A model generated the notes under the pieces. The model did not search any database. It was not told where the DNA came from and saw only the letters and a program-made list of their open reading frames with translations. Shown here piece by piece: positions 1-64,000 of a DNA stretch of 64,000 nucleotides. Each line of letters opens with the position of its first letter. The stretch's first letter is position 1. Source of the stretch: Oscillospiraceae bacterium (lineage in GTDB: Bacteria; Bacillota; Clostridia; Oscillospirales; SIG627); the NCBI GenBank assembly GCA_015065085.1, contig SVQW01000010.1:1-64000 (forward strand), given 5' to 3'. A program made the position numbers and the translations under genes.

Positions 1-120
1 TTCACTCTTAGAATGAATACCTGAATCTTACGTGCCAACCGCACACCGCTTTTCTGCTGAGAATGCCAGTCTTTTCGGGATATTTCGGCGGTTCGGGAAC
101 TCGTCAAAAATGGTGTAAAA

Positions 121-159
121 ACCTGAATCTAGCGCGTCTGCCAATTCCGCCATACCCGC
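121..159 (-). tRNA. 5' half of tRNA-Leu(CAG), split or truncated
   Basis: Reading the minus strand from 159, the sequence has a tRNA-Leu 5' acceptor strand (GCGGGTA), a leucine-type D arm, the 5' anticodon stem CTAGA and the loop TTCAGGT, giving anticodon CAG. A normal gene would continue with TCTAG, a long variable arm, a T arm and a TACCCGC acceptor strand. None of these occurs in the remaining 120 bases down to position 1. The gene is therefore interrupted in or just after the anticodon loop, truncated, or hit by an assembly break near the window edge. The 10-base stretch AGATTCAGGT recurs at 19-28 on the same strand. Confidence 0.7.
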
Positions 160-184
160 ATATATAGCTCCTCATAAATTACAC

Positions 185-242
185 GGCAGAGGAAACCGAG
201 TGAGAACATACATCTCAGCCTATTAGGCTCGGCTTTGTTGCC
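185..242 (-). ncRNA. Folded leader RNA upstream of the tRNA-Leu half
   Basis: The minus-strand transcript predicted from the promoter at 252-280 would start near 245 and enter this segment at once. Base pairing by eye gives an outer helix GGCA/TGCC (239-242 with 185-188), an inner helix CCGAG/CTCGG (228-232 with 196-200), and inside it two hairpins: CCT-AAT-AGG (219-227) and TGAGA with a 7-base loop and TCTCA (201-217). This makes a compact three-way junction. I do not recognise a known family. It does not read as a tRNA because there is no T arm and no U33. It could be a leader or a small RNA cut from the tRNA precursor. Confidence 0.35.
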
Positions 243-251
243 GACTTGAAG

Positions 252-280
252 ATTATAACACAAAAATACAAAAAAATCAA
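252..280 (-). promoter_or_regulatory. Promoter for the tRNA-Leu transcript
   Basis: On the minus strand TTGATT (275-280) is followed after 17 bases by TATAAT (252-257). It points at the folded leader and the tRNA-Leu half. Confidence 0.7.
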
Positions 281-329
281 TACCTTTTGGAAAATTATTT
301 TTTTGTTCACAATTAGACAACACGCACTG

Positions 330-1217
330 TTATGTTTTTACATACAATGTGTACTTCTTAATTTTTTCACAAGGGTGGTAGGACATTTTGGACTTGCGAA
401 GTCCTTCCCTTCCCATGTCTTCCTCACGGTTAAGGTAAAGTATTCCGTCTTTTGAAAAATTGCGGGCAAATTCACGTGCAATAAGCTGATATGCCCCGCG
501 TACAGAAGGAAGTGCCTTTTCGATGTGCTCGAAAAGTGTATCTCCTACCGATTCACCTATCGCCATGGCTACTATGGTTTTGTCGGCAAGACTTATAAAT
601 CCGCCTTGCATACGGTAAATATCATAATTGTTTATTACCTCTGAAACCATTTCGTGCTCTTTTTGAAGAGTTTCGTCTGACGTCTCGGAAGAAGCGCAAT
701 AATTTTCGTAAAAAGCCTTAAGACGGTTTATATTCGTGCTGTCTATTTTTTCAAAGCTCCAACCGGGATTATTTGCCGAAAAATAGTTTATATGATTGCG
801 CTGTCCGGAATACTTTCTGCCCTCCATACCGGAAATATCGGTAATGTTATATAGATAATCATCCCAATCCTCATCATGTGTTTCCTCGAATGAAAAGATG
901 TGAGAAATCATTTCCTTTTCACGCAGGGTCACGGCGTTGATAACAAACGGCAAATTGTTTGATTTGCAATATTCCGCAGTTGCTTCGAGAGCTCCGTAAA
1001 TATCCTCACCGAGCGGCAAAGAAAACACCGTATCTCCGCTAAGCGAATGCATTCTCAAAATAAGTGTCGAATTATAAAATGCATAGTACGTATCAAAATA
1101 GCAACGCCACATAACGGCTGTACCCATGCTGTTGTCGCAAATACGGCTGTGTGAATATTCAAAGTAAGGGTGCAAAGCATCAATGTCGTTCAAGGTAAGT
1201 TTTTTGAAAACAAGCAT
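330..1217 (-). CDS. DUF2156 family protein (GNAT-like acyltransferase fold)
   Basis: A 295-residue soluble protein of the DUF2156 / phosphatidylglycerol lysyltransferase C-terminal type. These proteins have tandem GNAT-like folds and in characterised members transfer aminoacyl groups to lipids or other acceptors. The stand-alone soluble form seen here has no assigned substrate. The start ATG follows a GAGGAA ribosome site by a few bases. There are no membrane segments, so it lacks the flippase half of MprF. It faces away from trmL and shares the short intergenic region 1218-1303 with it. I recognise the family but cannot give a reaction. Confidence 0.75.
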   Translation of the reverse strand: MLVFKKLTLNDIDALHPYFEYSHSRICDNSMGTAVMWRCYFDTYYAFYNSTLILRMHSLSGDTVFSLPLGEDIYGALEATAEYCKSNNLPFVINAVTLREKEMISHIFSFEETHDEDWDDYLYNITDISGMEGRKYSGQRNHINYFSANNPGWSFEKIDSTNINRLKAFYENYCASSETSDETLQKEHEMVSEVINNYDIYRMQGGFISLADKTIVAMAIGESVGDTLFEHIEKALPSVRGAYQLIAREFARNFSKDGILYLNREEDMGREGLRKSKMSYHPCEKIKKYTLYVKT

Positions 1218-1246
1218 ATTTCCTCGCGATTAATTGATTAAAACTA

Positions 1247-1275
1247 TTGTAATATGTTAAAAAAGATGATATAAT
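1247..1275 (+). promoter_or_regulatory. Promoter for trmL
   Basis: TTGTAA (1247-1252), 17 bases, TATAAT (1270-1275). It lies 28 bases before the trmL start. Confidence 0.75.
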
Positions 1276-1303
1276 TAATGCATCTGAAATCTAAGGAGTC
1301 ATT

Positions 1304-1825
1304 ATGCAACTTAAATCAACAGGACACAAAAAACTCAATGTAGTGCTGGTGGAACCGGAAATCCCGCAAAACACGGGAAATATAGCCAGAACATGCGCCG
1401 CAGTAGGTGCATCTCTCCATCTTATCGAGCCATTGGGATTCAAAATTACCGATAAAAATCTGAAGCGTGCAGGTCTGGACTATTGGCACTTTCTGGACAT
1501 AAAATACTATAAAAGCTTTGAGGATTTTGCCTCACGGAACCAAGGAGATTTTTATTTCTATTCCACAAAAGCCACCATGGAGCATACAGCTCCATGTTAC
1601 AAGGATAATGATAACGTTTATCTTATCTTCGGAAAAGAAACCGCAGGCTTGCCGGAAGAGCTTCTCAAAGCAAACATCGACAAAACAGTACGTATACCCA
1701 TGCTGGAAAATATACGAAGCCTAAACCTGTCAAACAGCGTTGCGATAGGTGTATATGAGGTACTGAGGCAATGGAGTTTCAGCGGATTCCAAATCCAGGG
1801 AAAGCTTGCCGAATACAGTGAATAA
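1304..1825 (+). CDS. trmL: tRNA (cytidine/uridine-34 2'-O)-methyltransferase
   Basis: A 173-residue SPOUT-class methyltransferase that 2'-O-methylates the wobble base of certain tRNA-Leu species, using S-adenosylmethionine. The N-terminal EPEIPQNTGNIARTCAA motif and the C-terminal knot segment (IFGKETAGLPEE, then IRSLNLSNSVAIGVYE) are the family signatures. Length is normal for TrmL (about 155-175). AAGGAG sits five bases before the ATG. It is a single gene between its own promoter and the terminator at 1831-1859. The known substrates are leucine tRNAs, and a tRNA-Leu half lies 1.1 kb away, which may be chance. Confidence 0.93.
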   Translation: MQLKSTGHKKLNVVLVEPEIPQNTGNIARTCAAVGASLHLIEPLGFKITDKNLKRAGLDYWHFLDIKYYKSFEDFASRNQGDFYFYSTKATMEHTAPCYKDNDNVYLIFGKETAGLPEELLKANIDKTVRIPMLENIRSLNLSNSVAIGVYEVLRQWSFSGFQIQGKLAEYSE

Positions 1826-1830
1826 AGTCA

Positions 1831-1862
1831 CCGCCGAGAATTGAAACAATTCTCGGCGGATG
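1831..1862. terminator. Bidirectional terminator between trmL and the ACP gene
   Basis: Perfect 13-bp stem CCGCCGAGAATTG / CAATTCTCGGCGG with an AAA loop, followed by a T-rich stretch on the plus strand. It separates two converging genes. Confidence 0.85.
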
Positions 1863-1864
1863 TT

Positions 1865-2089
1865 TTATTTCTGCTTTTCTATATATTCCATAAGGTCGGC
1901 GATAGTCTGAAGGGTATGTATATCCTTCTCTTCTATCTCAATTTCAAACGCATCTTCACAAGTAACAACAAGGTCGGCAAGTTCAAGCGAGTTAAGCTTA
2001 AGGTCGTTTACAAAAGAAGATTCGGGTTTAACGGCGTTGGCATCAAGGTCATACTCCTCTACAAGAAGATCGCGTATCTGTTCAAACAT
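1865..2089 (-). CDS. Acyl carrier protein
   Basis: A 74-residue acidic four-helix acyl carrier protein. The phosphopantetheine serine is in the motif LNSLEL (Ser34), where most fatty-acid ACPs have DSL, so the preceding Asp is replaced by Asn. It starts with ATG after AGGAG. The gene lies nine bases downstream of the AMP-ligase stop and is in the same operon, which suggests that the ligase loads this ACP. It may serve a dedicated lipid or lipopeptide step and not bulk fatty-acid synthesis, because no fab genes are next to it. That role is inference. Confidence 0.88.
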   Translation of the reverse strand: MFEQIRDLLVEEYDLDANAVKPESSFVNDLKLNSLELADLVVTCEDAFEIEIEEKDIHTLQTIADLMEYIEKQK

Positions 2090-2098
2090 ATTATTCTC

Positions 2099-3820
2099 CT
2101 ATATCATGTGTCTTTTGATTTTTTTGGAAGTGGTTTTTTCAAATTCGTTTTTTCTTATTTCTATATTTCTAACCTGCTTGAACGCGGGTAGGGTTTTGTT
2201 GTTCTGCTGAACGCATTTCTTAATTTCTTCGCTTATATCAACAATATCCTCAAGCCCTTTTTCACGTGCTTTATCGAAATTCGGGTATATAACAGCCGTC
2301 AGGACACACTCTCCCTCTTCATTGTCACGGGAAACAACGACAACCTCTCCGATGAGATCGATTTTTTCAAGATATTCCTCGATTTCTTCCGGGAATACAT
2401 TCTTTCCGTTGTTAAGCACGATTACATTCTTTTTGCGTCCTGTGATATAGATGTAACCATCTTCATCTACATGCCCCAAGTCACCTGTTTTAAACCAGCC
2501 CTCATCATCCAGAACATCGGCAGTCGCTTCAGGATCATTGTAATATCCAAGCATTACATTATCACCTTTAACAACTATTTCACCGTTTCCGTTTTCATCC
2601 GCATCATCAATGCGCACTTCAAGACCGGGGACAGGTAAACCGACGGAATCGTATTTATCCGAGCCGTATGGACAGACAGAAATAAGTGGGGCGCATTCGG
2701 TAATACCGTAGCCCTGGCAGAGAACAATACCAAAATCGTTAAAACTTTTTATAAGATCGCCGCCAATAGGCGCTCCGCCGCAAATTATTTTTTCAAGTCT
2801 GCCGCCAAAAGCATTTCTTATCTGAGAAAACAGAATCTTTTTCGCATTGACACCCACTTTGGAAAGTGCGCTCTGCACAGACAGTGCGAAATTAAGCTTT
2901 CCTTCGGATTTGCTTTTTGCTGCACTCTCCCAGATTTTCTTGTGCATAGTCTTGACAAAAAGAGGCACGAGTATAAGTCCGGTGGGACGGAACAGCTGAA
3001 AATTCTTCATTACATACTTAAGACTATCATTGATACACACACAAGCGCCTACAAGTATAGGAGTAAGAATTCCGCAGGTCATTTCGTAGGTATGATGGTT
3101 AGGAAGTACCGAAACCAAAACATCGTCCTCGTTGAAATTCGTCATTTCAAAGGAATTGTTAACTGCAGCAGCAATATTTTTAACAGAAAGCATTACACCC
3201 TTGCTGGTGCCGGTGGTGCCGGATGTAAACAGCAGCACAGCCATTTTTTCACGATCAATTTCATGATTCAAGAATTCATCGTTACCTGCTTCCAGAAGAT
3301 CCTTTCCGCGCATAATGAGCTCGGAAAACTCTATTCGCTTTTCACCCTGCACCGCCTCGGGCTTTTCGGGATTATACTTTTTTTCATCCGTAACAATAGG
3401 AATAAAGTACAAAACGTCTTCAAGAGCAGGGAACAATTCGCAAAACATTTCGTCATAAGACTGTGTATAAACAATTGCTTTGATACCCGCAAGCTTTATA
3501 AAATTTGCAAGCTCAGCAGGGTGAAGTTCTTTATCAAGCGGAACAATAACATTTCCACCGTTAACAGTGGCAAGATAGGTTGCAATCCACTCAGGGCAGG
3601 TCTCACCCAAAACGCCGATGACACTGTCTTTAAGTCCCAGGTCATAAAAGGCGGTTCCCACACTGTCGCATATTTCATCAAGCTCACAATAGTTCAAGGA
3701 TTCAACAGTTCCGCCACGCTTGTATTTAAGGTAAGTACGCGAACCGTTTATACTTGCAGCGCCCTTCACAAGCTCCCTGAGGTCGCTTATGGGAAGGCGC
3801 TGAGGTTTGATTTTCTTCAT
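2099..3820 (-). CDS. AMP-dependent acyl ligase (acyl-CoA or acyl-ACP synthetase)
   Basis: An ANL-superfamily adenylating enzyme of 573 residues that activates a carboxylate with ATP and passes it to a thiol. The P-loop-like motif LLFTSGTTGTSKGVM, the QGYGITECAP motif, the GWFKTGDLG motif and the C-terminal Lys segment (FEKTTSKKIKR) are all present. The open frame reaches 3841, but that ATG leaves almost no leader after the promoter. The ATG at 3820 has AAAGGA seven bases upstream, so I place the start there. The ACP gene follows after nine bases, which favours acyl-ACP synthesis. The family assignment is firm; the acyl substrate is unknown. Confidence 0.88.
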   Translation of the reverse strand: MKKIKPQRLPISDLRELVKGAASINGSRTYLKYKRGGTVESLNYCELDEICDSVGTAFYDLGLKDSVIGVLGETCPEWIATYLATVNGGNVIVPLDKELHPAELANFIKLAGIKAIVYTQSYDEMFCELFPALEDVLYFIPIVTDEKKYNPEKPEAVQGEKRIEFSELIMRGKDLLEAGNDEFLNHEIDREKMAVLLFTSGTTGTSKGVMLSVKNIAAAVNNSFEMTNFNEDDVLVSVLPNHHTYEMTCGILTPILVGACVCINDSLKYVMKNFQLFRPTGLILVPLFVKTMHKKIWESAAKSKSEGKLNFALSVQSALSKVGVNAKKILFSQIRNAFGGRLEKIICGGAPIGGDLIKSFNDFGIVLCQGYGITECAPLISVCPYGSDKYDSVGLPVPGLEVRIDDADENGNGEIVVKGDNVMLGYYNDPEATADVLDDEGWFKTGDLGHVDEDGYIYITGRKKNVIVLNNGKNVFPEEIEEYLEKIDLIGEVVVVSRDNEEGECVLTAVIYPNFDKAREKGLEDIVDISEEIKKCVQQNNKTLPAFKQVRNIEIRKNEFEKTTSKKIKRHMI

Positions 3821-3856
3821 CAGCTCATCCTTTACATGCATTATTATAGCGAATAC

Positions 3857-3885
3857 ATTATATAAGAAAATAATGTTTTTGTCAA
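3857..3885 (-). promoter_or_regulatory. Promoter for the ligase-ACP operon
   Basis: Consensus TTGACA (3880-3885), 17 bases, TATAAT (3857-3862) on the minus strand. Its start point near 3850 supports the shorter ligase start at 3820. Confidence 0.85.
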
Positions 3886-3955
3886 CTCTAATTCTTAAAT
3901 ATTTTGTTACGACAATTTAAAGTAACAAATTGTTTTTAAAAAAATAAAAACCGGG

Positions 3956-3964
3956 TGGTACAAT
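3956..3964 (+). promoter_or_regulatory. Extended -10 element before the SLH glycosidase gene
   Basis: TGG directly before TACAAT (3959-3964) forms an extended -10. No good -35 is visible in the A/T-rich upstream stretch. Confidence 0.4.
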
Positions 3965-4004
3965 TATTGTGTCACAAAACACTACTTTTATCAGGAGGTA
4001 AAAT

Positions 4005-6914
4005 TTGAAACGCATTCTGTCTTTTATTCTTATCGCATCTGTCTTTTTCAGCACATTTTCTTCCTTTACAACAGTTCTTGCGAGTAAAAACAATATTGAT
4101 AGTCTGGGATATATCACCTCAATGGAGCAGGAGCTCTTGTCCTACGGGCTTGTTTATACCGAGCTTGCCGCCGAAAACGACAGCAAACAAAAGGCATATA
4201 TATTTGAATATTCCCCCAACAGATACACACTTCCGCAAGTAGAATACGGATCCAACGCCTCCTCAAAAGTGCGCCTTAAGGACATAACATCTCGTTACGA
4301 AAAAAACGGAATGAGGGTTGTAGGAGCTTTAAACGGTGATTTTTTCAGTTTTTCAACCGGAGTTCCAATGGGCGTTGTTATAAAGGACGGTATTATTATC
4401 AGCTCCGACCCGTCAAAAAACGCAATCGGCTTTGAAGAAAACGGATTTGCCGTAATCGGTAATCCTGATATACATTTTGTTTTCAGCTGTACTCCCGAAA
4501 ATGTGGCAGAAAAAGAAAGCGGTAAGGTCACAGATGCATCAGACAAAACCGAGGAATCACGTGTGCCCTACTCCTTCACCGTGGATTATTTCAATAAGTA
4601 TCCGTCGGTTTATGCAATATATTTTCTCAATGACTTCTATTCAAAAAGTACCAGGAGTTCTTCACCTTCCACCGAAGTTATTCTCAAGCCCGTAAGCGGT
4701 CAGCTGCGCGCCGGTGAAAAAATGAGTTTTGAAGTCACCGCCATCAATTACAATGCCATTGACAGCGAAATACCGGAAGGGCATTATGTCCTTTGCGGAG
4801 ATGACAGAAGCTTCGCTTCATCCCTTGAGGCTATACAAACAGGAGATATTCTGTCTCTTGAAATACAGGCGAACAATACGTGGAAAAGCATTCAGACAGC
4901 TCTGGGCGGTGGCGATATAATTGTTAAAGATGGTGCTTTCGTTCCGGAAACGGTAGATGAAGCACATGAAAAGCTCAACAATCCCAGGACAGCTATCGGC
5001 ATTTGTGAAAACAACGATGTCGTTTTCTTTGCGAACGATGGTCGTGATCGCAAAAACGCCGTAGGCGTAACACTTGAAACACTGGCAAATATAATGCTTG
5101 AAATGGGCTGCAAAACTGTTATTAACCTTGACGGCGGAGGTTCCACCACTGTTTATGCCACAACGCCCTTTGACACTGCGGCAAAGCTGGTTAACAACCC
5201 TTCCGACGGTTCGGAAAGACATATCTCAAATGCGATTCTTTTTATCAACAACCTTCCCCCTACCGACATAACCGGAGGAGTCAAAATCACTGATTCTCCC
5301 GAGTACATTATGGTGGGAAGTACTCTGAAGCTTGATACAATTTACCATGACACTACTCTTCACCCCTTCACTCCGAAGGAGGAGACGAGGTTTACCGAAC
5401 ATAATAACAACGGAAAATCCTACGGAGAATTTGACGGCAACGTTTTCACCGCTTTGAGCCCGGGAAAAACAACACTGGCAGCCATTAACGGAAACACAAA
5501 AGGATTAAAAACACTGAACATACTTTCTTCACCCACCGAATTCATCTCAGCGAACGATGAAATTGTCGTTGAGATCGGCAATAGATTTCCACTTGATATA
5601 AAAGCCAATTACTCTGACAGCGAAGTATTGTTCAACAATATTGATGTCGTAAATTATCACATAAAAGAGACAACTTACAAAACCGAAAATTCGGCTCCTC
5701 ACTACTTTTCATCAGTAGGCTATATTTCAGACAATGCTTTTTATGCAGACGAGTATTTTGACGGAATACTGGAAATATATATGGAAGATACTTCGTTGGA
5801 AATACCTCTCAAAGTAATCCCCGAGATATACAAGAATGATATTTTAAGTAAAGATGTCAAAGCTGATCTTAACGGCGAATCCGTTGAGATACTCGATGCT
5901 GACGAGAGTTATCTTGGTAAAGAGTTTTTCACTGTCACAACGCCGGCAGACGAGAATAACGAAACTTCTTTACTGACGTTGGAATGTAAAGGTGAATATT
6001 CTGTAAGCGAGAATGCGAAAAGCTTTACTTTTCTGAGCAAAAACGACATTATCGCTTCTTTGGTGCTGACAGACGAAGAGGAAAATGAAATTCTCATACC
6101 TTATACCGTTGAGCGTAATTACAGCGTATTTAACGGGTGGCTGAAATACAAAGCCGATCTTTCTTCCGGCGATTACGACGATTCTCAAAAATATACCGTT
6201 AAATACCTTATCGCCTGCAACACACAACCCGAAAACGAATACATTTTCGGAGGACTTTGTGAAATTACGGGCAAAGAAGTAATTTACTCCGACATTGAAA
6301 ACTCATGGGCCAAAGAGCACATTACGGATGTATATTATCAGGAGCTTATGAAAGGCAAGCCATACTATACAACCAATATTTTTGACGGCTCGGCTCATCT
6401 GACACGTGCGGAATTTGCGACTGTGCTTTGCAGATTTTTAAACTTGGATTTAACAAAATATACAGATGCATCAATTGTTTTTGCGGATATAGACACCGTC
6501 GGAAGCTGGGCGTGGAGTCAGATAGGCGCAATGAGTTCACTGGGGCTTATGAACGGAAGTCTTGAAAATGACGGAAAGCATTATTTCCGTCCGCAGGACG
6601 GTATCACTCGTGCCGAAGCAATGCAGGTCATCGGAAGATTACTTACGCCATGCGAAAATACCGTATCTCTTAATTTTTCGGACACCGATGAAATCCCCGC
6701 CTGGGCGTTGGAAAACACCCTGAAGGTTGTCACGTACAATATATTCTCCGGCTACGAAGATAATACCATAAAGCCATTCAATAAGCTCACCAGAAATGAG
6801 GCCGCCAAGATACTTTCACTGTTCAATACAAAATGCTATCACGACCTGTTGGAATTAGGACCGACAGCCGATTCAATTCCGGAACAAACAGAAATTCCCG
6901 GCGATGAAGCATAA
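4005..6914 (+). CDS. SLH-anchored phosphodiester glycosidase (NAGPA-like)
   Basis: A secreted 969-residue protein. The start is TTG, with AGGAGG a few bases upstream. Residues 1-27 form a signal peptide ending near VLASK. Residues about 85-415 are a phosphodiester glycosidase (NAGPA/DUF2233) domain, seen in the GALNGDFFSF and INLDGGGSTT segments; family members cleave sugar-1-phosphodiester bonds, as in exopolysaccharide or teichoic-type polymers. The middle is beta-rich with Ig-like character. Three SLH repeats (about 760-815, 825-880 and 890-945) end the protein and would bind it to the cell wall polymer. It stands alone, with a strong terminator after it. The target glycan is unknown. Confidence 0.87.
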   Translation: MKRILSFILIASVFFSTFSSFTTVLASKNNIDSLGYITSMEQELLSYGLVYTELAAENDSKQKAYIFEYSPNRYTLPQVEYGSNASSKVRLKDITSRYEKNGMRVVGALNGDFFSFSTGVPMGVVIKDGIIISSDPSKNAIGFEENGFAVIGNPDIHFVFSCTPENVAEKESGKVTDASDKTEESRVPYSFTVDYFNKYPSVYAIYFLNDFYSKSTRSSSPSTEVILKPVSGQLRAGEKMSFEVTAINYNAIDSEIPEGHYVLCGDDRSFASSLEAIQTGDILSLEIQANNTWKSIQTALGGGDIIVKDGAFVPETVDEAHEKLNNPRTAIGICENNDVVFFANDGRDRKNAVGVTLETLANIMLEMGCKTVINLDGGGSTTVYATTPFDTAAKLVNNPSDGSERHISNAILFINNLPPTDITGGVKITDSPEYIMVGSTLKLDTIYHDTTLHPFTPKEETRFTEHNNNGKSYGEFDGNVFTALSPGKTTLAAINGNTKGLKTLNILSSPTEFISANDEIVVEIGNRFPLDIKANYSDSEVLFNNIDVVNYHIKETTYKTENSAPHYFSSVGYISDNAFYADEYFDGILEIYMEDTSLEIPLKVIPEIYKNDILSKDVKADLNGESVEILDADESYLGKEFFTVTTPADENNETSLLTLECKGEYSVSENAKSFTFLSKNDIIASLVLTDEEENEILIPYTVERNYSVFNGWLKYKADLSSGDYDDSQKYTVKYLIACNTQPENEYIFGGLCEITGKEVIYSDIENSWAKEHITDVYYQELMKGKPYYTTNIFDGSAHLTRAEFATVLCRFLNLDLTKYTDASIVFADIDTVGSWAWSQIGAMSSLGLMNGSLENDGKHYFRPQDGITRAEAMQVIGRLLTPCENTVSLNFSDTDEIPAWALENTLKVVTYNIFSGYEDNTIKPFNKLTRNEAAKILSLFNTKCYHDLLELGPTADSIPEQTEIPGDEA

Positions 6915-6931
6915 AGAATTCATACTTAAAC

Positions 6932-6968
6932 AAAAAGCAAGCCATACACAATGTATGGCTTGCTTTTT
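6932..6968. terminator. Bidirectional terminator between the SLH glycosidase and MFS genes
   Basis: 14-bp stem AAGCAAGCCATACA (6935-6948) / TGTATGGCTTGCTT (6952-6965) flanked by A and T runs, so it works in both directions. Confidence 0.9.
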
Positions 6969-8134
6969 TATTCTTTATAAACTATTTTCGGTATGAACAA
7001 TAACGGAATAAACGTAATAAAATTAAACAATGCGCAAACAGCAAGTCCGCCTTGTGTACCAATCGTCTGTGTAAGCTCTCCTCCGAGAGCGCTTCCCAAT
7101 ATTTTAGGGAGTGCACCGCACAATGCATACATCGCCATCTGACCCGAAGCACGCATATTCGGCGCTACGGTGCGCATCATATAATAGGTAGCACAGTATG
7201 TAACAACAGTAGGCACAAGCCCGGTGAAAAATGCCACAAGCATTATAGCTATTTCGCTTTTTGCATATATAAGCCCGATATACCTGGCGGTCCCCACAGC
7301 CACACATATCCACAAAAGCTTTTTCACACCCACCTTTTCCATGAGCAAATCATAGAATATAAAAAAGAAAATTTCGCCGGCAACAGTGAGAAAAACATTT
7401 ATTCCCATTACCCATTCCGCAATACCCAAGCCCCCTCTTTCCACAGGTGCAATCAGGTATTTTGCATAAAAGTTCTGATAATAGTTAAAAGTCAGGAGTG
7501 CAACCGCCAAAACAATAAATATCATCATCATTGTTCTGTCGGCAAAAAGCGGTTTTAGCGAGATTTTTTCCTTTTTCTCGGCATGTCCCTCCACCTTCGG
7601 TGAAAGTCCGAGAGAAAGCATTGTCACTATTCCGACTACGGGATATACTGCAAACACAAGAGTTATATTATCACCCTCAATGAATGGTGCAAGCACCATA
7701 GCAATGAGCCCGAATCCCAAAGTTCCCATAACACGCAGAACTCCATACTTCCATTTATTCGTATTACTAGCCTCAACGGTTATGGTATCTATCAAACCGC
7801 CGTAATTATTTTGAAAAAGCATTACAAGCGGTAACATTATAAACAGATAAATCAGAGAATTCCCCAAACACACAGCCGTAAAGCTTGCCGTAGCACACGC
7901 AACAAGGAATATCAGTACATTATTTTTGTACTTTGCCTTATCGGTAACAATTCCCCAGAAAAACGGAGCGACTGCAGAAACAAGCTGTGCTGCTGCAAGC
8001 AAGTATCCGATTTCGTCATCTGTTTTTCCGCCGTGTTCGAGATATATCGGAATAAAATTGTAATACAGCGCGTTGAGTGCATATATCAGCGCATTGGCAA
8101 CAAGCAATGCAACGTATGGGGTCCTTTTTGTCAT
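6968..8134 (-). CDS. MFS transporter, sugar-type
   Basis: A 388-residue major facilitator protein with about twelve hydrophobic segments, of the MFS_1-like / LacY-like group. The N-terminal helix pair carries the IYLEHGGKTDDEIGYLLAAAQL loop region, and the cytoplasmic loop DKAKYKNN follows helix 2. Its start ATG overlaps the fucosidase stop by one base (TAATG), with GAGGT upstream, so translation is coupled. The pairing with a GH29 fucosidase suggests uptake of L-fucose or a fucosylated sugar. The family is clear; the substrate is inferred from the neighbour. Confidence 0.82.
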   Translation of the reverse strand: MTKRTPYVALLVANALIYALNALYYNFIPIYLEHGGKTDDEIGYLLAAAQLVSAVAPFFWGIVTDKAKYKNNVLIFLVACATASFTAVCLGNSLIYLFIMLPLVMLFQNNYGGLIDTITVEASNTNKWKYGVLRVMGTLGFGLIAMVLAPFIEGDNITLVFAVYPVVGIVTMLSLGLSPKVEGHAEKKEKISLKPLFADRTMMMIFIVLAVALLTFNYYQNFYAKYLIAPVERGGLGIAEWVMGINVFLTVAGEIFFFIFYDLLMEKVGVKKLLWICVAVGTARYIGLIYAKSEIAIMLVAFFTGLVPTVVTYCATYYMMRTVAPNMRASGQMAMYALCGALPKILGSALGGELTQTIGTQGGLAVCALFNFITFIPLLFIPKIVYKE

Positions 8135-9381
8135 TACTCGACCTCAACTTCAGCTATACGTACAACATAGTTTGTTCCGTAATCATATCCGGTGCAATTT
8201 ACGATAAGTGAGTTTTCAGCGGTATTTTGATTGAATTCCAGCATTTCACCGTTATCAACCCATTTTACGCTTTTAACTTTTTGAGTCAGGCCCGAGAATC
8301 TTCTGGGTCCTATGCCGACATTCGTAACCTCCACAGTTACATCCGACTTACCCTTTATCGCCAGATCGTGAATGTAGAGGTAATACTTTCCGTTGGCTTT
8401 GAGAACAAAGTTCTTACCCTCACCCTTCATTTCGCAAGGTACGCCGTCGTATATGGAGCTGTAACCGACACTGCGTATCCAGTCGCCTATTGACGCAATC
8501 AGTTCTTCCTGGAGAGGTACTATACCGCCCTCTGCGTTGGGTCCGATGTTAAGCAGGTAGTTTGCACCTACCTTACGGCAGGCACAAAACGTTTCAATAA
8601 GCTGAGGAACGGATTTATAATTAAAGTCGCCGTAACCTATACCCCAGTGTGCGTTAAGCGTCTCACACATTTCCGCGGTGACATATTTTGACATTCCCTC
8701 ACGGTTCATGGGCTCGGGACGTCCCTGCTCAAATGTAACACTGTCAATCTCGGGGTCGCCCAGTTTTCCGCGCGCCGACAGTCCTGTGTTATTGATAATT
8801 ATGCAATCGGGCTGATATTTTCTGATGATGGCATAGACTTCGTTCATTTTCCAGTCCTTATCCTTTACGCGCCATACACCGTCAAATTCAAAGCCGCCTA
8901 TTTTTCCGTAATTTGTACATAATATTTCCACAGATTTTTGCAGATACTTTAAGTAGCCCTCAAAGTCCGTTTCAAAAAAGTCGTCCTTCCAGTCAAATGT
9001 TGTATGGTAAAAAAACGGCATTATCCCCTCTGCACGACAGCCTTCAACAAAGTCTGCGATAAGGTCACGTCCTGCTGGTGTGTGCAGGGCGTCATATGTA
9101 TTAAGCCCCTTCGTATCATAAAGAGAAAAGCCGTCATGATGTCTTGTAGTAAGGGTTATATAGTTTGCGCCTGCGCGTTTTGCCGCACGCGCCAGATTTC
9201 TTCCGCTGAATTCGGACGCGGTAAATGTATCGGCAAGTTTGCTGTATTCTTCCTGGGGAATACCTGCCATGTTCTGTATCCACTCGCCTTTTCCAAGCTG
9301 GGAATAAATTCCCCAGTGAACATAAATGCCGAATGCCATCTTTTCAAAATCTCTGATTCTTTTTTCGGGAACGGGTATCAT
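8134..9381 (-). CDS. Alpha-L-fucosidase, GH29
   Basis: A 415-residue glycoside hydrolase of family 29 that releases L-fucose from glycans. Signatures are FGIYVHWGIYS near the N terminus, TTRHHDGFSLYDT, and GGFEFDGVW, whose Asp is at the position of the catalytic nucleophile. The open frame extends to 9435, but the ATG at 9381 has AAGGAG nine bases upstream and starts exactly at the family's usual N terminus, so I use it. There is no signal peptide, so it acts in the cytoplasm on imported fucosides. It is the first gene of an operon with the MFS transporter. Confidence 0.9.
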   Translation of the reverse strand: MIPVPEKRIRDFEKMAFGIYVHWGIYSQLGKGEWIQNMAGIPQEEYSKLADTFTASEFSGRNLARAAKRAGANYITLTTRHHDGFSLYDTKGLNTYDALHTPAGRDLIADFVEGCRAEGIMPFFYHTTFDWKDDFFETDFEGYLKYLQKSVEILCTNYGKIGGFEFDGVWRVKDKDWKMNEVYAIIRKYQPDCIIINNTGLSARGKLGDPEIDSVTFEQGRPEPMNREGMSKYVTAEMCETLNAHWGIGYGDFNYKSVPQLIETFCACRKVGANYLLNIGPNAEGGIVPLQEELIASIGDWIRSVGYSSIYDGVPCEMKGEGKNFVLKANGKYYLYIHDLAIKGKSDVTVEVTNVGIGPRRFSGLTQKVKSVKWVDNGEMLEFNQNTAENSLIVNCTGYDYGTNYVVRIAEVEVE

Positions 9382-9418
9382 TATAACACACTCCTTATTT
9401 GTTTCATATTTCGTAATA

Positions 9419-9447
9419 ACTATACCATTTTTCAATCAAAATGTCAA
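9419..9447 (-). promoter_or_regulatory. Promoter for the fucosidase-MFS operon
   Basis: TTGACA (9442-9447), 17 bases, TATAGT (9419-9424) on the minus strand. Confidence 0.8.
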
Positions 9448-9480
9448 TACTTTATCATATTTTCCAAACCAAAAAATTAT

Positions 9481-9497
9481 ATGCCATTTTTTGGCAT
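9481..9497. promoter_or_regulatory. Inverted repeat between divergent promoters, possible operator
   Basis: ATGCCA-5 bases-TGGCAT lies between the -35 boxes of the fucosidase promoter and the SGNH promoter. A shared regulator site is possible, but no regulator gene is adjacent. Confidence 0.35.
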
Positions 9498-9511
9498 TTT
9501 GTGTATTATAA

Positions 9512-9540
9512 TTGACACTTTTGTTTAAATGTGTTACAAT
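9512..9540 (+). promoter_or_regulatory. Promoter for the SGNH gene pair
   Basis: TTGACA (9512-9517), 17 bases, TACAAT (9535-9540). It is divergent from the fucosidase promoter. Confidence 0.82.
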
Positions 9541-9625
9541 ATTATCGTTAACCTAAGACATACCAAGTCTGACGGTAAATAAGCGTTTTACAACTTTACA
9601 ACAAACGATTTCGGAGGAAACCCAA

Positions 9626-10525
9626 GTGTCCAGGTTCGGATGTTTCACTTTTATACTTATATTTACTTGCCTTGTTTTGTTTTCATGCGCTCAAGTAGCT
9701 CAGACTTATATCCCCTACAATGACGCAGTATTTCCAACATTAGAAAAATCACTGCAAACTGTTTTATCAATCGGCATATCCGAAGACAGTATTCCCGTCA
9801 AACCCGAGCCCGTAACTGAAGTAACGCCACCGGAAACAGTAATTCATGAACCTGTTTTAACCGCTCCGCCCGAAGAGTACGTAACATTCACACTCAACGG
9901 ATTGCACGATGAGGTTCTGCTTCAGGAAACAGCGGATGCAGGTCAGGAATATGTTGACGGGACATGTTACATCGGAGACTCAATAACACTCGGGCTTAAA
10001 GTATTTAAAATTCTGCCTGAGGAAAGAGTTTTTTCTGCCGGCTCGATAGACCCATATGCCGCAGCACACAATAAAATGGTCACTCTTCCCGACGGGCGCC
10101 AGGTTACTGCACCGCAGGCGGTAGGTTATTACAAACCGGAAAGAGTAGTTATAACGCTCGGCACAAACTCGGTGTCATGGACAACTGAAAAGGCTTTCAT
10201 TTCTTCCTACGGTCAGCTTATTGAGGATATTCGCGCCGAAAGTCCGGGTACTGTCGTTATAATTCAGGCTATTCCACCCGTTTCAGAGGCGTATGAGGCA
10301 AATGCCATAAAGCTTACAAACAAAACCGTTAACCGCTTCAACGTACTCCTTTTGGAGCTTGCGGCAGAAAAGTCGGTATATTTTCTTAATACCGCATCGG
10401 TGCTGAAAAACGAGCGCGGTTACTTCAATGAAAGCTATCAAAGCGGTGATGGTCTGCACCACAATCAGGCGTGCTACGGAGTATGGCTGAATTATCTGAG
10501 GACTCACGCAGTACCTGCCGCATAA
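9626..10525 (+). CDS. SGNH/GDSL-type hydrolase, probable lipoprotein
   Basis: A 299-residue exported hydrolase. It starts with GTG behind GGAGG. The N-terminal hydrophobic stretch ends in LFSC, which fits a lipobox with Cys at about residue 21, although Phe at -2 is unusual. A Pro-rich linker follows. The SGNH domain runs from about residue 110: YIGDSITLG holds the catalytic Ser, TLGTNSVSW is block III, and GDGLHHN near the end supplies the Asp and His. Such enzymes deacylate sugars or lipids. The next gene is a paralogue ten bases away. Substrate unknown. Confidence 0.8.
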   Translation: MSRFGCFTFILIFTCLVLFSCAQVAQTYIPYNDAVFPTLEKSLQTVLSIGISEDSIPVKPEPVTEVTPPETVIHEPVLTAPPEEYVTFTLNGLHDEVLLQETADAGQEYVDGTCYIGDSITLGLKVFKILPEERVFSAGSIDPYAAAHNKMVTLPDGRQVTAPQAVGYYKPERVVITLGTNSVSWTTEKAFISSYGQLIEDIRAESPGTVVIIQAIPPVSEAYEANAIKLTNKTVNRFNVLLLELAAEKSVYFLNTASVLKNERGYFNESYQSGDGLHHNQACYGVWLNYLRTHAVPAA

Positions 10526-10535
10526 CGGTGACGTT

Positions 10536-11843
10536 ATGTACACAAAAAAACTTGTTTTAATCATTTTTCTTTTAACACTTATTCTTTCGCTCTCCGCAAA
10601 TGCGGTTTTTAACGATGTAAACGAAAACGATTGGTTTTGCGATTATGTGCGTGAGGCGTACGGATTTGGATTTATCAACGGCAGAACTCCCGAGCTTTTC
10701 TGTCCGTATGAAAATCTTACCGTAGCAGAAGCGTTAAAGCTTGCAGATGTACTTTTTATAAACATTATGAAGCTGGATGCTGTTTTACAAAACGGAGAGC
10801 CGTGGTACAGCACATACGTTGACTTTGCCAGGGATTACAACATACTTGACAAGGACTACGAAAACTTTAACGTTCCGATTACACGAAGGGATTTTGTTCA
10901 TATTTTCTACAATGCAATACCACCGCAAAACCTTTTTGAATATCTTGAATTTCAGAACGGAAGTATTCCCGATATTGGTGAAAATGAAAATTACTATGAC
11001 GAAATATACGCTTTTTACCGTGCGGGGATACTTACGGGTAAAAATGCAGATCACAGCTTCTTTCCCGATGATAATATACTGAGAAGCGAAGTCTGCGCTG
11101 TACTCATGCGTATTTTTTATATGAATTCTTATGAAATTGAATTTGATAACGATGGACAAAGTGATTTCGTTCCGATTGCTCCCCCACCTGCAGAATACGT
11201 AAATTTCAGCCTTTATGATAAATACAGCGATGTTATTCTTAAAGAAACAAATGCCACAGACGACAGCTACATATTTGAAACGGTATTCATAGGCGACTCG
11301 CTTAGTGTAGGTCTCAGAGCTTTTAAAATTCTTCCGGATACAAATGTACTTGCCGCCGGTTCTATCGACCCGTCACACGCACTGAAGGACAGTATAATTA
11401 TGTTGCCTACTGCAAAAAAGGTAACTATCCCCGAGGCTTGCGGATATTACAAGCCGATACGGGCGGTTATCACGCTGGGAACCAATTCTGTTTCATGGCG
11501 TAAACCCGATGATTTTATTGAGCTTTACTCCAAGCTGATTGATGAAATTCTGAAAAATTCGCCCGAAACCGAAATCATCATTCAATCTATACCTCCTGTC
11601 AGTGAAGCATATGAAGCAAACGGAAGTAAAATCACAAACAAGGTTATAAATGCTTTTAACGAGCATCTTGCCCAGCTTTGCCGTGAACGCGGAATACCAT
11701 TTCTTAACACAGCAGAAGCACTGAAGGATGAGCGCGGTTATCTGAATGAAAAATACCAAAGCGGCGATGGTCTGCATCTGAATAAATCCGCATACCAAAT
11801 CTGGATAAACTATTTCAAAACACATTCCTCAAAAAACAAATAG
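10536..11843 (+). CDS. SLH-anchored SGNH/GDSL-type hydrolase
   Basis: A 435-residue exported protein with a signal peptide (residues 1-23), three SLH-type repeats (about 24-73, 84-130, 146-200) and an SGNH hydrolase domain (about 245-430). FIGDSLSVG carries the nucleophile, TLGTNSVSW is block III, and GDGLHLN holds the Asp/His pair. The catalytic half closely matches the preceding protein over its whole length, so the two arose by duplication with a change of anchor. GGTGA precedes the ATG and the gap is ten bases, so they are cotranscribed. Confidence 0.85.
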   Translation: MYTKKLVLIIFLLTLILSLSANAVFNDVNENDWFCDYVREAYGFGFINGRTPELFCPYENLTVAEALKLADVLFINIMKLDAVLQNGEPWYSTYVDFARDYNILDKDYENFNVPITRRDFVHIFYNAIPPQNLFEYLEFQNGSIPDIGENENYYDEIYAFYRAGILTGKNADHSFFPDDNILRSEVCAVLMRIFYMNSYEIEFDNDGQSDFVPIAPPPAEYVNFSLYDKYSDVILKETNATDDSYIFETVFIGDSLSVGLRAFKILPDTNVLAAGSIDPSHALKDSIIMLPTAKKVTIPEACGYYKPIRAVITLGTNSVSWRKPDDFIELYSKLIDEILKNSPETEIIIQSIPPVSEAYEANGSKITNKVINAFNEHLAQLCRERGIPFLNTAEALKDERGYLNEKYQSGDGLHLNKSAYQIWINYFKTHSSKNK

Positions 11844-11850
11844 CACAACA

Positions 11851-11888
11851 TACCCCCCGTACTGAGAATAACCTCAGTACGGGGGGTA
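11851..11888. terminator. Strong hairpin between converging SGNH and copA genes
   Basis: 16-bp perfect stem TACCCCCCGTACTGAG / CTCAGTACGGGGGGTA with a six-base loop. The T tails are poor on both sides, but the stem is very stable. Confidence 0.8.
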
Positions 11889-11902
11889 TCACTTTGAATC
11901 AT

Positions 11903-12106
11903 TCAGTCTGCAACCTCATAATCCTGCGCTTCAACTGTGTTTTTAAGAGTTTCATAGGGCACATCCTTAATCAGCTTTACAACAGCGGTGCCTTTTTCAT
12001 GGCTTACAATCGCCTCCTGCACTCCGTCAATGGCTTCAAGGCACTTTTTAACACGTGCTTCGCAGTGTCCACACATCATACCTTTGATTTTAAGTGTTTT
12101 TTCCAT
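11903..12106 (-). CDS. copZ: CopZ-like copper chaperone, nested in frame at the 3' end of copA
   Basis: Within copA an ATG at 12106 is preceded by AAGGAG with a nine-base, A-rich spacer. Starting there gives a 67-residue HMA protein, beginning MEKTLKIKGM, with the copper-binding GMMCGHC motif and the length of a free CopZ chaperone. The same codons also form the pump's C-terminal domain. The gene may therefore yield both a fused and a free chaperone from one frame. The start signals are visible; use of the internal start is inference. Confidence 0.6.
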   Translation of the reverse strand: MEKTLKIKGMMCGHCEARVKKCLEAIDGVQEAIVSHEKGTAVVKLIKDVPYETLKNTVEAQDYEVAD

Positions 12107-14389
12107 TATTTTTTTCTCCTTGTTTTTGATTTTTCTATCTTTTGATGCACTGCTCAAATTTACAAAATTGAGTCTGAGTGCGTTTGTGACAACGCAAAAG
12201 CTGGACAAGCTCATCGCCGCCGCTCCGAACATGGGATCAAGTTGCCATCCGAACAGAGGTATCCACACACCCGCCGCCAGAGGGATACCGATAACATTGT
12301 AGATAAACGCCCAAAAAAGATTCTGATGAATGTTACTCAGTGTTGCTCTGCTAAGACGTATTGCCTTTGTAACATCCGAAAGCCTGCTCTTAACCAGCAC
12401 AATATCAGCTGCATCTATCGCAACATCGGTACCTGCACCTATCGCTATACCTGCATCGGCTGCCGTAAGCGCAGGAGCGTCATTGATACCGTCGCCTACC
12501 ATAGCAACTTTTCCGTACTTTTTGAGCCTTGTTACGGCATTTTGTTTTCCGTCGGGCAAAACACCCGCTATCAATTCATCCGCACCAACAGCATTCTTGA
12601 CCGCATTGGCAGTACGTTCGTTATCACCCGTAAGCATAACAACATGTATACCCATATTGTGCAATTCGTTCACTGCACGCGGACTGTCTTCCTTAATTTC
12701 ATCCGAAACAGCAATGATCCCTGCAAGGCTTCCGTCGTATCCGAACATAACGGGAGTTTTTCCCTGGTGGGCAAAGTCGTAAGCCGCGTTAACAGCTTCT
12801 TCGGATACAAAGCATTTTTCACTGACAAATTTAACGTTTCCTCCGACAATCTGTTTTTCTCCTTCGAAAGCCGTCAAGCCATTACCGGCAAAAGTGCAAA
12901 AATCAGATGTATCCCGGGGCTTCACAAGCATTTCTTCAGATTTTTCCGCTATTGCCTTAGCAAGGGGATGCTCGCTTTTCACCTCCAGCGAAAACGCCAA
13001 TTCCATAAGCTCACGTTGTGAAATATCTCCGAACGGCATAATATCGGTAACATGCGGACATCCCTTTGTTATGGTTCCTGTTTTGTCAAGTGCCACAACA
13101 TTTACATTTCCGCAAATTTCAAGTGCCGCAGCGGTTTTAAAAAGTATTCCGTTTCTTGCGCCCACACCGCTGCCAACCATTATGGCAACGGGTGTGGCAA
13201 GTCCAAGTGCACATGGACAGCTTATAACAAGCACGGAAATTGCTCTTGAAAGAGCAAAGCCGACACTTTGACCGCACAACAGCCACACAAGAAGTGTTAC
13301 AGCCGAAATTGCCATCACGGCAGGAACAAACACACCCGATACCTTATCCGCCGCTTTTGCAATCGGTGCTTTGGTAGAAGCGGCATCGCTAACCATTCTG
13401 ATAATCTGAGAAAGGGCAGTATCATCCCCCACCTTTTCAGCCTCGCACACAATGTATCCCGACTGATTAACAGTAGCCGCGCAGACATGGTCGCCGGGTG
13501 ATTTATCAACAGGAATACTCTCTCCTGTCAAAGCCGACTCATCAACGGCACAGTTACCCTCTTTCACGATTCCGTCCGCAGGTATACGACCTCCTGCACG
13601 GACCACAAATATATCGCCTTTTTTAACTTGTGCGGCAGGAACTTCCGTTTCTTTGCCGTCTGTAATAACCGTTGCGGTTTCGGGAGCCATATCAATCAGG
13701 CTTTTAATAGCATTTGTGGTTTTGCCCTTTGAGTAAGACTCCAGTACCTTGCCCACGGTTATAAGCGTGAGAATCATGGCGGCAGACTCGAAATAAAGTT
13801 CATGCATATATCCCATAACAGCTTGAGAATCGCCCTCAAGCTGCGCCCAAGTCATTGCAAACAGGATAACAGTACTGTACGTAAAGGATGCACCCGAGCC
13901 CAAAGCGACAAGAGTATCCATATTGGGCGACTTATTGAGCAGCGCTTTAAAACCGCTGATAAAGAATTTTTGGTTTATAACCATTATAACAGCAGAAAGC
14001 ATCAACTGAGCAAGCCCCACGGCAACGTGATTATTTTCGAGAAAAAGCGGAAGCTTCCAGCCCCACATACCGTGGCCCATGGAGATGTACATTAAAAGTA
14101 CAAGAAAAATAAGCGATGCCAGAAGTCTTTTTTTCAACTGATGGGTTTGTGTATCTTCCGGTTCGTCATATCCGTTCTGCTTAGGCTGTTCTCCTTTTTT
14201 ACGTGCTCCGTATCCTGCGTCATTCACCGCTTTGATTATATCGTCATCCGATACAGCCCCGTCAACCAACATTGAGTTAGTCAAAAGGTTGACCGAGCAG
14301 GATGTTACACCTTGCAATGCACAGACTGCCTTTTCCACTCTTGCGCTGCAAGCGGCACAGCTCATTCCGCTGACAACATACTGACGCAT
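11903..14389 (-). CDS. copA: Copper-translocating P1B-type ATPase with a C-terminal CopZ domain
   Basis: An 828-residue copper-export pump. Residues 1-65 form an HMA domain with GMSCAACSARVE. Eight membrane helices include the SCPCAL ion-binding motif. The TGES actuator loop, the DKTGT phosphorylation site and GDGINDAP follow. After the last helix a charged linker leads into a second HMA domain (residues 762-828) with GMMCGHCEARVK. GAGGTGG precedes the ATG. radC ends 29 bases upstream, so the two may be cotranscribed. No copper regulator (csoR or copY) is adjacent. The terminal HMA domain has its own start signals; see the nested copZ entry. Confidence 0.93.
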   Translation of the reverse strand: MRQYVVSGMSCAACSARVEKAVCALQGVTSCSVNLLTNSMLVDGAVSDDDIIKAVNDAGYGARKKGEQPKQNGYDEPEDTQTHQLKKRLLASLIFLVLLMYISMGHGMWGWKLPLFLENNHVAVGLAQLMLSAVIMVINQKFFISGFKALLNKSPNMDTLVALGSGASFTYSTVILFAMTWAQLEGDSQAVMGYMHELYFESAAMILTLITVGKVLESYSKGKTTNAIKSLIDMAPETATVITDGKETEVPAAQVKKGDIFVVRAGGRIPADGIVKEGNCAVDESALTGESIPVDKSPGDHVCAATVNQSGYIVCEAEKVGDDTALSQIIRMVSDAASTKAPIAKAADKVSGVFVPAVMAISAVTLLVWLLCGQSVGFALSRAISVLVISCPCALGLATPVAIMVGSGVGARNGILFKTAAALEICGNVNVVALDKTGTITKGCPHVTDIMPFGDISQRELMELAFSLEVKSEHPLAKAIAEKSEEMLVKPRDTSDFCTFAGNGLTAFEGEKQIVGGNVKFVSEKCFVSEEAVNAAYDFAHQGKTPVMFGYDGSLAGIIAVSDEIKEDSPRAVNELHNMGIHVVMLTGDNERTANAVKNAVGADELIAGVLPDGKQNAVTRLKKYGKVAMVGDGINDAPALTAADAGIAIGAGTDVAIDAADIVLVKSRLSDVTKAIRLSRATLSNIHQNLFWAFIYNVIGIPLAAGVWIPLFGWQLDPMFGAAAMSLSSFCVVTNALRLNFVNLSSASKDRKIKNKEKKIMEKTLKIKGMMCGHCEARVKKCLEAIDGVQEAIVSHEKGTAVVKLIKDVPYETLKNTVEAQDYEVAD

Positions 14390-14418
14390 TTTTCCACCTC
14401 ATTTCCGGTCAATATAAA

Positions 14419-15114
14419 TTATCTTTTCATATTTAGCGTTTCAAGTATTTTAGTATATTTCTGACCCGCAATAACTATGTGTTCAACCAGATTTATGCCA
14501 AAAAGCGATAAGCCGTTGCAAAAATTCAATGTGGTTGTATTATCTTCCATTGAGGGAATAGGTGTTCCGTTGGGATGATTATGCGCGATTATAACATTAA
14601 ACGCATTTTTTGTCAAAGCACATTTGGCAACATCTCCGATTGAAAGCTTCGCCGAATTTACATCGCCTTCAAATACTATTTCGTCTAAAACAAGACTCAT
14701 GCGATTATCAAAATAAAGAGCATGTACAACTTCTTTTTCACATGTAATGTAAAGAGGGATAAGATATCTCGCCACATCATCAACGCTAAACTCTTTTTTG
14801 TTGTATTCGCTTGTTTTTTCTTTAAAGTATACCCCAAACACCTCGGGAATAAGCTTGAGCATGGTAGCGGTATGAGGACCAACACCTTGAATTTTAATAA
14901 GTTCCTCGTATGGTGCACCAAAAACGCCCGCAATACTGCCAAACCTGTTCAGAAGCATGTGGGCAAGTTCGTTTGTGTCGCTTTGAGGAATAGCATAAAA
15001 CAGCAAAAGTTCCAACACAACATGTGGCTCAAAGCCCGAAAGCCCGTCCCTGAGAAATCTGTTTTTTAACCGCTGACGGTGTGATTTATGTAAATTTATT
15101 TTTTCGTTTGACAT
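14419..15114 (-). CDS. radC: RadC family protein (JAB/MPN+ domain)
   Basis: A RadC/UPF0758 protein of 231 residues. The N-terminal part has a helix-hairpin-helix-like region (IQGVGPHTATML), and the C-terminal JAB domain carries the zinc-binding HNHPNGTPIPS motif followed by Glu-Asp. The frame is open back to 15213, but the ATG at 15114 has AGAGGA upstream and matches the family start. The cellular role of RadC is unsettled; despite the name it is not shown to repair DNA. The JAB fold suggests a metallo-hydrolase. Confidence 0.88.
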   Translation of the reverse strand: MSNEKINLHKSHRQRLKNRFLRDGLSGFEPHVVLELLLFYAIPQSDTNELAHMLLNRFGSIAGVFGAPYEELIKIQGVGPHTATMLKLIPEVFGVYFKEKTSEYNKKEFSVDDVARYLIPLYITCEKEVVHALYFDNRMSLVLDEIVFEGDVNSAKLSIGDVAKCALTKNAFNVIIAHNHPNGTPIPSMEDNTTTLNFCNGLSLFGINLVEHIVIAGQKYTKILETLNMKR

Positions 15115-15180
15115 TTTTCCTCTTTTACAATTACGATATTTGGCTTTGAAAGCGGTATACGCAACAAATCCGATGTAATT

Positions 15181-15209
15181 ATTATAACACAAAATCAAAT
15201 TTTTTTCAA
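15181..15209 (-). promoter_or_regulatory. Promoter for radC
   Basis: TTGAAA (15204-15209), 17 bases, TATAAT (15181-15186) on the minus strand. Confidence 0.75.
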
Positions 15210-15339
15210 TCAAAAATCGTAAAATTCATTTTACCTGCATATTTTTATCGCGTCGGAGCGTATACAATACTGTCAAAACAGGTCGTACCATCATAAACTA
15301 TTAACAGCAATCCCCATAAAGCAACAAGGAGGTGTAATT

Positions 15340-15750
15340 ATGGTTTGCTTTCCTTTAGCTGCCGCCGCGGCAGGCGCACTGCTGTATTTCCACAACAACC
15401 GTAATGATTGTGTGGTTGCAGATGTATGCTTTTCACAACAGTGCTGGCGCGACAATCCCATTTGCCTGTGTGCGAAAGAGCTTCGTTATCAACAGTGCAT
15501 GACGGATAAAGGTCACAAATGCTGGAGACTCAAGCCAGAGCTTGTGGCAGCGAACTTTCTCAACAACGAATTCATATGTGATGAATACAGATGCTCCTCC
15601 GTAAAGGTGTGCGGTGCAGAAGTGTGCTGTGACAAGGCATATGTTGTTTTGTCCTTCCCCGATTGCAAAAAAATGGCTTTCGAGCTTTATCAGCCGGTCA
15701 AGAAGGACTGTCACGGAATATGGGCAGTACGCAGATATGCTTACGTTTAA
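15340..15750 (+). CDS. Cysteine-rich protein of unknown function
   Basis: A 136-residue protein I do not recognise. AAGGAGG stands ideally before the ATG and a terminator follows directly, so it is a real single gene. It holds 15 cysteines (11 percent), spread along the chain without a regular CxxC ladder, apart from a CC pair and a C-x-C. The first 16 residues are hydrophobic and Ala-rich (FPLAAAAAGALLYF), which could be a membrane segment or an uncleaved signal lacking a charged N region. A metal- or disulfide-bonded small domain is likely. No neighbour hints at a role. Confidence 0.7.
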   Translation: MVCFPLAAAAAGALLYFHNNRNDCVVADVCFSQQCWRDNPICLCAKELRYQQCMTDKGHKCWRLKPELVAANFLNNEFICDEYRCSSVKVCGAEVCCDKAYVVLSFPDCKKMAFELYQPVKKDCHGIWAVRRYAYV

Positions 15751-15766
15751 TGCCTGATAAAATATA

Positions 15767-15801
15767 CAGGCGTGTGCAGAACTTGCACACGCCTTGTTTT
15801 T
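15767..15801. terminator. Terminator after the Cys-rich gene
   Basis: 11-bp stem AGGCGTGTGCA / TGCACACGCCT followed by TGTTTTTA on the plus strand. It converges with apgM and may serve both. Confidence 0.88.
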
Positions 15802-15802
15802 A

Positions 15803-17032
15803 TTATTCAATAAACCTGTCTATAAGGGTATATCCGGGTTCAACATACACGCCGCTTAAATCACAGGAATCCTCATCATAAGTCTTTGCCGACGAATTCG
15901 GAGTGAGGTTGCGGCTGTCAAATATGACAAACGGAACAGGCTCTCTGGTGTGTGTGCGGCGGACAATGGGGGTTGGATGATCGGGAAGCAGAAGTATTTT
16001 ATAGTCTTCTCCCGTACTGTCGAGATAAGACTTTACCGGAGCAAGAATAAGGCTGTCAATAAGTTCAATGGATTTAACCTTATTTTCCGTTTCGCCTCTG
16101 TGTCCGCATTCATCGGGAGCTTCCACATGAACGTACACAAAGTCACTTCCGTTTTTGAAAGCATCTATTGCCGCCTGCGCCTTGCCGGGGAAATTCGTAT
16201 GTACGTTTCCGGTTGCTCCTTCTACATCTATGGAGTCAAAGCCGGCGCAGATACCGATGCCCTTTATAAGGTCAACAGCCGAAACGACAGTAGATTTGAG
16301 CTTGAATCTGTCGGCAAAACTGGAAAGACGGGGTTTCTTGCCAGGGCTCCAGAGCCACACGGAGTTTGCGGGGCGCTTACCCATCTCACGGCGTTTACGG
16401 TTTACAGGATGATCATTAAGAATGTCATAACTTTTTTCCATAAGCTCTCGGTAGAATTTTCCTATCTCTCCCGAGGGAAGATATTCACCTATGCGTTTGT
16501 CCAGTATATCATGGGGACGGGTGAAATCATAAAGTCTTTCATCCTTGTCGTAACCGGGAGGATTTTTCCAAAGCAAACAGTGGCGGTAACTGATACCTGT
16601 ATGAAAACGTATATCCTCTGTACCCAGTGCCTCATCAACCGCTTTAATAAGAAGATCGGCCTCCTCGGTGCTTATTTCATCTGCACTGTGGTCAATAATT
16701 ATTTTATCCTCATATTTTCCGTCTTCGCTAAGGGTAACCACATTACAACGGATGGCATAATCATCGGGAGACATTTCCAGACCGATACTTGCAGCCTCCA
16801 GAGGGCTTCTGCCCTTGGAGTATATTTCCGGATCATATCCCATAACAGAAAGGTTGGCAGTATCGCTTTCGGGGACCAAGCTGTCCGGAACTGTTTTAAC
16901 CTTTCCGCAACAGCCGTGGGAAGCCAGATAATCCATCACAGGCTTATCAGCCGCCTGAAGGGGTGTTCTGTTTCCCAAAGAATCTATTTTATAATCGGCC
17001 ATTCCGTCGCCAAGCATTACAAAATATTTCAT
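15803..17032 (-). CDS. apgM: Cofactor-independent phosphoglycerate mutase, archaeal type
   Basis: A 409-residue enzyme that interconverts 3- and 2-phosphoglycerate in glycolysis, of the ApgM branch of the alkaline phosphatase superfamily. MLGDGMAD holds a metal ligand; ESDTANLSVMGYDP contains the nucleophilic Ser region; HVEAPDECGHRG and LLPDHPTP hold the C-terminal metal ligands. The frame opens at 17050, but the ATG at 17032 has AGGAG eight bases upstream and begins at the family's N terminus. It is a single gene, divergent from the SDR gene. Confidence 0.92.
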   Translation of the reverse strand: MKYFVMLGDGMADYKIDSLGNRTPLQAADKPVMDYLASHGCCGKVKTVPDSLVPESDTANLSVMGYDPEIYSKGRSPLEAASIGLEMSPDDYAIRCNVVTLSEDGKYEDKIIIDHSADEISTEEADLLIKAVDEALGTEDIRFHTGISYRHCLLWKNPPGYDKDERLYDFTRPHDILDKRIGEYLPSGEIGKFYRELMEKSYDILNDHPVNRKRREMGKRPANSVWLWSPGKKPRLSSFADRFKLKSTVVSAVDLIKGIGICAGFDSIDVEGATGNVHTNFPGKAQAAIDAFKNGSDFVYVHVEAPDECGHRGETENKVKSIELIDSLILAPVKSYLDSTGEDYKILLLPDHPTPIVRRTHTREPVPFVIFDSRNLTPNSSAKTYDEDSCDLSGVYVEPGYTLIDRFIE

Positions 17033-17067
17033 ATTTCCAACTCCTGACACATAAAATTAACACATAT

Positions 17068-17096
17068 ATTTTATCACAAAAGATTGAATAATTCAA
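17068..17096 (-). promoter_or_regulatory. Promoter for apgM
   Basis: TTGAAT (17091-17096), 17 bases, TAAAAT (17068-17073) on the minus strand. Its -35 abuts the -35 of the divergent promoter. Confidence 0.72.
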
Positions 17097-17112
17097 GTAC
17101 ATATGCTATAAT
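17084..17112 (+). promoter_or_regulatory. Promoter for the SDR-HAAS-DUF4097 operon
   Basis: TTGAAT (17084-17089), 17 bases, TATAAT (17107-17112). Confidence 0.8.
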
Positions 17113-17147
17113 ATAAATACAAATAATCATTTTTTCGGAGGGTTATG

Positions 17148-17870
17148 ATGAAACTGGTGCTTATAACCGGCGGCTCACGCGGAATAGGTGCGGCTTGTGC
17201 AAGGATTTTTTCCGAAAACGGATATTTCGTCGCCCTTAATTACAATAAAAGTGAAGCGCAGGCAAATGCACTTTCACAAGAGCTGAAAAACGTCCAATGC
17301 TTCAGAGCTGATGTATCGCATGCGAACGAGGTTGAAATGCTTTTTGAAAGTGTAAATTCAGCCTTCGGAAAGTACCCGGATGTACTTATTAACAATGCAG
17401 GTGTTTCCCACACCGGACTTTTGACCGATACCGCCCCGGATGACTTTGAAAACATATTTGCAACAAACGTGAAAAGTGTATACCTCTGTTCCAAAGCCGC
17501 TGTAACACAAATGATAAAAAAGCACAGCGGAAAAATAATAAATATTTCTTCCATGTGGGGACAAACAGGTGCTTCCTGCGAGGTTTTGTACTCTGCTTCA
17601 AAGGCAGCTGTCATCGGTTTTACAAAAGCGCTCGCAAAAGAAGTGGGCCCATGCGGTATAAATGTCAACTGCATCGCACCGGGAGTTATAAAAACCGATA
17701 TGCTGAATTGCTACACTTCCCGGGAACTTGATTTATTGGTTGATGAAACACCTCTTATGAGGCTGGGCACACCTCAGGACATTGCACGCGCGGCACTTTT
17801 TCTTTCCGGAGAAAATTCAGATTTTATAACCGGTCAGATTATCGGCGTCAACGGCGGATTTCATATATAA
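17148..17870 (+). CDS. SDR family oxidoreductase, FabG-like
   Basis: A 240-residue short-chain dehydrogenase. The TGGSRGIG nucleotide-binding motif, the NNAG motif, the catalytic Ser and YSASKAA (Tyr/Lys), and a C-terminal IIGVNGGF end match 3-oxoacyl-ACP reductases, which use NAD(P)H. Two ATGs are adjacent (17145 and 17148); the second lies at the better distance from GGAGG. It leads an operon with two membrane proteins, ten bases upstream of the first. No fatty-acid genes are near, so a FabG role is only one option. Confidence 0.85.
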   Translation: MKLVLITGGSRGIGAACARIFSENGYFVALNYNKSEAQANALSQELKNVQCFRADVSHANEVEMLFESVNSAFGKYPDVLINNAGVSHTGLLTDTAPDDFENIFATNVKSVYLCSKAAVTQMIKKHSGKIINISSMWGQTGASCEVLYSASKAAVIGFTKALAKEVGPCGINVNCIAPGVIKTDMLNCYTSRELDLLVDETPLMRLGTPQDIARAALFLSGENSDFITGQIIGVNGGFHI

Positions 17871-17880
17871 GGGTGAAAAA

Positions 17881-18675
17881 ATGAACAAACAAGAATTTAT
17901 TGACAGCTTATCTCAACACGCTTCATTTCTCAGTTCACATGAATTGTCTGACATAAAGGATTATCTGAACGAGCGTCTTGAAGATGAAAGTGTGCCGTGC
18001 GACGCGGAGCTGTTTGTAAAGAACATGAAGCTTTCATTTGAATTGTTCAGATATCTGAACGAAACGGAGGCATTGCGTCACAGTGAAATGTTTGCCAAGT
18101 CGGTAAACGAAATCATGTCAAACGATGATGATAATAAAACCGATACACCTTCACAAGAACACACCGAAAATTCCCAAACGCAAACCGAATCGTTTCCGCG
18201 TGAAGATGAGAATATTCACAAAAATGAAAAACGCGGTGGATTTATCTCTTTCATAAATGGTATGAGCAAGACAAATAGAGTTCTTGTTTCAATATGCTGT
18301 ATTGCTGTTTTGATATTACTGCTCCCGATTTTCGGAATTGGCGCAGCGGTTTGTGTCGCATTGTATATGATACCGCTTACGCTTATACTGGCAATCTGGC
18401 TGCTTATAATGGCAATAGATGCTGCATTTGCACTACTGGGCACTGTTGCCGTCAGCTACGGTATAGCCAATCTTTTTGTAAGTGCTCCCGTTGGTATTAT
18501 TGAAATTGGTCTCGGAACCGTGCTGTTTTCTTTAATGCTGGCTGTGTGGGCACTCAATTATCAATTTGTATCAACTGTGGTACCCGCAACGGCAAAGTGT
18601 GCCGCCTCACTTATTAAAAAAGCTTTTACGTTGATAAAAGAGTTTATTTTCGGAAAAATGGAGGCTGAGTCATGA
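17881..18675 (+). CDS. HAAS/DUF1700-like membrane protein
   Basis: A 264-residue protein. Residues 1-80 are helical and resemble the HAAS (DUF1700) signalling domain. A polar, acidic linker follows (about 80-120). The C-terminal half has four or five membrane helices rich in Ile, Leu and Ala. Genes of this type usually sit between a PadR regulator and a DUF4097 protein; here the DUF4097 gene follows with a 4-base ATGA overlap, but the upstream gene is an SDR and no padR is present. The likely role is envelope stress sensing, by context. Confidence 0.65.
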   Translation: MNKQEFIDSLSQHASFLSSHELSDIKDYLNERLEDESVPCDAELFVKNMKLSFELFRYLNETEALRHSEMFAKSVNEIMSNDDDNKTDTPSQEHTENSQTQTESFPREDENIHKNEKRGGFISFINGMSKTNRVLVSICCIAVLILLLPIFGIGAAVCVALYMIPLTLILAIWLLIMAIDAAFALLGTVAVSYGIANLFVSAPVGIIEIGLGTVLFSLMLAVWALNYQFVSTVVPATAKCAASLIKKAFTLIKEFIFGKMEAES

Positions 18676-19598
18676 AAAAGAATGTAAAAAAGCTTCTCGC
18701 AGCCTCGCTTGTAATATTTCTGTTGGGTGTTATAATATGCTCGGCTGCATTGATTTATGCGGCGGCAACAGGTGTACGGCTTTTTGGGGAAGACGGCGGT
18801 TCGGAAAAGCTTTCTTATCAGCTTTACGTGTCTGAAGCAGAAAAGCTGGGGGTTCTCCCCTTCTCTTCGATTGAAATTTCCGCCGAAATGTGCGATGTTA
18901 CCATACAAAAAACAGACAAACCAAGTTATATTGAGTTCAAAAATTCGGACAAGCTTAAAACCGCCTGTGTTTTGGAAAACGGTGTTCTGAAAATACACGA
19001 CAGTGTCCCATTCTATTTTCTTGGATTGACATTTGAAAACGGAAAAGCAGGCTTTACGGGCTTCAGACATGTATTTTCACAAGGTCTTTATTCATCCGAC
19101 GAAAAGAAAATAACCGTTTATCTGAACAATTTTGATACGATAGGTAAAATCAACATACGTCTCGGTCTCGGAAATGTTAATATCAGCAGTATATCGACGG
19201 AAAATATTTCTGTCTCTTCTTCCCTGGGAAATGTGAATATTTCAGAAGCGGATATTTCCGAAAAGCTGACAGTATCCGTCAAGAGCGGAAATGTGAGAAT
19301 TAAACACACCGACTATGTTTTTGCTGATATTTCCTGTACAACCGGAAATATATATACAGATATCACAGGACGAAAAACAAACTGTGAAACGGCTGTCGGT
19401 GATATCACGGCAGTGACGAAAAAGGACATTTCTCTGTATAACATCCGTGCCTCGGTTAGCAAAGGCGATATTGAAGTTAATGACAAAGATCAGATTTCAA
19501 AAGAATACAATTCTGTTTGTGAAACATCTGATGAAAACATTTGGCTTAAAGCGCATTACGGCGATATCGACCTTTACAAATATGTTACAAACGAATAA
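18672..19598 (+). CDS. DUF4097 family beta-strand repeat protein
   Basis: A 308-residue protein with one N-terminal membrane helix (about 10-32) and an extracytoplasmic beta-solenoid. The C-terminal part repeats short strands of the form GNVNISSIST / GNVNISEADI / GNVRIKH / GDITAV, typical of DUF4097. It overlaps the preceding gene by four bases (ATGA), so they are translated together. Family members accompany HAAS or PspC-type membrane proteins; biochemical activity is unknown. Confidence 0.8.
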   Translation: MKKNVKKLLAASLVIFLLGVIICSAALIYAAATGVRLFGEDGGSEKLSYQLYVSEAEKLGVLPFSSIEISAEMCDVTIQKTDKPSYIEFKNSDKLKTACVLENGVLKIHDSVPFYFLGLTFENGKAGFTGFRHVFSQGLYSSDEKKITVYLNNFDTIGKINIRLGLGNVNISSISTENISVSSSLGNVNISEADISEKLTVSVKSGNVRIKHTDYVFADISCTTGNIYTDITGRKTNCETAVGDITAVTKKDISLYNIRASVSKGDIEVNDKDQISKEYNSVCETSDENIWLKAHYGDIDLYKYVTNE

Positions 19599-19617
19599 TT
19601 GAACAAACAATACACAC

Positions 19618-19661
19618 AATAACACTGCGGATATGAAAAATATTTCGCAGTGTTATTTTAC
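19618..19661 (+). terminator. Terminator of the SDR operon
   Basis: 12-bp stem AATAACACTGCG (19618-19629) / CGCAGTGTTATT (19646-19657) followed by TTAC. An open frame starting at 19633 lies inside this stem, which argues against that start for the next gene. Confidence 0.75.
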
Positions 19662-19680
19662 AAAAGGACAGGTATTTGAT

Positions 19681-19890
19681 ATGCTTGATAAAATTGCTCT
19701 TACACTGCTGATTATCGGCGGTATTAACTGGGGCAGCATCGGTATCTTTAATTTTGATATTGTCGCATGGATTTTCGGTGGTCAGACTGCAATAGTCAGC
19801 CGTATTATTTACACCGTTGTTGGTCTTTGCGCTCTCTGGTGCATTTCCCTTTTATTCAGAAGCCACGAGCATTCTCTCGAAAGAGAATAA
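19681..19890 (+). CDS. DUF378 family small membrane protein
   Basis: A 69-residue protein with two membrane helices. It carries the DUF378 signature LLIIGGINWGSIG in the first helix, then VGLCALW in the second, and a charged tail. The frame is open from 19633, but the first 16 codons lie in the terminator hairpin, and the ATG at 19681 begins at the family's N terminus. An AAGGA-like site is 13 bases upstream. Function unknown. Confidence 0.8.
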   Translation: MLDKIALTLLIIGGINWGSIGIFNFDIVAWIFGGQTAIVSRIIYTVVGLCALWCISLLFRSHEHSLERE

Positions 19891-19902
19891 TCACGGCAAA
19901 AA

Positions 19903-19947
19903 TCAGCCGCAGTGCATAACCTTCAGAGGGTTACACGCTGCGGCTGA
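19903..19947. terminator. Bidirectional terminator between DUF378 and alpha/beta hydrolase genes
   Basis: Long imperfect stem with TCAGCCGCAG (19903-19912) pairing CTGCGGCTGA (19938-19947), extended inward by AACC/GGTT. Confidence 0.8.
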
Positions 19948-19949
19948 AA

Positions 19950-20888
19950 TCATTTTTCACAATATTCGAACATCTGCATCAGATATGTTTTATACTCTTC
20001 CGGACATACAATAAAGCTCATTCCATGCTGTGCACCTTGCGCAATATGAAGATACTTTTGAGAGGTGCAGGCCTTATGGTTTTCCAGTGTCATTTCATGC
20101 GGAACAAAATCATCTGACTCTCCATGAGCAAACAAAACCGCCAAAGTGTTATTCGCAAGTTCTCGGCGCGTATCGATTTCGTTCATAAAATGCCCGGTCA
20201 CAAAGCGAAATATCATGTTCATTACAGGAAAAACAAGCCACAGCGGGATTTTGTAATCCTCACTTATAACCTTCTTCATTATATCATGGCAAGATGTATA
20301 TCCGCAATCTGCAATTATACCTTTAACGGCCGTCGGAAGTTCCAGCGACGATGCCATGAGCGCAGTAGCGCATCCCATTGATACACCGTCAAAGTATATG
20401 GGAAGCTTATTTTCGGTACGCCCGGCAAGATACCATGCCCAATCACGTACATCATATCTTTCATTGACCCCGAAGGTTATGGTATTACCTTCGCTTCTTC
20501 CGTGAGCTCGTTGGTCGATTATAAGAAGATTGCAATTGTTTTTAAGAAAGTACTCAACCGCCATACTGAAATCAAAAAAGCCACTGCTTCTATAACCGTG
20601 TATACACAGTATGGTGCGTTTCGGATCGTGATGAGGAATAAAAGTGCCTCTCAGCTTCAAGCCGTCAAACGAAGTAATTTCCCACTCTTCAGTATGCATT
20701 TTCTTTATTTTTTCGATTTCCGTATTTATGCTCTCGCGCCACTCCTCCCACTGGGAAGAGCCGGGCGCTTTCTTGTCCAGAAAAGCTATTCTTACAGGCT
20801 TACGCGAAAAGCCCATACTGAACGCAGTACAGCCCGCCACAAACCATATTACTGCAAAAACTGCGATAACTGCCACAATGTATATCAT
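19950..20888 (-). CDS. Alpha/beta hydrolase, membrane-anchored
   Basis: A 312-residue serine hydrolase of the YfhR/YqkD type. Residues 1-22 form a membrane anchor. CIHGYRSSG is the oxyanion region, FDGVSMGCATA carries the nucleophilic Ser, HGESDDFVP the Asp, and GAQHGMSF the His. Such enzymes cleave esters or thioesters; the substrate is unknown. It is a single gene with its own promoter, and its stop sits within three bases of the terminator. Confidence 0.85.
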   Translation of the reverse strand: MIYIVAVIAVFAVIWFVAGCTAFSMGFSRKPVRIAFLDKKAPGSSQWEEWRESINTEIEKIKKMHTEEWEITSFDGLKLRGTFIPHHDPKRTILCIHGYRSSGFFDFSMAVEYFLKNNCNLLIIDQRAHGRSEGNTITFGVNERYDVRDWAWYLAGRTENKLPIYFDGVSMGCATALMASSLELPTAVKGIIADCGYTSCHDIMKKVISEDYKIPLWLVFPVMNMIFRFVTGHFMNEIDTRRELANNTLAVLFAHGESDDFVPHEMTLENHKACTSQKYLHIAQGAQHGMSFIVCPEEYKTYLMQMFEYCEK

Positions 20889-20909
20889 ACCTTAACATCT
20901 CCCGAAGGT

Positions 20910-20938
20910 ATTATATTCCATTTTTTGTAAAATGTCAA
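20910..20938 (-). promoter_or_regulatory. Promoter for the alpha/beta hydrolase
   Basis: TTGACA (20933-20938), 17 bases, TATAAT (20910-20915) on the minus strand. Confidence 0.85.
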
Positions 20939-21073
20939 TATCGCCTCCTATTTTAAGTTAAAAAGGCAAACCAATTTATAATATTTTAACATAAGGGTTT
21001 GCGGAAATGGTATTATACGGTTAGTAGTTTTTTAATATTGAAACAACAACAAATCCCATGGCACATAAAAGAA

Positions 21074-21105
21074 AACACGCACTCACCGGATAGTGAGTGC
21101 GTGTT
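21074..21105 (-). terminator. Terminator of the cohesin/dockerin operon
   Basis: 13-bp perfect stem AACACGCACTCAC / GTGAGTGCGTGTT with a six-base loop, followed on the minus strand by TTCTTTTA. Confidence 0.85.
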
Positions 21106-21124
21106 AAACCATTTATTAAAATCT

Positions 21125-22474
21125 TTATTTTGTCCAGCCGCTGCTTTCTTTTACGTCTTTCATGGAGCGTGTGATGGGATCAAAATAGTAATACTGAGTG
21201 TTTCCGTTTTGAGTGTAGCAAACATATGCACGTGCGGTTATTTTTGCATTCTCATCAGGAATTTGTGTTACAACAGCGGTATATTCAAAACAATTTGCAT
21301 TACTGCTGAAAATGTTTATACAGTCTACCGGCTTCGCAAGTACTTCGTCTTTTATGTTGTGGGTAAGGTCGGAGGCTGTATATCCTTTTGCGGTAAGACA
21401 TTCTTCAGGTACTACAAGAGTTCCGAAGGTAACATCCGTAAATCCGTCAGCAAATACAGCGCCCAAGGTCTTGTAGGTTCTGCCGCCTGAAACGGAAATC
21501 AGAAAGCTTTCGTTAACATTAACACGTGTTCCGAAACGAAGTCCCAGTGTACCGTCGGTTCGCACCTGAGCGCCCAGCATTTCACCGTCGATCTCAGCAG
21601 AAGTCTGTGCTTTGGAAACTGTGATTTTTCCGTTTACTATCTGAGGGAATACACCGCTCAAAGTGGCATCAAATATATTGTTCTTTCCATAAGAAACACT
21701 GATGTCATATGTACCGGAAGCTTTTTCGGGAAGCGCAAAGCTCAAAGTGAGAAGAACACCTTCAGATGTAGTTTTGACATTATCCCATATTACCTTGACA
21801 GGATTTACGGAAATGTTTTTATTAAAATCACCACTCAGTGCAGTACCTTTTGTTACACCATTCAATGTAAGGCGGCTGTCATACGAAATATTCAGCATCA
21901 TACCGAATATATCCGCATTCCCGCTAAAAAGTAGGTTCACATCCACAGACTTGGCGTCCGCGTCGACTTCTACACTTTCAATGCTTATTTTGCAGTCAGA
22001 AGAAATGGTGACCGAACCGTTTTCAATGACAGGTGTGAACATATCAAAACTGGTATTGAATGCAAAAATATTATCGGGAGACACAGAAATGTCATGTACA
22101 CCACCGTAGGCAGCAGAAACATCAAAGGTCAGAGTCGCCAATACTCCGTCTTTGCAATCATCTTGCATATCGGTAGGCTCCCATGTCATTGATATCGGGC
22201 TTTGAAGTTTCTCAGAGACTCCAAAGCTGAAATCAGCCAACACATCGCCCCTTGTAACCTTGGTAAGCTTTAAATCGCCAAACTCTATATCCGACAGCTG
22301 AAGTCCCATAATACCGGGGTTACCCGACATTGTGATATCCACATCCACACTTTTTGAATTAGTGTCAACGATAACGTTTTCAAAAGAAATAACGAAATCC
22401 TGAGCATGTACACCAATCAGCAGCATGAACGAAAAAACTAAAGCAAAAAGTAAAAATCGTAATTTTCTATTCAT
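21125..22474 (-). CDS. Secreted protein with two cohesin-like domains
   Basis: A 449-residue exported protein: signal peptide (1-24), first cohesin-like domain (about 27-158), second cohesin-like domain (about 162-287), then a C-terminal domain (about 294-449) of a kind seen in clostridial surface proteins. The cohesin calls rest on the pattern of short strands (VDVDITMSGNPGIMGLQL; GVLATLTFDV; the closing NGSVTIS). Cohesins bind dockerins, and the gene upstream, 12 bases away, encodes a dockerin. There is no SLH or sortase motif, so how it stays on the cell is unclear. AAAGGA overlaps the upstream stop. Confidence 0.75.
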   Translation of the reverse strand: MNRKLRFLLFALVFSFMLLIGVHAQDFVISFENVIVDTNSKSVDVDITMSGNPGIMGLQLSDIEFGDLKLTKVTRGDVLADFSFGVSEKLQSPISMTWEPTDMQDDCKDGVLATLTFDVSAAYGGVHDISVSPDNIFAFNTSFDMFTPVIENGSVTISSDCKISIESVEVDADAKSVDVNLLFSGNADIFGMMLNISYDSRLTLNGVTKGTALSGDFNKNISVNPVKVIWDNVKTTSEGVLLTLSFALPEKASGTYDISVSYGKNNIFDATLSGVFPQIVNGKITVSKAQTSAEIDGEMLGAQVRTDGTLGLRFGTRVNVNESFLISVSGGRTYKTLGAVFADGFTDVTFGTLVVPEECLTAKGYTASDLTHNIKDEVLAKPVDCINIFSSNANCFEYTAVVTQIPDENAKITARAYVCYTQNGNTQYYYFDPITRSMKDVKESSGWTK

Positions 22475-22486
22475 GGTTATTTTCCT

Positions 22487-25400
22487 TTAACTATTCAACA
22501 GTATGTTGCGGAGTTGCATAACGTCTATAAGGTCAGGTCTGCCATTACCGTTAATGTCCGCACCGCTTAAGTTATATTCTTTATCAGGGTTTACGAGAAC
22601 CTGTCTAAGAAGTCCAAGGTCAATAGCATTTACTGTACCATCGCCGTTTACGTCACCCAGTTCAACCGATTCTTGCTTCTTATCCTTTACGCTGATAACA
22701 CCGCTGGTAACAGCAACAGGAATACTTACTATGGCACCACTGTCATTGTATCCGACAACACCGTTTTCCATAGTCGTAAGCATGATAGAATAATCGCCCT
22801 TATTGGCTTCCGGTTTTACCTTAAATTTCAGTGTGAGCAATATACCCTCAGAATAATCGTTGGATGCACCGTCCCACAAAAGGCCTATTCCGTTTCCGTA
22901 CTTCTTATGCTGGTTTTTGTGCCACTCGCCCTGGTCAGTGAACGTAAGGTCTGCAAAAGTATCGGCATTATCATTGATTTCCATAAGCTCCAGTCGGCTG
23001 TCATAGAACAGTTTAAGGTTCATTGCAGCAATACCGGGGTTGTTTTTGAGGTTGACGTTAACTTCCACATTCTTATCTCTTATACCTTCAACAGAGGAAA
23101 TCGTAATCTGAGGCATACCACCCTTAGCAACTTCTTTTTCCCACACTGCGTAAAGAGTAACGGAAGCATTTTCATCATACTCATCGCCGGGTGCATATTC
23201 TGCCTCGACAGCATCATAAGATGTCGCCCATCCCTTGAAGATATAGTCGTACATTTCGGGGATAGTGTTTGCAAGGACAAGAGGAGTATTCTCAAATTTA
23301 GTCTGCTCAACAGGAGCGCCCATACCGCCGTTGGCATCATATGTTACCGTGTACATTGTCTGGCTGTTAAGGAAGCTGTCAAGCTGTTCCTGCGATGTAA
23401 AGAATGCTATATAATCAAGATACATCACATCTCCGGACTTTGTGTTTTCCATATTGTTGTAAAAATCAAAACGGAAACCCTTGTATATCTCAGCACCCGG
23501 CTTTGTACCGGTAATTTCAGCCGAAACGGTAATCCATTCGTTAGCATCCTCCGGATCAAGATTACATACCTTAAACCAATAATCGCCGTCTACATCGGTG
23601 TCAAAATCTGTCAGATTATGCAGGAACAAATCATTAATAAGCTCATTGGTGGGCTTGATTCCGAATGCCATATGTGTATATTTGTCAAGTGGTATGTACA
23701 TATCGGTGATATACACACTGGGATCATGATGATTTGCTGTTAACTTCATAACGTTCTTGCCGTCAATAGTAACAATTTCATAATCGGCATATCTTTCGAT
23801 ATCTTCGGAACCGAAGTATACGTCGCCCACATAGTGATCTATCATTTCCTGAGAATCAAAGTGGTAAATTATGGGATCTCCGTTGTCATTAGCCAGGAAT
23901 GCATCTCTCTGCGCTTCATCGGTGAAGAATGCAATGTACTCAAGATACGCAGTATCGCCGGGCTGAGTTTTGTTTGGATCATTGCTTGCGAAGAAATCAA
24001 AACGTGTACCGGTGTAGTTCAAAGCAGTCGAAGAAATGTTTTCAAGAGATGCGTTGAGCATGAGCCACTTACCGTCACTCTCTTCATTCCAGTTTCCTAT
24101 TGTCTGGTATGGTGTGGAAGAGCTTGCAGCTTCAACACCGTCAAACAGATGGAACATCATTGCGCTGTCAGCATCACCCGAGTGGGGTTTCATCTTCGCA
24201 AGTACATAGCGATAATCTTCCATTGGAATATTGAACTTATTGAACGTAATACCGCAATCCGCGTTGACCGCAGTCATTTTAAGTGCATCGGTACCGTCAT
24301 CGGTGGTCGCCAATCCAAAGGACGCGCCAAAACCGCCTGCTACGTATCTGTCGATATTCTCCTGAGTATCAAAGCGGTAAATTACAGGCTCCTTGTATTC
24401 AGTTGCAAGGAACTGATCCATTTGTTCTTTATCGGTAAAGAATGCAACATACTCGACGTACATAACGTCACCGTGGTCTGCATTGACATACGGGTCAAAT
24501 CGGAAACCGGTATAAGAATATGCACCTTCCGGCAATGCTGCCAAATCGTCAGAATATTCATCTCTGTCTATTTTCAAACCAAGCTTGTTATTTAAAACAA
24601 GCCATTCTCCCGCATTAGCCTGAGACCAAGTTCCGGCATACTGCCAATAATCGGGAGTTGCCCAGGATTCACCGTCAAACAGGTGGAACATGGAAGATGT
24701 TTCTTTCTTTTCCTTCATCGGCTTGACTTTTATCGCTACATGGCTGTACTTGCTGAGAGGAATATCAAAGTGATCGAAATATACATTTGTATCAGCGACC
24801 TGTGAGGTAAGCTTCAAAACATTTTGACCATCTATCTCCGCAAGCTCACTTGTTGTATTTCCGGGAATACTTCTTACATGTGTGTTAATTTCTTCCTGCG
24901 AATCAAAACGGTATACAATAGGCTCGCTGTAATCAGCTCTCAAAAAGTCATCCATCTGCTTTTCGTCGGTAAAGAACGCAATATAGTCAAGATAGCAGAT
25001 ATCGCCTGCTTCAACCCTTTCATTAGCGTTGTAATAGTCATAACGTATATCGGTAAGATATTCAGGCATCATACAGGTCTCTTCATAAGTCGAAGAACCT
25101 GTTGAAGCTTTGGGGTTAATAAGCGCCTTAGTTATGATCCATCTCTTTGCATTCACTGCATTCCAGTATTGCAAGTCCTGCCAATAATGCAAATGGGTGC
25201 TAAGACCGCTGCCAGGAATTCTGTTGCTGTCTGCAAAGAATATGGCAAGTGTCTGGTTTTTATCAGCCATAGGCTTGAAACGTGTCACAATATACTTATA
25301 TTTTGCCATGGGCACATTCAAGTTGCCGATCCATGCAGCAGGATCAATGCCCGTTGCGGTCAACTGTGTAACGGTTTTACCATCTTCAGTGGTGACCAGT

Positions 25401-28051
25401 TCAAAGATGGTATTCTGACCCTTTAAAATATATGCATCGATATTTTCCTGGGTATTAAAACGGTAAACAATAGGCTCATACTTCACTTCCGACCAAACAG
25501 CATAAAGTGTGCCATGTGCCTCGTATGAAACGCCCTGCCCCGGCTCGTATTCAACTGCGCGGTCAGATGCCGAAGCCCATCCCATAAATCTGTATCCATC
25601 TCTAACGGGAACGGTAGCGGAAAGCTTTATTGTCTCGCCCACAAAAGCACTCTGAGATTCAGGTGCTCCCTCGCCGCCGTTGGCATCATAAGAAACAGTG
25701 TATCTTTCATCGGCAAGTTCACTTGCGAACTGTGCTTCATCAGCAAAGAATGCAATGTAATCAATGTACATCACATCATCAAGCTTAGGATTAATATTGA
25801 AGAAATCATAACGCAGACCTGTTATGATATCCTTACCCTCGGTAAGACCAGTCAGTTCTCCACCACGTACCATCCAGGTATCATAGTAATTCGAGAAAAG
25901 TGTGCCGCTTAGATTTTTATAAGAACCGTCCACCGCGGGCGAGCCGTCGTACATGTAGAAGATATAAGAACCGGAATTATCATTCTTATTCATTGGCTTA
26001 AATCTTACAGCAGCATATTTATAATCCTCAATAGGAACATAGAGTCCTTCAAGCTTCACACCGCAATCCGCCGCCTGAGCGGTAAGCTTAAGATAGGTAC
26101 CGCCGTCTTCCTCGGCAAGCTCATATTTTTCACTGTTAATCGACTTACCCATTGCCCCGCCGTATGTTACGTAATCGTCAACAGCATCCTGAGTATTGAA
26201 GTAGTAGTAAATGGGTTCAACCTTATCAGAAACCGTTATCTCACAGATATCGGAAACTTCCGTACCACCAATAGTTGCGGTTATGTTTGCTTTTCCGGGC
26301 GCCACTGCAAGAACAGTTCCGTTATTAACAATAACTGCTTCCTGATTGTCGGACTCCCAGACGATATCGTACGCTCCGTCAAACACAACGGATGCCGAAA
26401 GAGCAACACTGTCTCCCGTCACAAGAGAAAGTGCCGGGTAATTAACCGTAACGGAATCGGGGGCTTTTTCCCACACTGCATAAAGTGTGATAAATTTAGA
26501 ATCTGAATAAACATCACCGATTTTGTAAACGACCTCGCCGTCCCTTTCAGTGGACCAGCCCTTGAAGTCGTAGCCGGCGCGTTTCATAAATGCACCTGCA
26601 ATAACGGTATTTTCACCGCTGAAAACAGCTGTGCCGGTGGGGATACCGCTATCTGCACCATTTCCGTCATAGGTAACAGTATACATAACGTCACCGACAT
26701 ACTCGTTGTACTGCTGTTCATCAGTAAAGAAGGCAATGTACTCTATGTACATCGTCTGACCCTCGACAAGATTGGAATTGTAGTAATCAAAACGGCATGC
26801 AGAGTATACTGATGCATCTTCGTCATCTATATTCAGCTCACCACCCATGATAAACCACTTATCCTGAACATTGTGAATTGTGGGAATACTGTTGTAATAA
26901 GCGTCTGTACAGGTGTACTGCGGAAAGTCTTGATTCCTGTCAAACATGTGGAACAAAAGTGAGTGAACCGACTCAGTGGTGGGCATTACCTTAATTGCAA
27001 AATACTTATACTCGGGAATATAAATATCAAGGTTCTTGAAATACAAACCGGGATCAAGTGCGGATGCGGTATTACGATTGGAAGTCACTTTCAGGGCATC
27101 GGCTCCACCAACCTGTGAAAGTTCATAAACCGAATGCCTGGATCCACCCACATATTTATCAATGCCTTCCTGGGTATTTACGTAATATACCACAGGCTCA
27201 AAGTTGTCAACTACTTTCACTTCGCATGCGTTGGAAATTCCGTTTTCATCGGTAACGGTTATAACAGCTTCGCCTGCGGCAACTGCGTTAACAACACCGT
27301 CGGTAACCGTAGCAACATCTTCATCAGAAGAATCCCATGTCAGAGACGCTCCTTCTGCCGAAGCCACCGTAAGAGTTTCGCTCTTTCCTGCTTCAAGTCT
27401 GAGAACTGTCTTGTTTATATCAAGCTTTTTGCCGTACACAAATTCTTCGCACTGTTCAAGATCGGTGAAGAAAGCTATGTATTCAACATACATAACATCT
27501 CCATCATTAGGGCATGCGTTATAAAAATCAAAGCGGCAGCCCGTGTATGAAGACGCGGATGAAGAAATGTTTTTCAGAGGTCTTATGAGAGGAATCCAAG
27601 TTTGATTATCTGCAGCTTCCCAACCAAAACTCTGACTATAAGCACTGCTTACACCATACTTATTTTCATTATCAAAAATATGGAGCAATGCCGCCTCATC
27701 AACATCATCATCCATAGGCTTTACCATAAGTGCAAAATACTTATAGTCTTCAAGAGGTACGTCAAAATTCAAAAAGTATACGCTGGGATCGGGAAGTATT
27801 TCACCGCTTCGCATAGCGGTAAGCTTCAATACATCTTTACCGTCCTGGTAGCCGAGCTCATAATTTGACCACCATCCGGAGGTGACATGATTCTCTATCG
27901 CATCAACCGAATCAAAGCGGTAAACGATAGGTTCAGGTGTTGTTTCCTGCATGTCGGAAATATCTTCCGTCGCAAAAATGAACAGTTGAGCATCAAGGCT
28001 CAACAGCATTGCTACTGTGAGAAGCAATGCAAGAATTTTCTTCAGTTTCAT
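22487..28051 (-). CDS. Giant secreted protein: seven-copy module, Ig-like, InlB-type, cohesin and dockerin domains
   Basis: A 1854-residue exported protein. The frame opens at 28219, but the ATG at 28051 follows AAAGGG by eight bases and begins a signal peptide (1-27). Seven related modules of about 170-185 residues lie at 39-207, 284-454, 611-780, 857-1040, 1042-1218, 1220-1390 and 1391-1565; each opens like EPIVYRFDSQEEID and closes like GDVMYVEYIAFFTDEEQ. Between them are Big2-type Ig domains (209-283, 530-610) and InlB/Flg_new repeats (456-529, 783-855, 1566-1640). A cohesin-like domain (1645-1790) and a dockerin (1796-1854; calcium loops DVNGDGTVNAID and DINGNGRPDLID) end the chain. No catalytic domain is recognised. 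The repeat may be a beta-sandwich carbohydrate-binding module; that is inference. Confidence 0.8.
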   Translation of the reverse strand: MKLKKILALLLTVAMLLSLDAQLFIFATEDISDMQETTPEPIVYRFDSVDAIENHVTSGWWSNYELGYQDGKDVLKLTAMRSGEILPDPSVYFLNFDVPLEDYKYFALMVKPMDDDVDEAALLHIFDNENKYGVSSAYSQSFGWEAADNQTWIPLIRPLKNISSSASSYTGCRFDFYNACPNDGDVMYVEYIAFFTDLEQCEEFVYGKKLDINKTVLRLEAGKSETLTVASAEGASLTWDSSDEDVATVTDGVVNAVAAGEAVITVTDENGISNACEVKVVDNFEPVVYYVNTQEGIDKYVGGSRHSVYELSQVGGADALKVTSNRNTASALDPGLYFKNLDIYIPEYKYFAIKVMPTTESVHSLLFHMFDRNQDFPQYTCTDAYYNSIPTIHNVQDKWFIMGGELNIDDEDASVYSACRFDYYNSNLVEGQTMYIEYIAFFTDEQQYNEYVGDVMYTVTYDGNGADSGIPTGTAVFSGENTVIAGAFMKRAGYDFKGWSTERDGEVVYKIGDVYSDSKFITLYAVWEKAPDSVTVNYPALSLVTGDSVALSASVVFDGAYDIVWESDNQEAVIVNNGTVLAVAPGKANITATIGGTEVSDICEITVSDKVEPIYYYFNTQDAVDDYVTYGGAMGKSINSEKYELAEEDGGTYLKLTAQAADCGVKLEGLYVPIEDYKYAAVRFKPMNKNDNSGSYIFYMYDGSPAVDGSYKNLSGTLFSNYYDTWMVRGGELTGLTEGKDIITGLRYDFFNINPKLDDVMYIDYIAFFADEAQFASELADERYTVSYDANGGEGAPESQSAFVGETIKLSATVPVRDGYRFMGWASASDRAVEYEPGQGVSYEAHGTLYAVWSEVKYEPIVYRFNTQENIDAYILKGQNTIFELVTTEDGKTVTQLTATGIDPAAWIGNLNVPMAKYKYIVTRFKPMADKNQTLAIFFADSNRIPGSGLSTHLHYWQDLQYWNAVNAKRWIITKALINPKASTGSSTYEETCMMPEYLTDIRYDYYNANERVEAGDICYLDYIAFFTDEKQMDDFLRADYSEPIVYRFDSQEEINTHVRSIPGNTTSELAEIDGQNVLKLTSQVADTNVYFDHFDIPLSKYSHVAIKVKPMKEKKETSSMFHLFDGESWATPDYWQYAGTWSQANAGEWLVLNNKLGLKIDRDEYSDDLAALPEGAYSYTGFRFDPYVNADHGDVMYVEYVAFFTDKEQMDQFLATEYKEPVIYRFDTQENIDRYVAGGFGASFGLATTDDGTDALKMTAVNADCGITFNKFNIPMEDYRYVLAKMKPHSGDADSAMMFHLFDGVEAASSSTPYQTIGNWNEESDGKWLMLNASLENISSTALNYTGTRFDFFASNDPNKTQPGDTAYLEYIAFFTDEAQRDAFLANDNGDPIIYHFDSQEMIDHYVGDVYFGSEDIERYADYEIVTIDGKNVMKLTANHHDPSVYITDMYIPLDKYTHMAFGIKPTNELINDLFLHNLTDFDTDVDGDYWFKVCNLDPEDANEWITVSAEITGTKPGAEIYKGFRFDFYNNMENTKSGDVMYLDYIAFFTSQEQLDSFLNSQTMYTVTYDANGGMGAPVEQTKFENTPLVLANTIPEMYDYIFKGWATSYDAVEAEYAPGDEYDENASVTLYAVWEKEVAKGGMPQITISSVEGIRDKNVEVNVNLKNNPGIAAMNLKLFYDSRLELMEINDNADTFADLTFTDQGEWHKNQHKKYGNGIGLLWDGASNDYSEGILLTLKFKVKPEANKGDYSIMLTTMENGVVGYNDSGAIVSIPVAVTSGVISVKDKKQESVELGDVNGDGTVNAIDLGLLRQVLVNPDKEYNLSGADINGNGRPDLIDVMQLRNILLNS
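23357..27937 (-). repeat. Seven coding repeats of about 0.51-0.55 kb
   Basis: The modules lie at 27431-27937, 26690-27202, 25712-26221, 24932-25483, 24398-24928, 23882-24394 and 23357-23881. The first three are separated by other domains; the last four are back to back. They are clearly related in protein sequence but diverged, so the duplication is old. Confidence 0.8.
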
Positions 28052-28210
28052 TTTAAAAACCCTTTCTTTTGTAATTTTTAATTCACTCGGGTATAGGCTC
28101 GTCCGTTGTATAACCAGCTCCTTTCGGAAATACGACACAATTTCTTTAAACAAATACATATTCACATAATTGATATTGTATGATACTATACGCATTTGCT
28201 TCTTCGCATA

Positions 28211-28239
28211 TTTTAACATATAATTAAATATTTGTCAAT
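28211..28239 (-). promoter_or_regulatory. Promoter for the cohesin/dockerin operon
   Basis: TTGACA (28234-28239), 17 bases, TAAAAT (28211-28216) on the minus strand. It implies a leader of about 150 bases, which contains a second AAAGGAG with no start codon at the right distance. Confidence 0.78.
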
Positions 28240-28448
28240 ACTTTTACACAGATGTTCAGGCATATAACTAACAATTTCTGCACAAGATTTTTTATGCTAA
28301 TCAAGACCAATAAAAAGTAATTTTTCATTGGTATATTCTGCATATCAATATGTGAGATGAGCCACGCATAAATCTTTAAGCACCCGGTTTGTACAAACCT
28401 TTACATTTTTACATGCCTTCCGATTACATAATTGTCATTATGTTTGTA
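28240..28448. other. Intergenic region between divergent promoters
   Basis: AT-rich, with no gene. It holds a perfect 14-base palindrome, GGTTTGTACAAACC, at 28386-28399, 50 bases before the plus-strand -35 box, which could be an operator. I see nothing else. Confidence 0.6.
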
Positions 28449-28477
28449 TTGACAAATTAAAATTAACGTGATATAAT
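28449..28477 (+). promoter_or_regulatory. Promoter for the nucleotide-sugar dehydratase operon
   Basis: Perfect consensus TTGACA (28449-28454), 17 bases, TATAAT (28472-28477). Confidence 0.9.
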
Positions 28478-28511
28478 TATATGAATATTTTTATAAAATC
28501 GAGGTATTCAA

Positions 28512-30428
28512 ATGTCATTAAAAATTACCAAGATTCCACTAATTCTGAAAAAGATAGCTTTTCTTACAGCAGATGCGCTGTCGGTCGTTATATCTATTTT
28601 TCTCAGTATATATGTATATAACGATTTTTCACTCGGCACACTTTCTGCCGCAGACTTTAATAATCTTATTTTAACTGTCCTTTTCTTAATTCCGATAACC
28701 ATGCTCATGTGTTATTTTTCAAGGCTGTACAACAGCGTATGGACATTTGCGGGAATTTTTGAATTGTTCGGTGCGGTAATTGCATCTGTTTTTTCTACAA
28801 TCGGATTTGTTGTTTTATCACAGCTCATAATAATGTTAAACAGTGCGCATCATAAAAGCGTTATTTATGTTGCATCATACATTCTGTATTTCTTTTTCTT
28901 CACGGTTTTACTTGTTTTTTCAAGGTTTTCATACCGTTTCCTCAGGGTATTTTCCAACAAAAAAGCAAATATGGATTTGAAAGATTCTATAAATGTAATG
29001 CTTATCGGTGCAGGTGCCGCAGGACTTTCTATTCTGAGGGATATAAGCAACTCGGGTGAAAACAGTTTTAAAATCTGCTGTATAATTGATGACAATGAAG
29101 CAAAATGGGGAAAATACCTTTACGGCAGTAAAATTGTAGGCGGCAGAAACAGTATAAAGGAATATGCAGAAAAATTTAAAATTGATGAAATATTTATCGC
29201 CATTCCCTCTGCTTCGCCGGAAGAGATTTCAAAAATTGTAGATATTTGTCACAATACAAAGTGCAAGCTCAAAACTCTTCCCGGAATTCATCAGCTCCTC
29301 GACGGAACAGTAAGCGTTCAAAAAATGCGTGAAGTAAGCATAGAGGATCTTCTCGGACGTACACCGGTAAAAGCAAATCTGGAATCCATTATGTCTTATG
29401 TCAGCGGCAAGGTAGTTATGGTCACAGGTGGCGGCGGTTCCATAGGAAGCGAGCTTTGCAGACAGATTGCAAATTATTCACCGAAAAAGCTCATTATAGT
29501 TGATATTTACGAAAACAATGCTTACGATATACAGCAAGAGCTAATAACAACTTATCCCACGCTTGATTTTGAAGTTCTTATTGCTTCGGTGCGTAACACC
29601 GAAAGAATGCGTTCTATTTTCAAAAAGTACCGTCCTCAGATAGTTTATCATGCGGCAGCGCACAAGCATGTTCCGCTTATGGAGCACAGCCCCAACGAAG
29701 CTGTTAAAAACAATGTTTTCGGCACTTTACGTACCGTAAGAGCTGCTGACGAGTTTGGCACAGAGCGCTTTGTTCTCATTTCCACCGACAAAGCGGTGAA
29801 TCCAACTAATGTTATGGGTGCCACCAAGCGTATATGCGAAATGATTATCCAGACCTACAATAACCGTTCCAAAACGGAATTTGTGGCAGTACGTTTCGGA
29901 AATGTTTTGGGAAGCAACGGAAGCGTTATCCCTCTTTTCAAAAAGCAGATAGCCCAAGGCGGTCCGGTGAAAGTGACCCATCCGGATATCATACGCTACT
30001 TCATGACCATTCCCGAAGCTGTTTCTCTTGTCTTACAGGCGGGCGCTAACGCCAAGGGAGGAGAAATATTCGTTTTGGATATGGGCAAACCCGTAAAAAT
30101 CCTTGACCTTGCCACAAATCTTATACGTCTTTCGGGCTATACACCCGGCAAGGATATAAAGATAGAATTTACCGGGCTGAGACCGGGCGAAAAGCTTTAC
30201 GAGGAGCTTCTCATGAACGAGGAAGGTCTGAAAAGCACCGAAAACGAGCTTATACATATCGGGAAACCAATTGAATTTGACGAGAAAATATTTTTGGATA
30301 AGCTGGAGATGCTGTACAGTGCCGCATATGATGAAACGGACGACATCAAACCTCTTATACGCAGTATTGTCGATACGTATCATGATCCCGATGAAATAAA
30401 CAAAAAAGTTGCTGCGAGCGCTGAATAA
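28512..30428 (+). CDS. Membrane nucleoside-diphosphate-sugar 4,6-dehydratase (CapD/PglF-like)
   Basis: A 638-residue polysaccharide biosynthesis protein. Four membrane helices (about 15-150) precede a CoA-binding-like Rossmann segment (MLIGAGAAGLSILRD) and a C-terminal extended SDR domain with GGGGSIGSELCRQI. Family members convert UDP-GlcNAc to the 4-keto-6-deoxy sugar, the first step to bacillosamine-type and other deoxyamino sugars of capsule or glycoprotein glycans. In this group the usual SDR Tyr is replaced by Met or other residues; STDKAVNPTNVMGATKR fits that. GAGGT precedes the ATG. A lipoprotein gene follows by ten bases. Confidence 0.88.
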   Translation: MSLKITKIPLILKKIAFLTADALSVVISIFLSIYVYNDFSLGTLSAADFNNLILTVLFLIPITMLMCYFSRLYNSVWTFAGIFELFGAVIASVFSTIGFVVLSQLIIMLNSAHHKSVIYVASYILYFFFFTVLLVFSRFSYRFLRVFSNKKANMDLKDSINVMLIGAGAAGLSILRDISNSGENSFKICCIIDDNEAKWGKYLYGSKIVGGRNSIKEYAEKFKIDEIFIAIPSASPEEISKIVDICHNTKCKLKTLPGIHQLLDGTVSVQKMREVSIEDLLGRTPVKANLESIMSYVSGKVVMVTGGGGSIGSELCRQIANYSPKKLIIVDIYENNAYDIQQELITTYPTLDFEVLIASVRNTERMRSIFKKYRPQIVYHAAAHKHVPLMEHSPNEAVKNNVFGTLRTVRAADEFGTERFVLISTDKAVNPTNVMGATKRICEMIIQTYNNRSKTEFVAVRFGNVLGSNGSVIPLFKKQIAQGGPVKVTHPDIIRYFMTIPEAVSLVLQAGANAKGGEIFVLDMGKPVKILDLATNLIRLSGYTPGKDIKIEFTGLRPGEKLYEELLMNEEGLKSTENELIHIGKPIEFDEKIFLDKLEMLYSAAYDETDDIKPLIRSIVDTYHDPDEINKKVAASAE

Positions 30429-30438
30429 GGTGATTTTT

Positions 30439-31101
30439 ATGAAAAAAATTGTTTTTGTATTATTGATTCTTTTGTTTGTTACACTTTTATTTTCCTGTAA
30501 TAATGTTTCCACGGATCAGAATGAACAAATTGCAAGTTCTGACCAAAGCGAACCGGAAGAAACAATGCTTGAATCAAAATTTGCCGATTATCTGGCAACT
30601 GTTGTTCCTGCCAAAACAGTAAGTGAAGCGACATATTACATGGAAAAGGCTATAACCGTAAACGGTGTTACAACCTCTGTCATCACCGCCGTAAAAAACG
30701 GGAAGCTGCTTACCATCAGCGATACAGCGGGTGTCAAAACCGTTTCAATAGTTGCCCGCGACACTCTTACATCGGTTGACGTAGTAAACAAAACATACAC
30801 CGTGGCTTCTATCGACTCTGCCACCTATGAGGAACTTACAAAAAATGTTGAGTGTATGAAAAAGTATGCATCGATTGAATTCACCCCTTCTGCATACACT
30901 GTCGTGGACAAAGACCAGTATGCGGAAATAGCTGTTTTTGATGAAGTGCCTCATATATACATTTTCAATGATGAATTTGTTCCGAAGTATATTGTTTATG
31001 CACAGGCTGACGGCGCATTGGTCACTGAGGAATTCATCACATTCAAAGCGGAGTTTGATGACAACATTTTTGTACTTCCTTCTGATTATACTCAGCTGTA
31101 A
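30439..31101 (+). CDS. Putative lipoprotein of unknown function
   Basis: A 220-residue protein. The frame opens at 30409, inside the previous gene, but the ATG at 30439 has AAGGTGA just upstream and starts a typical lipoprotein signal (charged KK, hydrophobic core, LFSC with Cys at about 20). An acidic Ser/Glu-rich linker is followed by a beta-rich domain. I recognise no family. It is cotranscribed with the sugar dehydratase, so an envelope role is likely. Confidence 0.7.
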   Translation: MKKIVFVLLILLFVTLLFSCNNVSTDQNEQIASSDQSEPEETMLESKFADYLATVVPAKTVSEATYYMEKAITVNGVTTSVITAVKNGKLLTISDTAGVKTVSIVARDTLTSVDVVNKTYTVASIDSATYEELTKNVECMKKYASIEFTPSAYTVVDKDQYAEIAVFDEVPHIYIFNDEFVPKYIVYAQADGALVTEEFITFKAEFDDNIFVLPSDYTQL

Positions 31102-31130
31102 ATCAAGTATACGTAAATAATTATTTATTT

Positions 31131-31162
31131 AAAAGCCCCAAGGTTTTCTTTGGGGCTCTTAT
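31131..31162 (+). terminator. Terminator after the lipoprotein gene
   Basis: 8-bp stem AGCCCCAA / TTGGGGCT with an eight-base loop, followed by CTTATT. Confidence 0.75.
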
Positions 31163-31202
31163 TACGATACGATGGGTAGTAAACTTATTTTTGGGGTAAC
31201 AT

Positions 31203-32066
31203 ATGAACAACAAATATTATGCCTGGAGAAATATACCCGAACGAGATGAGTATGCATCGGACAATGCAATACTCATGATAAATGCTTCCGGATACGCCCA
31301 ATACGAAACCACCTTCAGCATGGAGCGAACCCGCACCGATTACTATATAATGTATCTGACCGAGGGTGAATTCTGTGTTGAATTCAATGGTGAAATGATA
31401 AGCGCAGGTGCAGGAGATCTGGTTTTTTTCCGACCTGATGAAAAGCAAAAATACTATAAAACGAACACAGAACGCTTCAAATATTACTGGATTCATTTTA
31501 CAGGTTATGCCGCGGATGATATGCTTAAAATATGCCAATTTGAAAAGAGCGGAGTTTACCGCATAGGTTTGAGCGACAATATCATTCAACACTTCAAAAA
31601 GCACTTTTCAGAGTTTTATGCCAAGCCGATCGAGGGCACATACATGGAAATTTCAGCCGCAGCAAACGTCATGGAGCTTTTTTCTCTCATGAGAAAAACG
31701 CTGGAAAACAACTCTGTAAAGCCAGGGAGCGCAGAACAAAAAATATATTCGTCCGCGCGGTATATAAATGAGAATTACACCTCTCCCCTTTGCGTTGAAG
31801 AACTGGCACGCCGCGAGGGGCTTTGCAGTGGTTATTACAGCAAAATGTTTACAAGATACTTCGGAGTTTCTCCCCAGAATTACATAATACGCATACGGAT
31901 TCAGAATGCTTGCATGATGCTGCAGCAAAGTGACATGAGCATAACCGAGATTGCGCAATCAGTCGGATACGAGGATTCATTGTATTTCAGCCGTATTTTC
32001 CGAAAAAATCTCGGAATGTCTCCCATGAACTACCGTATGCTGTACAGGAGGAACAGCAATGAATAA
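31203..32066 (+). CDS. AraC family transcriptional regulator
   Basis: A 287-residue regulator with an N-terminal cupin-like sensor (about 15-150) and a C-terminal AraC double helix-turn-helix (about 185-283). The C-terminal signature is clear: ARREGLCSGYYSKMFTRYFG, then SVGYEDSLYFSRIFRKNLGMSP. Such proteins commonly sense sugars and activate nearby promoters. Its stop overlaps the start of the DMT exporter gene by eight bases, so the exporter is the probable partner or target. A GGGGTAAC sequence lies before the ATG; the ribosome site is weak. Confidence 0.87.
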   Translation: MNNKYYAWRNIPERDEYASDNAILMINASGYAQYETTFSMERTRTDYYIMYLTEGEFCVEFNGEMISAGAGDLVFFRPDEKQKYYKTNTERFKYYWIHFTGYAADDMLKICQFEKSGVYRIGLSDNIIQHFKKHFSEFYAKPIEGTYMEISAAANVMELFSLMRKTLENNSVKPGSAEQKIYSSARYINENYTSPLCVEELARREGLCSGYYSKMFTRYFGVSPQNYIIRIRIQNACMMLQQSDMSITEIAQSVGYEDSLYFSRIFRKNLGMSPMNYRMLYRRNSNE

Positions 32067-32946
32067 ACTAGCCGCTTTAAGCGCTTTTCTTGTTCTCATG
32101 GAGTGTTTGTTCTGGGGGCTTGGAAATGTACTGATCAACGTAACTCTGCAAACCATGCCTACCATTTTATGCTTGGGTATTCGCTCCGCGATAGCCACCT
32201 TTTTGTTTTTCTGTGTTTTCAGGACACGTATCAAACAAACCGTCAAAAAATCACACATTCTGCCCTGTATTGCAATCGGAGCGGTTTCCACCGCGTCATT
32301 TCTGACAGCGATGCTGGCGCTTAAATATTCCACTGCGACAACGGCGGGATTTCTTATTTCTCTTTCGGTAGTGTTCACACCGTTTTTCGCATTTTTTATA
32401 CTGCGTACCAAAATCGATGTTATAATACTTATCCCCATAGCCGTAATAATAATCGGACTGTACTATCTGTGTGGCGGAAATATCGATTTCACTTTCGGCT
32501 TTGGTGAAACGATCGGTGTTATATGCTCTGCATTTTACGGATTGCTTCTCACTCTTTCAAAAAAATATCTTGAAGGTATAGATACCACCGTAGTTTCTGT
32601 TTTCCAAACGGGTTTTGCCGCAGTTTCATGTCTTATTCTCGGCTTTCTGCTTGAGGACTACACACTGTTGATGAACCTGCCTGTTTTTAACTGGCTGTCT
32701 GTTATTTTCCTTGCTGTATTTGCAAGCTTTGCGGCATTTCTGTTTCAGAATTTTGCACTGAAAAACCTTTCGTCCGTGTATGTTTCCATGCTTTTTTGCA
32801 CTGAAAGCGTATTCAGTGCGTTATTCGCTTTTATCATAATCGGAGAAAGGCTGACTATTGCCGAAGCAATAGGTGCATTTACGGTATTGCTGGGTATAAT
32901 CACAGCCTCAGTAATGAGCGAAAGAAAAAAGGAATTTAAGCAATAA
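32059..32946 (+). CDS. DMT family (EamA) transporter
   Basis: A 295-residue inner-membrane protein with ten predicted helices arranged as two EamA halves, typical of drug/metabolite exporters. The start lies within the last codons of the AraC gene, with AGGAGG just upstream, giving strong coupling. The short charged C-terminal tail (SERKKEFKQ) would be cytoplasmic. Substrate unknown; amino acids, nucleosides or small metabolites are usual. Confidence 0.83.
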   Translation: MNKLAALSAFLVLMECLFWGLGNVLINVTLQTMPTILCLGIRSAIATFLFFCVFRTRIKQTVKKSHILPCIAIGAVSTASFLTAMLALKYSTATTAGFLISLSVVFTPFFAFFILRTKIDVIILIPIAVIIIGLYYLCGGNIDFTFGFGETIGVICSAFYGLLLTLSKKYLEGIDTTVVSVFQTGFAAVSCLILGFLLEDYTLLMNLPVFNWLSVIFLAVFASFAAFLFQNFALKNLSSVYVSMLFCTESVFSALFAFIIIGERLTIAEAIGAFTVLLGIITASVMSERKKEFKQ

Positions 32947-32987
32947 TCTTGTATATTTAAGTTGTATATTCAAGACGGTAAAAAGTC

Positions 32988-33016
32988 TTGACAAAACCTG
33001 TTATTTATGGTATAAT
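32988..33016 (+). promoter_or_regulatory. Promoter for proS
   Basis: Perfect consensus TTGACA (32988-32993), 17 bases, TATAAT (33011-33016). The leader is too short for a T-box. Confidence 0.9.
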
Positions 33017-33066
33017 TTTGGCGTATATTCAAATATAACGATATTACTTTTCAGGAAGGTGCAAAA

Positions 33067-34506
33067 ATGGCTAAAGACGAAAAAAGACTCGTCGAAGATA
33101 TAACTCCCATGGAGGAAGATTTTGCTTCGTGGTATACAGACGTAGTTAAGAAAACAGATTTAATAGATTATTCCAGTGTTAAGGGTTGTATGATTATTCG
33201 CCCTTACGGTTATGCGATTTGGGAAAACATTCAGAAGACTCTTGACGGTATGTTCAAGGCAACAGGACATCAGAATGTTATGATGCCTATGTTTATACCG
33301 GAATCTCTTCTCAACAAGGAAAAGGATCATGTTGCGGGCTTTGCTCCCGAGGTTGCATGGGTCACTCATGGCGGCAGCGAGAAGCTTGCCGAGCGTCTGT
33401 GCGTGCGTCCCACCTCAGAAACCTTATTCTGTGAGCACTACGCAAATATAATCCGCTCATACCGTGATCTTCCCAAGCTCTACAACCAGTGGTGTTCGGT
33501 TGTACGCTGGGAAAAAACCACACGTCCCTTCTTACGAAGCCGCGAATTTTTATGGCAGGAAGGTCATACTATGCATGCCACTGCCGAAGAAGCAATGGAA
33601 GAGACACTTCGTATGCTTAACGTTTACGCAGAATTCTGCGAAAAATATCTTGCAATACCTGTTGTAAAGGGCAGAAAGACCGATAAAGAAAAATTTGCCG
33701 GCGCGGAAGCCACCTTTACCATAGAAGCACTTATGCATGACGGTAAGGCACTTCAGGCCGGTACGAGCCACAATTTTGGCGACGGATTTGCAAAGGCATT
33801 CGATATTACTTATCTGGATAAAGATAACAAACTCAAATACTGCCACCAGACTTCATGGGGAGTTTCTACACGTATGATTGGCGGTATAATAATGACTCAC
33901 GGTGATAACAGCGGTCTTGTTCTCCCACCTGCCATCGCTCCCACTCAGGTAATGGTAATACCCATAGCTCAACACAAAGAAGGCGTTATCGACAAAGCAA
34001 CCGAAATATACGAAAGACTGAAAAAGATTGTAATATGCGATATAGATATAACCGATCAAAGTCCCGGCTGGAAATTCGCCGAGTACGAAATGCGCGGTGT
34101 TCCGCTTCGTCTTGAAATCGGTCCACGTGATATTGAAAATAACGCTTGTGTTTTGGCACGCCGTGACAACGGTGAAAAATCTACCGTAAGTCTGGATGAA
34201 CTGGAAACCATAATTCCTCAGATGCTTGAAAATATTACCAAATCCATGTACGAAAAAGCACTTGCACGCCGTGAAAAGATGACTTATGATGCCCAAACCA
34301 TGGATGAGCTTAAAGAAGTTGCCGCAACAAAGCCCGGATTTATACGCGCTATGTGGTGCGGTGATGAAGCATGCGAGCTTAAGCTTAAGGAAGATTGTGA
34401 CGTTTCTTCCAGATGCATGCCGCTTGACCAACAGGGTCACGAAGGTAAGTGCGTTTGTTGCGGTAAACCTGCTACAAAGCTTGTTTATTGGGGCAAAGCT
34501 TATTAA
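33067..34506 (+). CDS. proS: Proline--tRNA ligase, archaeal/eukaryal type
   Basis: A 479-residue class II synthetase that charges tRNA-Pro. It is of the type without the editing insertion domain. [13 protein letters not shown] and [22 protein letters not shown] are the class II motif regions. Two Cys pairs near the end (about 440-475, with CVCCGKP) suit the zinc-binding C-terminal domain, and the protein ends in Tyr, as archaeal-type ProRS proteins do. AGGAAGGTG precedes the ATG. Many Firmicutes carry this form in place of the bacterial one. Confidence 0.95.
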
Positions 34507-34538
34507 TAGCCATTAATTCGATTTGTGAGGTGAAGCTG

Positions 34539-35234
34539 TTGTCTAAAACTGTTTTTTGCGTTGAAGACGATACGAATATACTTGAAATGACCACATATGC
34601 CCTCAAAACAAGCGGTTTTGATGCCTTCGGCTTCTCCGATGCATGTTCCTTTAAAAAACAGCTTGAGAAGTCTGTACCGAACCTTATACTCATGGATATA
34701 ATGCTTCCGGACGGTAATGGGCTTAAGCTGTTGGAGGAGCTTAAAAACGGACAAGCTCCTCTTTGCGATATTCCAATCATTATGCTCACAGCAAAAACAA
34801 GTGAACTGGATAAGGTTAAGGGGTTGGACTTGGGTGCTGATGACTACATAACAAAGCCCTTTGGGATTTTAGAGTTGATTTCACGCGTAAAAGCCGTCCT
34901 TCGCCGTGTCTCCACATCTGCTGAAGTCTCCAGGAATGTTACCCCCAATACAATCTGTGCAGGCGGTATTGAGCTTAATTTACTTGGACGAACCGTCACT
35001 TACAACGGTCAGGATATCCCGTTAACTTTTAAAGAATTTGAACTGCTGCACTATTTACTTCGCAACCGCGGTAAAGCACTCACACGTGAAGAGATTATGA
35101 ACGATGTATGGAGCTTTGACTATGAAGGCGAGAGCCGAACCGTCGACATGCACATTAAATCTCTCCGTCAAAAGTTGGATGAAGGCGGTTCAACCATTCT
35201 CACCGTTCGCGGTGTTGGGTATAAAATACAATGA
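34539..35234 (+). CDS. OmpR/PhoB family response regulator
   Basis: A 231-residue response regulator with a receiver domain (1-120; phospho-acceptor Asp in LMDIMLPDG, Lys in ITKPFG) and a winged-helix DNA-binding domain (about 135-231; ending RGVGYKIQ). The start is TTG at 34539, with GAGGTGA six bases upstream; the frame is open back to 34488 within proS, but those codons precede the ribosome site. The paired kinase overlaps its stop by four bases. It resembles PhoP/PhoB-type phosphate regulators, but no pho genes are near. Confidence 0.88.
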   Translation: MSKTVFCVEDDTNILEMTTYALKTSGFDAFGFSDACSFKKQLEKSVPNLILMDIMLPDGNGLKLLEELKNGQAPLCDIPIIMLTAKTSELDKVKGLDLGADDYITKPFGILELISRVKAVLRRVSTSAEVSRNVTPNTICAGGIELNLLGRTVTYNGQDIPLTFKEFELLHYLLRNRGKALTREEIMNDVWSFDYEGESRTVDMHIKSLRQKLDEGGSTILTVRGVGYKIQ

Positions 35235-36580
35235 AGAAGAGTTTATTTTTCGGTTTTATTTTGTGCGGAATCTTATGCGGAATATCAGGCATTTTGTTTT
35301 TGTGCCATTTTATACCGAGTGTGCCCTTTACAGGTGCATTCGGTGTTTTTTGCGCCTGTATTCTTATATCCGCAGTATGTGCTGTGTTTTTTTCAAAATT
35401 TGCTACTGAGAATATCAAAAAAACAGTTAATTATTTTTCTCAAGACAACTACGAAAATGCAACAGATTTCAACTGTGACGAAGAATTTAAACCTTTTTTC
35501 AACTTACTTTCAAAGCAGAACAAGCTTATAAATGAACATATTTTTAAGCTTAAAACGGAACGCAATACAATAAAGGCAATAACCGATAATATGCGTGAAG
35601 GTTTTATACTGTTCAATTCTTCGCTCGAAATTCTGACTTTCAACAAAAGCGCGGTTGTTTTCCTCAATTCTCAGAATGTAGTTTTTGATACTGATCGCCT
35701 TATTACTTTAAATGACAACAGCCCTCTTTATAAATCCGCAAAGCAAGCTTTGGATGGCACCTGCGATTATTTCACTACCGAGGTTGCCTCAAAGGTGTTT
35801 CAGATTTACGCTAATCCGGTGATCGATGAAAACAAAAAAGTTTTTGGTGTTGTTGTGTTATGTGTTGATATAACTCAAAATAGCAATATTGAAAATGCAA
35901 AACGCGATTTCACCGTCAACGTTTCGCACGAATTGAAAACTCCCCTCACCTCCATTTCCGGTTATGCCGAAATGCTTGCCAACGGAATGGTGGAAAACCG
36001 AGAGGATATTATTAAGTTTTCCGGTATCATCTACAAAGAAACAGCGCGTCTGATAAAGCTCACATCTGACATTGTGCGCCTCTCTGAAATTGAAAGTAAC
36101 TTACTACCCGACAACGATGAGAAAATCGAATTGTACTCATTGTTCGAAAGTACTATGGAAACTCTCACACTTACCGCAGACAAATACAAGGTTTCTCTTA
36201 TTAATATGCTTTTCTCTCCGCTTTACATAACCGCAAACCGAAGCCTTATAGAAGAGCTTGTTTTTAATCTGTGCGAGAATGCCATCAAGTACAACAAGCC
36301 GGGTGGAAGTGTTACACTTTCAGCTGTAAAAAGCGCGGATTTTGTGGAAATAACGGTGTCCGATACCGGAATAGGGATACCCGAGGATCAACTTGAAAAT
36401 ATCTTTAACAGATTCTGGCGTGTTGATAAAAGCCGTTCCAAAAGCACCGGCGGAACCGGATTGGGGCTTTCTATCGTTAAACAGATAGCTGAATACTATT
36501 CGGGAACTGTGGATGCCAAGAGCCAATTAGGAAAGGGCACTGCCATAACCGTTAAATTATACCCTGATATTGAGCACTGA
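35231..36580 (+). CDS. Sensor histidine kinase, PhoR-like
   Basis: A 449-residue membrane kinase. Two membrane helices (about 5-27, 36-58) are separated by a very short loop, so it has little outside sensor. A PAS-like domain (about 105-215) leads to HisKA (phospho-His in VSHELKTPLTS, near residue 232) and the ATPase domain with ENAIKYN, DTGIGIPE and GTGLGLSIV. The ATG overlaps the regulator stop (ATGA). The arrangement matches PhoR-type kinases; signal unknown. Confidence 0.9.
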   Translation: MKKSLFFGFILCGILCGISGILFLCHFIPSVPFTGAFGVFCACILISAVCAVFFSKFATENIKKTVNYFSQDNYENATDFNCDEEFKPFFNLLSKQNKLINEHIFKLKTERNTIKAITDNMREGFILFNSSLEILTFNKSAVVFLNSQNVVFDTDRLITLNDNSPLYKSAKQALDGTCDYFTTEVASKVFQIYANPVIDENKKVFGVVVLCVDITQNSNIENAKRDFTVNVSHELKTPLTSISGYAEMLANGMVENREDIIKFSGIIYKETARLIKLTSDIVRLSEIESNLLPDNDEKIELYSLFESTMETLTLTADKYKVSLINMLFSPLYITANRSLIEELVFNLCENAIKYNKPGGSVTLSAVKSADFVEITVSDTGIGIPEDQLENIFNRFWRVDKSRSKSTGGTGLGLSIVKQIAEYYSGTVDAKSQLGKGTAITVKLYPDIEH

Positions 36581-36591
36581 TATATTAAAAA

Positions 36592-36625
36592 AATCCCAAA
36601 ACCGATAATAATCGGTTTTGGGATT
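36592..36625. terminator. Bidirectional terminator between kinase and birA genes
   Basis: 15-bp perfect stem AATCCCAAAACCGAT / ATCGGTTTTGGGATT with a four-base loop and A/T flanks. Confidence 0.9.
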
Positions 36626-37441
36626 CTATTTTGTAAATTCACTGCTCCCCAGACTAACCTCACCTGAAGAAAGTGTGATATACTCTTCTCCACATTGCAC
36701 TATAAGATTTCCATATTGGTTTATATCATGCGCAATACCGAAGTATTGCATATCGTTCAGTGTAAAACTAATTTGCTTGCCTAAAAGAAACATTTTGGAA
36801 CGATATTTTTCCAAAACGGAATCACGGGAGTACGTGTCCAAAATATCAAAAATCTTTACTATAACAGCAGCTGCAAGGTCATTAATATCACCGTTGATAC
36901 ATTTCACATGACCTGCAATATTTTTTAAATCAACAGGAAACTCTTTTTCTCCGACATTTATGCCGATACCTGCGATGTAGTGTCTTACCCTTGACTCTTT
37001 CTGATTAAAAACAGCCTCGCAGAGTATACCGCATACTTTCCTTTCGGAGACAAAAATATCGTTTACCCATTTGATGCCTGTTTTGGCGTTGCAGACGTCA
37101 TCAATTGCCTCAGATACCGCCACGGATACATAAACAGTCAATAGCTGTATATCATCGCTTTTAAGGCCATCCGCGTTAAAAACAACTGTCATATAAAGAC
37201 CGCCGTCAGGCGAATAGAACTGTTTACCTTGTCTGCCGCGTCCTGCGGTCTGATTCTCAGCTATTATCACGCTTCTGTCTGCTATACCATGAAAACATTT
37301 TTTTTTAGCATATGTGTTTGTAGAATCGACAGTGGTGAGTACGGTGACTTCACCGCACTCACCTATTTTATTCTTTATTTTTTTTGAATCAAATTTGATA
37401 AAATCAGCCCCAAAACTATTTAACCTTAAATTCAACGACAT
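36626..37441 (-). CDS. birA: Biotin--[acetyl-CoA-carboxylase] ligase (monofunctional BirA)
   Basis: A 271-residue biotin protein ligase that attaches biotin to carboxylase carrier domains through biotinyl-AMP. TVDSTNTYAKK, the AGRGRQGKQFYSP adenylate loop and KWVNDIFV are family motifs, and a short C-terminal domain follows. The N-terminal DNA-binding domain of two-function BirA is absent, so it cannot repress bio genes. I place the start at the ATG at 37441, which overlaps the glycosidase 3' end by 26 bases. The frame stays open upstream inside that gene. It is the last gene of the FMN-riboswitch operon. Confidence 0.87.
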   Translation of the reverse strand: MSLNLRLNSFGADFIKFDSKKIKNKIGECGEVTVLTTVDSTNTYAKKKCFHGIADRSVIIAENQTAGRGRQGKQFYSPDGGLYMTVVFNADGLKSDDIQLLTVYVSVAVSEAIDDVCNAKTGIKWVNDIFVSERKVCGILCEAVFNQKESRVRHYIAGIGINVGEKEFPVDLKNIAGHVKCINGDINDLAAAVIVKIFDILDTYSRDSVLEKYRSKMFLLGKQISFTLNDMQYFGIAHDINQYGNLIVQCGEEYITLSSGEVSLGSSEFTK

Positions 37442-39368
37442 TTCCGCGCCCTGCAACACCAACAAGTGCACCATTTTCATATCGGAAGCCGTCTGGAATT
37501 TCGACCACATTGTTCTGATACATAGGCACAACAATTTCGCCGTCCTGCCAGGTGTAGATGTAGCCTGTATTATCTTCAGAAATAACCATTGCTGTATGAC
37601 CGTCAATAGCCGAACCGATTACGTCATCGCTGTTTCGCTTTTTCAAAAGCCAGTTATCCGGTGACACAAAAACAGGTATTCCGTACTGTTTTTTATTGCA
37701 AAGCTGAAGAAGCTTTGCAAGTCCCGCCATGTCGTCATCGCTGAGACCTATCCCGTCATGGAATTTATTTATATAATAAAGCGAAGGAGTTGAATAAATA
37801 ACTGCGCTGATATATGTAGCAGGAACCCAATCCGTAAGCATTATAGCCCCGTCTGAATCAACCAGCATATCAGGACACGCCATAGTCGATACGCGTGCAC
37901 GAAGCTCACGTTCTTCATACACCTTCTGAATGTCGTGGAGACGGTTCATATGGCAATATTTCTGTATTCTGGGATCACAAGTACTTCCGTTGAGCAACAC
38001 ATCAGGTTTAACCTTTTTAGCTTCACGGTTGAATATTTCATAAAATCGAAAAACTTCTCTTGCGCCAATACCGTTATCAGGATTCAGATAAGGAGTTTGC
38101 TTTTGCTGCGGATTGCTTATTTGCATAAGGAAATCAAGTTTAAGACCATCACAATCCAATTCACCTTCTCCGTTACCAAAAAGCTGGTGTGCCACATCAG
38201 AAAGGTAATCTGAAATGTTGTCAGCGGTAAAATCAATATGGAATACTGTTTCTTCTTCGATTATCGGCGAAATATAGCGATCCTTTGTAATTACACCGTG
38301 CTTTTGCGAAAGGGTCTCGAATCCGTTTGCTGTATTATCGACATAGGGTGCCTGCCACAGCATCACCTTATGACCGTGCGCATGACATTTATCAATAAAC
38401 TTTCTGAGATTTGGGAATCGTACTGAATTTGGAATGCCCTCCGAACTATATTTATGCTGCCAAAAAGCATCTATAATTATGGTAAATTCACTGAACCCGA
38501 GTTTGTTTTCAGCTCGTTCCAGCCACATTTCCATCCATTCTTCCGTAAATGCATCGCAACCCCAATCAGTGTCATCATACCAGTTATATTGGAGCTCCAT
38601 CATCTGATCGCCGTAAGTAACGATAAAAGGATTCTTCCACCACTTGGGGAACGATGTGACATCCGAGTCATCGACGGATATAATTCCCTTTTCGATAAGC
38701 TTATTACGATAAAGTGTTATACTTTCCCATTCTTCATCGTGAAACGCCAGCATAAGACGGGGAGCTTTATATGTCTCACCTTTTTTTGTAACTATGTGAC
38801 CGTTTGGTATTTCAGCAAGAATACCAAGATCCGACGTAAGATTATATTTTACGGAATTAGGAACGTCTAAAAGCCCAAAGCAAACGTATCCATTTCGGTT
38901 ACCAACAGAAAAATGAAGCGGTGGCGGAGAAAAATATCCGTCATTAAGTGAAGCATCAGGAAAATTGCGGTAAAAGCCGCGGTTTACACCATTCATATTG
39001 CGTGGTTGGGGATTGAAATAGTTGATACAATCCACCATGTAAATTCCCTTTTTGCCGCGCCTGAAGTATTCACACTGTATAACGGCAATATCCGCAGTAT
39101 TTTTTGCCTCAAAAGAAACCTCGATATCTGTATCATTGAGCAAAAAACTAAGTTTAAATTCCGAAATCTCTTCGGAAATATTTTTTGATATAAAGCTTAC
39201 AGTATCATCCTCGGCAAAAACTTCGGGAGAAATCATGTAATACTCTTTATTATTATAATTCAGCACTGCACTGGTCGGAAAAGTAAAATAACGTCCGCCG
39301 TTTGAATTGTACAATGCTACTATATCATTATCGTATTCAAATATATATTTGCTCTTAACAATTCTCAT
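37416..39368 (-). CDS. TIM-barrel glycoside hydrolase (GH31/GH36-like)
   Basis: A 650-residue cytoplasmic enzyme with an N-terminal beta-sandwich (about 1-210) and a TIM barrel (about 215-560). The segment GLKLDFL has an Asp where GH31/GH36 enzymes have the nucleophile, and KVMLWQAPYV is a barrel strand. A small beta domain ends the protein. I cannot decide between the two families. The frame opens at 39398, but the ATG at 39368 has GGAGG five bases upstream. It starts 14 bases after ribU stops, so it should be under the FMN riboswitch, which is unexpected for a sugar enzyme. Confidence 0.75.
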   Translation of the reverse strand: MRIVKSKYIFEYDNDIVALYNSNGGRYFTFPTSAVLNYNNKEYYMISPEVFAEDDTVSFISKNISEEISEFKLSFLLNDTDIEVSFEAKNTADIAVIQCEYFRRGKKGIYMVDCINYFNPQPRNMNGVNRGFYRNFPDASLNDGYFSPPPLHFSVGNRNGYVCFGLLDVPNSVKYNLTSDLGILAEIPNGHIVTKKGETYKAPRLMLAFHDEEWESITLYRNKLIEKGIISVDDSDVTSFPKWWKNPFIVTYGDQMMELQYNWYDDTDWGCDAFTEEWMEMWLERAENKLGFSEFTIIIDAFWQHKYSSEGIPNSVRFPNLRKFIDKCHAHGHKVMLWQAPYVDNTANGFETLSQKHGVITKDRYISPIIEEETVFHIDFTADNISDYLSDVAHQLFGNGEGELDCDGLKLDFLMQISNPQQKQTPYLNPDNGIGAREVFRFYEIFNREAKKVKPDVLLNGSTCDPRIQKYCHMNRLHDIQKVYEERELRARVSTMACPDMLVDSDGAIMLTDWVPATYISAVIYSTPSLYYINKFHDGIGLSDDDMAGLAKLLQLCNKKQYGIPVFVSPDNWLLKKRNSDDVIGSAIDGHTAMVISEDNTGYIYTWQDGEIVVPMYQNNVVEIPDGFRYENGALVGVAGRGNVVEFKVK

Positions 39369-39382
39369 GTTATCCTCCAGCA

Positions 39383-39931
39383 TTATCCCCGCTTGCACAC
39401 AGCTTTTGTCACAGGTATGTAGACAAGTGCTGTAACAGCAGAATTAATACATTGTTTGAGTAAATTAAAGGGTATTATTGCAGGTAAAAGCATTGATTTA
39501 ACCATATCAACGGGTGTTCCCATAAAATAAGGTGTGATTATAAGGTTAGCCGGGATCATCACTGCAGTTGTTATAATTACACCAGCAACCAAAGAATAAG
39601 TCATTGAAAACAAATTTTTCTTCGATAAATGGTATATTATACCGGACGTCAAAACAAAAGCGCCGGTAGAAATGATATGCATAAGAATGCCATATAGACC
39701 CGAAGAACTGCTGACGGTAATCCCTTGTATAATTGAAACAACAATCGTTATAATCAGGCCGGAAGCAGGACCATAAAGAAATGTTACAATATATATAGGA
39801 ATATCAGCCGGGTCATATTCAAGAAAAGCGGCAGTAGGAATAAGTGGGAAATGCAGCAGCATAACCAGCACTACACTTAATGCAGTCAAAACACCTAAAA
39901 CAGTTATATTTTTAGTATTGATTTTTTTCAT
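39383..39931 (-). CDS. ribU: Riboflavin ECF transporter substrate-binding subunit
   Basis: A 182-residue membrane protein with five to six helices, the S component that binds riboflavin and works with a shared ECF energising module encoded elsewhere. The N-terminal MLLHFPLIPTAAFLEYDPAD segment is highly typical of RibU. AAAGGAAG precedes the ATG. An FMN riboswitch with a terminator lies directly upstream, which fixes the vitamin specificity. Confidence 0.93.
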   Translation of the reverse strand: MKKINTKNITVLGVLTALSVVLVMLLHFPLIPTAAFLEYDPADIPIYIVTFLYGPASGLIITIVVSIIQGITVSSSSGLYGILMHIISTGAFVLTSGIIYHLSKKNLFSMTYSLVAGVIITTAVMIPANLIITPYFMGTPVDMVKSMLLPAIIPFNLLKQCINSAVTALVYIPVTKAVCKRG

Positions 39932-39960
39932 AATATCTTCCTTTCAAGCGGAAGAAGCAA

Positions 39961-39982
39961 AAAAAGCACCCTCTTCGGGTGC
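39961..39982 (-). terminator. Riboswitch-controlled terminator
   Basis: On the minus strand GCACCC-GAAGA-GGGTGC is followed by seven T residues. It lies between the FMN aptamer and ribU and is the expected off-switch when FMN is bound. Confidence 0.9.
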
Positions 39983-39985
39983 AAA

Positions 39986-40090
39986 TGCATCTTCTCTCAT
40001 CCGGACTTTACCGTCGGCTCTGGAATTTCACCAAATCAGCTTACGCTCGCGGGCTTTACCGCCGGTGGGGAATTTCACCCACCCCCGAAT
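39986..40090 (-). promoter_or_regulatory. FMN riboswitch (RFN element)
   Basis: The minus strand carries the conserved core in order: GGGTGAAATTCCCCACCGG, CGGTAAAGCCCGCGAGC, GGTGAAATTCCAGAGCCGAC, GGTAAAGTCCGGATG and AGAGAAGA. These are the RFN element blocks, with the six-helix layout. It controls ribU and, with no gap for another promoter, the glycosidase and birA. Confidence 0.96.
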
Positions 40091-40111
40091 TAAATTGTGA
40101 ATAAAATTAAG

Positions 40112-40136
40112 TTAGGGGCGGAAAAACCGCCCCTAA
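40112..40136 (-). terminator. Terminator of tuf
   Basis: 10-bp perfect stem TTAGGGGCGG / CCGCCCCTAA with a five-base loop, ten bases after the tuf stop. The T run beyond it on the minus strand is weak, so some read-through into the FMN riboswitch is possible. Confidence 0.75.
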
Positions 40137-40145
40137 TATGAGAAA

Positions 40146-41351
40146 TTAGTTGTTAATAGCAGTAACAACGCCGGAACCTACGGTTCTACCACCTTCACGG
40201 ATGGAGAAGCGGAGACCCTGTTCGATAGCGATAGGAGTGATGAGCTCAACGTTCATATCAACGTTGTCGCCGGGGTTGCACATTTCAACGCCATCGGGAA
40301 GAGTGATAACACCGGTAACGTCGGTAGTTCTGAAGTAGAACTGAGGACGATAGTTGTTGAAGAAGGGCTTATGACGTCCACCCTCTTTTTCGGTAAGAAC
40401 GTAAACCTGACCAACAAACTTGGTGTGAGGAACGATTGTGCCGGGCTTAGCAAGAACCTGACCACGCTCGATATCGGTCTTCTGGATACCACGGAGCAGA
40501 CAACCAACGTTGTCACCTGCTTCAGCGTAGTCGAGAAGCTTCTTGAACATTTCGATACCGGTAATAACGGTCTTCTTGGTTTCGGTAGCAAGACCAACGA
40601 TTTCAGCTTCATCGTTCATCTTAATCTGACCTCTCTCAACTCTACCGGTAGCAACAGTACCACGACCGGTGATGGAGAAGATATCCTCGACAGGCATAAG
40701 GAAGGGCTGGTCAGCCTTTCTGTCGGGAGTAGGAATATATTCGTCAACTGCCTTCATGAGTTCAAGGATAGGAGCAAACTCAGGAGCGTTGATGTCGTTG
40801 CTTGTGCTTTCAAGAGCATCACGAGCAGAACCGCGGATGATAGGAGTGTTATCGCCGTCGAATTCGTACTTGCTGAGCAAGTCACGGATTTCCATTTCAA
40901 CGAGTTCGAGAAGTTCGTCGTCGTCAACCATATCGCACTTGTTCATAAATACAACGATGGAAGGAACGCCAACCTGACGAGCGAGAAGGATGTGCTCACG
41001 GGTCTGCTGCATGGGACCATCGGTAGCTGCAACAACGAGGATAGCACCGTCCATCTGAGCTGCACCGGTAATCATGTTCTTGATGTAGTCAGCATGGCCG
41101 GGGCAGTCAACGTGAGCATAGTGTCTCTTTTCAGACTCGTACTCAACGTGACGGGTGTTAATGGTGATACCACGTGCCTTTTCTTCGGGCGCGTTGTCGA
41201 TCTGGTCGTATGCAAGAGCAACGTTCTTATCACTCTGAAGACCCATAGTTCTGGTGATAGCTGCAGTAAGAGTGGTCTTACCATGGTCAACGTGACCAAT
41301 GGTACCAATGTTAACATGGGGTTTTGTACGGTCAAATTTTTCTTTTGCCAT
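40146..41351 (-). CDS. tuf: Elongation factor Tu
   Basis: A 401-residue GTPase that delivers aminoacyl-tRNA to the ribosome. The G1 motif [16 protein letters not shown] and NKCDMVDD are present, followed by the two beta-barrel domains. AAGGAGG precedes the ATG. It is the last gene of the str operon, 123 bases after fusA. It ends ten bases before its terminator and then the FMN riboswitch. Confidence 0.98.
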
Positions 41352-41474
41352 TGTTAATATCCTCCTTAAGGAAACGATTTTTTAAATATTTTAATTTTAA
41401 ATTACAAATATTAGATTAATAATAACATATCTATTAGTCTAACACAAGTATAGATTTTTAAGTTTCTGTAAATT

Positions 41475-43553
41475 TTACGCTTTAGCTCTACCGGAAACGA
41501 TCTGTTCCTGAACGCTCTTGGGAACTTCTGCATAATGGCTGGGTTCCATAGAGTAAGAGCCACGACCCTGGGTCTTGGAACGCATATCGGTTGCATAACC
41601 GAACATTTCAGCAAGCGGTACAAATGCATTGATCTGCTGTCCGCCGCCTACCTGCTCCATACCCTGAATCTGTCCGCGGCGGGAATTAAGGTCACCGATA
41701 ACGTCGCCCATGTACTCATCGGGTACAACAACGACAACCTTCATAATAGGCTCGGTAAGAACGGGGTCAGCCTTTCTCATACCTTCCTTAAAGCCCATAG
41801 AAGCGGCAATCTTAAATGCCATTTCGGAAGAGTCGACTTCGTGGTAGCTACCGTCATTAAGAGTAACCTTAACGTCAACAACGTTGTAGCCTGCAAGTAC
41901 ACCGGACTGCATAGCGCCCTGTACACCGGCATCGACTGCGGGGATATATTCCTTAGGAATGTTACCACCAACAACTTTATTGATGAATTCGTAACCCTTA
42001 CCGGCTTCATTAGGTTCAATGGTCATCTTAACGTGACCGTACTGACCCTTACCACCGGACTGACGAGCGTACTTGTGGTCAACATCAACGCTCTTGCGGA
42101 TAGTTTCTTTGTAGGAAACCTGAGGCTTACCTACGTTTGCTTCTACCTTAAATTCGCGAAGCAGACGGTCTACGATGATTTCGAGGTGCAACTCACCCAT
42201 ACCGGCGATAATGGTCTGACCGGTTTCTTCATCGGTGTAGGTCTTAAAGGTGGGGTCTTCTTCAGCCAGCTTAGAAAGTGCAATACCCATCTTTTCCTGA
42301 CCTGCCTTGGTCTTGGGCTCTATAGCTACACGGATAACAGGATCCGGGAATTCCATAGACTCAAGTATAACAGGATGTGCTTCATCGCAGAGAGTATCAC
42401 CGGTAGTGGTATTCTTGATACCAACGACCGCAGCAATATCACCTGCGCAAATTTCTTCAACATCCTCACGGTGATTAGCATGCATAAGCACGATACGACC
42501 GAGACGCTCTCTGCCATCCTTATTTGCGTTGTAAACGGTAGAACCTGCCTGGATCTTACCGGAATAAACTCTTACAAAGCAGAGCTTACCAACAAAGGGG
42601 TCGGTAGCGATTTTGAATGCGAGTGCAGAGAAAGGTGCATCATCATCAGTTGCTCTCTCTTCTTCCTCGCCAGTTTTCTGGTTAACACCCTTGATATTAG
42701 GAATATCAAGAGGAGAAGGCATATACTCAACGATATCGTCGAGAAGCATCTGTACACCCTTGTTTTTATAAGAAGTACCGCAGGTAACAGGAACTACTTT
42801 ATTAGCAATGGTAGCAACACGGATAGCAGCCTTAATTTCGGGAATGGTAATTTCTTCACCGCCGAGATATTTTTCAAAGAGAGCCTCGTCGGTTTCGGCA
42901 AGACTTTCAAGCATAGCGGTGTGGTATTCTTCAGCCTTATCCTTCATATCTGCAGGAATTTCGGTCTCAAGAATGTCGGTACCAAGGTCATTCTGATAGA
43001 TATAAGCCTTCATATTTACAAGGTCAATTATACCTTTGAAATTTTCTTCGGCGCCGATAGGAAGCTGAATCGGTACAGCGTTGGCTTTGAGTCTGTCTTT
43101 AATCATCGAAACAACGCGGTAGAAATTAGCACCCATAATATCCATCTTGTTAACATAGCACATACGGGGTACGCCGTATTTATCTGCCTGACGCCATACG
43201 GTCTCGGACTGAGGTTCAACGCCGCCCTTTGCACAGAAAACGGTTACGGAACCGTCAAGTACACGAAGCGAACGTTCAACTTCAACAGTAAAGTCAACGT
43301 GACCGGGGGTGTCAATAATGTTTACACGATGGTTTTTCCAGAAACAGGTAGTTGCAGCAGAAGTAATGGTAATACCTCTCTCCTGCTCCTGTTCCATCCA
43401 GTCCATGGTAGCCGCACCTTCGTGGGTCTCACCAAGTCTGTGGGTTTTACCTGTATAGAAAAGGATTCTTTCGGTTGTTGTCGTTTTACCAGCATCAATA
43501 TGCGCCATTATACCGATATTTCTAACTCTTTCAAGCGGGTATTCTCTGGGCAT
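41475..43553 (-). CDS. fusA: Elongation factor G
   Basis: A 692-residue translocase GTPase with the usual five domains. The G1 segment [18 protein letters not shown] and NKMDIMGA mark the G domain; domain IV holds [14 protein letters not shown]. Length is normal. It lies 46 bases downstream of rpsG in the str operon. GAGGAG stands before the ATG. Confidence 0.98.
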
Positions 43554-43599
43554 TAATGTGTTCTCCTCTCAAGCGATAAACAAACGTTTATCATTAATT

Positions 43600-44070
43600 T
43601 TACCATCTGTAATGAGCGAAAGCCTTGTTAGCTTCAGCCATCTTGTGTGTGTCTTCTCTCTTTTTAACGGAAGCACCGAGATTGTTGATTGCATCCAGTA
43701 CTTCACCAGCAAGACGCTCAGCCATTCTCTTTTCTCCGCGAGCTCTTGAATAAGTGATGAGCCAACGAAGACCGAGGGTCTGACGTCTCTCGGGGCGTAC
43801 TTCCATAGGAACCTGGTAAGTGGAACCACCGAAACGACGAGCCTTAACCTCTAACACAGGCATGATGTTTTCGAGTGCTTTCTGGAAAACCTCAAGGGGA
43901 TTTTCACCTGTTTTTTCCTTGATAATATCAAAAGCATCATATACTATTGTCTGTGCAACACCTTTTTTACCGTCCAGCATTATATTGTTGATAAGTTTGG
44001 TAACTACCTTAGAATTATAAAGCGGATCCGGCAATACGTCTCTTTTTGAAATTTGACCTCTTCTTGGCAC
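43600..44070 (-). CDS. rpsG: 30S ribosomal protein S7
   Basis: The 156-residue S7 protein that nucleates the 30S head on 16S rRNA. The sequence [20 protein letters not shown] is typical. The frame is open to an ATG at 44088, but AAGGAGG lies eight bases before a GTG at 44070, which gives exactly the standard N terminus (M-PRRG). I therefore use GTG; the extra six residues MKEGSS would be read from the ribosome site itself. Confidence 0.96.
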
Positions 44071-44216
44071 TGAACTTCCCTCCTTCATAAAATAATGAAA
44101 TCACGGGTACTCGGGCATTTTGCCCGTAAGCGCTCTGTCAAACTTTATCTATATAAATATTATATTATAAAGCTGCAAAGCATTAATTTTCCGCGATTAT
44201 GCCACAAGGTTTAATC

Positions 44217-44621
44217 TTACTTCTTTGCGCCGTACTTGGAACGGGACTGCTTACGATTAGCAACGCCCTGAGTATCGAGAATACCACGGATAATGTGATA
44301 ACGTACACCAGGGAGGTCCTTAACTCTTCCGCCTCTGATCATTACAACAGAGTGCTCCTGAAGGTTGTGACCGATACCGGGGATATAGGAAATAACTTCC
44401 GCACCGTTTGTAAGTCTTACACGTGCAACTTTACGCAGAGCCGAGTTAGGTTTCTTGGGAGTTTTGGTGTAAACTCTTGTGCAAACGCCTCTCTTCTGAG
44501 GGCTGGACAAATCGGTTTCTGTCTTCTTGAGTGTGTTAAGACCTACCTGAAGAGCCGGAGACTTGGACTTGTAAGTAACTTTCTCACGGCCATGTCTTAC
44601 TAATTGGTTAAAGGTTGGCAT
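44217..44621 (-). CDS. rpsL: 30S ribosomal protein S12
   Basis: A 134-residue decoding-centre protein. [15 protein letters not shown] and the loop [10 protein letters not shown](V) are conserved. The Lys positions linked to streptomycin resistance carry the wild-type Lys (TKTPKKPNS, and GGRVKDLPG). AGGAGGTG precedes the ATG. It is the second gene of the str operon. Confidence 0.98.
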
Positions 44622-44680
44622 ACCGCACCTCCTTATAAAATAATATTTATATAGACAGCGGAAAAAAGATAAACCGCTTT

Positions 44681-44950
44681 CTATCTGATTTTAGATACGG
44701 CATAAACTGCACAATTTACATCTATACCGCAAACTTTGCCAAGCGCCGCCATGTTTTTGGTTTCATCGACCTTAACACCGCCGACCCGGCACATTGCCTT
44801 GATTTCTTCACGAATATGACCATCTGCATCTGATGCCACATATACAATTTCGGCAAAACCTGCTTTAATAAGCTTCTTGGCCTGATTAAGGCCGACAGCC
44901 TTTCCGTCGCGAAGTTTAAGTTTCAAAGCTGATAAATCTGAAGCACTCAC
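44681..44950 (-). CDS. Ribosomal L7Ae-like protein
   Basis: An 89-residue L7Ae/L30e/S12e-family RNA-binding protein, of the kind usually found just before rpsL in Firmicutes (YbxF). These proteins bind kink-turns; the role in bacteria is not settled. The start is GTG with AGGA 11 bases upstream. It is the first gene after the str promoter, with rpsL 59 bases downstream. Confidence 0.85.
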
Positions 44951-44999
44951 TTACACATATATCCTTTCCGAACATTAAAGCGTGCAATCATACTTAAAT

Positions 45000-45028
45000 A
45001 TTATACATTAAAAGATGTTTTTTGTCAA
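45000..45028 (-). promoter_or_regulatory. Promoter of the str operon
   Basis: Perfect consensus TTGACA (45023-45028), 17 bases, TATAAT (45000-45005) on the minus strand. Confidence 0.9.
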
Positions 45029-45135
45029 TAGATATAACAATCACACAAAAAAATCTGCGTTTTGCACAAAAGTTTCTTTTCTTAATGTGCATTATTTATA
45101 TTTTTACCCAAATATATGAATTTAAAACATATCAA

Positions 45136-45167
45136 AACGGCATATACGCGATGCGTATATGCCGTTA
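45136..45167 (-). terminator. Terminator of rpoBC
   Basis: 14-bp perfect stem AACGGCATATACGC / GCGTATATGCCGTT with a three-base loop, followed on the minus strand by TTGATATGTTTT. Confidence 0.85.
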
Positions 45168-45172
45168 TATGA

Positions 45173-48100
45173 TTAATAGCTGAATTCTGTCTGTACCTGC
45201 TGATTTTCAACTTCGATATCACGGTATACCTGCATACCCGTACCTGCGGGAATAAGTTTACCGATAATAACGTTTTCTTTCAAACCGAGCAGCGGGTCAA
45301 CCTTACCCTTGATTGCAGCTTCCGTAAGAACCTTGGTGGTTTCCTGGAATGAGGCCGCTGAAAGGAAGGATTCGGTAGACAGCGAAGCTTTGGTAATACC
45401 CAGCAAAACGTGAGAATACTTAGCCGTTCTCAAGTCGCGCTGTCCTTCCTCGATGAGCGCTTCTATTTTGCGATTTTCTTCTCTGATATCAATTATATCA
45501 ACAAGCGAGCCGAGAAGCAGATTTGTATCTCCCGGATCATCCACGCGGACCTTACGTGTCATCTGACGCGCAATTACTTCGATATGCTTGTCATTAATGT
45601 CAACACCCTGAGTGCTGTAAACACGTTGCACTTCTTTGATGATATAGTTGTAAACCGCTTCGAGACCCTCAGTTTTGAGGATATCTGCAGGAGCGACAAC
45701 ACCGTCGGTGATAAGCTGACCTCTTGTAACCGTCTGACCGTTTTCAACGGTAAGCTTTACATTGCCAGGAATAGCATGAGGTCTTTCTTCACCGTTTTCG
45801 AGCGATTTTATGGTAATCTTCTTTACAGTCTTGCCTGCATCCTTATTGTCAATCTGAACAATACCGGTGCAATCAGCAACAACAGCAGTTTTCTTGGGAC
45901 GTCTTGCTTCAAAGAGTTCTTCAACACGGGGAAGACCCTGGGTAATATCCTTACCTGCGACACCACCGGTATGGAAGGTTCTCATTGTAAGCTGTGTACC
46001 CGGCTCACCAATGGACTGTGCGGCTATAATACCGACAGCTTCACCGATATTAACCGGCTTTGTGGAAGCAAGGTCGCTACCGTAGCAGTGTACGCAGACA
46101 CCGTGCTTGCACTGACAACCCAGAATAGAGCGTACATGAACCTCTTTAATACCTGCTTTAATGATGCGGTCAACCTGTGCCTCATCCAGCATAACGTTGT
46201 CTTCTGCGATAACCTCGCCTGTCTTGGGATCATATATCTCGCCGATAGTGTAACGGCCGAGCAGACGATCTGCCAACGGTTCGATAAGCTCGTCCTCGTC
46301 ACGAATTTCGGAAATTATGAGACCTTCGCGTGAACCACAGTCGATTTCTCTGATAATAACCTCCTGTGAAACGTCAACAAGTCGACGTGTAAGGTAACCG
46401 GAGTCCGCTGTACGAAGAGCGGTATCAGCAAGACCTTTACGTGAACCTCTTGCTGCAACGAAATACTCCAATATATCCAAGCCTTCACGGAAGTTTGCCT
46501 TAATAGGAAGCTCCAGTGTCTTACCGGTAGCGGTACTCATAAGTCCGCGCATACCGGCAAGCTGACGAATCTGCTTGATAGAACCACGGGCACCGGATAC
46601 AGCCATCATGTTTATAGGATTAAACTTGTCAAGGTTCTTCTGAAGTGCAGCGGTTACATCGTTGGTACACTTATCCCACACTTCAATAACACGTCTGTAA
46701 CGCTCATCATCCGAATAAAGACCGCGCTGGAATTTCTTGGTGATTTCATCAACCTTCTTATCCGCTTCGGCAAGAATTGTCTTCTTTTCAGGCGGTACGG
46801 TCATATCGGCAACAGAAATGGTTATAGCGCCGCGGGTGGAATATTTAAAGCCCATTGCCTTTATATTATCAAGAACTTCTGCGGTTTTCGCGGTGCCGCA
46901 GTACTTAATGCAGCGGTCGATAATATTTTCAAGTTCTTTCTTTGTTACAACAAAGTCGATTTCGGGTTTGAGAAGATTCTCGGGAATCGAACGGTCAACA
47001 AAGTGCAGATTCTGAGGAATAGTTTCGTTGAAGATAAATCTTCCAAGCGTGGATTCAACAATGCCAGTGTGAGTTTCGCCGTCTATAACCTTGGAAACAC
47101 GCATCTTAATACGGCTGTGAAGCTGAAGATCGCCGTTTTCGTAAGCCATGTTGGCTTCGTCAAAATTACGGAATACTTTGCCTTCACCCTTTTCTCCCTC
47201 ACGGTCATAGGTAAGATAGTATGAGCCGAGTATCATGTCCTGAGTAGGAACGGTTACTGCGTGACCGTTAACAGGTTTAAGAAGGTTGTTAGCCGAAAGC
47301 ATGAGGAAACGAGCCTCAGCCTGAGCTTCTGCAGAAAGAGGTACATGCACAGGCATCTGGTCACCGTCGAAGTCGGCGTTAAACGCAGTACATACCAGAG
47401 GATGAAGCTTTATTGCACGTCCTTCAACGAGAATTGGTTCGAATGCCTGAATGGAAAGTCTGTGAAGTGTAGGAGCACGGTTAAGAAGAACGGGATGTTC
47501 CTTTATAACGCTTTCAAGAGCATCCCAGACCTCTGCGCTCACACGTTCAACCTTCTTCTTGGCATCCTTTATGTTATTAGCCTTGCCCGTTTCAACAAGT
47601 CGTTTCATCACAAAGGGCTTGAACAGCTCAAGTGCCATTTCCTTGGGAAGACCGCACTGGAACAGCTTAAGGTCGGGACCTACAACGATAACAGAACGTC
47701 CGGAGTAGTCAACACGTTTACCCAGAAGATTCTGTCTGAAACGGCCCTGCTTACCGCGGAGCATTTCGGAAAGAGATTTGAGGGGACGGTTGCTGGGACC
47801 TGTGACAGGTCTGCCGCGTCTGCCGTTATCGATAAGGGCATCCACAGCCTCCTGAAGCATTCTCTTTTCGTTTCTGATTATAATTTCAGGAGCGTGAAGC
47901 TCGATAAGTCTCTTAAGACGGTTATTACGGTTAATAACACGGCGGTAAAGGTCGTTAAGATCGCTGGTAGCAAATCTGCCGCCATCCAGCTGTACCATGG
48001 GACGGATTTCAGGAGGAAGAACCGGAACAACGTCCAGTATCATCCACTCGGGCTTGTTGCCGGAAAGTCTGAAGGATTCAACAACCTCAAGACGCTTTAT

Positions 48101-48721
48101 GTTGCGGACTCTCTTCTGACCCGTAGCGTTAACAAGCTCGCTCTTAAGCTGCTCTGACAGCTTTTCAAGATCCATTTCCTGAAGTATCTGCTTGATAGCC
48201 TCTGCACCCATACCTACCTTGAAGTCGTTTTCGTACTCTTCGTACTTCTTGCGATACTCTGTTTCGGTAAGTATATCGTTTTTATTAAGACCGGTATAAG
48301 ATGGACCGGGATCGAGAACTATATAGGAAGCAAAATACAGCACTTTATCAAGCTGACGAGGAGAAATATCAAGAAGCAGACCGAGACGGGACGGAATTGC
48401 GCGCAGATACCAGATATGGGAAACAGGTACTGCAAGCTCAATATGACCCATGCGTTCGCGTCTTACCTTATTGGTTGTAATTTCAACTCCGCACTTTTCA
48501 CATATTTTGCCTTTATAACGGACTTTTTTATATTTGCCGCAGTGACATTCCCAGTCCTTCTGCGGGCCAAAGATTCTTTCGCAGAACAGACCGTCGCGTT
48601 CAGGCTTGAGTGTTCTGTAATTGATGGTCTCGGGCTTTTTAACTTCGCCGTGTGACCACTGTCTCATCAGTTCCGGTGATGCGAGACCGATTTTTATCTT
48701 TTCGAATTCATTATGATTCAT
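45173..48721 (-). CDS. rpoC: RNA polymerase beta' subunit
   Basis: A beta' subunit of 1182 residues. The N-terminal zinc ribbon (CHCGKY, ICEKC), the catalytic NADFDGDQM with three Asp ligands for magnesium, and the second zinc site (CGSREG to CQCKHGVC) are present. The stop is a few bases before the terminator stem. An open TTG at 48733 would add MVFV and is very close to AAAAGGA; the ATG at 48721 is somewhat far from it. Either start is possible, and I prefer the ATG by comparison with relatives. Confidence 0.96.
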
Positions 48722-48779
48722 TACAAAAACCAATATCCTTTTGGGATAATCCTTTCTCGAAAAATTGCATTAATGAGGA

Positions 48780-51700
48780 TTACATATCATCGTCGGACGG
48801 CTCATCGCCATAGTCTTCGTCGGAGTAGTCATCGCCGTCAAAGCCGAAATCGTCATCGTCGCTTTCGTCTGCGTCGGCGTATTTTCCTTCCTCATCATCA
48901 TGCATGGGGTCAACAGCATCAAATTTTGCTTCTCCGATGTCGCTCACTTCAATAGCCTTGATGGATTCGGTCTCTTCCTCCGAAACCTCTTTAAGCTGAA
49001 CCTCGTTATCCTCGCCGTCAAGAACTCTTACATCGAGACCCAAAGACTGGAGCTCTTTAATAAGAACCTTGAAGGATTCGGGAACACCGGGAGTGGGAAT
49101 GTTCTGACCCTTTACGATTGCCTCGTAGGTCTTAACACGTCCTATTACGTCGTCAGACTTAACAGTGAGTATTTCCTGAAGTGTGTAAGCGGCACCGTAT
49201 GCTTCCAGTGCCCATACCTCCATCTCACCGAAACGCTGACCACCGAACTGAGCTTTACCACCCAGAGGCTGCTGTGTTACAAGTGAGTAAGGACCGGTGG
49301 AACGTGCGTGTATCTTATCATCAACCAGATGGTGGAGCTTAAGGAAGTACATGATACCTACTGTTACGCGGTTATCAAACGGCTGACCGGTACGTCCGTC
49401 GTAAAGAACGGTCTTACCGTCGGGGTCAAGTCCCGCTTCTGCCAGATAGTGTGCTATATCTTCTTCGTTGGCACCGTCGAATACAGGAGTCATAATCTTC
49501 CATCCCAGCTTCTTGGCTGCCATACCTATATGAACCTCGAGCACCTGTCCGATATTCATTCGGGAAGGAACGCCCAGAGGGTTAAGTACGATATCAAGAG
49601 GTGTACCGTCGGGAAGGAAAGGCATATCCTCGGGGGGAAGTATTCTGGAAATAACACCCTTATTACCGTGACGACCTGCCATCTTATCGCCCACGGAAAT
49701 TTTTCTCTTCTGAGCGATATATACGCGTACTACCTTATTTACGCCGGGCATAAGCTCGTCTTTGTTTTCACGGGAGAAAACTTTAACGTCTACTACTATA
49801 CCGCTTTCGCCGTGAGGCAGTCTGAGAGAGGTATCACGAACCTCACGCGCTTTTTCACCGAAAATTGCACGCAGAAGTCTTTCCTCGGCGGTAAGCTCGG
49901 TTTCACCCTTGGGAGTAACCTTACCTACCAGGATATCGCCTGCATGAACCTCAGCACCGATTCTGATAACACCATACTCGTCAAGATCCTTAAGTACGTC
50001 ATCACCGACACTGGGAATATCTCGCGTAATCTCTTCCGGACCGAGCTTTGTTTCTCTTGCCTCGTGAGAGTATTCTTCTATATGAATAGATGTGTAAATA
50101 TCTTCGCGTACAAGGCGCTCGTTAATGAGTACAGCATCCTCGTAGTTGTAACCTTCCCAGGTCATAAAGCCGATAAGAGCATTCTTACCGAGAGCAATTT
50201 CGCCGTTGCTGGTAGCCATACCGTCGGCAATTACCCTACCCTTTTCAACACGTTCGCCCTTATCCACAATAGGCTTCTGGTTGATACAGGTACCCTGGTT
50301 GGAGCGTTTGAACTTAATGAGAGGATAGTGCTCGGTAGTACCGTCATCAAGGCGGATGGTAACGTGATCAGATGCAACATCCTCAACGATACCTGCGTGC
50401 TTTGCTGTAACAACCACGCCGGAATCCACAGCCGCCTTATATTCCATACCCGTTCCGACGATAGGTGCATCATTAATCATGAGGGGAACAGCCTGCTTCT
50501 GCATGTTTGAACCCATGAGTGCACGTGTGTTATCGTCATTTTCAAGGAAGGGGATCATTGCTGTTGCAACCGAGACAACCATTTTTGGGGAAACATCCAT
50601 GAAATCGATCTTTTTGGAATCTATTTCGATAATTTCCTCGCGGAATCTTGCAGTAACCTTAGAATTTACGAAACGGTTGTTTTCATCCAAAGGCTCGTTA
50701 GCCTGAGCAACTATATATTCATCTTCCACATCTGCGGTCATGTAGATAACCTCGTCGGTTACTACACCAGTTTCCTTATCAACACGGCGGTACGGAGCTT
50801 CTATGAAGCCGTACTCACTGATACGTGCATATGTTGAAAGGTAGGAAATAAGACCGATGTTGGGACCTTCGGGAGTTTCAATAGGGCACATTCTTCCGTA
50901 CTGGGTGTAGTGTACGTCTCGAACCTCGAAGGATGCACGGTCACGGGAAAGACCTCCGGGACCCAGTGCGGACAGACGGCGCTTATGAGTAAGCTCGGAA
51001 AGCGGGTTGGTCTGATCCATGAACTGAGAAAGAGGAGACGAACCAAAGAATTCGTTTATTGCCGAAAGAATGGGACGTGTATTTATCAGGGACTGAGGCG
51101 TTACATTGTCCATATCCTGAACAGTCATACGCTCCTTGATAATCTTATCCATTCTGAGGAAGCCTGTGCGGAGCTGATTCTGAAGAAGCTCGCCCACGCT
51201 GCGCAGACGACGGTTTCCGAGATGGTCGATATCATCAGCAGCACCAACATTATGAATAAGACAGAACAGATAGTTAATGGAAGCCATAATATCTTCCACA
51301 GTGATGTTCTTGGGAACAAGCTCATCCTTGCGGAGCTTCATCTGCTTCTTAACCTCTTCGGCATCGGTGTATTCAGAAGTGATTTCGTTGAGAACAGACA
51401 GTCTCACCATTTCGTTTATGCCGGTGTCTGAAATATCGTAGCCGAGTATTTTGTCGGCATGAACCATTTCGTTGGAGAATACAACAACCTCTTTACCGTC
51501 GGGAGCTACAACCTTTACACGGATAACACCTGCATCCTCAATTTCTTTTGCCATCTGGCGGTTGAGAGCGGTGCCTGCCTCATAGATAACCTCGCCCGTA
51601 ACAGCGGAAACGGCATCCTCCGCAAGAGTGGTACCCTCGATACGGCGTCCGAGAGCCATCTTCTTGTTCATCTTGTATCGTCCGACGTTATAAACATCAT

Positions 51701-52517
51701 AACGCTTGGGATCAAAGAAAAGATTGTTGATGAGGTTTCTTGCACTGTCCACCATGGGGGGATCACCAGGACGGAGTTTTTTGTAAATCTCCTTAAGTGC
51801 CTCATCCATCTCGGTAGTCTTATTCTGCTCTGCAAGAAGCTTCATTTCATCCTTCTGCATGGTTGCGATAAGCTTTTCTTCATCGCCGAACTTATCGGTG
51901 ATTTCCTTATCGGTTCCGTATCCCAGTGCTCTTATAAGGACTGAGATATGCATCTTGCGGTTTTTATCTATTCTGACATAGAATATGTCATTAGCGTCAT
52001 TCTCATACTCCAGCCATGCGCCGCGGTAAGGAATAACGGTGGTTGCATAAGTCTTTTTATTGGATTTGTCAAGAGTGACTTCGTAATACATACCGGGTGA
52101 ACGAACTATCTGAGATACAACAACACGCTCCGCACCATTCATGACAAATGTACCGTTATCGGTCATCATGGGAATGGTACCAACGTAAATATCCTGTTCC
52201 TTTACTTCACCGGTAACCTTGTTGCTGAGACGCACCTTGAGACGAAGAGGAACGTCATAGTTCACATCTCTCTCCTTGCACTCTTCTATGGGATACTTCG
52301 GCTTGTTTTCAATGGTATAGTCAACAAAATCAACATTGATATTTCCCGAATAATCGACTATGGGAGAAACATCCTTCAATACATCTCGCAGACCTTCATT
52401 GATGAACCACTCAAAAGACTTCTTCTGAACCTCTATGAGATTGGGCATCTCCAAAGTTTCATTGATTTTCGAAAAGCTCATTCGAGTAGTAGTGCCGAGT
52501 TTATGAGGCTTGACCAT
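48780..52517 (-). CDS. rpoB: RNA polymerase beta subunit
   Basis: A 1245-residue beta subunit with all conserved blocks, including the rifampicin pocket ([20 protein letters not shown], then [13 protein letters not shown], wild type) and [13 protein letters not shown]. The last 35 or so residues form a very acidic tail rich in Asp that is not part of the conserved core. AAGGAG lies ten bases before the ATG at 52517; a TTG directly before it (52520) is an alternative. rpoC follows 58 bases later. Confidence 0.97.
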
Positions 52518-52608
52518 CAACCTATCACTCCTTTTGTAATTGCCGGTTAGTTTTCTTTCTGCTTTTTTGAATGCAATTCAGTAGTAATGTTAAAACACTG
52601 ATGTCTAA

Positions 52609-52637
52609 CATATAATAATATTGCAGGGTCTTTTCAA
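52609..52637 (-). promoter_or_regulatory. Proximal promoter of rpoB
   Basis: TTGAAA (52632-52637), 17 bases, TATATG (52609-52614) on the minus strand. It leaves an 85-base leader. Confidence 0.6.
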
Positions 52638-52668
52638 GACAAAATAACCGATTGTAATGCAGTATATT

Positions 52669-52697
52669 ATATTATCATATAAATTCAACCTTGTCAA
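52669..52697 (-). promoter_or_regulatory. Distal promoter of rpoB
   Basis: TTGACA (52692-52697), 17 bases, TAATAT (52669-52674), with a TATAAT three bases further on. Confidence 0.65.
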
Positions 52698-52740
52698 GTA
52701 AAAAATTATATGTTTTAACTTTTTTTACAATTTAAACACA

Positions 52741-52776
52741 AAAAAGTCTTCAATTGGAAAAAACCGAAGACTTTTT
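52741..52776. terminator. Hairpin between the tRNA cluster and rpoB promoters
   Basis: 11-bp stem AAAAAGTCTTC / GAAGACTTTTT, with T runs on both strands. It insulates rpoB from transcription coming from the tRNA cluster. Confidence 0.7.
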
Positions 52777-53000
52777 CAAGAAAAACGCATGTCATATTAT
52801 CCCGTCCGAATACAGCTTTCATTTTAATCGAAAGTGAGTAATTCAAACTCTGATTTTCAGAAACAAAAATTGTAAGACCCAACGAAAATCACAAAACGAA
52901 ACATCCGTGATTTGCACCGTTTCGGGCAAGCACGATTGCACTTTTTTCGGTCGAGTTATCATATCGCAAAAACAGTCTTATAACATCGCAAGAAAAGCAA
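52777..53000. other. Non-coding stretch upstream of rpoB
   Basis: About 220 bases between two terminators. It has no credible open frame, no tRNA and no ribosomal-protein gene. rplKAJL, which usually precede rpoB, are absent here. I see no other structure. Confidence 0.6.
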
Positions 53001-53025
53001 AAGCCGCACAGCACTGCTGCGCGGC
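53001..53025 (-). terminator. Terminator of the tRNA cluster
   Basis: GCCGC-x2-AGCA stem with TGCT-x2-GCGGC, followed on the minus strand by TTTTGCTTTTC, five bases after tRNA-Thr. Confidence 0.75.
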
Positions 53026-53029
53026 AATA

Positions 53030-53102
53030 AGCTGATGAGCCGAGTTGAACGGCCGACCTCATCCTTACCAAGGATGTGCTCTACCTACTGAGCTACATCA
53101 GC
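53030..53102 (-). tRNA. tRNA-Thr(GGT)
   Basis: Minus strand: acceptor GCTGATG/CATCAGC, D arm TAGCTCAGTAGGTAGAGCA, anticodon loop TTGGTAA with anticodon GGT, T arm with GTTCAAC. 73 bases; CCA is not encoded. Last of five tRNAs in the cluster. Confidence 0.95.
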
Positions 53103-53107
53103 ATAAG

Positions 53108-53184
53108 TGGCGACCCGAAGGGGACTCGAACCCCTGACCTCTAGCGTGACAGGCTAGCGTTCTAACCAACTGAACTACCGGGCC
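53108..53184 (-). tRNA. tRNA-Asp(GTC)
   Basis: Minus strand: acceptor GGCCCGG/TCGGGTC (two G-U pairs), anticodon loop CTGTCAC with anticodon GTC, T arm GGTTCGAGTCC. 77 bases including an encoded CCA. Confidence 0.96.
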
Positions 53185-53207
53185 ATGTTCCGAATCACTT
53201 TCGGAAA

Positions 53208-53280
53208 TGGGAGCTACAGGGATCGAACCTGTGACCTCCTGCTTGTAAGGCAGATGCTCTCCCAGCTGAGCTAAGCTCCC
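53208..53280 (-). tRNA. tRNA-Val(TAC)
   Basis: Minus strand: acceptor GGGAGCT/AGCTCCC, anticodon loop TTACAAG region with anticodon TAC, T arm GGTTCGATCC. 73 bases; CCA not encoded. Confidence 0.96.
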
Positions 53281-53283
53281 GAA

Positions 53284-53359
53284 TGGAGCGGATTACGGGG
53301 CTCGAACCCGCCACCTCCACCTTGGCAAGGTGGCGCTCTACCAAATGAGCTAAATCCGC
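53284..53359 (-). tRNA. tRNA-Gly(GCC)
   Basis: Minus strand: acceptor GCGGATT/AATCCGC, anticodon loop TTGCCAA with anticodon GCC, T arm GGTTCGAGCC. 76 bases including an encoded CCA. Confidence 0.96.
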
Positions 53360-53383
53360 ATGGCGATATACATTGGGGGAAAA

Positions 53384-53456
<73 letters not shown>

Positions 53457-53497
53457 GTGTGCCTTCCGTCTACCCAATGTTTTTCGGAACGTGTGAT

Positions 53498-53526
53498 ATT
53501 ATATCACAACAAAACCAATTTGTCAA
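53498..53526 (-). promoter_or_regulatory. Promoter of the tRNA cluster
   Basis: Perfect consensus TTGACA (53521-53526), 17 bases, TATAAT (53498-53503) on the minus strand, about 40 bases before tRNA-Phe. Confidence 0.92.
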
Positions 53527-53573
53527 GAGTTTTTTCAAAACTTTTTTGAATTTCCCTTTTTTTCCATTTTGTA

Positions 53574-53608
53574 ACAAATCACGGCGCATAATATGTGCCG
53601 TGATTTGT
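53574..53608 (-). terminator. Terminator of the SGNH-isomerase genes
   Basis: ACAAATCACGGC-x-CATA pairs with ATATGTGCCGTGATTTGT, a 16- to 17-bp stem, just after the SGNH hydrolase stop on the minus strand. Confidence 0.8.
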
Positions 53609-53625
53609 ACATTATTTCCAATTGA

Positions 53626-54690
53626 TTATCTTTGCTTTTCAAGAGCTCTCTTTAAATACGGATAAAAATATTTTGCCATCTGTACGAAGCCATAGTCATT
53701 GGGGTGACAGCCGTCAACAGTGCAGCAATCTCTGAATTCAACACCGAAAATCTGCTGACCATCTATAAAATACACGTTTTCCCCTCTTTCCAGGGCCTTG
53801 CGGTATGTCTCGTATATGACACTGCGTCGTGCAGGAATAAACGAATCGTATTTTACATCATCGGATTTTGATGCCATAATTATGGGTATATCAGGGTGTT
53901 TTTCACGAACGGTGAGATACAGCGCTTCATGTGTAGCACGGAGATGATCGACATTCGGAGCGTTGTGGTCATAATCCATAAAAAATGCACTCATATCCAG
54001 ACTCGCGATGTAATCGCACATATTTTTCTCACCTTTGCCGCTGCCGGAAAATCCGAGATTTATAAAATCACAGTCCAGCATACGGGAAAGTATCGCCTGA
54101 TACGCATTTCCTGGTCTTGAAGCGCATCCGCCCTGAGTAATGGAAGAGCCGTAATATACCACCGGTTTATCATATTTATACTTCTTTCCCTCTCCGACAA
54201 AGGAGCCTTCACGCACTCCGATATACAATTCCCGCACTCCGTTGTAAAGCGGGAAATTAATTGTTACATACTTTTTACCTACCGGAAGGTATATTATTCT
54301 GTCATACTCCTTGTCAAAAGATGTGGGCGGAACAAATGTTCTGTAATACTCACTTCCGTTGTCACCGTCTATGTACAAATCAAAGCCGGTATTACCAGTG
54401 GAAGGCATATGCGCCATTGCAAGACACGAACCTACATATTTGATTGCGATATAATTTGAATCAGTGGAAAACCTTATACGTCCGCCGGCAGTCTGACAAC
54501 TGAGATGTGCAACACCGTCACTGACACTTTTGGCAATCTCGGAAGGCATGCGTCTGTAATAAACATTGTCATGCGGATTGTAAAGGCCGTAAATATCGAA
54601 AGCCGAATCATGCGAATTGTACCACACAATATCCTTTTCGTCCAATGTCGACTGTAACTTAAAATTCTTATCAATTTCAGCTATATCCAT
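53626..54690 (-). CDS. SGNH/GDSL hydrolase with N-terminal beta domain
   Basis: A 354-residue cytoplasmic protein. A jelly-roll-like N-terminal domain (about 1-170), as in GDSL hydrolase N-terminal families, precedes an SGNH domain with VYYGSSITQGG (nucleophilic Ser), NLGFSGSGKG and GCHPNDYGF (His). Such enzymes deacetylate sugars. It is unlike the exported pair at 9626-11843. GAGGTG precedes the ATG, and the TIM-barrel isomerase ends 16 bases upstream, so the two act together, probably on a modified sugar. Confidence 0.83.
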   Translation of the reverse strand: MDIAEIDKNFKLQSTLDEKDIVWYNSHDSAFDIYGLYNPHDNVYYRRMPSEIAKSVSDGVAHLSCQTAGGRIRFSTDSNYIAIKYVGSCLAMAHMPSTGNTGFDLYIDGDNGSEYYRTFVPPTSFDKEYDRIIYLPVGKKYVTINFPLYNGVRELYIGVREGSFVGEGKKYKYDKPVVYYGSSITQGGCASRPGNAYQAILSRMLDCDFINLGFSGSGKGEKNMCDYIASLDMSAFFMDYDHNAPNVDHLRATHEALYLTVREKHPDIPIIMASKSDDVKYDSFIPARRSVIYETYRKALERGENVYFIDGQQIFGVEFRDCCTVDGCHPNDYGFVQMAKYFYPYLKRALEKQR

Positions 54691-54706
54691 TATTCAGCAC
54701 CTCATA

Positions 54707-55579
54707 TCATATCTTATCTTCACAAAATCTGCGAAGGTTCGCAAGACCGATCCGGATTCCTTCAATGTTGTCCTCTTTACCCTCAAATTCAATAGAAAAG
54801 CCTTTATCGTATCCCGCTTTTTTTAATATATTTATACACTGACGTACAGGCACTGCACCGTGACCGATGATAGCACCTTTGAGATAGTTGCCCGCACGTG
54901 ACATAAACCATCCCTCACCCGGGTTATCCAGGTACCCCTCTTTGAAATAGAAATCTTTCGCATGTGCATATTTTGCGTAGGGAGCAAGAATCCCCACCGC
55001 TTTGGCAGGGTCCTGATCCGCACACATAAAGTTACCTATATCTACAAGTGCACCGAAATTCGGGCTATCCACCTCATTTATTAATTTTTCAACACGCTCG
55101 GCATCCTGAGCAAACTGGCCGTGGTTTTCTATGCAGGTTTCAATCCCCTTTTGCTCGGCATATTTTGTAACCTCGCGACATCCCTCTGCAAGACGCGGAA
55201 TCGCGCAGTCAAAGCTTCTTCCGGTTTTGACACTTACAGGATATGCATGGCCAGGATCGTGGCGCATAAGCTTGACACCGAAGGCTTCCGCAATGTCGAC
55301 ACATTTTTTTACACGTTCAATTTCGTCCTTCAAAACACCATTCGAGCCGTTGAGGAAATCTGCCGCAAAGCAAACGTTATTGATTGCAAGTCCAAGTTCT
55401 CCGCAAAGTTCTCTCGCCCGCTGAGCAATCCCCATAACATTTTCAGTATCGGGGCTGTAACCTGTAAAATCAATGCCGTCAAAGCCCAGTTCTTTTGTTT
55501 TTCTTATAATTCCTTCCAGTCCGAGCTTATCTTCGGCTCTGTATGTACCGTAGCTGTAAATACTTACTGAATACTGCAT
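54707..55579 (-). CDS. Sugar phosphate isomerase/epimerase (AP endonuclease 2 family TIM barrel)
   Basis: A 290-residue protein of the xylose-isomerase-like TIM-barrel family, with metal ligands in IENHGQF, VDIGNFM, YAHAKDF and SIEFEGKED. These enzymes move carbonyl groups on sugars or inositol-type compounds. GAGGTG precedes the ATG. It is cotranscribed with the SGNH hydrolase. The upstream region holds three 11-base repeats containing -10-like sequences. The substrate is unknown. Confidence 0.83.
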   Translation of the reverse strand: MQYSVSIYSYGTYRAEDKLGLEGIIRKTKELGFDGIDFTGYSPDTENVMGIAQRARELCGELGLAINNVCFAADFLNGSNGVLKDEIERVKKCVDIAEAFGVKLMRHDPGHAYPVSVKTGRSFDCAIPRLAEGCREVTKYAEQKGIETCIENHGQFAQDAERVEKLINEVDSPNFGALVDIGNFMCADQDPAKAVGILAPYAKYAHAKDFYFKEGYLDNPGEGWFMSRAGNYLKGAIIGHGAVPVRQCINILKKAGYDKGFSIEFEGKEDNIEGIRIGLANLRRFCEDKI

Positions 55580-55589
55580 AACACACCTC

Positions 55590-55622
55590 GTTCTATTATA
55601 GTTTTATTATAGTTTTGTTATA
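55590..55622. repeat. Three tandem 11-base repeats before the isomerase gene
   Basis: Units of the form GTTTTATTATA (plus strand) repeated three times with one or two changes. On the minus strand each unit contains TATAAT or TATAAC, so there are three -10-like boxes one DNA turn apart, 11 to 43 bases before the start codon. Confidence 0.65.
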
Positions 55623-55655
55623 GCTTGATTTGTAACAAGTCAATGAAAAAGTCAA

Positions 55656-56858
55656 CTACTTCATTCTGAAAATGTCAGTAGAAAACTCGCGATTTTCAAA
55701 ATCAAACAACTCACTTACCGTTACAAGGCGCCAGCCGTTGTCACAAAACCAGTCTATCAACTCCAGCGCAGCTTCTCCGGAAGCTTCATATATATCATGC
55801 ATAAGCACAACGTATCCCGAACGCGCTTTTTCTTTCACATGCTGAGAAAGTGCCGCCGGGTCTTTGACCTTCCAGTCCTCGGGGTCTACGCACCACTCTA
55901 CATGAAAAAGCCCCAATTCTTCCATTATATCAAGGCGTTCGTCACCGTATGGCGGACGAAACACCTTCGGATATACACCCGTTTTTTCATACACAATGTT
56001 CTGAGTCTTGGTAACACTCGCCAAAGCGTCTGCACGGGAAAGCTCATTGAGTTTTTCATGACGCCAGGAATGGTTACCTATCTCACAGCCGCTTTTGAGT
56101 ATTTCATTAAGTATTACGCCGTTATCGGGACATTCGAAACCCAGAACGAAAAACGTTGCTTTGGCACGTCGTTCTTTCAGTTTAGATAAAATCTTACGTG
56201 TAATATCGGGACGGTGCGGGCCATCGTCAAAAGTGAGAGCTATAACCTTTTCACCCTCTGCGGCGGGAGTGTACACCGGCGGTACATACGGAAGATTTAT
56301 ACTATTGTCATATTCGGAAAGCAATATTACGGTTTCGCTTCCGTCAGCATACAGTGTTATACTTTTATCGTCAAGGTAAAAAGGCACTTCTCCGTAAAGG
56401 TCAAACAAATCGGGGGCAACAACCGACAGAAAAAGCGGTTCACGGCTTGCAGAATAATTGAAGCTTAAAGTATTGCCGTTTTTGTCACGCATAACGATAC
56501 TGTAAAACGACTGATCGAAATAAGCATTCACCGGCAGCAGTTCTTTTCCGGATTCAACTATCTCAGATGCAACAGCTTTATTTATTTCACCATTTTCCGG
56601 AAAAAGCGGATAGTGACGAATCAAGTCATTATTGATAACCGTTTTTATTCTGCAAAATTCATTCAGTGCCGTAATTTTAACAATCGGTTGCGGAAGAGAC
56701 AGAGCAAAAATTCCGGTTTTCTCCGCTGTATTTTCACCGTTATTTTTCGGTTTGCCGCATGTAAACGCCGTCACGCAGACAATTAACACGAAAAAAACGG
56801 CGGCAAAAAGCTTTACCGAGGTTTTAAGTTTCCTCTTTTTACTTCTTTTTGCAGCCAT
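55656..56858 (-). CDS. Polysaccharide deacetylase, membrane-anchored
   Basis: A 400-residue protein with an N-terminal membrane helix (about 13-32), a beta-rich domain (about 50-195) resembling DUF3298/PdaC-type regions, and a NodB deacetylase domain (about 205-390). TFDDGPH carries the catalytic base and a metal Asp, HSWRH the two metal His, and RPPYGD and VLMHD the remaining motifs. It would deacetylate peptidoglycan or another cell-surface glycan. AAAGGAG precedes the ATG. The SCIFF maturase gene ends 13 bases upstream, so it may be part of that operon. Confidence 0.88.
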   Translation of the reverse strand: MAAKRSKKRKLKTSVKLFAAVFFVLIVCVTAFTCGKPKNNGENTAEKTGIFALSLPQPIVKITALNEFCRIKTVINNDLIRHYPLFPENGEINKAVASEIVESGKELLPVNAYFDQSFYSIVMRDKNGNTLSFNYSASREPLFLSVVAPDLFDLYGEVPFYLDDKSITLYADGSETVILLSEYDNSINLPYVPPVYTPAAEGEKVIALTFDDGPHRPDITRKILSKLKERRAKATFFVLGFECPDNGVILNEILKSGCEIGNHSWRHEKLNELSRADALASVTKTQNIVYEKTGVYPKVFRPPYGDERLDIMEELGLFHVEWCVDPEDWKVKDPAALSQHVKEKARSGYVVLMHDIYEASGEAALELIDWFCDNGWRLVTVSELFDFENREFSTDIFRMK

Positions 56859-56871
56859 TTTGATCTCTCCT

Positions 56872-58224
56872 TTATTGGGAAGCCTGAGCAGCCTTGATCA
56901 TAATAGCACACTCAACGCGCTTTCTCTCAAGCTCACAACCCATTTTATAAGGAATTTTTATATTCTTGTTGAATTTGCTGTTGTTTGCCGCGCATCCGCC
57001 TCCGCAGAAGTACTTTGCCCAGCATTTGTCACATTCGGGGTTTGAATCGATGGTAGACAGTGCAAAAGTCTTCTGAATATCATAATTATATTCTTCATCG
57101 AAAATACTGCCTATTTTAAAGCTTGTATCTCCGACAAACTGATGACAGGGGTAAATATCTCCGTTAGGAGTAACCGCCACATATTCACTTCCGGAGCCGC
57201 AACCCTTACAACGCTTATAAACGCACGGACCGTTTTCCAAATCAATCATAAAGTGGAAGAAATTAAAGTGCTTTCCGGATTTATCACGTTCGATTATAGC
57301 CTTTGCAAGCTTTTCATACTCCTCAAATATCACAGGAATATCCTCTTCGCGCAGAGCATATTTATTGTCAGCCTCAAGAACTACGGGCTCTACGGATATT
57401 TCATCAAATCCGCAATCAGCAAGATGCAGAACGTCCTTTGAAAAGTCCAGATTGTCATGTGTGAACGTACCGCGCACATAATACGAACCTGTGGTACGCT
57501 TTTCCACCAGCTTTTTATATTTGGGGAGAATCACGTCATACGAACCGCTTCCATCCTCAAACGGGCGCATTTTATCATTTACTTCTTTCCTTCCGTCAAT
57601 GGAAAGTACCACATTGTGCATTTCGGCATTGATGAAATCGATTGCCTCATCATCCAGCAAAGCACCGTTTGTAGTCATGGTGAAGCGGATATGCTTACCG
57701 CGCTTTTTCTCCTCTTCTCTACCATATTTGACAAGCTGTTTAACCACTTCAAAATTCATAAGCGGCTCACCGCCGAAGAAGTCAAGCTCAAGATTTTTTA
57801 TATGCAGAGATTTTTCCAGAAGAAAATCTATTGCCTTTTTGCCCACTTCAAGCGACATGAGGGAGCGGTCTCTGCCATAGTCACCTGCCGAAGCAAAGCA
57901 ATACTCGCAACGCATGTTACAGTCGTGGGATATGTGCAGGCACATGGATTTAATCGGGATTTTTCCATGATACAGGTCTCCCACTTCAATTTTGGGGGCA
58001 TACAGAAGTCCATTGTTCCAAAGCTCTAAAATATCAGAATAAGCTTCTTCTATTTCCTCTCGGCTGTACGGGAGACCGAAAAGCTCCTCGGGGCAGGCAG
58101 ACTTCAAAGGCGGGCAAAGCTTGTCTACCATATCATATACCGCATCCCCTACAAGATGGATTCCGTTGGAGTTTGTGTCAATTACAATGTTGTAGCCGTT
58201 TAATTTATACTTATGTATCAGCAT
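56872..58224 (-). CDS. scfB: SCIFF peptide maturase (radical SAM, thioether-forming)
   Basis: A 450-residue radical-SAM/SPASM enzyme that links cysteines of the SCIFF peptide to the alpha-carbon of nearby residues (thioether, sactipeptide-type chemistry). The CNMRCEYC cluster motif lies near residue 100; SPASM-domain cysteines (about 340-430: CKGCGSG, CHQF, CDKCWAKYFCGGGC) bind extra iron-sulfur clusters. The N-terminal part (1-85) is the peptide-recognition region typical of this family. AAAGG precedes the ATG. The precursor gene scfA lies 64 bases upstream, with a terminator hairpin between them. Confidence 0.94.
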   Translation of the reverse strand: MLIHKYKLNGYNIVIDTNSNGIHLVGDAVYDMVDKLCPPLKSACPEELFGLPYSREEIEEAYSDILELWNNGLLYAPKIEVGDLYHGKIPIKSMCLHISHDCNMRCEYCFASAGDYGRDRSLMSLEVGKKAIDFLLEKSLHIKNLELDFFGGEPLMNFEVVKQLVKYGREEEKKRGKHIRFTMTTNGALLDDEAIDFINAEMHNVVLSIDGRKEVNDKMRPFEDGSGSYDVILPKYKKLVEKRTTGSYYVRGTFTHDNLDFSKDVLHLADCGFDEISVEPVVLEADNKYALREEDIPVIFEEYEKLAKAIIERDKSGKHFNFFHFMIDLENGPCVYKRCKGCGSGSEYVAVTPNGDIYPCHQFVGDTSFKIGSIFDEEYNYDIQKTFALSTIDSNPECDKCWAKYFCGGGCAANNSKFNKNIKIPYKMGCELERKRVECAIMIKAAQASQ

Positions 58225-58238
58225 ATTAACCTTTCAAG

Positions 58239-58271
58239 AAAAAAACGGGGACTCACACAGGAACCCCCGTT
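58239..58271 (-). terminator. Hairpin between scfA and scfB
   Basis: On the minus strand AACGGGG pairs with CCCCGTT, with an adjacent T run of seven. It would stop most transcripts after scfA and let a fraction pass to scfB. Confidence 0.75.
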
Positions 58272-58288
58272 AACAAACTGCGTTTTTA

Positions 58289-58438
58289 TTATTTGTTGTC
58301 TTTCTTTTCGCACTTCTGGTTTGCAACGGTGCAAGAGGTCTTGCAAGCGGACTGGCAAGAAGCCTGGCATTCGCCGCAGCCGGAGGTCTTAACGTTCTGA
58401 GCGTAAGTATTTTTGTTAAGAGTAACGATGTTTTTCAT
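58289..58438 (-). CDS. scfA: SCIFF (six-cysteine) ribosomal peptide precursor
   Basis: A 49-residue peptide. The N-terminal leader MKNIVTLNKNTYAQNVKTSG is followed by six cysteines at 21, 24, 28, 32, 36 and 43, the pattern that names the family (Six Cysteines in Forty-Five residues). ScfB forms thioether links on it. Its role in Clostridia is unknown although the pair is nearly universal there. AGGAG lies 11 bases before the ATG, and a clear promoter (58474-58502) precedes it. Confidence 0.95.
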   Translation of the reverse strand: MKNIVTLNKNTYAQNVKTSGCGECQASCQSACKTSCTVANQKCEKKDNK

Positions 58439-58473
58439 TGTCTATATATCTCCTTTTACAATTATTTTTTACC

Positions 58474-58502
58474 ATTATAGCATAATATGCAAAAAAAATC
58501 AA
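58474..58502 (-). promoter_or_regulatory. Promoter of the scfA-scfB operon
   Basis: TTGATT (58497-58502), 17 bases, TATAAT (58474-58479) on the minus strand. Confidence 0.82.
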
Positions 58503-58574
58503 TAGAAAAAATAATTTTTGTCAGCATGTTTTTTAAAATACATCAGTTTTTTATTTTGGCGCATAGTATAAGGC

Positions 58575-58610
58575 AAAAAGGAGAGACGAAAATCGTCTCT
58601 CCTTTTTGAT
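58575..58610 (-). terminator. Terminator of the NYN-domain gene
   Basis: 15-bp perfect stem AAAAAGGAGAGACGA / TCGTCTCTCCTTTTT with a three-base loop. T runs on both sides. Confidence 0.9.
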
Positions 58611-58616
58611 AATCAA

Positions 58617-59324
58617 TCATCCGATTTTGTCTTTATTAATCTTTTTCCAGTCGGCAACCAGAATTTTCACGTTCTGTCCGCGAGCGAGCTTTTTATCTTT
58701 TTTATGAATGTAGCCGGCGTCTATCATTTCGGACAGTGCCTTTTTAACCTCATCCGGTGAAACATTGTTCTGAACGGAAAGTCTTTCCGCAGTACTCATG
58801 AACGTGGGGATTATACGCTTATTTTTTTGTGTACCGATAAATCTGAAATTTTCAACTATCATTTTGTAATACTTGTTTTTTGATTCCGGGAAAGGCAGTT
58901 CAACGCTTTTTGAAGCGGCGTCCTTGAGACGTGTGCTGAATGCCCCGCTTACACCGTATACGATTACTTTTTTACGCATTTTATTCTTCAGAAAATTTGC
59001 AACCGAAGAAAAATGTCCGTCGCCCGTGAAAATAATATGGGCATCAATATCGCTGTTATCGACGGCATTCTGATAAATGTGGTCCAGCATAATAAAATCG
59101 GTGTAGTCCTTTTTGTAATGTCCGTTGTTCTGAGTATCGATTATGGAGTTGGTAATTTTACGGATGTTTGAAATCTCATTTTTTAATTTTACGTTTGAAA
59201 AATCGGCAAAAAACACTATACTTCTGACATTGTAATTCTTCATTAAATCATCGTGCCATGCCTTGATGTCGGGACGGCTTTTGTGTATATTTTCCATGGA
59301 AATATACCAATGCTCAAAATCCAC
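58617..59324 (-). CDS. NYN domain protein (PIN-like, LabA/DUF88 family)
   Basis: At least 235 residues. The NYN (PIN-like ribonuclease) domain spans about 1-150: an N-terminal Asp (VDFEHW), FADFSN, IIDTQ and HIIFTGDGHFS supply the acidic residues. A winged-helix-like C-terminal part (about 165-225) could bind RNA or DNA. The frame's GTG at 59324 lies within the first strand and has no ribosome site. Relatives have a further stretch like LKKLFG...KAYAYVDFEHW, which is present in frame upstream to 59393. It has a GGGGTGA site but only ATA or ATT codons after it. The true start is therefore probably upstream. Confidence 0.8.
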   Translation of the reverse strand: MDFEHWYISMENIHKSRPDIKAWHDDLMKNYNVRSIVFFADFSNVKLKNEISNIRKITNSIIDTQNNGHYKKDYTDFIMLDHIYQNAVDNSDIDAHIIFTGDGHFSSVANFLKNKMRKKVIVYGVSGAFSTRLKDAASKSVELPFPESKNKYYKMIVENFRFIGTQKNKRIIPTFMSTAERLSVQNNVSPDEVKKALSEMIDAGYIHKKDKKLARGQNVKILVADWKKINKDKIG

Positions 59325-59414
59325 ATAAGCATATGCTTTCGGAAGCGTGGTGCTTTTGTTTCCAAACAGTTTTTTGAGAATACTTATACTTATTCACCCC
59401 TTTCTTCGTTTTAT

Positions 59415-59443
59415 ATTTTACAATATATTTTTTTATCTGTAAA
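59415..59443 (-). promoter_or_regulatory. Promoter of the NYN-domain gene
   Basis: TTTACA (59438-59443), 17 bases, TAAAAT (59415-59420) on the minus strand. Confidence 0.55.
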
Positions 59444-59653
59444 TTCGTATTTGTAAATAAAAAGTAAATTGAGTAAAAAAGCTATTGTAATATGGTGCGT
59501 ATGGCATTAAAATATGTATGATATACAATACCGTTGCCAAACCCAGAGCCTGTATTTTATATTTTTTGACAAATAAATTATAGATTTATCAACGGTTTTG
59601 TTATATAATCATGTTATGGCAAATCAATATATTTTCATTAAAGGAGATTAATC
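59444..59653. other. Intergenic region before the dehydrogenase operon
   Basis: AT-rich, with no gene. A TATAAT at 59604-59609 lies 45 bases before the next start codon but has no good -35. A TTGACA near 59568 is badly spaced. AAAGGAG stands before the ATG at 59654. Confidence 0.5.
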
Positions 59654-60808
59654 ATGGCTGATAACGATATCCTCAACAAATTCAAATCAAACCAAGAAGA
59701 AAAGGTTGTTGACACTTCCAAAAAGCTCAAAGTCGGTATAATCGGTACAGGCTGGATTGCGGAAGCTCACATTTCCAGCTACAAAAAATGCCCCGACATT
59801 GAAATAGTTGCCGGTGCGGACCTTGTTCCCGGCAAAGCAGAAGCGTTCTTCAAAAAGCACGGTGTTGAAGGCGTACGTTGCTACAACAGTGACGTTGAAA
59901 TGCTGGATGCCGAAAAGCTTGATGCAGTAAGCATTTGTACCTACAACTGCCAGCATGCTCCCTGTACAATCCACGCGCTGGAAAAGGGCGTTAACGTTCT
60001 TCTTGAAAAGCCCATGTGCGTTACACTTGATGAAGCTATCGAAATTATGAAAGCCGAAAAGAAGAGCGGTAAGATTCTCTCTATCGGTTTCCAGCCCCGC
60101 CTTGATGCAAACATGAAGAAAATCAAGGAAATTGTTGATTCCGGAGAGCTTGGTCAGATTTACTACATACAGACCGGTGGCGGTCGTCGCAGAGGTATCC
60201 CTACTCCTTTCGGTACTACATTTATCGAAAAGAGCACCGGCGGTATCGGTGCGTTGGGTGACATCGGATGCTATTCTCTGGACATGGTACTCAACGCTGT
60301 GGGTTATCCCAAGCCTCTCACCGTTTCCGGTTACAAATCTGCATTCTTCGGCACACAGCCCTCTTACTATCCCACTCATCCCGAGTATGCCGAAAAGTTC
60401 GGTGTTGACGACTTTGCGGCAGGCTTTGTACGTCTTGAAGGCGGCATAATTCTGGACTTCCGTATTTCCTGGGCGATGAACATGGACACCGCAGGCGACA
60501 CTCTCATTCTGGGTACCAAGGGCGGTCTGAGAATCCCCTCCACCGAATGCTGGAACGGCTCTGTCGGCGGACCTATGAAGATCTACAAGGAAATTGCAGG
60601 CAGCCAGGTTGAAATTACCGTGCCCATCATCAACGATAACACATCTCTCTTTGATAAAAAGATACGTTCTTTCCTTGATGCCGTTAAAGAGGGTTCTCCC
60701 GCACCTATTCCTTCCAGCCAAATCGTTATCAACCAGGCAATTCTGGACGGTATCGTTCGTTCTTCCGAGCTGGGCAAGGAAATTGAAATTCAGATTCCCA
60801 CATTATAA
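59654..60808 (+). CDS. Gfo/Idh/MocA family oxidoreductase
   Basis: A 384-residue NAD(P)-dependent sugar or inositol dehydrogenase. The Rossmann motif VGIIGTGWIAEAH (about 26-38), the EKPMC motif (Lys active site) and GALGDIGCYSLD (Asp, Cys/His-type site) are present. Members oxidise or reduce cyclic polyols and sugars. A 25-residue polar N-terminal extension precedes the fold. Its stop overlaps the next frame (TAATG), and a TIM-barrel isomerase follows, a common pair in polyol breakdown. Confidence 0.88.
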   Translation: MADNDILNKFKSNQEEKVVDTSKKLKVGIIGTGWIAEAHISSYKKCPDIEIVAGADLVPGKAEAFFKKHGVEGVRCYNSDVEMLDAEKLDAVSICTYNCQHAPCTIHALEKGVNVLLEKPMCVTLDEAIEIMKAEKKSGKILSIGFQPRLDANMKKIKEIVDSGELGQIYYIQTGGGRRRGIPTPFGTTFIEKSTGGIGALGDIGCYSLDMVLNAVGYPKPLTVSGYKSAFFGTQPSYYPTHPEYAEKFGVDDFAAGFVRLEGGIILDFRISWAMNMDTAGDTLILGTKGGLRIPSTECWNGSVGGPMKIYKEIAGSQVEITVPIINDNTSLFDKKIRSFLDAVKEGSPAPIPSSQIVINQAILDGIVRSSELGKEIEIQIPTL

Positions 60809-60819
60809 TGGTGAAAAAT

Positions 60820-61539
60820 ATGAATTACGGTCTTCAGTTGTATTCCATACGTGATATAACTCCCAAAGATTTTGAAGGCGCACTGAAAAAGGTTTCCGAA
60901 ATCGGATACAAAATGGTAGAGCCCGCGGGATTTTTCGGTCATGATGCAAAGGATGTTGCAGCCTGGCTTACAAAATACGGTCTTACCGTTTGCGGTACTC
61001 ACACCGGCTGGCAGGCTATTGAAAGCGATTTTGACGCAACTATCGCTTACCACAAAGCCATCGGTGCAAAACGTATAATTGTACCCGGTGCAGACACCTC
61101 TACAAAAAAATCTTTGGATGAATTCATCGATTTTGTAAATAAATATCAGCCCCTCGTAACAAAGGAAGGGTTGGAATTATTATACCACAATCACTCCCGT
61201 GAATTTCTCCCCAACAACGATGGAATCGTAGCTCATGAAGAACTTGAAAAGCGTACCGAAATTCTTTTTGAGATTGATACATACTGGGCTTTTGTTGCAA
61301 AAGCCGACCCCATCGCTCTTCTCGACAGACTCGGTAAGCGTGTCCCCGTTATTCATCTCAAGGACGGACTTGCCGACGGCACCGGAAAGTATCTGGGACA
61401 AGGCGAGGCACCTGTTGCAGCGGTACGAAAAAAGGCAATTGAACTCGGCTGTGACATTGTGGTTGAAAGCGAAGGTCTTCTCCCCAACGGTATTGAGGAA
61501 GTAACTCAATGCTTTAATTACCTTAAGACACTTGATTAA
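60820..61539 (+). CDS. Sugar phosphate isomerase/epimerase (TIM barrel)
   Basis: A 239-residue xylose-isomerase-like TIM barrel, with NYGLQLYSIRD at the start, LLYHNHSREF, EIDTYWAF and VIHLKDG segments carrying the metal ligands, and VVESEGL at the end. The frame starts at 60808, but the ATG at 60820 follows GGTGA and matches the family N terminus. It is cotranscribed with the dehydrogenase. It is distantly related to the gene at 54707 but is not a close copy. Confidence 0.85.
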   Translation: MNYGLQLYSIRDITPKDFEGALKKVSEIGYKMVEPAGFFGHDAKDVAAWLTKYGLTVCGTHTGWQAIESDFDATIAYHKAIGAKRIIVPGADTSTKKSLDEFIDFVNKYQPLVTKEGLELLYHNHSREFLPNNDGIVAHEELEKRTEILFEIDTYWAFVAKADPIALLDRLGKRVPVIHLKDGLADGTGKYLGQGEAPVAAVRKKAIELGCDIVVESEGLLPNGIEEVTQCFNYLKTLD

Positions 61540-61556
61540 AAATACTTTGTACCAAT

Positions 61557-61579
61557 ACGGGCGCACGCTGTGCGTCCGT
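61557..61579 (+). terminator. Possible terminator between the isomerase and sulP genes
   Basis: ACGG-G-CGCAC pairs with GTGCG-T-CCGT around a three-base loop. Only short T stretches follow, so it is weak. Confidence 0.4.
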
Positions 61580-61608
61580 TTGGTGCGTTTGGAAAGAAGC
61601 TGAAAACA

Positions 61609-63141
61609 TTGGTAAAAAAATACATAAACGATTTAAAAAAGGAATTCAAAGGCTATAATCTTTCAAGCCTTACCAAAGATATAATGGCAGGTCTTACGGT
61701 TTGTGCCGTAGCTCTGCCTCTCGCCATAGCATTCGGTGTAGGCTCCGGTGCCGATGCCGCCGCGGGGCTCATTACTGCCATTCTTTCAGGTATAGTAATG
61801 AGCCTTTTGTCGGGCGCATCCTTCCAGATATCCGGTCCTACCGGCGCCATGACAGCGGTGCTCATGGTTATAGTTGCAAAGTACGGACTTAACGGTGTAT
61901 TTGTTGCATCGCTCTTTGCGGGAATCATAATTCTCATTTGCGGAATTTTCAAGCTCGGAAAGCTTGTGGGGCTTATCCCAATGCCGGTCGTTACAGGCTT
62001 TACCTCGGGTATCGCAGTTATAATTGCCATGGGGCAGATTGATAACTTTTTCGGAACGACCTCTGTTGGAGAAACTGCACTCGAAAAAATAGGCTCATAT
62101 TCCGAGTTGGGATTTCCTCCCAACTTACAAGCCGTTATATGCGGTCTTGCGGTAATCGCCATTATGGTGGTTTACCCCAAAAAGTGGAATGCGAAAGTTC
62201 CTTCTTCTCTCATTTCCATTATTATTGTGGGAATTCTCAGCTATGTTCTCAAGTTCGACGTTGCAAAGGTTGGCGACATTCCCCGCACACTGCTTCCCGA
62301 AAACAGGCTGATACTGGGTTCGCTTGATTTTAGCAGTATTACGGGTCTTATCTCCCCTGCAATCACCATTGCCGCACTGGGAATGATTGAAAGCCTTTTG
62401 TGCGGTGCAAGTGCTTCCAGAATGAAAAACGAAGAATTTGATGCCGATCGTGAGCTCATTGCTCAAGGTGTGGGTAATATTATTATTCCTTTCTTCGGAG
62501 GTGTCCCCTCCACTGCCGCCATTGCACGTACCAGTGTTGCCATAAAGAGCGGATGTCAGACAAGGCTTTGCGGTGTATTTCATTCCGTAGCATTGCTCGC
62601 TTCCATGTTCCTACTCGGTCCCGTTATGGCTCAGCTTCCTCTTTCCGCACTGGCGGGAGTTCTTATGGTAACCGCATGGAGAATGAACGAATGGCACATG
62701 ATCAAAGAGTTTTTCTCTAAGAAAATGCTGGGTGCTGTTTCAAAATTCCTCATTACCATGATTGCCACTGTTGTTTTCGACCTTACGGTTGCGATTGTTA
62801 TAGGTATTGTTTATTCTCTTGTTCTCTTTGCGATAAAGGTTTTGAAACACAAAGCAACAAAGCAGTGCAAGCTGGGAACAGACATTCTCGAAGACGGAGA
62901 ATGTGCAACAATCAAACTTTACGGATGCATGGCATTTGTCAATGTTCCCAAGCTCAAATCGGTTTTTGAGGGTATAAAAGGCAAATACAACCGTATTACG
63001 ATAGATACTCAGGCGGTTACCGTGTGTGACACATCAGGTGTTTATGCACTTAAGGATATCAAAAATGAACTGGGTGCCGAAATAGTAAACATCAACAAAA
63101 GCCAAGAAGCTCTATTTTTGAAATCAGGAGTAACCAAATAA
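61609..63141 (+). CDS. SulP family anion transporter with STAS domain
   Basis: A 510-residue membrane protein with ten or more helices. The sulfate transporter signature region (LPLAIAFGVGSGADAAAGL; ISGPTGAMTAV) is at the N-terminal side, and a STAS domain is at the end (about 430-510). Family members move sulfate, bicarbonate or dicarboxylates. The longest frame begins with GTG at 61570, inside the hairpin 61557-61579. I prefer the TTG at 61609, with GGAAAGAAG ten bases upstream. The acyltransferase gene overlaps its stop by one base. Confidence 0.83.
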   Translation: MVKKYINDLKKEFKGYNLSSLTKDIMAGLTVCAVALPLAIAFGVGSGADAAAGLITAILSGIVMSLLSGASFQISGPTGAMTAVLMVIVAKYGLNGVFVASLFAGIIILICGIFKLGKLVGLIPMPVVTGFTSGIAVIIAMGQIDNFFGTTSVGETALEKIGSYSELGFPPNLQAVICGLAVIAIMVVYPKKWNAKVPSSLISIIIVGILSYVLKFDVAKVGDIPRTLLPENRLILGSLDFSSITGLISPAITIAALGMIESLLCGASASRMKNEEFDADRELIAQGVGNIIIPFFGGVPSTAAIARTSVAIKSGCQTRLCGVFHSVALLASMFLLGPVMAQLPLSALAGVLMVTAWRMNEWHMIKEFFSKKMLGAVSKFLITMIATVVFDLTVAIVIGIVYSLVLFAIKVLKHKATKQCKLGTDILEDGECATIKLYGCMAFVNVPKLKSVFEGIKGKYNRITIDTQAVTVCDTSGVYALKDIKNELGAEIVNINKSQEALFLKSGVTK

Positions 63142-63950
63142 TGAAAAATCTGCTCACTACCCGCTTCATAAATCTTGGTTTGGGTCAAAAGTTAAACAGT
63201 CTTTTTGTTGAAAAGCTTGCAGACTTCGACATGGACAAGTTGATACCTGCGCAAAAAGCCGAAAATCCCGGGGATTACCTTATGAATCTGGGTGACTGTT
63301 TTCTCAATCTGGTATACATCCTTGCGGATATGGACAACGCAATGATAAAATACAAGAAGAAAAACATACCGGACGATATCATACTTGATTCGCTCAACGA
63401 TGTAGGCGTATGGGTTATGAATCATTACAATTCAACAGGTGAAATAGGTTTTGCAACCATTCCCTGGGAATGTGCGATTCACAATGTAAAAGTCATAAAA
63501 ATAGGACGGTTGCAATACGCTCATCAGGCTTGTGAAACAGCCTCCCCGGCTCACGGGCTAAAAGTAGGCGACAATGTCATTTACATGCACATTCAGGAGG
63601 GTCCCGGACTAACCCCTGAGGCTTGCCGTGAATCGATTGCACGGGCAAAGGAATTTTACAGACAATATTTCCCGGAATTTGAGTACAAGTACATGGTATG
63701 CCACAGTTGGATGCTTGACCCGGCATTGCCCGGAATGGTAAAGCCGGATTCAAATCTTGCTATGTTCTACAAAATGTTTGAAGTGGTGGAAACCTCGCCT
63801 TCTCAGTCTGCGATGAAGCGCGTATTCGGCCCCGATGCTCAAAAGCCGGTAGAAGAATTACCAGAAAACTCCACACTGCAAAAAAACATGAAAGCCTTTC
63901 TTCTGGGCGGCGGAGAGCTTTCCATCGGCTTTGGAGTGCTTAAAGCTTAA
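63141..63950 (+). CDS. Acyltransferase domain protein (GNAT-like, DUF5596 type)
   Basis: A 269-residue protein resembling the acyltransferase family with an N-terminal helical domain and a GNAT-like C-terminal domain (DUF5596). The segment YMHIQEGPGLTPEACRESI and MVCHSWMLDPAL are typical. The start overlaps the SulP stop (TAATG), so both are translated together. The acyl donor and acceptor are unknown. Confidence 0.7.
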   Translation: MKNLLTTRFINLGLGQKLNSLFVEKLADFDMDKLIPAQKAENPGDYLMNLGDCFLNLVYILADMDNAMIKYKKKNIPDDIILDSLNDVGVWVMNHYNSTGEIGFATIPWECAIHNVKVIKIGRLQYAHQACETASPAHGLKVGDNVIYMHIQEGPGLTPEACRESIARAKEFYRQYFPEFEYKYMVCHSWMLDPALPGMVKPDSNLAMFYKMFEVVETSPSQSAMKRVFGPDAQKPVEELPENSTLQKNMKAFLLGGGELSIGFGVLKA

Positions 63951-63966
63951 TTACAGCATATCAAAA

Positions 63967-64000
63967 AGAGAGATAAATCCTTTTAAGGCTTTGTCTCTCT
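63967..64000 (+). terminator. Terminator after the acyltransferase gene, cut by the window end
   Basis: AGAGAGA (63967-63973) pairs with TCTCTCT (63994-64000). The T tail, if any, lies outside the window. Confidence 0.6.

Follow-up and report, generated by a model that had tools for sequence, protein, structure and literature searches.

A broken tRNA-Leu(CAG) gene at the left edge of the window

The 64,000-nt stretch of DNA analysed here (the window, G000:C10:1-64000) begins with half of a tRNA gene, which raises the question of what has split this gene and where its remainder lies. By direct reading, positions 121-159 of the minus strand (GCGGGTATGGCGGAATTGGCAGACGCGCTAGATTCAGGT) represent a normal tRNA-Leu(CAG) 5′ half ending where the anticodon loop ends, while ARAGORN and Rfam detect no tRNA at the 121-159 junction of the window. 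The sequence AGATTCAGGT is found at 121-130 and at 19-28, both on the minus strand and 102 bases apart from start to start, so that the split gene with its repeated loop sequence, as described in the initial annotation, is borne out. The ten bases listed there as the repeat do recur at 19-28, but the relevant repeat extends beyond them and comprises 110 bp (19-128, minus strand), consisting of a core, a spacer and a second core, the latter being the AGATTCAGGT copy at 19-28. With near-identical copies of this 110-bp unit in about ten other genomes, the repeat is far beyond what chance would give.

We regard positions 1-159 as very probably the attL of an integrative element of about 8 kb, which splits the host tRNA-Leu(CAG) and carries a replacement for it. 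The 110-bp unit is then the terminal direct repeat of the element, and the outer core TTCAGGT in the anticodon loop (121-127, minus strand) is the putative crossover site with the host tRNA, as judged from the point at which host-specific sequence gives way to element-conserved sequence in the left junctions within tRNA genes. Positions 1-18 are the first 18 bp of the unique left end of the element, up to base 1 of the window, which is the end of contig C10; in three contigs from elsewhere (L055, L057 and L059), which cross the left junction, the sequence continues into the element. Over positions 1-129 the window is 99.2% identical to the complete element described below.

The second junction on contig C1

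Upstream of base 1, where the initial annotation had proposed to search for the missing 3′ half, the contig ends; the half was instead located on contig C1 of the same genome, at about G000:C1:580072-580123 (minus strand). It adjoins a 99%-identical copy of window 19-128 (G000:C1:580117-580226), which is situated approximately 1 kb before the end of C1 and is joined to the tRNA-Leu 3′ half TCTAGTGAGC...TACCCGC, in which CCA is not encoded. When joined by script, the C10 and C1 halves fold into a complete tRNA-Leu(CAG) whose acceptor and anticodon stems are fully paired; the unjoined C10 junction yields no tRNA. Rejoined halves gave tRNA-Leu(CAG) in three pairs, the G031 pair being taken from two different records. 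Complementarity of the tRNA halves together with the element ends points to adjacency of C1 and C10 in the genome; comparison of synteny with G001, the single test of this adjacency, returned no matches. The remnant idea of the initial annotation holds only in the sense that both halves are relics now. A further intact tRNA-Leu(CAG) is located on contig C22 of the same genome, and the split gene therefore need not be essential.

The element DNA visible in this genome is restricted to 18 bp on C10 and about 950 bp on C1. The end of C1 is 98.9% identical to the complete element over 530 bp, but its ATPase-like protein is only 51% identical to the counterpart there, and the element bodies accordingly vary. 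Searches of phage and plasmid collections with the C1 end gave no DNA match, and a protein search of viral contigs with its partial ORF gave no match either. Neither a close match to the integrase nor the element tRNA is found in the G000 assembly. Since the middle of the element is unassembled in this genome, the carried tRNA is presumed for the host of the window.

Recurrence of the junctions and the end of the contig

The 110-bp unit with the same junctions is present in about ten other Clostridia genomes, several of them from the ruminant gut. A scan of species genomes returned 11 stretches, each of which derives from a Clostridia or Oscillospiraceae MAG; sheep rectum and goat colon are the named sources. 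The repeat is uncommon, as it was found in 3 of 394 genomes of an order-wide sample. In nine left junctions, including that of the window and that of G031, the repeat is joined to tRNA-Leu 5′ halves which differ between hosts, and from TTCAGGT onward the sequences turn identical. In G031, a member of another family of the same order, the tRNA-Leu that carries this left junction differs in its anticodon stem; the G031 contig stops at the same base of the element as the window. Five right junctions connect the repeat with tRNA-Leu 3′ halves, which likewise vary from host to host. Recurrence in different hosts is consistent with excision and integration activity of the element.

For all three contigs of the window, L014 and L061, the distance between the contig end and the start of TTCAGGT is exactly 127 nt. 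This distance is the mark of a fork in a k=127 assembly graph and fits a single element sequence that joins several contexts, be it several hosts or a circle. An assembly break, one of the options of the initial annotation, hence explains why the contig stops, but not the junction itself. If the tRNA half and the repeat had been joined by assembly error, the 127-nt coincidence would count in favour of such a chimera; the same junction is found in independent assemblies, however, and the contigs L055, L057 and L059 run across it and on into the element. A chimeric origin of the junction thus merits hardly any credence and was rejected, the k=127 fork being accepted for the contig end only.

A complete element from goat colon

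Both repeats occur in one contig, L072 (JAFQQN010000006.1, goat colon), at 1001-1110 and approximately 9122-9231, about 8.1 kb apart and 100% identical to each other, with the TTCAGGT core at both junctions. Starting from the right end, the element harbors CGTAAGA arm motifs, two paralogous ATPase-like proteins of 520 and 307 amino acids (42% identical), a probable lipoprotein, a repressor of the HTH type, a secreted protein that matches dockerin and, weakly, cohesin, a DUF6809 protein and a 113-aa protein; towards the left end follow a tyrosine integrase (7855-8808; PF00589, E=2e-28), separated from the left repeat by about 0.3 kb, and, at 8947-9033, a complete tRNA-Leu(CAG). No family assignment was obtained for the two ATPase-like proteins, and the structure prediction for the larger one has a mean pLDDT of 34.8. 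An integrase gene, for which the initial annotation had proposed to look beyond the edge of the window, is present in L072 near the left repeat but has no close match in the window's own assembly. With TTCAGGT at both junctions and an integrase in this closed example, the option of an integrated element with the loop sequence as attachment core is supported.

An intron in the anticodon loop, self-splicing or other, would agree with the usual position of tRNA introns and had been listed as an option as well. The covariance models of the Rfam intron families, group I and II included, match neither the window nor L072. Moreover, the two halves in L072 lie about 8 kb apart, and the intervening DNA codes for an integrase and a repressor as well as a complete tRNA; at the left junction, what comes after the 102-bp stretch is element DNA and not the tRNA 3′ half. 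An intron is consequently extremely improbable, and the integrative element remains the preferred interpretation. As to its type, no conjugation genes (relaxase, type IV secretion) were found among the eight L072 proteins with Pfam and NCBIfam. PHROGs likewise showed no virion structural genes for the L072 proteins, which does not fit a prophage.

A second genome (L073) contains the left 3.1 kb of the element with an integrase 99.7% identical to that of L072. In L074 (JAUNAM010000071.1, 3652-3937) the repeat, the left end of the element and the complete tRNA match L072 at 99.7%; the DNA past the tRNA has no match to L072 and no close integrase, the left module being joined to another body. An apparently broken integrase adjoins the right end of the element at L072 299-800, and a further tRNA-Leu 3′ half is present on another contig (G394:C23:6660-6700, L119). 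These two observations suggest stacked insertions at this tRNA.

The carried tRNA gene

The complete tRNA-Leu(CAG) is found inside the element in L072, L073 and L074 and scores 53.9 bits in Rfam for the L072 copy. Between L072 and L073 it differs by paired changes (G3-C70 to A3-U70, and also in the D stem) that preserve the stems, which suggests that the carried tRNA is kept functional. In G395 and G396 the copy of the element is the sole intact tRNA-Leu(CAG) found by one sequence pattern, a census of draft genomes that can miss genes and in which one match (G394:C23) is a 3′ half only. Partial loss of the element might therefore cost such a host this tRNA, which would be a form of addiction.

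Restoration of a functional tRNA from the repeat at attR was considered and rejected: at attR in L072 and in L051/L056, ARAGORN predicts a tRNA that is poorly paired, its acceptor stem being mispaired, and it predicts none in C1, L043 and L064; in one comparison such a prediction was made at two of four attR sites. Rfam places the tRNA at the L072 attR below threshold.

Proposed mode of integration

In the proposed mechanism the tyrosine integrase would recombine the core of the element with the host tRNA-Leu(CAG) at the anticodon-loop sequence TTCAGGT. The gene of the host is split, its 5′ half standing on C10 and its 3′ half on C1, at the other end of the element. Neither junction restores a normal tRNA; the complete tRNA-Leu(CAG) would be supplied from just inside the left end, beside the integrase. 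The half-sites of recombination at TTCAGGT appear to resemble CGTAAGA. Five CGTAAGA/TCTTACG sites are present in L072, exclusively at the cores and in the right arm, where chance alone would give about one in 9.4 kb; a further two CGTAAGA-type sites adjoin a 55%-identical integrase in L084. In a putative circular form the two 110-bp copies would come together at a single core, thereby providing the attP arms; recombination of the outermost cores would give a circle in which two units share one core, GTAAGATTCAGGTTTTTAC, an imperfect dyad.

In SIG626 (SVQV01000103.1, L063/L075, approximately 1498-1599) a single 102-bp unit was observed outside any tRNA, inserted close to the 3′ end of thiI at GATTC^TATG; the thiI frame would run on without the insert. 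This solo unit, together with the dyad core GTAAGATTCAGGTTTTTAC that the 102-bp unit bears at its own ends, speaks for the unit being a minimal mobile cassette that the integrase of the element moves in trans, the element itself merely lying between two copies in the same tRNA. Against this, tRNA genes yielded no solo unit, the remaining copies are situated at junctions of the element or at ends of contigs, and the thiI insert comes from a single contig of a draft MAG. The unit there could equally have been left by a whole element excising from thiI between its repeats, as recombination between equivalent cores of both repeats would leave one unit behind. We consider such a cassette unlikely, and slightly less likely again that the 102-bp core-spacer unit is autonomous, moved in trans and able to land outside tRNA genes, with the larger element trapped between its copies.

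Comparison with known tRNA-targeted elements

The integrative element of about 8 kb follows a principle that is already known. ICEs of Pasteurellaceae (ICEHin1056/ICEPmu1/ICEMh1 type) have the anticodon loop of a tRNA-Leu as their insertion site, are flanked on either side by disrupted tRNA and provide, at one end, an intact tRNA-Leu in replacement (PMC6028734, PMC6861422); a disrupted tRNA copy upstream of a full-length one has also been reported (PMC6861422). The Clostridia element shares the anticodon-loop insertion in tRNA-Leu, the broken tRNA at both ends and the intact tRNA-Leu at one end, the intact copy being found in L072, L073 and L074. Whereas the Pasteurellaceae ICEs use a UUG tRNA-Leu, have 10-13 bp repeats and are large and conjugative, with 77.8 kb for ICEMh1PM22 (PMC6028734, PMC6861422), the Clostridia element targets tRNA-Leu(CAG), has 110-bp repeats and spans about 8 kb without recognised conjugation genes.

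In standard tRNA-targeted islands the gene is restored by an att-borne fragment (Islander, PMC4383910). With these the element has in common a tyrosine integrase, located near the att site in L072, a crossover in the anticodon loop and a position between tRNA fragments, the tRNA core being shared by both ends in L072 and in the C10/C1 pair. It differs in carrying a whole tRNA gene inside, and no tRNA is found at the attL of the window or the attR on C1. Island finders that look for att-borne restoration of the tRNA could misplace the ends of such elements.

A literature search found no paper describing this element. Different from the known systems are the host group, the tRNA-Leu(CAG) target, the small size and the 110-bp terminal repeats; unusual are the presence of these att repeats at both ends and the solo unit in thiI. 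The design of breaking the anticodon loop and supplying a whole replacement gene is thus extended from the Pasteurellaceae ICEs to gut Clostridia.

Related arrangements and other features

Two tandem tRNA-Leu(TAG) 5′ halves, with about 120 bp after each, are located upstream of an intact tRNA-Leu at G000:C2:112690-113141 (L003, approximately 1222-1631). They may be scars left behind by other insertions; a search of contig C2 gave no integrase match. Similar 5′ halves precede intact tRNAs in L015, L019, L021 and L027. In L107 (approximately 1196-1324; G392:C3) a tRNA-Leu 5′ half is directly followed by a complete tRNA-Leu(TAG) and then by a distantly related integrase, which is apparently the same replacement design. 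Elsewhere in the window, an FMN riboswitch (39988-40096) and a cluster of five tRNAs for Thr, Asp, Val, Gly and Phe (53030-53456) are ordinary in appearance.
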